Shown: one piece after another, positions 1 to 32,444 of the stretch
Layout: the number at the start of each line of letters is the position of its first letter
Position numbering within the stretch: the first letter of the stretch is position 1
Assembly (NCBI GenBank): GCA_017984315.1
Contig: JAGNZR010000008.1
Location: 20,775 to 53,218 of the forward strand
Direction of reading: 5' to 3'
DNA: 32,444 nt
From: Fusobacteriaceae bacterium
GTDB lineage: Bacteria > Fusobacteriota > Fusobacteriia > Fusobacteriales > Fusobacteriaceae
Notes under the pieces: generated by a model
Databases searched by the model: none
What the model saw: only the letters and a program-made list of their open reading frames with translations
Told to the model about the DNA's origin: nothing
Program-made: the position numbers and the translations under genes

Positions 1-52
1 TTTTTCTCTCTTCAGAGACTGATTTCCATCCATTCTCTTTTTTATAAAGCAT
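1..52 (-). CDS. 5' end of a probable M18-family aminopeptidase (partial, runs off the window)
   Basis: A minus-strand ATG at 52-50 is preceded by a strong ribosome binding site (AAAGGAG, 6 bases upstream) and opens a frame that is still open at the window edge. The 17 visible residues read MLYKKENGWKSVSEERK. This resembles the start of bacterial M18 zinc aminopeptidases (a K-K-x-x-W-x-x-x-S-E-E pattern), but 17 residues cannot prove the family. The start lies 40 bases downstream of the pgi stop with no terminator between, so it is probably the last visible gene of the SLH-pgi operon. That a gene starts here is well supported; the product name is a guess from its N-terminus. Confidence 0.5.
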   Translation of the reverse strand, partial: MLYKKENGWKSVSEERK

Positions 53-92
53 ACTCTACTCCTTTGAATATTTTATTTTTATCTTTTATTCT

Positions 93-1442
93 TTATTTTT
101 TTAATCTATCATTAAGTTTTTTTGCTAACTCTTCATATCCAGATTTTCCTAAAAGAGCAAACATATTTTTTTTGTAAGCTTCAACACCAGGCTGGTCAAA
201 AGGGTTAACCCCTAATAAATAACCACTCACTCCACAACATTTCATGAAGAAGTAAAACAGATACCCTAAGTGATAAGGGGTAGCTTTAGGTATTGAAATC
301 TCTAAATTTGGAACTCCCCCATCTACATGAGCTAATATAGTCCCTTCTGCTGCTTTTTTATTAACAAAAGCAAAATTCTTTCCAGCAAGATAGTTTAAAC
401 CATCTAAATCATCTTTTTCCCTCTCAATCACTATATCTTTATCTACATTTTCAATGTGAATAACAGTTTCAAATAAAAATCTTTTTCCCTCTTGAATATA
501 TTGTCCCATAGAGTGTAAATCAGTACTAAAATCCACTGCTGCTGGAAATATCCCTTTTCCATCCTTACCCTCTGACTCTCCAAAGAGTTGTTTCCACCAT
601 TCAGATACATAATGTAATCTTGGTTCGTAATTTACTAAAAGCTCTACATCTTTTCCTTTTCTATTCAGTATATTTCTTACGGCTGCATATTTGTAACAAT
701 CATTTTCTTTAAACTCTTTAGAGAATTCTTTTGCAGCATCTTGAGCTCCTAACATTAGCTCCTCTATATCTATCCCTGCCACAGCTATTGGAAGCAGTCC
801 TACTGGAGTAAGAACAGAAAATCTTCCCCCTACATCATCAGGGATTACGAAACTCTCATACCCCTCTTCATCTACTAATTTTTTTAGTGCCCCTCTTGAT
901 TTATCTGTTGTAGCAAAAATTCTAGCTCTAGCGCCCTCTTTACCATATTTTTTTTCCATATGATTTTTTAATACTCTAAATGCTAAAGCTGGTTCAGTTG
1001 TTGTTCCAGATTTTGAAATTACATTAATTGAATACTCTTTATCTCCTAAAAGATCTAAAAGGTCTGTTAAATATGTTCCTGAAATATTTTGTCCAACAAA
1101 AATTATTTTTGGTGTAGCTCTTTTCTCTTTTTCCAAGTTGTTATAAAAAGTATGAGTTAAAAACTCTATAGCAGCTCTTGCTCCTAAATAAGATCCACCT
1201 ATCCCAATTACTAATAAAATTTCAGAATCATTTTTTATCTTTTCAGCTGATTTTTGTACCCTTTTAAACTCCTCTTTATCATAATTTTTATGAAAGTCCA
1301 GCCACCCTAAAAATTCATTTCCATTTCCTGTCTTTTCCTCTAACATCTTAGCTGCTAAAGCCACTTGGGGCTCCATTGATGATAATTCAATCTCATTTAT
1401 AAAATTTAGTGCATTTTGATAATTAAACTTTAATCTTTCCAT
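93..1442 (-). CDS. pgi: Glucose-6-phosphate isomerase
   Basis: Cytosolic enzyme of glycolysis and gluconeogenesis that interconverts glucose 6-phosphate and fructose 6-phosphate. The 449-residue length fits the short bacterial Pgi type. Visible family motifs are the sugar-phosphate SIS-fold loop [13 protein letters not shown], the phosphate-binding [15 protein letters not shown], the [13 protein letters not shown] segment carrying the catalytic glutamate, and the C-terminal [16 protein letters not shown] with the ring-opening lysine. Two in-frame ATG codons lie two codons apart; I chose the second (1442) because the GAGGAG ribosome binding site abuts the first but sits 6 bases before the second. 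The upstream SLH gene stops 12 bases before this start, so the two are probably translationally coupled. Confidence 0.97.
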
Positions 1443-1454
1443 TAGCATCTCCTC

Positions 1455-1895
1455 TTAACTATCTTTTTCTAATTTTTCAACCCTTTTTAATAAATCATCT
1501 ATTATCTTCTGCTGCTTATCTATTGTTGTTTTCATTAACTGAACCGTTTCATTTAAATTTTCTATTTTAGCATTAAAAGTATCTGTATCAAACCCTATTT
1601 TACTTAATTCTACAGCAAACTCTGACACTAATTTTTCCAGTACAAGTAAATCATTTTTATTAGCTTTTTCTAATTGAACCTTATTTAATAGTTTTCCTAA
1701 ACTATATGCAAAATCATACCTTTTTAAATTTGAATCCCCTCTGAAAGAGTAACTATCCTGTTCTAAAACTCCCTCTTCAACTAAAAATTTCACAGAATCG
1801 TAAGCCCAATGATCTTTAGGAAGATCCTCATACTCTACAGCACTAAAAGCCAAAGAGGACAGCAGTATATATATTGGCAAAAACCTTTTTATCAT
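1455..1895 (-). CDS. Secreted SLH-domain and coiled-coil envelope protein
   Basis: A 146-residue protein with a signal peptide (MIKRFLPIYILLSSLAFSA), one S-layer-homology domain at about residues 20-75 (the core contains DLPKDHWAYDSVKFLVEEGV and a later LKRYDFAYSLGKLL), and a C-terminal region that reads as a coiled coil (heptad-like LNETVQLMKTTIDKQQKIID, then DLLKRVEKLEKD). In diderm bacteria such as Fusobacteria, SLH domains bind peptidoglycan, so a trimeric periplasmic stalk is a reasonable inference. Most SLH outer-membrane proteins continue into a beta-barrel; this one stops after the coil. I chose ATG 1895 because it begins the signal peptide and follows GGTGAAG; a GTG at 1910 is possible. 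First gene of the operon with pgi. Confidence 0.85.
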   Translation of the reverse strand: MIKRFLPIYILLSSLAFSAVEYEDLPKDHWAYDSVKFLVEEGVLEQDSYSFRGDSNLKRYDFAYSLGKLLNKVQLEKANKNDLLVLEKLVSEFAVELSKIGFDTDTFNAKIENLNETVQLMKTTIDKQQKIIDDLLKRVEKLEKDS

Positions 1896-1947
1896 ATTAC
1901 TCTTCACCACCCCATATTTCTACAATATACACCCTTTAATATAATTC

Positions 1948-1976
1948 AGTATATTACAAAAGGATGATTATCTCAA
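1948..1976 (-). promoter_or_regulatory. Sigma70-type promoter of the SLH-pgi operon
   Basis: On the minus strand TTGAGA (1976-1971) and TATACT (1953-1948) are separated by exactly 17 bases. The start of transcription would fall near 1941, about 45 bases before the SLH start codon. It is the only strong match in the gap between the tRNA terminator and the gene. Confidence 0.65.
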
Positions 1977-1992
1977 TATTTTTATATATAAA

Positions 1993-2020
1993 TAAAAAAA
2001 TCTACTCCAAAGAGTAGATT
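1993..2020 (-). terminator. Intrinsic terminator of tRNA-Gln
   Basis: On the minus strand a 9-base-pair stem, AATCTACTC / GAGTAGATT, with a 4-base loop (2008-2011), is followed by a run of seven T (1994-2000). It lies 25 bases past the tRNA 3' end. Confidence 0.8.
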
Positions 2021-2045
2021 GAATTTTTGAATTTTCATATTAAGT

Positions 2046-2120
2046 TGGCTGGGCTGGCTGGATTCGAACCAACGCATGTCGGAGTCAAAGTCCGATGCCT
2101 TACCGCTTGGCGACAGCCCA
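2046..2120 (-). tRNA. tRNA-Gln (anticodon UUG)
   Basis: The minus strand folds as a full cloverleaf. The acceptor stem TGGGCTG pairs with CAGCCCA, the anticodon stem TCGGA/TCCGA encloses the loop CTTTGAC with anticodon TTG, and the T arm carries TTCGAAT. Discriminator G and the CCA end are encoded. It reads CAA and CAG glutamine codons. It has its own promoter (2132-2160) and terminator (1993-2020), so it is a single-gene unit downstream of spoVG. Confidence 0.96.
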
Positions 2121-2131
2121 ACAACTTTTCT

Positions 2132-2160
2132 ATAGTATCATAGTCTTTCTCTTAAGTCAA
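2132..2160 (-). promoter_or_regulatory. Sigma70-type promoter of tRNA-Gln
   Basis: On the minus strand TTGACT (2160-2155), a 17-base spacer and TACTAT (2137-2132) precede the tRNA 5' end by about 11 bases, so the transcript would start only a few bases before the mature tRNA. Confidence 0.75.
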
Positions 2161-2200
2161 CAATAAAAATTAAATTTTTATTTTTTTATAGAATGTATTA

Positions 2201-2494
2201 CTACTCCCCTTTATTAGTTACATTGTTTTTTAAAGCTTCTTCATAAGCTTTAATTACTATTTCACTAATTTCTGCTCTTAACTCTTGCTTAATGGGGTGT
2301 GCTATATCTTTAAACTCCCCATTCGCCATTTTTTTACACGGCATAGCAACAAATATCCCTTTTTGTCCAGAAACAACTTTTAACCCATGAACAACAAAAG
2401 CGTCTTCAAAAGTTATATCTGCATATGCTTTTAACTTTTCATTTTCCAATTCAGTTTTATTGATTAGTCTAACCCTCACATCTGTAATCCTCAT
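2201..2494 (-). CDS. spoVG: SpoVG family nucleic-acid-binding regulator
   Basis: A 97-residue protein matching SpoVG along its length: it begins MRITDVRVRLI and contains the signature LKAYADITFEDAFVVHGLKV, then IFVAMPCKK and IAHPIKQELRAEI. SpoVG proteins are small DNA- and RNA-binding regulators studied in Bacillus, Staphylococcus, Listeria and Borrelia; the name comes from sporulation, but many non-sporulating bacteria carry it. It is the last gene of the mfd-mazG-rqcP-ispE run, 24 bases after the ispE stop, with GGAG before the ATG. Linkage of spoVG to ispE is also seen in Firmicutes, where ridA often lies between them; here ridA is elsewhere, at 28033. Its targets in this organism cannot be read from sequence. 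Confidence 0.95.
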   Translation of the reverse strand: MRITDVRVRLINKTELENEKLKAYADITFEDAFVVHGLKVVSGQKGIFVAMPCKKMANGEFKDIAHPIKQELRAEISEIVIKAYEEALKNNVTNKGE

Positions 2495-2518
2495 TTCTCT
2501 CCAAGCCCCCTGTTTTGT

Positions 2519-3391
2519 TTATCCAAGAAATTTAGACATATATATTTTACACTCTTTGAACTCCTGCTTTAGTTTATTGTAGATGGATAAACTATCTTTT
2601 TCATCTACAAATGTAAAATATGTGCTCCCACTTCCTGACATATAAAAGTTTTGATTTTGAAAAGATTGGAGCTTACTTCTGAATTTTTTTATCTCTTCAT
2701 TTTCAGTTAATAAAGCTATCTCCAATTGATTTTCAATTCCATGTTTAGTTTTATACAAATTATTTTCAAAAAGTCCTTCAATTATTTTTAAAATATTCGC
2801 TTTTTTATCTTTTTGTTCACTATTTAACGAATCACATAGTTTAAAAGCAACTGGAGTAGATACTCCAAAGGGGGGTTTTATTAAAATAATATTACTTTTC
2901 AAATTATTTTCAAAACTTTCAATCTCCTCTCCAATCCCTTTTACCCTTGAACTTTTATTAATTATGAAAAACGGGATATCTGCTCCTATATTTTTTGAAA
3001 ATGATATTAGCTCCTCACAAGAAAAGATATTCCCATGGTAGTTGTTTAACTCTTTTAAGAAAAAAGCACCATTAGAACTTCCCCCTCCAAGTCCAGCTTC
3101 AGAAGGGATATTTTTCTCTAAATACACCTCTATCTCTTCAGGTTTAATACCGCTTTTTTTATAAAAGGCTGTATATACTTTATAAAGTATATTTCTTTCA
3201 TCTGTGGGGATATTTTTCTCTTCAGTAAATATTTTAAGGTCACCTTTTTTCTCTTTAAAATCAATGACTAATTTATCAGACAGATCTATAGGCACAACTA
3301 CCATATCAAGAAGGTGATACCCGTTATCTAAAACCCCCTCCACATTTAAACCTATATTTATCTTAGCATTTGATTTTATCTCTTTTATCAT
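2519..3391 (-). CDS. ispE: 4-diphosphocytidyl-2-C-methyl-D-erythritol kinase
   Basis: Cytosolic GHMP-family kinase that phosphorylates 4-diphosphocytidyl-2-C-methyl-D-erythritol using ATP in the non-mevalonate (MEP) isoprenoid pathway. The 290-residue length is normal. Motifs: SNAKINIGL near the N-terminus with the conserved Lys10, the GHMP ATP loop PSEAGLGGGSSNGAFF at residues 96-111, GADIPFFI with the catalytic Asp, and a C-terminal SGSGST loop. Its ATG overlaps the rqcP stop by 4 bases (ATGA), which points to translational coupling. It shows the organism makes isoprenoids by the MEP route. Confidence 0.96.
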   Translation of the reverse strand: MIKEIKSNAKINIGLNVEGVLDNGYHLLDMVVVPIDLSDKLVIDFKEKKGDLKIFTEEKNIPTDERNILYKVYTAFYKKSGIKPEEIEVYLEKNIPSEAGLGGGSSNGAFFLKELNNYHGNIFSCEELISFSKNIGADIPFFIINKSSRVKGIGEEIESFENNLKSNIILIKPPFGVSTPVAFKLCDSLNSEQKDKKANILKIIEGLFENNLYKTKHGIENQLEIALLTENEEIKKFRSKLQSFQNQNFYMSGSGSTYFTFVDEKDSLSIYNKLKQEFKECKIYMSKFLG

Positions 3392-3687
3392 GAGAAGATC
3401 TCCTCCTCAACTGATAAATCTATTTTTATATCCATCCCTTTTACTTCTAAAATTTTTATCAGATCGTTTGCTTTATCTTTAGGAACATTTCCCTCAGGAA
3501 CCTCTAATACCTCAAATTTAAAATATTTATCGTAATATTCTAATTCTAATATATTCCCAACTTTTATCTCTGTGCTGGCTTTAGCAACTTTCCCATTTAT
3601 TTTAGCTTTTCCACCATCCACAACGATTTTTGCTATAGGTCTTCTTTTTATAATTCTGCTGACTTTTAAAAACTTATCTATCCTCAT
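3388..3687 (-). CDS. rqcP: S4-domain RNA-binding protein, RqcP/Hsp15 type
   Basis: A 99-residue protein with an N-terminal S4 RNA-binding domain: MRIDKFLKVSRIIKRRPIAK followed by VVDGGKAKINGKVAKASTEI. It is very close in pattern to Bacillus YabO, now RqcP, which binds stalled 50S subunits and assists RqcH in adding alanine tails to stalled chains; the E. coli relative is Hsp15. The C-terminus is slightly longer than YabO and acidic (DLSVEEEIFS). GGAGAG lies just before the ATG, and the gene begins 24 bases after mazG and overlaps ispE by 4 bases. The family assignment is secure; the RqcP role rests on similarity, and rqcH is not in this window. Confidence 0.85.
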   Translation of the reverse strand: MRIDKFLKVSRIIKRRPIAKIVVDGGKAKINGKVAKASTEIKVGNILELEYYDKYFKFEVLEVPEGNVPKDKANDLIKILEVKGMDIKIDLSVEEEIFS

Positions 3688-3711
3688 ATTATCTCTCCGT
3701 ATTTTTATTTT

Positions 3712-4476
3712 CTAATCCTCTAAGGATTTTGCTTCTTTCCATTTCTCTTCCATAACTTCAATAGAGCTTTCATTTATATCACAAACAGACTCTACATATC
3801 TGAACCTTTTTTCAAACTTTTTATTTGTCTTATTTAAAATATCCGAAGCGCTATACCCTAAGTAGTTTGAAAGGTTGATTAAAGAGAATATAAGGTCCCC
3901 TAACTCCTCTTGAACTTTTTCCTTTTCATCTCCATGAATAACCTCTTTTAACTCTTGTATCTCCTCTTGCACTTTATCTAAAACACCATCTACACTCTCC
4001 CAGTCAAATCCAACAGCTGTAACTTTTTTAATTATCTTCTCTGATCTTAGCATAGCTGGAAAAGTTTTAGGTATCCCATCTAATATAGAGATTCTGTCTC
4101 TATGCTCTTTCTCTTGCTTTTTTATCTTATCCCATTGAACTTTAACCTCTTCTGAAGTCAAATTATTTTGATCACCAAAAATATGTGGGTGTCTTCTAAC
4201 TAGTTTGTCGTATAGTTTTTCTATAACTCCATCTATATTAAACTCCCCTTTTTCCTGACAGATTTGAGATTGAAAAACTATATTTAAAAGAAGATCTCCT
4301 AACTCCCCTTTTAGCTCCTCTCCACCTATATCCATAGCTTCTAATGTTTCATAGCTCTCTTCTAGGAGATACTCTTTTAAAGAGTGTATAGTTTGCTTTT
4401 TATCCCAAGAGCACCCATTTTCACTTCTTAGCACTCTCATCAATTCAACAAGTTCATAAAAACCTTTCTTTTCCAA
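3712..4476 (-). CDS. mazG: Nucleoside triphosphate pyrophosphohydrolase MazG
   Basis: Hydrolyses (d)NTPs to NMP and pyrophosphate; proposed to clean damaged nucleotides and, in E. coli, to affect ppGpp level. About 254 residues with two MazG domains in tandem. The first has GCSWDKKQT, EESYETLEAMD and GELGDLLLNIVFQ; the second has EEIQELKE and EELGDLIFSL, which supply the acidic metal ligands. I place the start at TTG 4476, not the ATG at 4512: TTG follows AGGGGGAG at a good distance, begins at the family's normal N-terminus, and lies 13 bases after the mfd stop, while the ATG would overlap mfd by 23 bases. Confidence 0.93.
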   Translation of the reverse strand: MEKKGFYELVELMRVLRSENGCSWDKKQTIHSLKEYLLEESYETLEAMDIGGEELKGELGDLLLNIVFQSQICQEKGEFNIDGVIEKLYDKLVRRHPHIFGDQNNLTSEEVKVQWDKIKKQEKEHRDRISILDGIPKTFPAMLRSEKIIKKVTAVGFDWESVDGVLDKVQEEIQELKEVIHGDEKEKVQEELGDLIFSLINLSNYLGYSASDILNKTNKKFEKRFRYVESVCDINESSIEVMEEKWKEAKSLED

Positions 4477-4489
4477 ATTTACTCCCCCT

Positions 4490-7489
4490 CTATATCCCTT
4501 TATAGTACTCAAAAAACTCCTCTATCTCACCATAATACTCAATTGCATTTTCATTCTTTATATATTTTATCTTACCTTTTTGTAAAAGTTCCATTATCTT
4601 TTCTATTTTTACATTACTTCCTATAAATTTAATATAAAAATTACCATCACACTCTTTTACCTCCTGCACACTTTCAACAGCAGATAAAATTCTTATTCGT
4701 TCAGCTCTGAAATAATTTTTTGCAACTTTAGGCATCTTTCCAAATCTATCAATAACCTCTTTTTCTAACTCCTGTAGCTCTCCTAAATTATTTGAGCCTG
4801 CAGCTCTTTTATAAATGCTTACCCTCTCTATTTTATTCATATACTCTTCAGGTATGAATCTATCCTCTTTTAACTCTACAACAAATTCTGAAATAGGTTT
4901 TATATAATCCCCTTTTAATTTAGCTATCTCTTCCTGCAGCAATTTCATATATAAAGAGTACCCTAAAACCTCTAAAGCTCCATGCTGTTTCTCTCCTAAA
5001 ATTTCCCCTGCTCCTCTTATTCTCATATCTTCTAAAGAGAGATGAAACCCTCCCCCTGTTGAGATATCTTCTAGGCTACGCATAGATTGCTCTCTCTCTT
5101 TAACTTTACTTTTATTCTCTTTCTTACTATCAATAATAAAATAACAGTACCCTTGTTCTGACCCTCTTCCAACCCTTCCACGGAGTTGATACATTTGGGA
5201 TAACCCTAATTTATCAATCCCCTCTATTATAATAGTGTTTGCATTCTCTATATCTATCCCATTCTCTATAATAGTTGTTGTAAGTAAGATATCAATCTCT
5301 CCATTTTCAAAAGAGCTCAGTCTCTCTTTAATCTCCCTTGGCTGCATCTGTCCATGAATAGATACAATTTTTATAAAATTAGGGATTAAACCTCTTATCT
5401 CTTTCTCCTTTTTATCCATATTTTTTACAGAGTTATAAAGATAGAATGACTGCCCCTCTCTAGCATACTCCTTCATTATTGCATCTTTTATATATTTTTC
5501 CTCTTTCTCTATATATTGATCTTTAATTGGAACCCTGTTTGGAGGCAACGTTTCTATAATAGATATATCCCTTATTCCAAGGAGTGCTAAATTCAAAGTT
5601 CTAGGTATAGGAGTAGCTGTTAAAGTGAGCATATCTACATTATCTTTTAAATGTTTCAGTTTCTCTTTAGCTTTTACTCCAAACTTCTGCTCTTCATCTA
5701 TTATTACAATACCTAAATCTTTAAATTTTATCTCCTCTGCCAGAACTTTATGAGTACCGATAACTATATCTATAGAGCCGTTAGATACCCTTCTTATTAT
5801 ATCATTTTGCTCTTTTTCTGTTTTTACTCTACTTAAGAGTTCAACTGTAAAAGGGTAATTTTTAAACCTCTCTTTTACTCTTTCATAATGCTGTTGTGCT
5901 AAAACTGTTGTTGGAACCATTATAACTACCTGCTTTTCATCATTTATAGCTTTAAACGCTGCTCTTATAGCTACCTCTGTTTTCCCGCACCCAACATCTC
6001 CACAAATAATCCTATCCATAACTTTCTCAGATTCCATATCTTTTTTTACATCATCTATTGCTTTCACTTGATCTCTTGTCAATGTATATGGAAAACTCTC
6101 TTCAAACTCCTCTTGCAGCAGATTGTCTTTAGAAAATTTAAACCCTTTATTTGTCATCCTTTTAATCTGAATCTCTATAATTTCATGAGCAAAAGCTGCA
6201 ATCTCCTCTTCTAATTTCTCCCTTTTTCTTTTGAACCCTTTTCTACCTAATCTATAAATTTCAGGCTCTTGTCCCGGTTCTAAAATATATTTTTCAATTC
6301 TGTCTAAATTACTAGTAGAAACAAAAAGTTTATCTTCATCGGCGTATTTTATCTCTAAATACTCTTGACCGTTTATAATGCTTAACCCTTTATATATCCC
6401 AAGCCCAAAAGACTCATGAATCAAGTAGTCCCCTTCTTTTATTTCGGATATATTTGTATGTTTTATTATTTTATTAGATTTTTTTTCTCTTTTTACTCTT
6501 ATCCCTTTTAACTCTCTATCAGTTAAATACAACACTCCATTATTTTCAAACCCTTCATATAACGGATAATGGTAATACTCTATATTGGAATAATCATTGA
6601 ATATATCTAAATATCTTCGATCTTCATCACTGCATATAACTATCTTTTTTTTATGGGATATTTTTTTTATCTCTTCATAATCTTGATATCTCTGTACCTC
6701 ACTGTTTGTGAATATCTGGTTATTTATCTCTTTAAATCCTAATACCCCATTGTAAAAACAGTTTTTTAATCTTTCAACATCATCTGGAGGGCTGCTTTCT
6801 ATAATCTCTTTCAGTTTATATTCCAGAACCTCCCTGTTTTCTAAAAAAAGTTCTACATCTAAGGATTTACCCTTATTTTCAGCATCTCTAAAATGCTCTA
6901 AAAAGTTTTCTATACTGTCTTTATTATTATCTATATACACATTTACCTTATCTATTTTTTCAATACTCTTTTGAGTATCTATATTAAAATAAGTTACCCT
7001 TTCAACTTCATCATCAAAAAGCTCTACTCTTATAGGGTTTTCACTATTTATTGGAAAAAAATCAAAAATATCCCCTCTTATGGAATACTCTTCTCTTCCC
7101 TCTATTAAATAGTTTCTTTTGTACCCCTCTTTGTCAAAAAGCTCCACAATTTTTTTCAAATCAATTTTTTTATTATTTTCTATAAAAAAACTGTTTCCTG
7201 AATACCTATATTTCTTTAAAAAATAATCTAAAGTGATTAAAATTATGAATTTTTCTTTGTTTTTTATAGCCTCTTTTATTTTATAATTAAATTTTATATA
7301 CTCTTCCTCTGTATTTTCCTCTTGTTTTATAATTTTTGTTTCTGTAAAATCTTTTAAACACCAATAATAATCGTTAAGATTTTTTTTGGAAGAACATAAA
7401 TATACTAAATTTTTATCTGTTTTTTTTATAAAAAATGGGATCTCACCTCTATAAAAATTCATTCCATCTAATTTTAAATTTTCAAACAT
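4490..7489 (-). CDS. mfd: Transcription-repair coupling factor Mfd
   Basis: ATP-dependent DNA translocase that displaces RNA polymerase stalled at lesions and recruits UvrA. 999 residues from my start, somewhat shorter than E. coli Mfd (1148). In order: a UvrB-like N-terminal region; the RNA-polymerase-interacting CarD-like domain near residues 350-410 (GDYLIHESFGLGIYKGL); helicase motor with Walker A GDVGCGKTE near residue 500, DEEQ near 597 and TLTATPIPRTL; motor 2 with QLRGRVGRG; and the C-terminal TRCF domain. The start is ATG 7489, preceded by TTGGAGG at 5 bases; this initiation region is duplicated 61 bases upstream (see repeat at 7477). First gene of the mfd-mazG-rqcP-ispE-spoVG run. 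Confidence 0.96.
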   Translation of the reverse strand: MFENLKLDGMNFYRGEIPFFIKKTDKNLVYLCSSKKNLNDYYWCLKDFTETKIIKQEENTEEEYIKFNYKIKEAIKNKEKFIILITLDYFLKKYRYSGNSFFIENNKKIDLKKIVELFDKEGYKRNYLIEGREEYSIRGDIFDFFPINSENPIRVELFDDEVERVTYFNIDTQKSIEKIDKVNVYIDNNKDSIENFLEHFRDAENKGKSLDVELFLENREVLEYKLKEIIESSPPDDVERLKNCFYNGVLGFKEINNQIFTNSEVQRYQDYEEIKKISHKKKIVICSDEDRRYLDIFNDYSNIEYYHYPLYEGFENNGVLYLTDRELKGIRVKREKKSNKIIKHTNISEIKEGDYLIHESFGLGIYKGLSIINGQEYLEIKYADEDKLFVSTSNLDRIEKYILEPGQEPEIYRLGRKGFKRKREKLEEEIAAFAHEIIEIQIKRMTNKGFKFSKDNLLQEEFEESFPYTLTRDQVKAIDDVKKDMESEKVMDRIICGDVGCGKTEVAIRAAFKAINDEKQVVIMVPTTVLAQQHYERVKERFKNYPFTVELLSRVKTEKEQNDIIRRVSNGSIDIVIGTHKVLAEEIKFKDLGIVIIDEEQKFGVKAKEKLKHLKDNVDMLTLTATPIPRTLNLALLGIRDISIIETLPPNRVPIKDQYIEKEEKYIKDAIMKEYAREGQSFYLYNSVKNMDKKEKEIRGLIPNFIKIVSIHGQMQPREIKERLSSFENGEIDILLTTTIIENGIDIENANTIIIEGIDKLGLSQMYQLRGRVGRGSEQGYCYFIIDSKKENKSKVKEREQSMRSLEDISTGGGFHLSLEDMRIRGAGEILGEKQHGALEVLGYSLYMKLLQEEIAKLKGDYIKPISEFVVELKEDRFIPEEYMNKIERVSIYKRAAGSNNLGELQELEKEVIDRFGKMPKVAKNYFRAERIRILSAVESVQEVKECDGNFYIKFIGSNVKIEKIMELLQKGKIKYIKNENAIEYYGEIEEFFEYYKGI

Positions 7490-7604
7490 ATTATCCTCCA
7501 AGTATATATCTATAACTATATTGACATTGTAGCTTTTAATTTTCAAACATATTATCCTCCAAGTATATATCTATAACTATATTGACATTGTAGCTTTTAA
7601 TTTT
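7477..7604. repeat. Perfect 61-bp tandem duplication across the mfd translation start
   Basis: Bases 7477-7537 are repeated exactly at 7538-7598, with 6 bases of a third copy (7599-7604). Each copy holds the minus-strand ribosome binding site TTGGAGG, the ATG and the first four codons of mfd (MFEN). In the upstream copy that frame runs straight into TAA, leaving a four-codon mini-ORF. Confidence 0.97.
7536..7550 (-). other. Four-codon upstream mini-ORF (MFEN-stop) created by the duplication
   Basis: ATG 7550-7548, TTT, GAA, AAT, then TAA at 7538-7536. It has the same ribosome binding site and spacing as mfd itself and ends 46 bases before the true mfd start. Whether ribosomes use it is not known; it would tend to compete with mfd initiation. 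Confidence 0.5.
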
Positions 7605-7685
7605 AAAAAAATAAAGCACTCTTTTAATGTATAAACTATTCTAGAAAGCTTATTACTACCACTTGTCCAATCTCCCTTCTATTTA

Positions 7686-7714
7686 TTGACTTTTTTTTAT
7701 ATTTGTGTGATAAT
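7686..7714 (+). promoter_or_regulatory. Sigma70-type promoter of the CpdB-like gene
   Basis: TTGACT (7686-7691), a 17-base spacer, and GATAAT (7709-7714), about 55 bases before the start codon at 7774. A second TATAAT at 7731-7736 lacks a good upstream element. Confidence 0.6.
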
Positions 7715-7773
7715 TTAGGCATTAATATTGTATAATTTAGTTTTGATTTTCTCTGAAGGAGGGAACCTTTTAA

Positions 7774-9546
7774 ATGAAAAAAGTTTTTTCATGTTTTTTG
7801 TTTTTTATGTATCTAACAACTTTCTTATTTTCTGCAGACACAGTTAATATCCAAATATTAGGAACTAGCCAGTTAAATGAGAAATTTATGCCTTATAATT
7901 ACGATACTGGTGTAGCTAACAGTAAAGGTAGTATGGTTCAACTTGCAACTCTGATTAGAAACCTGAAGAGCGAAAATAAGAATACACTGCTTTTTGATAG
8001 TGGTAATGCCACTTACAGCAATTGGTATGAACTGTTTTTAAATGATGATACCACTCCAGCTGTAGAGTATTTTAACTATACTAAATATGATGCCATTACC
8101 CCTGGAAATAAGGATTTTGACCATGGTATTGAGTTTTTTAATAAAATTTTCAAACCTTTTAATGGAGAAATAATACTTGCTAATTTGTATAAAAATGACA
8201 AAAGAGTTTATGAACCTTATAAAATTTTTAAAAAAGATGATGTAAAAATAGCTCTTATAGGAGTTATGACTCCATATATGAAAAAATTAGGTGAGGAATA
8301 CACAGTCGTTAATCCCGCTGATGAAGTGGCAAAAGTTATAACTGAATTAAAAGGAAAAGCTGATATTATAATTGTCAGTGCTAATGTTAAATTGAATGAT
8401 GAATATGGAACTCTAGGTTCTACAAGAGAGATTGCAAAAAAAAATCCTGAAGTTTCTATAATATTTGCAGGTTATGAACCTACTCTGATAAATGAAAGAT
8501 CTGAATCTGGAGCTGTTCTTATAAACTCTGGAAAATTTGGTGAATATTTATCTAAAATTAATATAGTTTTAACTAAAAAAAATAACAATTGGATTATTAA
8601 CGATAAGTCAAAAGATATAATCAGTGAAAACATTGCAGTGAAAGATACAACTCCTGATTTAGAGTTGGCAAATAGATTTGAAAAGTTTAACAATTTAGTC
8701 TTAAATGACACTCACAAAATAATAGGTGACCTTATTGGTGGAGATTTAGTAAGAGCTAATGATATATCTGAAATACCAATTGTACAGCTTGAGCCTACCC
8801 CTTTAGTTCAACTTATCAACGAAGTTCAAAGATACTATACTAAAGCGGATATCTCTTCAACACCAATTTTTAAAAATGATGCTAATATTTCAGAAGGTCC
8901 TATCAAAAAATCTGATATTGCTGCGATTTACAACTCTGATAATACTTTAAGAGCTTATAAATTTAACGGTGCTCAGTTAAAAAAATATATGGAGTGGTCA
9001 GCATCTTTTTACAATACTCTTAATCCAGAAGATTTAACAGTATCTTTTAATGAAAATATTAAAGGTTCTAATTATGATATATTTTCTGGAGTATACTATG
9101 AGATCAATTTATCTAACCCTTCTGGGATGAGAATTGAAAATTTAAGAAAATCTGATGGAACACCTGTTAAGGATACCGATATATTTACTGTTGCTATTAA
9201 TGATTACAGAGCGGATTCAACTTTATTCTCTGAAAAAAATGGGTTATTTAAACCTGAAGAGGTACCCTTAGTTATTGATCTTTATAAAACTAGAGGAAAT
9301 AAATCTAAAATACAAGAGCTTATTAAAGAGTATATCTCTACTGTTAAAGGTGGGGTCATCACTCCTGAAATGACTGAAAATTGGGAATTAACAGGGATCT
9401 CTTGGGATCCAGAACTACATTCAAAAGTTCTTGATTTAGTTGCAGAAAAAAAACTATCTATCCCTAAATCAGAAAATGGTAAGTCTAAAAACATAAAATC
9501 TATCACTATTAATGATTTAGAAAGCTTTGAAACTCCTCAACAGTAA
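7774..9546 (+). CDS. Secreted CpdB/UshA-like metallophosphatase-fold protein lacking its metal ligands (probable pseudoenzyme)
   Basis: 590 residues with a signal peptide (MKKVFSCFLFFMYLTTFLFS) and the full layout of 2',3'-cyclic-nucleotide 2'-phosphodiesterase / 5'-nucleotidase proteins: an N-terminal metallophosphatase domain (about 25-290) and a C-terminal substrate-binding domain (about 310-530, with AAIYNSDNTLRAYKFNGAQL and SNYDIFSGVYYEI). The expected metal and catalytic residues are mostly replaced: D-x-H is Q33-x-N35, the second Asp of D-x-G-D is N78, the GNH His is K113, the S-H of the distal strand is S-A203, and GHxH is G-Y234-E-P236. Only D75 and N112 remain. The frame is intact, with a good ribosome binding site (GGAGGG) and promoter. 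Compare the intact relative at 22949. A binding or scaffolding role is likely; hydrolysis is unlikely. Confidence 0.85.
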   Translation: MKKVFSCFLFFMYLTTFLFSADTVNIQILGTSQLNEKFMPYNYDTGVANSKGSMVQLATLIRNLKSENKNTLLFDSGNATYSNWYELFLNDDTTPAVEYFNYTKYDAITPGNKDFDHGIEFFNKIFKPFNGEIILANLYKNDKRVYEPYKIFKKDDVKIALIGVMTPYMKKLGEEYTVVNPADEVAKVITELKGKADIIIVSANVKLNDEYGTLGSTREIAKKNPEVSIIFAGYEPTLINERSESGAVLINSGKFGEYLSKINIVLTKKNNNWIINDKSKDIISENIAVKDTTPDLELANRFEKFNNLVLNDTHKIIGDLIGGDLVRANDISEIPIVQLEPTPLVQLINEVQRYYTKADISSTPIFKNDANISEGPIKKSDIAAIYNSDNTLRAYKFNGAQLKKYMEWSASFYNTLNPEDLTVSFNENIKGSNYDIFSGVYYEINLSNPSGMRIENLRKSDGTPVKDTDIFTVAINDYRADSTLFSEKNGLFKPEEVPLVIDLYKTRGNKSKIQELIKEYISTVKGGVITPEMTENWELTGISWDPELHSKVLDLVAEKKLSIPKSENGKSKNIKSITINDLESFETPQQ

Positions 9547-9570
9547 AAAATTACAGTTGATATTTTCATA

Positions 9571-9605
9571 AAAAAAAGACTAATTGAAAAATCAGTCTTT
9601 TTTTG
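9571..9605. terminator. Bidirectional intrinsic terminator between convergent genes
   Basis: An 11-base arm AAAAAAAGACT (9571-9581) pairs with AGTCTTTTTTT (9594-9604), giving T runs on both strands between the plus-strand gene ending at 9546 and the minus-strand gene ending at 9612. Confidence 0.8.
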
Positions 9606-9611
9606 TATTAT

Positions 9612-10541
9612 CTAATCTATTACAAATATTAAAGTTTCAAATATTAATCCCCACTGATAAATAAATTTAGCATGGGAAGAGGGTGTTCTCACGCATTTAT
9701 GAGAAACAGGCTGAGTTCCTAAAGTTGGAGAAAATTCTATTATCTCTGTTTTAGGCAGATTTACAGGAACTCCATGAACGTATACCCCCCCTGTAAACCT
9801 ACTTGCATAAGGAGCATACCCTTCTATCTCTGTTTCACTTCCATCTTTTAAATATTTCATTTTATCCACTTTACTTTGTAAAACATATGCCCCTATAGGT
9901 GTTATAAAGCTGTATGGAGGTTTATCTCTCCCTGTAGAAGCTGGATTTAAACTTCTTATTAACCAGCTATCTCCTGATTTTTCTAAAGTCATTATATTTT
10001 GATTTTTTCTGTCTATAAATATTACTTTATTGAATTTTTTTATATTTAATCCCCTAACATAATTCTTAGGAGCATAATACTCATCATTTAACTCTAAAAA
10101 CTTTATTTTTATCCTATCACTATTCATATCTATATCTAAAATAGAGATTAACTCCCCGTCTAAAGCATACCTTACAGGTTGTAAATCATCTGAATTTTTA
10201 TACAATGGAATCCCCTGATACCTTTTATTACCAAAAGCGTCATATGCAATCCCGTACTTATCTACAACCATTTCTGGAACTGCTGCTGGTTCACCATTTA
10301 TATTTTTATAATTTCTTAAAACTCCTAATCTCTCCATACTAACAAGGGCTTCATTTTCAAATTGTGCCAACAGCTCCAATTTTTTATTTATCTTTTCTAA
10401 TTGAAACTCTCTTTTTTCTTTTCCATAAGAGTATTTTATAGGGAGAGTATGCTGGTCATACTTTAACTCTTTATTTATTGTAACTGCATAACTTAAAACT
10501 GATATGAAAAATATAAAAATAAATTGTAAGACCAATCTCAT
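9612..10541 (-). CDS. Secreted L,D-transpeptidase (YkuD domain)
   Basis: 309 residues with a signal peptide (MRLVLQFIFIFFISVLSYA), a middle domain of unclear type, and a C-terminal YkuD catalytic domain. The catalytic signature is VYVHG, then SHKCVRTP with nucleophile Cys283; the usual form is SHGCxR, so the Gly before Cys is Lys here. Such enzymes form 3-3 peptidoglycan cross-links or attach proteins to peptidoglycan in the periplasm. Fusobacterial peptidoglycan can carry lanthionine instead of diaminopimelate, so the acceptor residue may differ (known of the group, not seen here). I start at ATG 10541, which follows TGGAGG at 6 bases and begins the signal peptide; an upstream frame to 10568 has no ribosome binding site. 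It lies 51 bases after the MocR gene. Confidence 0.85.
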   Translation of the reverse strand: MRLVLQFIFIFFISVLSYAVTINKELKYDQHTLPIKYSYGKEKREFQLEKINKKLELLAQFENEALVSMERLGVLRNYKNINGEPAAVPEMVVDKYGIAYDAFGNKRYQGIPLYKNSDDLQPVRYALDGELISILDIDMNSDRIKIKFLELNDEYYAPKNYVRGLNIKKFNKVIFIDRKNQNIMTLEKSGDSWLIRSLNPASTGRDKPPYSFITPIGAYVLQSKVDKMKYLKDGSETEIEGYAPYASRFTGGVYVHGVPVNLPKTEIIEFSPTLGTQPVSHKCVRTPSSHAKFIYQWGLIFETLIFVID

Positions 10542-10592
10542 AATTTGCCTCCAAAAAAATATAACCATTTACCTTTTTATAGATATTTTTTA

Positions 10593-12017
10593 TTACTCAT
10601 TAATTGTAGATTTTTCCAATATAGCTTTCAATATTAAAACTCCAGCCTCTATCTCTTCTAATGTTAAAGAGGAGAAGCTCAATCTAAATTTATTTTTTTC
10701 CCACTGCTCTGAAAAAAAGATGCTGCTGTTTAGCATATTTAAATTACTGCTTTTACATAATTCTATAAAAAGTTCTAAATCTATTTTATGAGAGAGGCTG
10801 ACCCAGAGAAAAAATCCCCCTTTTGGTTTAAATAAAACCTCTATTTCTCTTATTCTTATTAGTTTTTTTAGTAAGTACTCCTGCTTCTCTTTCAATATAT
10901 TTCTTATCTTTTCAGAATGAATTTTAAACTCTTCAGATTTTAAGAAGTTCTCTAGGATTTTTTGATTAAACCCTGTTGTTGTTGTCCCTAAACTATGTTT
11001 AATTAAAATCAGCTGCTTTAAATATTTTTTAGGACAAATAAGCATAGCAGTCTCTATTCCCGGCATAATTATCTTTGAAAAAGTTTTTAAATAAAATACT
11101 TTTTCACTGTTCCATTTATCAAAAGATTTTACAGGGACTGGTCTATCATCACCAAAATAAAAATCAGCAAAACTGTCATCCTCCACAATATAAAAATTAT
11201 ATTTTTCAGCTAACTCTACTATTTTCTGTTTTTTTTCATCACTCCATGTTATCCCTGTTGGGTTTTGAAAATTAAAAACCTCATAAATAAAAGAGATATT
11301 CACAGTTTTAAGCAGTGCTTCAAACTCCTCTAAATCCCACCCATCTTTTTTTTGATTAATAGTATATATATTACAATTTTTTTTAAAAAGATTTAAAGCA
11401 TTTGGGTATGTTGCATTGGCTACAACGATATTAGGTCTGTTCTTTTGATGAAAAAAATTAATTATGGTATTCAGAGATTGTTGAGTTCCTGAAGTTATTA
11501 TTATCTCTTCAGAATCTGTAAAAATATCATTTTTTTCAACACTGTCTGCTACGACCTTTCTTAAACTGTCTAACCCTTGAACATTTTGATATTCAAATAT
11601 CCCCGGGTTATTAGCATCAAATATCTCATTTGCAAACCTCTTATATAAATCAAATGGAAAATAATCAGGAGAGAGTGTCCCTTTTGCAAAATTTATGTTA
11701 TCTACACATTTTATCTGCCCTTCATAAAAATTATTTAAAATCGGTTTATTTTCTTCATTAGTTATTACATTATTTTTATTAGAAACAAAGCACCCTTTTC
11801 CAACTACTTTAGTTATATAGTTCTCACTTTCCAAAAGGTCGTAGGCTTGAATTACTGTATTTAAATTCACTTTAAATTTCATTGCTGTCTGCCTAATAGA
11901 AGGTAATTTTTCAGATTCTTTTAACTTATTGTTTAAAATCTCATATTTTATAATATTATATAATTGAAGATATAATTTTTCATCGCTTTCACGATCGAAC
12001 TCTAAATGATATTTCAT
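10593..12017 (-). CDS. MocR-type transcriptional regulator (GntR HTH plus aminotransferase-like domain)
   Basis: 474 residues: an N-terminal GntR winged helix (about 10-75, with LYLQLYNIIKYEI and KLPSIRQTAMKFKVNLNTVI) and a class I aminotransferase-fold domain that normally binds PLP and a small effector. The PLP lysine motif is KTFSK, and NPTG is present. Two usual cofactor contacts differ: the EDDY motif reads EDDS, and the phosphate-binding Arg of PGLRLG is Glu in PGIETA. The target is unknown; members often control the divergent gene, here the DigH-like glycosidase, and ldt downstream may be co-transcribed. AAAGGAGGG precedes the ATG. It is not safe to call it PdxR or GabR. Confidence 0.88.
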   Translation of the reverse strand: MKYHLEFDRESDEKLYLQLYNIIKYEILNNKLKESEKLPSIRQTAMKFKVNLNTVIQAYDLLESENYITKVVGKGCFVSNKNNVITNEENKPILNNFYEGQIKCVDNINFAKGTLSPDYFPFDLYKRFANEIFDANNPGIFEYQNVQGLDSLRKVVADSVEKNDIFTDSEEIIITSGTQQSLNTIINFFHQKNRPNIVVANATYPNALNLFKKNCNIYTINQKKDGWDLEEFEALLKTVNISFIYEVFNFQNPTGITWSDEKKQKIVELAEKYNFYIVEDDSFADFYFGDDRPVPVKSFDKWNSEKVFYLKTFSKIIMPGIETAMLICPKKYLKQLILIKHSLGTTTTGFNQKILENFLKSEEFKIHSEKIRNILKEKQEYLLKKLIRIREIEVLFKPKGGFFLWVSLSHKIDLELFIELCKSSNLNMLNSSIFFSEQWEKNKFRLSFSSLTLEEIEAGVLILKAILEKSTINE

Positions 12018-12088
12018 TTACCCTCCTTTTCCTAAATTTCTGTAAAAAACCGGAATATATGTTTTTTTTCGGTAATATTATCTTGGTT

Positions 12089-12097
12089 ATTATACCA
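12089..12097 (-). promoter_or_regulatory. Extended -10 promoter of the MocR gene with overlapping inverted repeat
   Basis: The minus strand reads TGGTATAAT (12097-12089), an exact extended -10 (TGnTATAAT). It lies inside the imperfect dyad GGTATAATAACC. The nearby ACCG (12049-12052) and CGGT (12070-12073) form a spaced inverted repeat that could be an operator for the regulator itself. No good -35 is visible. Confidence 0.45.
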
Positions 12098-12246
12098 TTT
12101 TTTTTCAAAAAAATCTTGTATTTTAATAAAATACGACACTCTTCTTAAATTGTTTTTTGTTTTTTATTTTTAATTAGTCATATACTTTCACTATTTTTTT
12201 TGATAAAATATTTTATAAAATAATTATTCATAAAGGAGTGCATTAA

Positions 12247-14031
12247 TTGAAAAAAAAGATATTATCTTCATTTTTTTTTATCTCAATTTTAACATTAGCC
12301 TCTGTTAGCGAGAAAGATAGTGAAACTATTAATCTAAATAAATTTAAAAAAATAGAGGCGAAAACGGTGGTCTATACAAAAGACCCTGTTACTTTAAACA
12401 CTAAATTCAATACAGATAGTGTGAGTATTGTAAAATATTATACTCCCCCTAAAGAGATGTTTAGGACAACATGGGTAGCCAGTGTTGAAAATCTTAATTT
12501 TCCTAAAGCTACAGTTATAAATGGAGAAAAAGTAATAAGAAATAGTGTAGAAGAATTGAAAAGCGACTGGATAAAGATATTAGATGTACATGAAAAACTT
12601 AACTTTAACGCTGTTATTTATCAAGTTAGTCCTACATTAGATGCTGTATACAAATCTAAAAACAGACCTTGGAGTCATGTCTTAACTGGAGAACAGGGTG
12701 TAGAACCTTATTGGGCAGATGATTTTGATCTTCTTCAATGGATGATTAATGAAACACATAAAAGAGGGATGGAGTTCCATGCCTGGTTTAATCCTTATAG
12801 AGTCACTCATGTAGGTCCTTCAAATGCCAGTTTTAAAACAGAGATTAATAAATTATCCAAAAACAATTTTGCAAGAAAAAATCCAGAACTTGTGTATATG
12901 TTTGATAATAAATTGTATTTAAATCCTGGTGAAGATAGAGTAATAAAGCATGTGACAGACACTATCTCTGAGTTTTTATCTGCTTATGATGTTGATGCTA
13001 TCCACTTTGATGATTATTTTTATCCATATAAATCACAAAAAAATGGTAAAGAACTGTATTTTGGTGATAATTTTGAAGACAAAAAAACCTTTGCAAAAAA
13101 TCCACATGGGTTTAGCTCTGTTGAAGATTGGAGAAGAGATAATGTTAACAGGCTAATACTCTCTGTTAAAAATACAATTGATGAATATAATAAAAAAAAT
13201 AAAAGATCTGTTCAATGGGGGATTTCACCTTTCGGTATATGGGATCATAAAAAAAATACCCTTTATGGATCTGATACTCCAACAAGTGCCACAGCTTCTG
13301 CAAAAGATATATATGCCGATACAAGAAAATGGGTTATAAATGAGTATATCGACTATATTACTCCTCAAGTTTATTGGGAGTTTGACCAACCTGCTGCACC
13401 TTATGGTGAGATTACAAACTGGTGGGCAAAACAGATGCAAAATACTAGAACACAACTGTATATAGGACACTCTAGCTATAAGCACTCATTTTGTTTAAAA
13501 AACAGTAACTGGAAGAACTATGAAGAGATTCCTAATCAGATGAAATTTAATCAAAAATATGATGAGATTCAAGGAAGTGTATTCTTCGGATATAAAGATC
13601 TTGTTGCTGAAAATGATAAATATGACATAGTAACATCCACTAAAAATAAGCATATAACAATGCTAAAAGAAAAGTTTTTTTATACTAAAGCGCTGACTCC
13701 TGCTAAACCTTGGTTAGATAAAATGGAAACAGAGAGGATTAAATCTTTTAAAGTTATAAGAAATAAAAATGACTATTCAATCAGATTCAATGATAGTTTA
13801 AAGAACGATTCAAGGTTTTATGTAGTTTATATCTTCAATAATAAAAATTTAAATACTTCAGACCCTAAAAACATCTATAAAATTGTAGGAAGGGAGTATT
13901 CACAAGTAGGACAATCTATCTCAATAGATAAAAATCGATTAGCAAACAATGAATATATTGGAATCTCTATAAAAGATCGTTCTGGAGTTGAAACCCCTGT
14001 TAAAATAGTACATTTAAAGAATAAAATTTAG
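12247..14031 (+). CDS. DigH/YngK-like secreted glycosidase (GHL10, DUF187 family)
   Basis: 594 residues with an N-terminal signal peptide and no lipobox cysteine. The catalytic barrel spans about 75-450, with the family motifs MFRTTWVASVENLNFP, FHAWFNPYRV and IHFDDYFYPY. A beta-rich tail follows (about 490-594). The E. coli relative DigH (YddW) is an outer-membrane lipoprotein glycosidase that cuts denuded peptidoglycan glycan strands; a peptidoglycan substrate here is inferred from the family and from the neighbouring L,D-transpeptidase. The start codon is TTG at 12247, fixed by AAAGGAG 8 bases upstream; no ATG is available at the N-terminus. Divergent from the MocR gene across 229 bases. 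Confidence 0.87.
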   Translation: MKKKILSSFFFISILTLASVSEKDSETINLNKFKKIEAKTVVYTKDPVTLNTKFNTDSVSIVKYYTPPKEMFRTTWVASVENLNFPKATVINGEKVIRNSVEELKSDWIKILDVHEKLNFNAVIYQVSPTLDAVYKSKNRPWSHVLTGEQGVEPYWADDFDLLQWMINETHKRGMEFHAWFNPYRVTHVGPSNASFKTEINKLSKNNFARKNPELVYMFDNKLYLNPGEDRVIKHVTDTISEFLSAYDVDAIHFDDYFYPYKSQKNGKELYFGDNFEDKKTFAKNPHGFSSVEDWRRDNVNRLILSVKNTIDEYNKKNKRSVQWGISPFGIWDHKKNTLYGSDTPTSATASAKDIYADTRKWVINEYIDYITPQVYWEFDQPAAPYGEITNWWAKQMQNTRTQLYIGHSSYKHSFCLKNSNWKNYEEIPNQMKFNQKYDEIQGSVFFGYKDLVAENDKYDIVTSTKNKHITMLKEKFFYTKALTPAKPWLDKMETERIKSFKVIRNKNDYSIRFNDSLKNDSRFYVVYIFNNKNLNTSDPKNIYKIVGREYSQVGQSISIDKNRLANNEYIGISIKDRSGVETPVKIVHLKNKI

Positions 14032-14060
14032 AAAGAGGCGAAATTTTTCGCCTCTTTCTT
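14031..14060. terminator. Strong hairpin terminator between convergent genes
   Basis: GAAAGAGGCGAAA (14031-14043) pairs perfectly with TTTCGCCTCTTTC (14046-14058). It begins within the stop codon of the DigH-like gene and serves both strands, though the T tracts are short. Confidence 0.7.
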
Positions 14061-14072
14061 ATAAAAAATATT

Positions 14073-15458
<1,386 letters not shown>

Positions 15459-15585
15459 TTAATTCCTCCCTGAGTTTTTTAGTTTAATTTTAGTTTATTT
15501 AGTATTATTTTAATTCATAAAATAAAAAAAAACAACCCCATACGTATATTAAGTGTAGTATAACAGTTTGTATTTTTTTAATATA

Positions 15586-15626
15586 AAAAAAAAGGGATTT
15601 TGTAGTTTAATCCACTACAAAATCCC
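15586..15626 (-). terminator. Intrinsic terminator of ppdK
   Basis: On the minus strand GGGATTTTGTAGT pairs with ACTACAAAATCCC around a 7-base loop (hairpin 15626-15594), followed by eight or more T. It ends the ccpN-ppdK transcript 44 bases past the ppdK stop. Confidence 0.9.
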
Positions 15627-15669
15627 ACTGCTTTATTCAAATTATCATTACCCCTTGGAAAAGAATTAA

Positions 15670-18342
15670 TTAAAACTGTAATTTTTTCTTATTTAACTTT
15701 TCAACACGAGTAGCTTCTCCACCAACTAATTCAGGGATAGCTTTATTTTTTTTTTTTTCTTTAATATAACTTTGAGCTGCTGCAACTATTGCAACTAAAA
15801 CTCTGAATGGTGAACAGCTTACATAGTCTAATTTTAAACTTTCGAAGAACTCAATACTTCTAGGATCTCCACCGTGCTCTCCACAAATCCCTATTTCTAA
15901 ATCAGGGTTTCCTTTTCTTCCAAGCTCTACACCCATTTTAACAAGTTTCCCTACACCTCTTGTATCTATTGTAGAGAATGGTTCAAACTTTAAAATACCT
16001 TTATCATTATAGTCACCTATGAATTTAACAGAGTCATCTCTAGAAAGTCCCATAGTCATCTGAGTTAAATCGTTAGTTCCAAAAGAGAAGAACTCAGCTT
16101 CTGCACCTATTTCGTCAGCCAATAGACATGCTCTTGGTACTTCCATCATAGTTCCAATTTTATAGTCTATTCTCATTCCATACTCTGTAAACACTTTCTC
16201 AATCTCTTCTTTTATATTATCTCTGATATATTTAAACTCTGTTACACCAAAGATAAGTGGAATCATGATTTCTGGCTGAACTTTAAACCCTTGCTGATGA
16301 CACTCAATAGCAGCCTCTATTAAAGCTCTACTTTGTGAATTGTATAACTCAGGGTAAGTCACTGCAAGACGGCATCCTCTATGTCCTAACATTGGGTTTT
16401 CATCTTTTAAGTTTCTTATTCTTCTCTCAATCTCTTCCATAGAGATCCCTAAGATTTCTGCCATTTTTATTTCATCTTTTTTCTCTCTTGGTAAGAATTC
16501 ATGTAAAGGTGGATCTAAAAGTCTAACTATTACAACTTCATCCCCTACAATTTTTAAAATATTGAAGAAGTCCTCTTTTTGCATTACATATAGTTTATGT
16601 AGCGCTTTTTCTCTTTCCTCTTTATCTTCACTTAAAATCATCCCTCTGATTGTCCAGATTTTATCCTCTTGGAAGAACATATGCTCAGTTCTGCAAAGTC
16701 CTATACCTTGTGCACCAAATGATTTTCCGATTTCAGCATCTACAACTGTATCTGCATTCATTCTTACACCTAATCTCTTGTACTCTTTGCACCAAGAGAT
16801 AAATCTTTTTAAATTGTCATCAAATTTTGGCTCTGTAAGTAAAACTTTTCCTAAGAAGATCTCTCCAGTGTATCCACTAATAGAGATAAAGTCTCCCTCT
16901 TTAACTATATGTCCACCAATTTTCATCTCTCTTCTGATGTCATCTATTTCAATCTCTCCACAACCTGTAACGCAGCATTTACCCATTCCTCTTGCAACAA
17001 CTGCTCCGTGAGATGTAGCTCCCCCTTTTACAGTAACGATACCTTGAGCTAAACTAATCCCTTTAATATCTTCTGGAGATGTCTCCTCTCTAACAAGGAT
17101 TGTATTCTCTTTAACTTTTACTCTTTCAGAAGCCAGTACAACTCTACCTATAGCAACTCCTGCTGATCCTGGCAGACCTTTTCCAAGAAGTACAGCCTCT
17201 TTAACTGCTTCCTCATCAAAATCTCCATTTAGAAGTTGAGGTATAAGTCCTGCATCAACTTTTAATATTGCTTCCTCTTTAGTTATTAATCCTTCATCAT
17301 GCATATCTATAGCAATTTTTATAGCTGCATAAGGTGATCTTTTTCCATTTCTTGTTTGTAAAATATATAATTTCCCATCCTCAATAGTAAACTCTATATC
17401 CTGCATATCTTTGTAATCTTTTTCTAAAAGATTAGCTATTCTAATAAATTCGTCATAAACTACAGGAAGCACATCATTAAGTCTAGCGATTGGCTCAGGA
17501 GTTCTTATTCCTGCAACAATATCCTCACCTTGAGCTTGTAATAAATACTCTCCGAAAACTTCTCTTGTTCCGCTTGAAGGATTTCTTGAGAAAGCAACAC
17601 CCGTTCCTGAAATTTCATTAAGGTTTCCAAAAACCATCTCTTGAACAACAACTGCAGTTCCCATATTGTCTTCAATATGATTTAATCTTCTATATGTGAT
17701 AGCTCTTTCATTATTCCAAGAGTTAAATATTGCATCTATTGCCATGAAAAGTTGCTCTTGTGGAGTTTCAGGGAAATCTGATCCATGCTCAATTCTATAA
17801 AAATTTTTGAACTCAGCTATAACTTTCTTATCTAACTCCTGTTGTGATAGCCCTTTGTTATTTTCAATTATTGAGTTTCTTAAAGCTACAAATTTGTTCT
17901 TGTCAATCCCTACAACTATATCAGAGAACATCTGGATAAATCTTCTATATAGATCATATACAAACTCGCTGTTGTTGTTAAATCTTTTAATCATTTTTTC
18001 TGCTGTTACATCATTTAAACCTAAGTTTAAAATTGTATCCATCATTCCTGGCATTGATACTGGAGCTCCAGATCTTACAGAAACTAAAAGCGGGTTCTCC
18101 CCTTGGAATTTTTTACCAGTTTTTTCTTCTAATCCAGCAATTTTTTCCATAACCTCTCTCTTTAAATCTTCATTTAAAGTTTGACCGTTTTTTAAAAATT
18201 CATTGCAAGCATCTGTTGAAACAATTATACCATTTGGGATTGGAAGACCTATTTTTACCATTTCTGATAAGTTAGCACCTTTTCCTCCTAATAAATTTTT
18301 CTTCTCTTTTCCACCCTCTTCAAAGTAAAAAACTCTTTTCAC
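15670..18342 (-). CDS. ppdK: Pyruvate, phosphate dikinase
   Basis: Converts pyruvate, ATP and phosphate to PEP, AMP and pyrophosphate, reversibly. 890 residues, normal length. Domains: N-terminal ATP-grasp (LGGKGANLSEMV; VSVRSGAPVSMPGMMDTILN), the central swivelling phospho-His domain with GGATSHGAVVARGMG (catalytic His near residue 445 and the Thr that regulatory proteins phosphorylate), and the C-terminal PEP/pyruvate barrel with GICGEHGGDP (catalytic Cys near 820). The start codon is GTG at 18342, 5 bases after GAGGAGG; no nearby ATG fits. It follows the CcpN-like gene by 51 bases. No PPDK regulatory kinase gene (YqfL type) lies beside it in this window, so control may be mainly transcriptional. 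Confidence 0.97.
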   Translation of the reverse strand: MKRVFYFEEGGKEKKNLLGGKGANLSEMVKIGLPIPNGIIVSTDACNEFLKNGQTLNEDLKREVMEKIAGLEEKTGKKFQGENPLLVSVRSGAPVSMPGMMDTILNLGLNDVTAEKMIKRFNNNSEFVYDLYRRFIQMFSDIVVGIDKNKFVALRNSIIENNKGLSQQELDKKVIAEFKNFYRIEHGSDFPETPQEQLFMAIDAIFNSWNNERAITYRRLNHIEDNMGTAVVVQEMVFGNLNEISGTGVAFSRNPSSGTREVFGEYLLQAQGEDIVAGIRTPEPIARLNDVLPVVYDEFIRIANLLEKDYKDMQDIEFTIEDGKLYILQTRNGKRSPYAAIKIAIDMHDEGLITKEEAILKVDAGLIPQLLNGDFDEEAVKEAVLLGKGLPGSAGVAIGRVVLASERVKVKENTILVREETSPEDIKGISLAQGIVTVKGGATSHGAVVARGMGKCCVTGCGEIEIDDIRREMKIGGHIVKEGDFISISGYTGEIFLGKVLLTEPKFDDNLKRFISWCKEYKRLGVRMNADTVVDAEIGKSFGAQGIGLCRTEHMFFQEDKIWTIRGMILSEDKEEREKALHKLYVMQKEDFFNILKIVGDEVVIVRLLDPPLHEFLPREKKDEIKMAEILGISMEEIERRIRNLKDENPMLGHRGCRLAVTYPELYNSQSRALIEAAIECHQQGFKVQPEIMIPLIFGVTEFKYIRDNIKEEIEKVFTEYGMRIDYKIGTMMEVPRACLLADEIGAEAEFFSFGTNDLTQMTMGLSRDDSVKFIGDYNDKGILKFEPFSTIDTRGVGKLVKMGVELGRKGNPDLEIGICGEHGGDPRSIEFFESLKLDYVSCSPFRVLVAIVAAAQSYIKEKKKNKAIPELVGGEATRVEKLNKKKLQF

Positions 18343-18393
18343 AACTTCCTCCTCAATATATCTTAATTTTTTTATTTTGTTTTTATAACTATT

Positions 18394-19008
18394 TTAATTT
18401 TTTGTCTGTACTTTTTTTTCCAACATTCCCATGAGTAGCTTTGTTGTGTTTGTTTTAGTAAATCTTCCCACAACTTTGTAAACTATCTCATCCTCTGTTT
18501 CAATAACTTTTACCACTGGTAAAGAATCTATTTGGTGTTTTATTATTTTTTTTACACCAGATAAGATGCTCTCATCCTCTTCAGCATATATTAAATTCGG
18601 CATTCTAGTCATAACAATACTAACCGGCATCTTATTAATATCTAAATTTCCTATAACTGATTTCAATAGATCTTTTCTAGAAACTACACCTACTAAAGAG
18701 TCTTTTTGTATAACAAATATACTTCCAACATCCTCTGTAAACATATTTATAATCGTGTCGTAAACAGATGTATTTAAATCTATCATTATAGGGGAACTCA
18801 TTATCTCTTTTACATATCTAAAATCTTTTTTTTCTTTGTAATAATACCCTTTTTTTACTTTTGCCTCTATAATATTTTCTTTCGTCAATATTGAAAAATC
18901 TGTCCTTAAAGCTGATCTAGTTACTCCCAACTCTTTGGCTATATCATCACCTTTTATTGGCTGATTTTTTTTTACAATCTCTATTATTTTTTTTTGTCTA
19001 TCAGTCAA
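18394..19008 (-). CDS. ccpN: CcpN-like repressor (HTH plus tandem CBS domains)
   Basis: 204 residues: an N-terminal DeoR-like winged HTH (TDRQKKIIEIVKKNQPIKG, DDIAKELGVTRSALRTDFSIL) followed by two CBS domains (about 65-130 and 130-195) that bind adenine nucleotides. B. subtilis CcpN represses gluconeogenic genes, and CcpN homologues sit beside PPDK or its regulator in many Firmicutes. Adjacent ppdK, 51 bases downstream, is the likely target. I start at TTG 19008: it follows AGAGGGG at 7 bases and matches the family N-terminus; a GTG at 19059 would add 17 poorly conserved residues. A possible CcpN-type operator overlaps its own promoter (see 19093). It could instead control the divergent hyd operon. 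Confidence 0.85.
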   Translation of the reverse strand: MTDRQKKIIEIVKKNQPIKGDDIAKELGVTRSALRTDFSILTKENIIEAKVKKGYYYKEKKDFRYVKEIMSSPIMIDLNTSVYDTIINMFTEDVGSIFVIQKDSLVGVVSRKDLLKSVIGNLDINKMPVSIVMTRMPNLIYAEEDESILSGVKKIIKHQIDSLPVVKVIETEDEIVYKVVGRFTKTNTTKLLMGMLEKKVQTKN

Positions 19009-19092
19009 GATACATCCCCTCTTTAAGCGTACACTAATTATTCCCTTTAAAATTATCACTTTTCATTAACTTTTTCAACTTACCCTGAATAA

Positions 19093-19121
19093 AATATATC
19101 ATATTACAAAATAAAAAGCAA
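19093..19121 (-). promoter_or_regulatory. Promoter of ccpN-ppdK with a CcpN-like operator over the -10
   Basis: On the minus strand TTGCTT (19121-19116), a 17-base spacer and TATATT (19098-19093). The 11-mer TATGATATATT (19103-19093) covers the -10 and fits the B. subtilis CcpN operator pattern TRTGHYATAYW as I remember it. A 9-base direct repeat AACACTTTA lies at 19120-19128 and 19140-19148, exactly 20 bases apart, at and upstream of the -35. Confidence 0.5.
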
Positions 19122-19199
19122 CACTTTATTTTTTGTGTGAACACTTTAATTAATCTGTTAATTTTTTTATTTTTTCAATAGTATATATTGAGAAAAAAG

Positions 19200-19212
19200 A
19201 GTATAATATACT
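19200..19212 (+). promoter_or_regulatory. Probable -10 of the hydEGF operon inside a palindrome
   Basis: TATAAT at 19202-19207 lies within AGTATAATATACT, an inverted repeat with one central base. No good -35 is present, so the promoter may need an activator or the dyad may be an operator. Transcription would start near 19214, about 35 bases before the hydE start region. Confidence 0.4.
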
Positions 19213-19235
19213 TGTATTTTTAACTATTATTTTAT

Positions 19236-19241
19236 AGGAGG
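19236..19241 (+). promoter_or_regulatory. Ribosome binding site that places the hydE start at an ATA codon
   Basis: A full AGGAGG. Eight bases later comes the in-frame ATA at 19250. An in-frame TAG at 19235-19237 overlaps the site, so translation cannot start further upstream. Confidence 0.75.
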
Positions 19242-19249
19242 CGATTTTA

Positions 19250-20302
19250 ATAAATATAAAAACTATTATAGAAAAACTTTATTTAGAAAATAATGCCTCT
19301 GAAGAGGAGTTACTTTTTTTATTAACAAACCTTGACACTGAATCAAAAGAATATTTATTTCAAAAAGCCTATGAAATTCGTTTAAAAACTTATGGAAACT
19401 CTGTTTTTTTAAGAGGGTTAATTGAAATAAGCAGTTTTTGTAAATCTAACTGCATGTATTGCGGTTTAAGAGTTGATAATAAAAATGCCCAAAGATACAG
19501 ATTATCTAAAGAGGAGATTATAGAGTGCTGTGAAACAGGTTACTCTTTAGGTTTTAGAACTTTTGTTATGCAAGGTGGGGAAGACGCTTATTATTCAGAT
19601 GAGCTCCTTGTCAGTGTGATAAAAGAGATAAAACTAAAATTCCCTGATGCAGCTGTAACTTTATCTTTAGGTGAACGTTCAGAAGATAGTTATAAAAAAC
19701 TTTACGATGCTGGAGCTGACAGATACCTTTTAAGGCATGAAACTGCTAATAAAGAGATTTACGATTCTGTTCACCCTGGTATGAGCTTTGAAAACCGTAG
19801 AGAGTGCTTAAAAATTTTAAAAAAAATAGGGTTCCAAACAGGAGCTGGTTTTTTAGTTGGGCTTCCTAACCAGACAAATAAAGATTTTGTAAAAGATCTA
19901 TTATTTATAAAAGAGTTAGAGCCTGAAATGGTTGGAATAGGACCTTTTATTCCACAAAAAAATACCCCTCTTTCTCACATACCTAATGGGAATGTAGATA
20001 CTGTACTTATAATGTTGGCTTTAGTTAGACTTCTACTCCCTAATGTTTTACTTCCTGCTACAACAGCTTTAGGTACACTTGATCCTATGGGAAGAGAAAA
20101 AGGATTCAGAGTTGGTGCAAATGTAATTATGCCTAACCTTTCACCATTTGAAAATAGAGCTAAGTATGCTCTATATGACGGAAAAGTTTTTACTAATGAT
20201 GAAGCCGCTGAGGAATTAAAAAAAATAAAGAAAAAAATTTCAGATGCCGGTTTTGAAGCGATTATGACAAGAGGAGATAATGTGCTATGGAAAAGGAAAT
20301 AA
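19250..20302 (+). CDS. hydE: [FeFe]-hydrogenase H-cluster radical SAM maturase HydE, non-canonical start
   Basis: Radical SAM enzyme that helps build the dithiomethylamine-bridged two-iron subcluster of [FeFe] hydrogenase. Read from 19250 it is 350 residues, the usual HydE length, with the N-terminal helical region, the SAM cluster motif C64-x3-C68-x2-C71, and downstream LRVDNKNAQRYRLS, TLSLGE, GADRYLLRHETAN and GIGPFIP motifs. Between the in-frame TAG (19235) and ATG 19454 there is no ATG, GTG or TTG. ATG 19454 falls inside the cysteine motif, so it cannot make an active enzyme. AGGAGG 8 bases before ATA 19250 makes ATA the best start (related genes would be expected to have ATG there). Overlaps hydG by 16 bases. 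Confidence 0.9.
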   Translation: MNIKTIIEKLYLENNASEEELLFLLTNLDTESKEYLFQKAYEIRLKTYGNSVFLRGLIEISSFCKSNCMYCGLRVDNKNAQRYRLSKEEIIECCETGYSLGFRTFVMQGGEDAYYSDELLVSVIKEIKLKFPDAAVTLSLGERSEDSYKKLYDAGADRYLLRHETANKEIYDSVHPGMSFENRRECLKILKKIGFQTGAGFLVGLPNQTNKDFVKDLLFIKELEPEMVGIGPFIPQKNTPLSHIPNGNVDTVLIMLALVRLLLPNVLLPATTALGTLDPMGREKGFRVGANVIMPNLSPFENRAKYALYDGKVFTNDEAAEELKKIKKKISDAGFEAIMTRGDNVLWKRK

Positions 20303-21678
20303 ATTTTATAAATCATGAAGAGATCTACTCTCTTTTAGAAAACAATTCAAAAACTTCAAAAGAGGAAGTAGCAAAAGTATTAACAAAAGCTAAAAATAAA
20401 GAGAAAATAACTGCAAGGGATATTGCTACTCTATTGTCTATATCTGACGCTGACCAACTACAAGAGCTTTTTGCTTTAGCCGGTCAAATAAAGAAAGATA
20501 TTTATGGTGATAGAATAGTAGTTTTTGCACCACTATACGTTAGTGATTACTGTGTAAATAACTGCACATACTGTGGTTACAAAAAAGATAATAAATTTGC
20601 TAGAAGAAAACTTACTAGAGATGAGATCCAAGAAGAAGTTATACTTTTAGAAAAAATGGGACATAAAAGATTGGCATTAGAGGTTGGAGAGGATCCTGTT
20701 AACTGTTCTATCGACTATATACTTGATGCTATCGATGCTATTTATTCAACAAAAACAGAGAGCGGAGCAATTAGAAGAATCAATGTAAATATTGCAGCAA
20801 CAACTGTGGAAGATTATAAAAAACTTAAAGAAGCTAACATTGGAACATATATCCTTTTCCAAGAAACTTACCATAAGCCTACTTATGAAAAAGTGCACCC
20901 TAACTCTTTAAAGAGCAGCTACGAATACCATTTAAACGCTTTTTCTCGTGCTATGAAAGCAGGGATTGAAGATGTTGGAGCTGGTGTTTTATTTGGACTT
21001 GCAGATTGGAAGTTTGAAGTTTTAGCTATGATGATGCATAATGAGCATTTAGAAAAAGAGTTTGGTGTAGGGTTCCATACAATCTCTGTTCCTAGAATGA
21101 AAAAAGCTGAAGGGATGAATTTAGAGGAATACCCTAATCTAATAGATGATGACACATTCAAAAAGATTGTTGCTATCTTAAGAGTTGCTGTTCCATTCAC
21201 TGGTATTATCTTATCTACAAGAGAGAGTGCTGAACTTAGAAGAGAAGTTATTAAATATGGTGTTTCTCAAGTAAGTGCTGGATCATGTACTGGAGTAGGT
21301 GGTTACAGAGAGGGTGAGACTAGAAAAGAGAGTACACAATTTGATGTTGCTGACCAAAGAACTCCTTTAGAAGTTTTAAAAGAACTTTTAGATGAAGGGT
21401 ATCTGCCAAGTTACTGTACAGCTTGCTATAGAAGTGGAAGAACAGGGGATAGATTTATGCAGCTTGCTAAATCTGGTAACATCCAGAATGTCTGCCAACC
21501 AAATGCACTTATGACTTTAATGGAATATGCGATGGATTTCGGAGATGACGATTTAAGAGAGAGAGTATTTAAAATTTTAGAAAAAGAAGTTGAAAAGATT
21601 ACTAGTCCAGAAATGAAAGAGTTAACTATAAAAAATCTTAAATTAATTAGAGAAGGGCAAAGAGATCTCTTTGTTTAG
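20287..21678 (+). CDS. hydG: [FeFe]-hydrogenase maturase HydG (tyrosine lyase)
   Basis: Bifunctional radical SAM enzyme that cleaves L-tyrosine to p-cresol and dehydroglycine and converts the latter to the CO and cyanide ligands of the H-cluster, delivered as an Fe(CO)2(CN) synthon. 463 residues. The SAM cluster cysteines are C89, C93 and C96 (DYCVNNCTYCG). The second, C-terminal cluster motif C-x2-C-x22-C is complete at C377, C380 and C403, which separates HydG from the related thiamine enzyme ThiH. Starts inside the end of hydE (16-base overlap) and stops 9 bases before hydF, so all three are one translationally linked operon. Confidence 0.97.
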   Translation: MEKEINFINHEEIYSLLENNSKTSKEEVAKVLTKAKNKEKITARDIATLLSISDADQLQELFALAGQIKKDIYGDRIVVFAPLYVSDYCVNNCTYCGYKKDNKFARRKLTRDEIQEEVILLEKMGHKRLALEVGEDPVNCSIDYILDAIDAIYSTKTESGAIRRINVNIAATTVEDYKKLKEANIGTYILFQETYHKPTYEKVHPNSLKSSYEYHLNAFSRAMKAGIEDVGAGVLFGLADWKFEVLAMMMHNEHLEKEFGVGFHTISVPRMKKAEGMNLEEYPNLIDDDTFKKIVAILRVAVPFTGIILSTRESAELRREVIKYGVSQVSAGSCTGVGGYREGETRKESTQFDVADQRTPLEVLKELLDEGYLPSYCTACYRSGRTGDRFMQLAKSGNIQNVCQPNALMTLMEYAMDFGDDDLRERVFKILEKEVEKITSPEMKELTIKNLKLIREGQRDLFV

Positions 21679-21687
21679 GTGATATAA

Positions 21688-22893
21688 ATGAACAATACAC
21701 CAAATTCAAATAGGAAGCATATTGGAATTTTTGGAAAGACTAATGCTGGAAAATCATCTCTGCTTAACGCTATTTTAGAGCAGGATATTTCAATTGTTTC
21801 TAGCATCCATGGAACAACTACTGATTCAGTTACAAAAGCTATGGAACTTATCCCTTTTGGTCCTGTTTTATTTATTGATACTGCAGGGTTGAATGATGCT
21901 ACTGAACTTGGTCATTTAAGAGTTGAAAAGGCTTTAAAAGAGTTGAAAAGAACTGATTTTGCTCTGTATATAGTAGATGCAACTGAAATTAACAGTCATA
22001 CGAACTATAATAATTTTCTGAAAGATGAGTTGAAGATTTTTAAACAGTATAACCTTCCTTATCTTTTAATAATTAATAAAATCGATCTTTTAAATAAAGA
22101 GAGTTTAGAAAAATTAAAAGAGTGTTATAGTGATGCAGTATTTGTTTCAACTCATGATAGAGAGAGTATTTTAAACTTTAAATCTAAACTTATAAAAAAA
22201 TTATCTGTAACAGAGGAGGATCCATCTCTTATAAAAGATTTAGTTCCATACAATGGAACTGTTCTTATGGTTGTTCCTATTGACTCTGAAGCTCCTAAAG
22301 GGAGGATTATACTTCCTCAAGTGCAGCTTATTCGTGATTGCCTAGATTCTGGAATAAAATCTTATGTTGTTAGAGATACTGAACTTGAGTCTGCAATGTC
22401 TGATTTAAAGCAGATTGATTTAATAGTTACTGACTCTCAAGCCTTTAAAGAAGTAGATGCAATCGTTAAAGGAAGATACCCTTTAACTGGTTTTTCCATC
22501 TTATTTGCAAGGCAAAAAGGGGATTTAGCAACTTTAGTAAATGGTGCTCACGCTGTAAAAAATTTAAAAGACGGTTCCCGTATACTAATAGCTGAGACAT
22601 GTACACACAACACTTCCCATGAAGATATAGGAAGAGTTAAAATCCCTAATCTTTTAAAGAAAAAAACAGGTAAAAATTTAGAGTTTGAATTTAAAATGGG
22701 AAAGGATTTTCCAACAGATCTATCCTCTTATGATTTAGTAATTCACTGTGGTGGATGCATGATAAATAGAAAGAATATGCAAAATAGGATGGATGAAGTT
22801 TTAGAAAAAGAGGTTCCAATTACAAATTATGGAGTAGTTTTAGCATATTTAACTGGAATTTTAGACAAAGCTACTGAGATTTTCAATAATTAA
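21688..22893 (+). CDS. hydF: [FeFe]-hydrogenase maturation GTPase and scaffold HydF
   Basis: Scaffold that receives the HydE and HydG products and delivers the two-iron subcluster to the hydrogenase. 401 residues. N-terminal GTPase domain: P-loop GKTNAGKSS (about 16-24), switch region with TTTD, DTAG and NKID. A dimerisation domain follows. The C-terminal FeS domain carries C305-x-H307 and, 45 residues on, H353-C354-x2-C357 (HCGGC), the family's C-x-H-x(44-53)-H-C-x-x-C signature. GGTGAT precedes the ATG. The hydrogenase structural gene is not in this window. Confidence 0.96.
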   Translation: MNNTPNSNRKHIGIFGKTNAGKSSLLNAILEQDISIVSSIHGTTTDSVTKAMELIPFGPVLFIDTAGLNDATELGHLRVEKALKELKRTDFALYIVDATEINSHTNYNNFLKDELKIFKQYNLPYLLIINKIDLLNKESLEKLKECYSDAVFVSTHDRESILNFKSKLIKKLSVTEEDPSLIKDLVPYNGTVLMVVPIDSEAPKGRIILPQVQLIRDCLDSGIKSYVVRDTELESAMSDLKQIDLIVTDSQAFKEVDAIVKGRYPLTGFSILFARQKGDLATLVNGAHAVKNLKDGSRILIAETCTHNTSHEDIGRVKIPNLLKKKTGKNLEFEFKMGKDFPTDLSSYDLVIHCGGCMINRKNMQNRMDEVLEKEVPITNYGVVLAYLTGILDKATEIFNN

Positions 22894-22914
22894 TGTAGTA
22901 TAGATATAAAAAGC

Positions 22915-22946
22915 AAAAGGGGTTAGAAATTTTCTAACCCCTTTTA
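22915..22946. terminator. Bidirectional terminator between hydF and the nucleotidase gene
   Basis: AAAAGGGGTTAGAAA (22915-22929) pairs with TTTCTAACCCCTTTT (22931-22945), with T-rich flanks on both strands. It ends the hydEGF operon and the convergent minus-strand transcript. Confidence 0.9.
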
Positions 22947-22948
22947 TT

Positions 22949-24499
22949 TTAATGTGTAAAAACTCTTACCCTTCCATCCTCTTTTTCAGGGAATTTTTTT
23001 AAAGTTTTAAAATACTCTGTGAGCACTTTATCTAACTCATCATAAACTGCTATATTTTTAGCATTTATAAACTGAGTATAGTCATCTCCCCCTGTTGCTA
23101 TAAATTCATTCATTACAACAATATAGTTTTTATTTAAATCAAATCTCTTTCCATTTTTAAATTTAATATTAGATACTCTCTCCCCTTGAGGTTTAGTTAT
23201 ATCTAAATTTAAAGTTATGCCCCCAACTTGTGAATAACCTCCTAAAAGATTTGGGGTCTCTCTAAATCCATGTTCCAATGCATCTTTTATCATTTTTCCA
23301 GTTACCTCTTTAGTCACAATATAGTCTCCAAAAGGTAAAACTGTTAAAATATCTCCTACAGTTATAGGACCTGGATTTATTGAAGCTCTTATCCCACCAC
23401 CTATAGTAATAGCCATATCTGCTTTTGTTTTCCAAACCATTGAATCTGCTATAAGATTTGAAAGATTAGTTTGTGACGCCCTAACTATCTCCCTATCTCC
23501 TACTAATTTTACAGGGGTTCTCCCTATAACTTTACTTGTAATTTTATTTTGTTCACTCTTTATCTGAGCAATATATCTTGAAAGTTCCGTTTCTTTCTCT
23601 TTACTGCTGCTCTTATTAACATTGTTAGAAAAATCCTGATTAGATAAAAGTTTAGTTTCAATGGAGTTATCATCAAAATCTACTTTTACAACTCCTATAT
23701 TTTCAGAATATTTTCCTGTTTGTACTATTGAACTCTTATTAACTAATATTTTTTCAGAAAGTTTTGTATGGCTATGACCGTCTATTATTAAATCAATCCC
23801 CTCAACATTTTTTGCTATAGAACTGCTTCTGTATCTTTCTTCTGTAGAGCTATCTAAGCCTAAATGTGAGAGCAAAATTATAAATTTAACATCTTGGCTT
23901 TTTAACTCTTTTACAATCTCTTGAGATGTTAAAATCGGATCTTTAAATACCAACCCTTTTACGTGACCAGTATTGGCTTTATATGCAGTTTCTGGAGTTG
24001 AAAGACCAAATATCCCAACTTTAACTCCATCTACCTCCTCTATTATATATTTTTTTGTAAAAGATTTCCCGCTATCTTTATAAACTACATTTGAAGCAAT
24101 TATATCAAATTTAAATTGGGAATCTATCTGTTTAACCCTTTCTTGACCATAGTTGAAATCATGATTTCCTAAAGTCATAACTTTTAAATTCATTTTATCT
24201 AAAATTTTTGCTATAGATTCCCCTTTTTCCAAATTTGCAAAAGGAGTCCCATGCAGTGTATCCCCTGCATCTAAAAATATAACCTCTTTATTTTTAGGAT
24301 CTTTTTTCAAATCATCTATAACGCTTTCTATATTAGCATACCCTAACTCTTTATCACTAGATATAGCTCTAGCGTGTACATCATTAGTGTGCACTATTAC
24401 AAGTTCATAATCTTTTGATTTAATGCCTTGTGTTGAACTGCATGAATAAAATATTGAGATTAAAATTAACATTATAATCATGTTTAATGTTTTTTTCAT
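22949..24499 (-). CDS. 5'-nucleotidase/UshA-family lipoprotein
   Basis: 516-residue surface or periplasmic phosphoesterase. The signal peptide ends in a probable lipobox (IFYSC, Cys20). The metallophosphatase domain is intact: D40-x-H42 in VHTNDVHARA, LDAGDTLHGTP, GNHDFNYG, LSHLGLDS and DGHSHTKL. The C-terminal 5'-nucleotidase domain includes MAITIGGGIRASINPG, VLPFGDYIV and a late TGGDDYTQF. It probably hydrolyses nucleotides to nucleosides and phosphate for uptake; UDP-sugar or cyclic-nucleotide activity cannot be excluded. Start ATG after GGTGGGG. It lies 46 bases past the pgk stop, with the pgk terminator in the gap, so its expression may depend on readthrough. The intact counterpart of the metal-less protein at 7774. 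Confidence 0.9.
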   Translation of the reverse strand: MKKTLNMIIMLILISIFYSCSSTQGIKSKDYELVIVHTNDVHARAISSDKELGYANIESVIDDLKKDPKNKEVIFLDAGDTLHGTPFANLEKGESIAKILDKMNLKVMTLGNHDFNYGQERVKQIDSQFKFDIIASNVVYKDSGKSFTKKYIIEEVDGVKVGIFGLSTPETAYKANTGHVKGLVFKDPILTSQEIVKELKSQDVKFIILLSHLGLDSSTEERYRSSSIAKNVEGIDLIIDGHSHTKLSEKILVNKSSIVQTGKYSENIGVVKVDFDDNSIETKLLSNQDFSNNVNKSSSKEKETELSRYIAQIKSEQNKITSKVIGRTPVKLVGDREIVRASQTNLSNLIADSMVWKTKADMAITIGGGIRASINPGPITVGDILTVLPFGDYIVTKEVTGKMIKDALEHGFRETPNLLGGYSQVGGITLNLDITKPQGERVSNIKFKNGKRFDLNKNYIVVMNEFIATGGDDYTQFINAKNIAVYDELDKVLTEYFKTLKKFPEKEDGRVRVFTH

Positions 24500-24518
24500 T
24501 ATTTACCCCACCTTTTTT

Positions 24519-24542
24519 CAAAAAAAAATGCCCTAAGGCATT
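24519..24542 (-). terminator. Intrinsic terminator of pgk
   Basis: On the minus strand AATGCC-TTAG-GGCATT (24542-24527) is followed by a T run, 3 bases past the pgk stop and only 20 bases before the nucleotidase start. The 6-bp stem is modest, so partial readthrough is plausible. Confidence 0.75.
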
Positions 24543-24545
24543 CTT

Positions 24546-25742
24546 TTATTTATTTGATATAGATTCTACACCTGGTAATGCTTTTCCTTCTAAATACTCA
24601 AGTGAAGCTCCTCCACCAGTTGAAATATGTGTGAATTTTTCTGCATAACCAAGTTGAATAGCTGCTGCTGCAGAGTCTCCTCCACCTATTATTGTAGTAG
24701 CTCCTTGTAAATGCGCAATTGCTTCGCAAACACCTATAGTTCCCTTGGCATAACTCGGCATTTCAAATACACCCATTGGTCCATTCCAAATAACAGTCTT
24801 AGCACCAGCTATCTCTTTTGTAAAAAGTTCTACAGTTTTTCTTCCAACATCTAGACCCATCTGCCCTTCAGGAATTGAATCTACAGATACTGTCATATGT
24901 GGTACATCATTGTTAAACTCTTGTGCTACCACTGTATCTATTGGAAGTATTAATTTTCCATTAGCTTTTGCAAGTAACTCTTTCGCTAAATCAATTTTAT
25001 CCTCTTCTACAAGTGATGTTCCTGTCTGTTTTCCTAAAGCTCTTAAGAATGTGAACATCATAGCTCCACCTACTAAAACTTTGTCAGCTTTTTCAAGAAG
25101 GTTCTCTATAACCCCTATTTTATCGGAAACTTTAGCTCCACCTAAAATTGCCACAAGTGGTCTTTCAGGATTAGAAACAACTCCACCTATAAATTTAATC
25201 TCTTTCTCCATTAAGAATCCAGCAGCTGTATTCCCCTCTCCAATATTTGCAGAGATCCCTACATTTGAAGCATGGGCTCTATGTGCAGTACCGAAAGCAT
25301 CATTAACAAATAACTCTCCTAAAGATGCCCAGTATTTCCCAAGTTCAGGATTATTTTTAGATTCAGCTTTATCGTTTAAATCTTCATATCTAGTATTTTG
25401 GAACATTACTATCTCGCCATTTTTCATAGAAGCTACAGCCTCTTCCAACTTAGGCCCTTTTGTTGAATTGATAAATTTAACTGGTTTTTTTAAAAGCTCA
25501 GAAAGTCTCACTGCTACAGGAGCTATATCCCTTTTTTCTAAATCCTCTTCAGTTTTTACTTTTCCAAGGTGTGAAAAAATTATAGCTTTTCCACCATTTT
25601 CAATAACATATTTTATTGTTGGTAAAGCTTGAACTATTCTATTTTCATCTGTTATTACTCCATTTTTCATAGGAACATTAAAGTCAACTCTCATTAAAAC
25701 TTTTTTTCCACTAACTTGTAAATCAGTAACTATTTTTTTCAT
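24546..25742 (-). CDS. pgk: Phosphoglycerate kinase
   Basis: Glycolytic enzyme that transfers the phosphate of 1,3-bisphosphoglycerate to ADP. 398 residues, standard length. N-terminal MRVDFNVPM substrate loop, FSHLG, the hinge region, [20 protein letters not shown], and the C-terminal nucleotide loop GGGDSAAA followed by [23 protein letters not shown] lies before the ATG. It sits 93 bases downstream of gap with a strong hairpin between, so the two glycolytic genes may be made in different amounts from one promoter. Confidence 0.98.
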
Positions 25743-25762
25743 AATAATCCTCCAGAATTTTT

Positions 25763-25795
25763 AAAAAATAGGAGAACTATTATAGTTCTCCTATT
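25763..25795 (-). terminator. Hairpin terminator or attenuator between gap and pgk
   Basis: On the minus strand a perfect 13-bp stem AATAGGAGAACTA / TAGTTCTCCTATT with a 3-base loop, then TTTTTT. It lies between the gap stop (25835) and the pgk start. It could end most gap transcripts, or protect their 3' ends after processing. Confidence 0.8.
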
Positions 25796-25834
25796 CTATT
25801 TACAAAATATTATATTTTTATCAGTAAGTTCTGA

Positions 25835-26842
<1,008 letters not shown>

Positions 26843-26983
26843 TTATAATCCTCCTTAAATTTAAATTATTATATTTTAATACTATAATCATATAACTTAA
26901 TCTTACCATATTTTAAATATTTGTTTATATATTTTTATCATTTTTTTCTTTTTTGTTGTTTTTTGATCATTAGTGGCAAAATA

Positions 26984-27871
26984 TTAACCTAAAATTTCTT
27001 TCATATCCTGTGGAATGTCTATAACTATCTCTATTTTTTCTTTTTTCTCTCTATTTTTGTTTTCTGGATTATTAAAAACTAATCTATAAGCATGCAAAAG
27101 TTGTCTTTTTGCTCTCTTATCAGCTCCTCCATAAAGTTCATCCCCTAAAATCGGGAACCCTTCTAAAGATAGATGTGCTCTTATCTGATGTGTTCTTCCT
27201 GTAAAAAGCTCAGCTTCAACTAATGTTAAATTCTCTTTTTCAAATCTTTTTAAGACTCTTATCACAGTCTTAGCACTCTGTCCCCCTTCTGAAATTGGAA
27301 GTTCAACTCTTCTAAGCTCCTCTCCAACTCGTCCAATAGGTTTTTCAATAATATATTCATCTTTAGGCATAACTCCTAAAACTATAGCTTGATACATTTT
27401 TCTTACTTCTCCACTCTCTTGCAAAAAAGATTGTGTAAAGGCATTTTTAGCAATAACGATTAACCCTGAAGTATTCATATCTAATCTATTATAAAATCTT
27501 GGTATATCATTTCCCATCCCAATTTGTTGAAAATAATCTACAACCCCATTAGCAAGAGTCATATCTACTTTTTTTTGTGTAGGATGAACAATTATATAAG
27601 GTGGTTTATTTAAAACTAAAAGATTTTTATCTTCATAAGCTATCTCTAAATCCATTTTTATAGGCCTTATCCCTGTCTCTTTCTTTTTTTCTACAACAAG
27701 AATCTGATTAGGCTTTTTTAAATTTTTCATTTTTTTATCCAGTCTAATTTTTTTACCATTAAGATACACTTCTGCATTCCTTAACCCTCTTCTAGAGTAA
27801 TTATGAATCTCTGTAAGGTAGTCCCCTACAAGGTAGTTATTGTGCTCTGGATCAACTATGAATCTTTGCAT
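26984..27871 (-). CDS. RluA-family pseudouridine synthase
   Basis: Modifies uridine to pseudouridine in rRNA or tRNA. 295 residues: a short S4-like N-terminal region (SRRGLRNAEVYLNGKKIRL), then the catalytic domain with LLVLNKPPYIIVHPT, the active-site FYNRLDMNTSGLIVIAK (catalytic Asp in RLD), and GRTHQIRAHLSLEG. This is the RluA/RluC/RluD group; which uridine it modifies cannot be told. AAGGAGAAGGGG lies before the ATG. Transcribed alone and divergent from ridA. The shared gap has a perfect 12-bp palindrome GTATAATTATAC (27903-27914) that contains -10-like sequences for both strands. Confidence 0.92.
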   Translation of the reverse strand: MQRFIVDPEHNNYLVGDYLTEIHNYSRRGLRNAEVYLNGKKIRLDKKMKNLKKPNQILVVEKKKETGIRPIKMDLEIAYEDKNLLVLNKPPYIIVHPTQKKVDMTLANGVVDYFQQIGMGNDIPRFYNRLDMNTSGLIVIAKNAFTQSFLQESGEVRKMYQAIVLGVMPKDEYIIEKPIGRVGEELRRVELPISEGGQSAKTVIRVLKRFEKENLTLVEAELFTGRTHQIRAHLSLEGFPILGDELYGGADKRAKRQLLHAYRLVFNNPENKNREKKEKIEIVIDIPQDMKEILG

Positions 27872-27954
27872 CCCCTTCTCCTTACACTTTTTTATATTAA
27901 CTGTATAATTATACTACACTCATTATCAAAATAAAAGAAAAAGGTTTAAACCAC

Positions 27955-27983
27955 TTGAAATACTTATAAATTAAATGTATAAT
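27955..27983 (+). promoter_or_regulatory. Sigma70-type promoter of ridA
   Basis: TTGAAA (27955-27960), 17-base spacer, TATAAT (27978-27983), about 50 bases before the start codon. A near-consensus promoter that fits strong expression. Confidence 0.75.
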
Positions 27984-28032
27984 TAAAAGGTATTAGTTAT
28001 AATTTATTAATTATTTTTAGGAGGATTATTTT

Positions 28033-28419
28033 ATGAAAAGAATTATTAACACTACAAACGCACCATCAGCTATAGGGCCATACTCTCAAGCAGTTGAAGT
28101 TAACGGAACATTATATGTTTCAGGACAAATCCCATTCGTTCCAGCTACTATGCAAGTAGTTTCTGACGACGTTAGAGAGCAAACTAAACAATCTTTAGAG
28201 AACGTAAAAGCAATCGTTGAGGCTGCTGGATACACTCTTGCAGACGTTGTTAAAGCTGGAGTATTCATTAAAGATATGAACGATTTTGCAATTGTTAACG
28301 AAGTTTACGCTGAGTATTTAGGAGATGTAAAACCTGCTAGAGCTTGCGTAGAGGTTGCAAGACTTCCTAGAGATGTAAAAGTTGAAATAGAGGTTATTGC
28401 AGTTAAAGCTTGTTGCTAA
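28033..28419 (+). CDS. ridA: RidA family reactive enamine/imine deaminase
   Basis: 128 residues, typical RidA (YjgF/YER057c) length. Hydrolyses 2-aminoacrylate and related imines made by PLP enzymes. Motifs: [25 protein letters not shown], and the active-site Arg in [20 protein letters not shown] and AGGAGG lie before the ATG. Codon use is richer in AAC, GAC and GTA than the surrounding genes, a sign of high expression, and both promoter and terminator are strong. The protein ends in two cysteines (KACC). A link to tyrosine phenol-lyase at 14073, which releases 2-aminoacrylate, is an inference. Confidence 0.96.
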
Positions 28420-28430
28420 TAACTAATTTA

Positions 28431-28460
28431 GGTAAGAAGTAACCCTTCTTACCTTTTTTT
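28431..28460 (+). terminator. Intrinsic terminator of ridA
   Basis: GGTAAGAAG (28431-28439) pairs with CTTCTTACC (28445-28453) around a 5-base loop, followed by seven T. Confidence 0.92.
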
Positions 28461-28551
28461 ATTTATAGATTAAAATTAATTTAACTCTTTTAATATCAAT
28501 GCTTTTATTGTATACTATTTCATATTTATGTTTATTTAGGGGGTAAAATTA

Positions 28552-29529
28552 ATGAAAAGAAGTTTATCAGGTATCCAGCCAAGTGGAGTTTTACATATAG
28601 GTAATTATTTTGGTGCTATAAAGCAATTTATAGATAACCAAGCAAGTTATGAAGGGATGTATTTTGTTGCTGACTATCACTCTTTGACATCTTCACCGAA
28701 TCCACAAGATCTTAGAGATAACTCATATAACATAGTGTTAGATTATTTAGCTTTAGGTCTTGATCCTGCTAAATCAACTATATTTTTACAATCTGATGTT
28801 CCTGAGCATGCTGAATTATACTGGATCTTATCTACACTGACTCCTGTAGCATTAATGGAGAGAGGGCATTCATATAAAGATAAAATAGAAAAAGGGATTT
28901 CGGCTAATATGGGACTTCTTTCTTACCCTGTTTTAATGGCTGCTGATATTTTAATTTATGATTCTGATATTGTTCCAGTGGGAAAAGATCAAAAGCAACA
29001 CCTTGAAATGGCAAGAGATATTGCAATAAAATTTAATGAAAGATATGAAGGGGAGTTTTTTAAACTGCCTGAACCTCTAATTTTAGAAGACTCTGCTGTT
29101 ATACCAGGGACAGATGGTCAAAAAATGAGTAAATCATACAATAATACAATAAATATGTTTGCCTCAAAAAAAGAGTTAAAAAAGCAGGTAATGAGCATTG
29201 TTACTGATTCTACACCTCTTGAAGAGCCTAAAAATCCAGATAATAATATAACTCAACTTTATTCTCTATTCGCATCAAAAGAGAGAGTAGAGGAGATGAA
29301 AGAGAAGTTCAGAGTTGGGAATTATGGGTATGGTCATGCTAAAAATGAACTGTTAGAAGCTATCCTTGAATATTTTAAAGAAGCTAGAGATAAAAGAGAG
29401 GAGCTTGTTAGTAATCCTGATTTAGTTAAAAAGATATTAAAAGATGGGGCAGAGAAGGCTAGACTTTTAGCAAAAGAAAAGATGTTAAAAGTAAAAGAGG
29501 CTGTAGGTCTTTTAGGAAACAGATATTAA
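28552..29529 (+). CDS. trpS: Tryptophan-tRNA ligase
   Basis: Class I aminoacyl-tRNA synthetase that charges tRNA-Trp. 325 residues, standard bacterial length. HIGH-type motif in SGIQPSGVLHIGNYFGAI and KMSKS-type motif in DGQKMSKSYNNT. GGGGG lies before the ATG. The leader after the ridA terminator is about 90 bases, too short for a T-box; TATACT at 28512-28517 may be the -10 with a weak -35. It stands alone with its own terminator. Confidence 0.97.
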   Translation: MKRSLSGIQPSGVLHIGNYFGAIKQFIDNQASYEGMYFVADYHSLTSSPNPQDLRDNSYNIVLDYLALGLDPAKSTIFLQSDVPEHAELYWILSTLTPVALMERGHSYKDKIEKGISANMGLLSYPVLMAADILIYDSDIVPVGKDQKQHLEMARDIAIKFNERYEGEFFKLPEPLILEDSAVIPGTDGQKMSKSYNNTINMFASKKELKKQVMSIVTDSTPLEEPKNPDNNITQLYSLFASKERVEEMKEKFRVGNYGYGHAKNELLEAILEYFKEARDKREELVSNPDLVKKILKDGAEKARLLAKEKMLKVKEAVGLLGNRY

Positions 29530-29543
29530 TAATAAAGAGTACT

Positions 29544-29591
29544 AAAAAAAGTATTTCAGTTCATATAAAGAACTAAGAGATACTTTTTTTT
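29544..29591 (+). terminator. Intrinsic terminator of trpS
   Basis: AAAAAAAGTAT (29544-29554) pairs with ATACTTTTTTT (29580-29590), with an inner GTTC/GAAC stem, ending in a run of T. Confidence 0.7.
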
Positions 29592-29633
29592 ACATTTTTA
29601 TATGAATAAATTATATAGTTATCCCTGTGCAAC

Positions 29634-29654
29634 ATTCACAATATATATGTGAAT
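29634..29654 (+). promoter_or_regulatory. Inverted repeat, possible activator site upstream of the FNT gene
   Basis: ATTCACA (29634-29640), 7 bases, TGTGAAT (29648-29654). Its centre is about 61 bases before the likely transcription start of the FNT gene, where class I CRP/FNR-family activators bind. The arms are in the opposite order to the usual TGTGA...TCACA, so the binding protein is unknown. Confidence 0.45.
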
Positions 29655-29669
29655 TATTTAATTATATTA

Positions 29670-29698
29670 TTGAAATATATTAAAGTTTATAATATAAT
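29670..29698 (+). promoter_or_regulatory. Sigma70-type promoter of the FNT gene
   Basis: TTGAAA (29670-29675), 17-base spacer, TATAAT (29693-29698). Start of transcription near 29705, about 40 bases before the ATG. Confidence 0.7.
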
Positions 29699-29746
29699 AA
29701 CACGGTAATAGATATTAAAAAATATGAATAAAATAAGGGGTCATTT

Positions 29747-30508
29747 ATGCCAATGTTAAATTCTCATGAAGCTACGCAGTTTTCAATTTCAGCAGGAGTC
29801 AGTAAAGCAAACTTTCCATTTAAAAAAGCATTTCTTTTAGGTATTTTAGGAGGGATGTTCATCGGTCTAGGAGGGTTAGGAAGTATTTTAGCATCAAATG
29901 TTTTAGGACCTATCGGTAAATTTATTGGAGCATTTATGTTCCCTGTAGGTTTAATTATGACGTCACTTGTAGGTGGATCAATTTTTACAGGAAACTGTCT
30001 TTTAGGAGCAGCTTACTTTACTAAAGAGATATCGCTTAAAGTTTATGTTAAAGATTTAATAATATGCTGGTTTGGAAATTTAGTAGGAGCTATATTTTTA
30101 TCTTTTTTAGTTGTTAATGCTAAATTTTTTACAACACCTGCATTTATCGATTATACAGTTCATGCAGCTTATAATAGAACTACACTGACTTTTTTAGAAG
30201 GAGTCTCTTCAGGTTTTTTATGTAATGTATTAGTAGCAGGTGCTGTATGGCTGGCTTATACAGCAAAAGATGCATTAGGAAAAATTATCGCCTGCTGGTT
30301 CCCTGTTATGCTTTTTGTTTTCCTTGGGTTTCAGAACGTTGTGGCAAATATGACATACCTTTTTGTAGCAAAATTTTTACAGCCTGATATCTTTACAATT
30401 GGGCAAATGATTACTACAAACTTTATCCCTGTTACTATAGGTAATTTCCTTTCTGGTGGAATCTTTCTTCCATTAATGTATATAACAATTTACAAAAAAG
30501 CAAAATAA
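29747..30508 (+). CDS. Formate/nitrite transporter (FNT) family channel with Asn at the central His position
   Basis: A 253-residue inner-membrane protein with six hydrophobic segments, as in pentameric FNT channels (formate, nitrite, hydrosulfide, lactate). Family motifs: GGSIFTGNCLLGAAYF at residues 77-92 (the omega-loop region) and LGFQNVVANM at 193-202. In most FNTs the latter reads GFxHxxANM, with a pore histidine that protonates the anion; here that residue is Asn197. FNTs with amide residues there are known from some protists and still transport. Preceded by AAGGGG and a good promoter. Not part of an operon with pfl or hydrogenase genes here, so formate as substrate is only a guess. 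Confidence 0.88.
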   Translation: MPMLNSHEATQFSISAGVSKANFPFKKAFLLGILGGMFIGLGGLGSILASNVLGPIGKFIGAFMFPVGLIMTSLVGGSIFTGNCLLGAAYFTKEISLKVYVKDLIICWFGNLVGAIFLSFLVVNAKFFTTPAFIDYTVHAAYNRTTLTFLEGVSSGFLCNVLVAGAVWLAYTAKDALGKIIACWFPVMLFVFLGFQNVVANMTYLFVAKFLQPDIFTIGQMITTNFIPVTIGNFLSGGIFLPLMYITIYKKAK

Positions 30509-30547
30509 TTAAAATTTCTAACATTTTCCATCGTAAATTTTATTTAA

Positions 30548-30673
30548 CTAGATGCTATTTATTGTAGAATTTTTCATTCTCTAGCTATCGCCACTAAAGA
30601 TGACTAGGTGACTGTGATGAATTATTCTATCAATAATAGCTCTAGTTAATTTTTTATTTATAAATATAGATTT
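30548..30673 (-). pseudogene. Decayed 3' end of an IS21-family istB gene
   Basis: On the minus strand 30673 to 30581 reads KSIFINKKLTRAIIDRIIHH and then SHLVIFSGDS before TAG; the same frame resumes RMKNSTINSI and stops at 30548. This matches the C-terminus of IstB, the ATPase helper of IS21 transposases (LTRAIIDRxxHHSHxxxxxGxSYRMK), with the Tyr codon of SYR changed to TAG. No istA, no upstream istB and no intact ends remain; the bases after it (GATGGAAAATGTTAGAAATTTT, in two parts of the same A/T-rich tail) may be the IS end. An insertion once lay between the FNT gene and the hydrolase gene. Confidence 0.75.
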
Positions 30674-30674
30674 G

Positions 30675-31457
30675 CTAAGAAAAAGAATAACTTTGTCCAT
30701 CATTTGGAATTAAAAGATTATTAATTTTTTCAGCTTTAGCAAAATTATTTAAATCTTCTCTAGATAAAGTTGAATGATTTACAGTTTCCATATGACTAGC
30801 TATAATTACTGAATTAGGGCATGCTAGACAAACTTTTTTAACATCTTTTTTTCCCATTATGATAGAGGTACCATCTAATAATTGAGCATCTCCTGCATTA
30901 AGTATAATTATTTCAGGGTTAAATTTTTCTAAAGTTTTTTCTACTTCTTCACACCAAATTGTATCTCCAGCAATATAAAGTTTTTTTTCGTGATTAGACT
31001 CTAAAATAATTCCACAAGAATCATACTCAACTTGAAGAGATTTATATGTAGATTCAACTTTTTCTCTAGAGCCATGTTGAGCAGGAGTTTTAATAAGTTT
31101 TATATTATTAAAAAAAATTCCTTCTTCTGTTAAGATTTCTATATTTTTAAAACCTAAATTTTTAACAAAATTTTTATTATTAATATTTTGTACAAATATT
31201 TTTTTATTTTTAGGAATAACATTATAAGCTATTTCATCGAAATGATCAGGATGAATATGAGTTAAGATAACCGCATCTACATCTAAAATTTCTTCTAAAG
31301 AAAAAGGTAATTCGACTCTTGGGTTTCTGATATTAGAATTCATAGTATTAGGAAATCCTGGGTATCTACCCATTTCGGCTAAATACGGATCAACTAAAAA
31401 TTTTACTCCACTATTTTCTATTTGAATAGTTGCATTTCTAATTTGTGTTATTTTCAT
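30675..31457 (-). CDS. MBL-fold metal-dependent hydrolase (UlaG-like)
   Basis: 260-residue cytosolic protein of the metallo-beta-lactamase fold. Metal ligands are complete: H67-x-H69-x-D71-H72 in LTHIHPDHFDE, H128 in PAQHGS, D165 in IAGDTIW and a late His in SHMETVNH. It resembles the UlaG / YtkL-type group rather than RNase Z, glyoxalase II or flavodiiron proteins; the substrate is unknown. AAGGAG precedes the ATG. Divergent from an Lrp-type regulator across 199 bases, which is a common regulator-target arrangement. Its stop abuts the istB remnant, so this pair may have arrived with or near a mobile element. Confidence 0.85.
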   Translation of the reverse strand: MKITQIRNATIQIENSGVKFLVDPYLAEMGRYPGFPNTMNSNIRNPRVELPFSLEEILDVDAVILTHIHPDHFDEIAYNVIPKNKKIFVQNINNKNFVKNLGFKNIEILTEEGIFFNNIKLIKTPAQHGSREKVESTYKSLQVEYDSCGIILESNHEKKLYIAGDTIWCEEVEKTLEKFNPEIIILNAGDAQLLDGTSIIMGKKDVKKVCLACPNSVIIASHMETVNHSTLSREDLNNFAKAEKINNLLIPNDGQSYSFS

Positions 31458-31596
31458 AATTGTATTCTCCTTAAATTAAATTATTATATAAATATTATAA
31501 TCTTTTAAATATATTAAATACATATGAGTTTGAAAAAAAAAGTTAAAGTTTACTTGAATTTTGAAAGTGCTCTTATTAAGAAATCTAATAAAAAAT

Positions 31597-31625
31597 TTGA
31601 TTAGGTAAGAAAAAAGTAATATTAT
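31597..31625 (+). promoter_or_regulatory. Probable promoter of the Lrp-type regulator
   Basis: TTGATT (31597-31602), 17-base spacer, TATTAT (31620-31625), about 30 bases before the start codon. Confidence 0.5.
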
Positions 31626-31656
31626 ATTATAAAAATAAAAAAAGCGAGGCAGAAAA

Positions 31657-32073
31657 ATGATTGATGAAATAGATAAAAAAATAATAGAAGAACTTTCTAA
31701 AAATAGTAGAATTAGTATGAGAGAATTGGGGGAGAAAATTTTTTTAACAGGTCAAGCAACATCAACTAGAGTAGCAAAATTAGAAGATATGAAGATTATA
31801 AAAGGCTATACTTTAGAAGTAGATTATTCTCTCATTGGAAAAGCAATCCATGTAATATTAAACATATATACAAATAGCCCACAACATTATTATTACTTGA
31901 AATTTATAGATTCTCAAAAGGATAATTTGTTGCATAATTATAAAATTAGTGGAGATGGATGTTATCTTATAGAAGCACGTTTTTCAACAACTGAAGAATT
32001 AGATGAGTTTTTATTAAAATTAAACAAATATGCTAACTATAAATTAACTATCATACTAAAAGATATAATTTAA
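31657..32073 (+). CDS. Lrp/AsnC family transcriptional regulator
   Basis: 138 residues, a little shorter than most Lrp proteins. N-terminal HTH (IDEIDKKIIEELSKNSRISM then RELGEKIFLTGQATSTRVAK) followed by the RAM/AsnC ligand-binding domain (GYTLEVDYSLIGKAIHVILN and the GDGCYLIEARFSTTEELDEF core, where the usual G-x-x-D region is ISGDG). Such proteins sense amino acids or other small molecules. The likely target is the divergent MBL-fold hydrolase gene. GCGAGGC before the ATG is a weak ribosome binding site. The ligand is unknown. Confidence 0.9.
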   Translation: MIDEIDKKIIEELSKNSRISMRELGEKIFLTGQATSTRVAKLEDMKIIKGYTLEVDYSLIGKAIHVILNIYTNSPQHYYYLKFIDSQKDNLLHNYKISGDGCYLIEARFSTTEELDEFLLKLNKYANYKLTIILKDII

Positions 32074-32129
32074 AAATAAAAAATCTTTTTCAGCATACTT
32101 ATTTAATTAGTATAATACTTTTTTATTTT

Positions 32130-32444
32130 TTAAATTTTAAACAGTCTTTTTCTAATAAAGTGAGCTAATAGCATTATTACAGCTAAATACCCTGATATAC
32201 TATAACCAAATACTTCAACCCCTAAAACTAATGCTGTTATCAATAAGTTTGACGCTACTCCAAAAACAGTACAATACCCCAAAACAACTAAAAATGGAAT
32301 AGATATTTTAAATAATGAACCCATTAGGAATCCTAAACTTGCCCCAATTGAAAATAAAGGGGTTACCTCTCCACCTTGATAACCTACTCCAAGACTCATT
32401 ACACTTGCCAGCAATTTAAAAATCCAATCATACCAATAAATTTC
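32130..32444 (-). CDS. ClC-family chloride channel/transporter (3' part only)
   Basis: The minus-strand frame is open to the window edge, so only the last 104 residues are seen; the start lies beyond 32444. The sequence is hydrophobic, with at least three membrane segments, and contains LGVGYQGGEVTPLFSIGASL, which matches the G-x-x-G-G-E-x-x-P anion-selectivity segment of the ClC family, then VFGVASNLLITALVLGVEVF. A TTG at 32414 could be mistaken for the start, but the upstream codons (EIYWYDWIFK) continue the membrane helix. Probably a Cl-/H+ antiporter or channel, possibly fluoride-handling. Convergent with the Lrp gene. Confidence 0.85.
   Translation of the reverse strand, partial: EIYWYDWIFKLLASVMSLGVGYQGGEVTPLFSIGASLGFLMGSLFKISIPFLVVLGYCTVFGVASNLLITALVLGVEVFGYSISGYLAVIMLLAHFIRKRLFKI

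Follow-up and report, generated by a model that had tools for sequence, protein, structure and literature searches.

A CpdB-type protein of a Fusobacteriaceae bacterium with a dismantled dimetal site, a probable lineage-specific pseudoenzyme of the CpdB/UshA family

CpdB of E. coli, SntA/CdnP of Streptococcus and the N-terminal half of YfkN of Bacillus are exported proteins of common fold with the domain order Metallophos-linker-5_nucleotid_C. The catalytic histidine (His117 in CpdB) is needed for catalysis in CpdB (PMC7922932) and SntA (PMC8981391), and in the C-terminal domains of both proteins the base is sandwiched by two tyrosines (PMC7922932; PMC8981391). Removal of either tyrosine from SntA of S. 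suis raised the KM 100- to 1000-fold for good substrates (e.g. Y530A with 3'-AMP), while one tyrosine sufficed to orient some substrates (PMC8981391). Natural CpdB-UshA fusions have already been described (PMC10454023). Inactive metallophosphoesterase folds with known roles are described in eukaryotes, e.g. the retromer subunit VPS29, which has this fold, lacks phosphatase activity and acts as a scaffold (PMC3101248). A limited literature search found no pseudoenzyme in the CpdB/UshA family, and two genome surveys of this family make, for the terms searched, no mention of inactive members.

A homologue of these proteins is encoded in the window, i.e. the whole 32,444-nt stretch of contig JAGNZR010000008.1 of a Fusobacteriaceae bacterium analysed here (Table 1). 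The gene at 7774-9546 is a real open reading frame, intact over all of its 590 codons. Export, domain order and fold are the same as in CpdB, SntA/CdnP and the YfkN N-terminal half, and one of the two base-stacking tyrosines as well as N116 are also shared with them; in contrast to these enzymes, replacements are found at seven out of eight positions for metal binding or catalysis and at one base-stacking aromatic residue. The 5_nucleotid_C domain (PF02872) was detected with a strong match (1.8e-24), while the Metallophos domain (PF00149) was matched marginally (9.6e-4, just below the cut-off), which is expected if its signature residues are gone. The N-terminal half of NCBIfam model NF006934, a CpdB-UshA fusion model of 1174 positions, matched residues 21-585 with 518 bits, a score under the curated full-length cut-off of the model. 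An AF2 model calculated with 57 family sequences had a mean pLDDT of 92; since the alignment consists of active relatives, what the model shows is compatibility of the sequence with the CpdB/UshA fold, and its pLDDT is not independent evidence of folding. With VIA-align, the modelled N-terminal domain was superimposed on those of CpdB and YfkN with Z of 37 (2.0-2.2 Å), and the whole chain matched UshA and the S. aureus structure 3qfk. The two-domain CpdB/UshA architecture and fold are thus present according to Pfam, NCBIfam and the AF2 model (VIA-align Z 33-37). The initial annotation had assigned a promoter, a ribosome binding site and a terminator to the gene. The first two were recovered, whereas the terminator is an AT-rich hairpin (shuffle z of -2.2) to which the consensus scan gave no score.

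Table 1. Features of the cpdB-type gene and of the second nucleotidase gene, in window positions.
Feature	Position	Strand	Basis or remark
CDS, exported two-domain CpdB-type protein (Metallophos and 5_nucleotid_C), dimetal site lost	7774..9546	+	590 aa
Promoter TTGACT-17-GATAAT with extended TG	7686..7714	+	matches the upstream region of the intact orthologue at 26 of 30 bases
Shine-Dalgarno sequence GGAGGG	7758..7763	+	sequence
Signal peptide, residues 1-21 MKKVFSCFLFFMYLTTFLFSA	7774..7836	+	judged by eye; AF2 without confident model there
Q33-x-N35, replacing the D-x-H metal ligands	7870..7878	+	alignment
N78, replacing the bridging Asp (UshA D84)	8005..8007	+	alignment
N112 (ligand kept) and K113 (replacing catalytic His117)	8107..8112	+	alignment
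N204, replacing ligand His (UshA H217)	8383..8385	+	alignment
Y234-E-P236, replacing the H-x-H ligands (UshA H252/Q254, CpdB H257/H259)	8473..8481	+	alignment
C-terminal 5_nucleotid_C domain	8779..9408	+	best conserved part
S388, replacing a base-stacking aromatic (CpdB Tyr440, UshA Phe429)	8935..8937	+	alignment
Y478, second base-stacking aromatic (CpdB Tyr544), kept	9205..9207	+	alignment
AT-rich hairpin and T tail, probable terminator, common to the convergent gene	9571..9604	+	-11 kcal/mol
Intact UshA-type 5'-nucleotidase, all ligands present	22949..24499	-	orthologue adjoins cpdB in the sister genome

When aligned with CpdB and UshA of E. coli, the window protein has a dimetal site that reads Q33-x-N35, N78, N112-K113, N204, Y234-x-P236, and N112 (N116 in UshA and CpdB) is the sole survivor among the eight ligand or catalytic positions. 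Q33 and N35 correspond to D31 and H33 of CpdB (D41 and H43 of UshA), N78 to D76 (D84), K113 to H117 in both enzymes, N204 to H225 (H217), Y234 to H257 (H252) and P236 to H259 (Q254). Except for N112, the ligand set of active CpdB (D-x-H, D, N, H, H-x-H) is therefore absent, and the catalytic histidine is a lysine. The replaced motifs had been named in the initial annotation, which had regarded D75 and N112 as the only survivors. This is right for N112 and wrong for D75, which is not a ligand; the bridging aspartate is the second one of the D-x-G-D motif (N78 here), and other members have E, A, S or G at position 75. The claim that nearly every metal ligand is replaced stands, and the loss reaches beyond it: G36, Q81, E114, N116 and W172 are also changed, as is the position of S388 in the C-terminal domain, and the conserved W-D loop beside the site is altered by W172L and a deletion of four residues. 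The protein contains only three histidines (11 in the orthologue) and none of them is at the site, so that a substitute dimetal site is unlikely. Judged from the residues present, metal binding and catalytic activity have very likely been lost, and the product is a CpdB by descent and fold without the marks of an active one.

Over 100 homologous domains from genome collections were compared. All CpdB-type relatives keep the full metal site where this region is present, with the exception of one single-residue variant, and the same set of substitutions, which the initial annotation had proposed to look for in orthologues, was found in none of the domains. The nearest relative (L031/L002), encoded in a genome of the same genus (G002, the sister genome), has 52% amino acid sequence identity and an intact metal site. 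It is a true orthologue, since mfd and four other genes accompany cpdB in the same order in both genomes. Identity to this orthologue is 65% in the C-terminal domain, 49% in the N-terminal domain and 32% in the linker. Since the CpdB-type relatives including the syntenic orthologue are intact, the loss is, as far as these sequences tell, private to the window's own branch, a single lineage, and there is no pseudoenzyme family. Orthologues with the ligands present had been named in the initial annotation as evidence against its reading; their existence speaks against a conserved pseudoenzyme family and gives no activity back to the window protein. The window protein and its orthologue group in the C-domain tree with clostridial CpdBs and not with the usual Fusobacteriota type, at a weakly supported fork, and in the N-domain tree they belong to a set of 16 rows with a support of 99, which suggests an older transfer of cpdB from Clostridia. 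No relatives were found on viral contigs, and the best matches among plasmid records were distant (approximately 31% identity or less). The genome itself, a 78% complete MAG, contains as far as assembled only two PF02872 proteins, both of them encoded in the window.

Several other explanations of this pattern were rejected. An ancient shared loss is contradicted by the other homologues examined, none of which is without the site, and a comparison of non-orthologous genes by the synteny. A sequencing or assembly error would have to account for changes in seven separate codons, of which two differ from those of the orthologue by two bases, and is also at odds with the colinear neighbours and the normal GC3 of 0.19, the same as in the sister gene.

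Other aberrant family members were observed among the homologues. In a Spirochaetales MAG, a CpdB-like protein (L056, 5209-6924) has D-x-N for D-x-H (H35N), a single-ligand change. A UshA-like protein (L134, G055:C80:12200-14100) has GNA for GNH (catalytic His to Ala) and Gln at the second base-stacking position and retains all metal ligands, and thus is another natural, differently broken member. In a third case (L133, G060:C101:57300-63900), the CpdB gene lies in two pieces approximately 4.4 kb apart (N-terminal part 57583-58746, C-terminal part 63149-63715), perhaps split by an insertion.

The second nucleotidase of the window, rightly described in the initial annotation as an intact relative, matches the C-terminal half of the fusion model NF006934. 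Outside the genus, the clostridial CpdB-UshA fusions (NF006934, PRK09419.1-1, approximately 1180 aa) are the closest sequence relatives; their N-terminal half resembles the 7774-9546 product and their C-terminal half the second nucleotidase. While the clostridial proteins are fused and intact, the window harbors separate genes 13 kb apart, of which only the UshA-type gene is intact. In the sister genome (G002:C2:43846-47589), the intact cpdB and the gene for the UshA-type nucleotidase are convergent neighbours. Between mfd and cpdB of the window, a sequence of 61 bp is directly repeated in tandem (7473-7608, 2.2 copies matching at 97%), and the repeat reaches into mfd at its 5' end as annotated. 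The TTG start assigned to mfd at 7546 is probably too early, since alignments of its product to other genomes start at about residue 17-20. Elsewhere in the window (19454-22893), three genes in a row encode a radical SAM protein, a radical SAM protein with BATS domain and HydF, likely a maturation cluster (HydE/HydG/HydF) for [FeFe]-hydrogenase.

The gene might be a pseudogene in the making, in which CpdB activity recently became dispensable and the site was lost under relaxed selection, with stops yet to appear. The restriction of the loss to one genome, the replacement of the C-domain pocket residue at S388 and the fast-diverging linker speak for this, and the latter two would also fit relaxed selection. 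The explanation is considered unlikely, although it has to be taken seriously, and the evidence on decay argues mostly against it. Columns were regarded as conserved when the other relatives agreed there at 90% or more, the nine active-site columns being known UshA active-site positions. Departures of the window protein fall on 8 of the 9 active-site columns, on 7 of 26 in the rest of the N domain and on 6 of 48 in the C domain (active site versus all others, 13 of 74, Fisher P = 4e-5), those of the intact orthologue on none, three and three, respectively. Since free drift of the N-terminal domain would also have removed its other conserved columns, of which 73% are kept, this domain does not appear to drift freely. 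Branch lengths (N/C domain) are 0.61/0.38 for the window protein compared to 0.28/0.12 for the orthologue. The same excess is seen in the sister nucleotidase, which is intact and encoded in the same genome (0.62 versus 0.26), so that the rate is not that of a dying gene; mfd shows no excess (0.38 versus 0.38). In neutral simulations started from the orthologue sequence and run until all seven residues were lost, a median of 38 stops (minimum 9) accumulated and none of 300 runs was free of stops, while a short neutral phase of 0.1 substitutions per site removed on average 1.7 ligands at the cost of 9.5 stops. The promoter is conserved as well, with a spacing to the ATG of 88 nt (89 nt in the orthologue) and a sequence identity that was reached by none of 60 shuffles, despite 4-fold sites that are near saturation (52% identical, 47% expected at saturation) and make the pairwise dS unusable. 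Random decay as the full explanation is rejected by the simulation and the conserved-column test, which bears out the view of the initial annotation, drawn there from the intact frame and the signals. These data say that the expression signals and the scaffold have apparently been kept; they leave the date of the loss within the branch free.

Three further explanations concern what the protein does. The initial annotation had proposed a secreted nucleotide-binding or regulatory pseudoenzyme; of this, the secreted pseudoenzyme is supported, while nucleotide binding is weakened. A C-terminal domain which senses or captures nucleotides outside the cytoplasm without cleaving them would be in line with the better conservation of this domain, with Tyr478 and the mostly kept frame of the pocket (N390, N476, R479, D435, G439) and with the substrates of SntA that one tyrosine sufficed to orient. 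However, just one of the two aromatic residues of the base sandwich (Tyr440 and Tyr544 in CpdB) is kept; the other one is Ser388 in a column with 37 Tyr, 18 Phe and 1 His among 56 relatives, and the pocket is further changed at A363/A364 and Y432. Given the effect of tyrosine loss on the KM of SntA, the former mode of tight nucleotide binding is doubtful, and nucleotide sensing is regarded as improbable. Even less probable is a re-purposed enzyme, in which a polar cleft (Q33, N35, N78, N112, K113, N204, Y234) would perform metal-free chemistry or bind an anion or sugar. The replaced site is rich in amides and lysine (four of seven N or Q, P = 0.02 under a crude neutral expectation), but this post hoc enrichment is a weak one, N, K and Y are favoured by AT-rich codon neighbours, and there is no second species with a conserved set that would mark a new active site. 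Continued CpdB hydrolase activity with other metal ligands, for which the retained fold and C-terminal domain could be cited, is hardly conceivable, as none of the seven lost positions holds His, Cys, Asp or Glu and the equivalent of the indispensable catalytic histidine is Lys.

The 7774-9546 product is best explained as an exported, catalytically dead former CpdB (2',3'-cyclic nucleotide 2'-phosphodiesterase/3'-nucleotidase) that is retained to bind or to act as a scaffold without catalysis (probability approximately 0.57), since seven of eight residues are replaced while every close relative has them. The residues are lost, the scaffold is spared and the promoter is conserved, in one genome and with selection after the loss undated. 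The dismantling of the active site would postdate the separation from the sister genome, with fold, C-terminal domain, signal peptide and promoter retained. With the two metals no longer held and the catalytic histidine gone, nucleotides would no longer be cleaved, and the protein would act outside the cytoplasm by binding instead of catalysis. It may serve as a scaffold or as the partner of, e.g., the intact sister nucleotidase, an envelope component or a host component, or may have a re-specified pocket between the two domains; both the present binding role and the partner are speculative. An anion or a sugar is a possible ligand of the rebuilt polar, amide- and lysine-rich cleft, although the amide excess is weak evidence for it. 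Heme binding and interference with complement are reported for SntA, as cited in PMC8981391, which sets a precedent for non-catalytic function in the family, while VPS29 is a precedent for the fold. The latter is an analogue only, since it is, unlike the window protein, eukaryotic, single-domain, devoid of a C-terminal nucleotide domain and weakly metal-binding.

The evidence comes from a single genome, the MAG described above, with no second species or strain showing the loss. Within these bounds, the protein is, more probably than otherwise, a lineage-specific pseudoenzyme of the CpdB/UshA family. That a dismantled member of this family has turned, in a single lineage and under its old promoter, into a binding protein that is exported, has no catalytic role and carries a rebuilt cleft between its domains is a more tentative proposal, held at somewhat less than even odds. 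Automatic naming would label the product a nucleotidase, which calls for caution in annotation. Since the sister genome has an intact orthologue at the same locus, the pair would provide a clean natural experiment on the conversion of an exported enzyme into a binder or scaffold.

Follow-up and report, generated by a model that had tools for sequence, protein, structure and literature searches.

A probable AUA start codon behind a strong Shine-Dalgarno sequence in the hydrogenase maturase gene hydE of Fusobacteriaceae

Natural AUA starts are, to our knowledge, limited to a handful of bacterial genes. The related AUU start of Escherichia coli pcnB is said, from the work of Binns and Masters in 2002, to be inefficient and to limit the amount of the enzyme. 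The gene infC begins at AUU or AUA, is autoregulated by IF3 in E. coli, and has an AUA start in Staphylococcus aureus (PMC13009471). In S. aureus ccpN, infC and citZ all use AUA starts located behind strong Shine-Dalgarno (SD) sequences, and in ccpN and citZ reporters AUA gave about 10% of the AUG output, a value that for ccpN reached as much as 30% in rich medium (PMC13009471). Listeria monocytogenes mutants in which the ATG of rsbW was changed to ATA or ATT still made the protein, in the order ATG > ATA > ATT (PMC13068326). AUA initiation is a known mechanism, and hydE is a gene for which no earlier report of such a start was found in open-licence papers.

The window, that is, the whole stretch of 32,444 nt that was analysed, corresponds to contig C15 of the genome G000, a MAG. 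It contains hydE, encoding the [FeFe]-hydrogenase H-cluster radical SAM maturase, with hydG and hydF directly downstream; the frames of all three genes are unbroken. The features of this region are as follows:

18394-19059, minus strand: CcpN-like regulator, divergent to hydE (NF053704, 232 bits, below the 260-bit cut-off)
19235-19237, plus strand: in-frame TAG, the upstream bound of the hydE frame
19236-19241, plus strand: perfect SD AGGAGG, overlapping the TAG stop
19250-19252, plus strand: ATA, most likely the hydE start codon, after an 8-nt spacer from AGGAGG
19250-20302, plus strand: hydE, 350 aa from the ATA
19454-19456, plus strand: first in-frame ATG of hydE, 68 codons downstream of ATA 19250
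20287-21678, plus strand: hydG, with an ATG start and its own SD (TIGR03955, 649 bits)
21688-22893, plus strand: hydF, maturation GTPase (TIGR03918, 531 bits)

The hydE frame ends with TAA at 20302 and is open upstream as far as the TAG at 19235. Reading of the frame bore out the first-pass annotation in that the 68-residue extension between this stop and ATG 19454 contains no in-frame ATG, GTG or TTG, and in that a perfect AGGAGG lies 8 bases before ATA 19250. The near-cognate codons in frame are ATT 19244, TTA 19247, ATA 19250 and ATA 19256, with a few more further on. The same annotation had held that homology demands the upstream residues, including two of the cluster cysteines, and the alignments agree: the extended product matches TIGR03956 with 504 bits (cut-off 254.6) over model positions 1-339 of 340, and its homology begins at residue 5, aligning with residues 16-337 of the HydE of Thermotoga maritima, for which a solved structure is available (PDB). 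A start at ATG 19454 would remove 68 residues, including Cys 63 and Cys 67 of the CxxxCxxC motif (codons at 19439 and 19451), and would keep the third cysteine (19460) as the sole one. The motif is present as FCKSNCMYC only with the upstream extension, and a HydE begun at ATG 19454 would lack the means to bind the radical SAM cluster. An upstream uORF or a frameshift from another frame was also considered and was ruled out, the leader being without ATG.

AGGAGG occurs 15 times in the window against 12.8 expected. Because it is not rare by itself, the weight falls on its placement, on the lack of any other start, and on the recurrence of ATA at equal spacing in three genomes, which is described below. 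The 3' end of 16S rRNA, read in G064 and G062 (relatives from another genus), is GGATCACCTCCTTTCT, a standard anti-SD complementary to AGGAGG. At six bases, the hydE SD in the window (AGGAGGCGA) is shorter than those of the other ATA genomes, which are 8-mers. The hydE leader is weakly structured (z = +1.3), and no structured leader or RNA family was found near hydE; Rfam matches in the window are limited to a tRNA gene at 2049-2120 on the minus strand. A scan revealed no consensus promoter directly upstream of hydE.

The start of hydE was read, by SD position and by eye, in each of the 49 genomes of the window's family that encode HydE, a check that the first-pass annotation had proposed for related genomes. 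The starts comprise 38 ATG, 6 TTG, 1 GTG and 4 ATA codons. TTG is found in G022 and in five genomes of the genus g12, of which L015, L017, L020 and L047 were assigned by eye, and GTG in G062. The three further ATA genomes all belong to the genus g3 (G004, G064 and G067; loci L009, L035 and L036), and their hydE starts read GGAGGTGAGAGGA-ATA, GGAGGTGAGAGAG-ATA and AGGAGGTGTGAAAA-ATA, respectively, with an SD of GGAGGTGA or AGGAGGTG located 8 nt before the ATA. In the window's genus, g1, both other genomes (G001 and G002) start hydE with ATG, and ATA is known from one genome, the 78% complete G000. In G004 and G064 the ATA occupies the exact alignment position of the ATG of their congeners. Standard starts are not entirely lacking at these two loci, where an in-frame GTG overlaps the SD core and so cannot use that SD. 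The G067 case is unambiguous, with an in-frame TGA two codons before the ATA and the next ATG, GTG or TTG about 170 codons downstream. In g3 the strong SD was inherited from an ancestor and is older than the ATA, and is thus permissive rather than compensatory.

The spacing from GGAGG to ATA is exactly 8 nt in all four ATA genomes. Standard hydE starts in the three genera compared lie 3-6 nt after the SD, with the TTG of L018 (g12) also at 8, and nearly all hydE starts in the family have a spacer of 3-8 nt; the 8-nt spacing may be an optimum for weak codons. This regularity bears on the reading in which translation begins at a different near-cognate codon, namely AUA 19256 (14-nt spacer), UUA 19247 (5 nt) or AUU 19244 (2 nt). 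In a gapless protein alignment it is ATA 19256, and not 19250, that aligns with the ATG of G002; TTA 19247 stands at the place of the G022 TTG, each lying 5 nt downstream of AGGAGG with ATA after it; and infC in the family appears to begin at AUU. However, spacers of 2 and 14 nt fall outside the range of nearly all hydE starts, UUA is a very poor initiator, which counts against 19247, and every other ATA case lies at exactly 8 nt, so that we give a start at another of these codons a slim chance. Of the two codons between which the first-pass annotation had left the choice, AUA is favoured, as it recurs at the SD-positioned start in a second genus and is retained there, while AUU 19244 has no counterpart in the relatives. 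A base-calling or assembly error at 19250, with G as the true base, is highly improbable: the window does come from a fragmented MAG (79 contigs), but ATA stands at an equal distance from the SD in four separately assembled genomes, and the same codon would have to have been hit each time.

When 18 HydE proteins were placed in a maximum-likelihood tree, G004 and G064 fell into one clade (100/99) and G000 grouped with the ATG-bearing G002 and G001; the ATA label must have changed at least twice, on branches with good support. Between G004 and G064 about half of the synonymous sites of hydE have changed (dS 0.85, dN 0.096, dN/dS about 0.11; dS 1.04 and dN 0.175 in the first 68 codons), and despite this divergence both keep ATA and GGAGGTGAG. 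The low dN at high dS is not that of a dead gene; the ATA-bearing hydE of these two genomes is under purifying selection, and its ATA has been long retained. Relaxed constraint is not clearly apparent in the G000 copy. The branch of this copy in the tree is 0.20 versus 0.22 for G002, and its N-terminal 66 codons show 60.6% and 54.5% identity to the outgroups G011 and G022, versus 62.7% and 55.2% for G002; when G001 is the reference, the two differ more (54.5% for G000, 62.7% for G002).

These data also weigh against a recent loss of the start, an alternative that the first-pass annotation had raised. By this reading a mutation turned ATG into ATA in this strain, leaving little or no HydE and inactive hydrogenases. 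A single base change would be enough for it, both congeners carry ATG, and the window's species is represented by a single genome. However, three genomes of a second genus also carry ATA, which was kept there under purifying selection, the G000 copy has no excess of changes, and the frames of hydE, hydG, hydF and two hydrogenases are unbroken. Moreover, translation from AUA has been measured in bacteria of other groups (PMC13009471, PMC13068326). Start loss is therefore disfavoured, and we hold it to be improbable.

HydE is encoded in a single copy in G000, along with two [FeFe] hydrogenases scoring above the family cut-off, which indicates that hydE is needed. Each ATA genome likewise encodes one HydE and full-length [FeFe] hydrogenases with unbroken frames. 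The start of hydG, which is ATG wherever it is visible next to hydE, overlaps the end of hydE in the window by 16 nt (20287-20302), and translational coupling of the two genes across the overlap is possible; most genomes of g1, g3 and g10 show a comparable overlap. A tyrosine phenol-lyase is encoded near hydEGF at 14073-15455 on the minus strand (TIGR02618, 833 bits), and may compete for one substrate with HydG, which consumes tyrosine.

The listed GTG start of the divergent CcpN-like regulator gives a protein of 221 aa; the true start is likely a TTG after AGAGGGG. In G001, G004, G011, G022, G062 and G064 ccpN and hydE are widely separated or lie on different contigs, and the CcpN-like gene is a mere neighbour of hydE. 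The use of ccpN as a local AUA parallel, serving as a positive control, was rejected, as its start is ATG or TTG in most of the family. A possible exception is G010 (L139), in which an ATA lies 8 nt after GAGG (GAGGTGGTATATATAAAACTGACT) and an in-frame GTG overlaps the SD; this ccpN may start at ATA, as reported for the ccpN of S. aureus and Bacillus subtilis.

About 740 homologue-supported ORFs, a few of them rRNA shadows, were surveyed in stretches of G000, G064 and G062. When the comparison is confined to protein genes with a plausible full-length partner, hydE of G000 is the one case of extensive homology (66 residues) upstream of the first standard start. Aligned starts fell on ATG, GTG or TTG in 554 of about 640 comparisons, and most of the others were offsets that have a standard start within a few codons. 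The few other ATA or ATT codons aligned with homologue starts were rejected, having an ATG within 2 codons, and one further ATA was a plain misalignment in a gene with ATG starts further off. In this survey, which is blind to a near-cognate start common to both homologues, as in infC, hydE is the sole ATA with a strong SD and without a usable neighbouring start. Fixed non-canonical starts are found in 6 of 2265 core genes of L. monocytogenes (PMC13068326), a rarity that makes chance an unlikely source of two separate gains within one gene. Recurrence, retention, uniqueness in the survey and the ATG of hydG together make a sequencing error or a simple loss of the start unlikely.

We consider it probable, from comparison of these sequences, that hydE is an intact, working gene with a weak AUA start at 19250 behind a strong SD. 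The unobstructed SD 8 nt upstream would position the ribosome at the AUA and make up for its weak codon-anticodon pairing, and fMet-HydE of about 350 aa would be made at a fraction of the AUG rate. HydG, the next protein of the cluster, would be translated from its own SD and AUG. Dosage is the likely reason for AUA being tolerated or favoured, as HydE turns over and would be needed in smaller amounts than HydG. In vitro HydE performs about 10 turnovers versus about 2 for HydG, and activation falls to about 5% if HydE is left out (PMC3457958), suggesting that HydE is needed but that a modest amount may be enough.

In 11 genomes of the family (L057-L067) infC appears to have no usable standard start, and its loci show an SD that ends in GGTGT(T/C)T, with ATT ATT TC(T/G/A) GA(C/T) coming next. 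In these genomes infC appears, judged from this arrangement, to start at AUU, as in other bacteria, and the usual IF3 discrimination is thus likely to be present. By analogy with the described AUA starts (PMC13009471, PMC13068326), weak and possibly IF3-controlled translation of hydE is plausible. A selected translational throttle, in which AUA was gained repeatedly in hydE and not in hydG, sets the stoichiometry of the maturases and makes hydrogenase maturation responsive to IF3 or initiator-tRNA (one-carbon) status, seems to us rather unlikely. Neutral drift, by which the AUA start is real but has no dosage or regulatory role, has a chance not far below even, and is a rival to the purpose of the AUA start while being compatible with the mechanism. 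The GTG of G062 and the TTG of G022 and the five g12 genomes suggest loose constraint on the strength of the hydE start, and the SD in g3 did not arise as compensation. Against drift stand the independent gains in one gene, the persistence of ATG in hydG and the absence of a comparable case from the sampled ORFs.

With AUA as the start, one enzyme gene would have switched to this codon at least twice in related genera, and a one-base change would be enough to probe how start strength affects a defined maturation pathway. Gene callers limited to ATG, GTG and TTG would truncate this essential maturase, and hydrogenase-positive genomes would then look HydE-defective.

Among the known systems, infC resembles hydE in that its near-cognate start follows a strong SD and in-frame standard starts are lacking, but infC is a near-universal gene with an autoregulatory start, whereas HydE has no role in translation. 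The ccpN genes of S. aureus and B. subtilis and citZ of S. aureus are metabolic genes in which, as in hydE, AUA follows a strong SD. The use of AUA in ccpN and citZ was shown by Ribo-RET and reporters, while that in hydE is proposed from sequence comparison; furthermore, the AUA of ccpN is conserved, whereas that of hydE is sporadic, with repeated gains. The rsbW mutants share with hydE the weakening of a start by one base change to ATA, but they come from laboratory selection and two related strains, while the ATA of hydE has been fixed over long divergence. pcnB provides the likeness of an inefficient start limiting an enzyme, although with AUU, in another gene and in another phylum.
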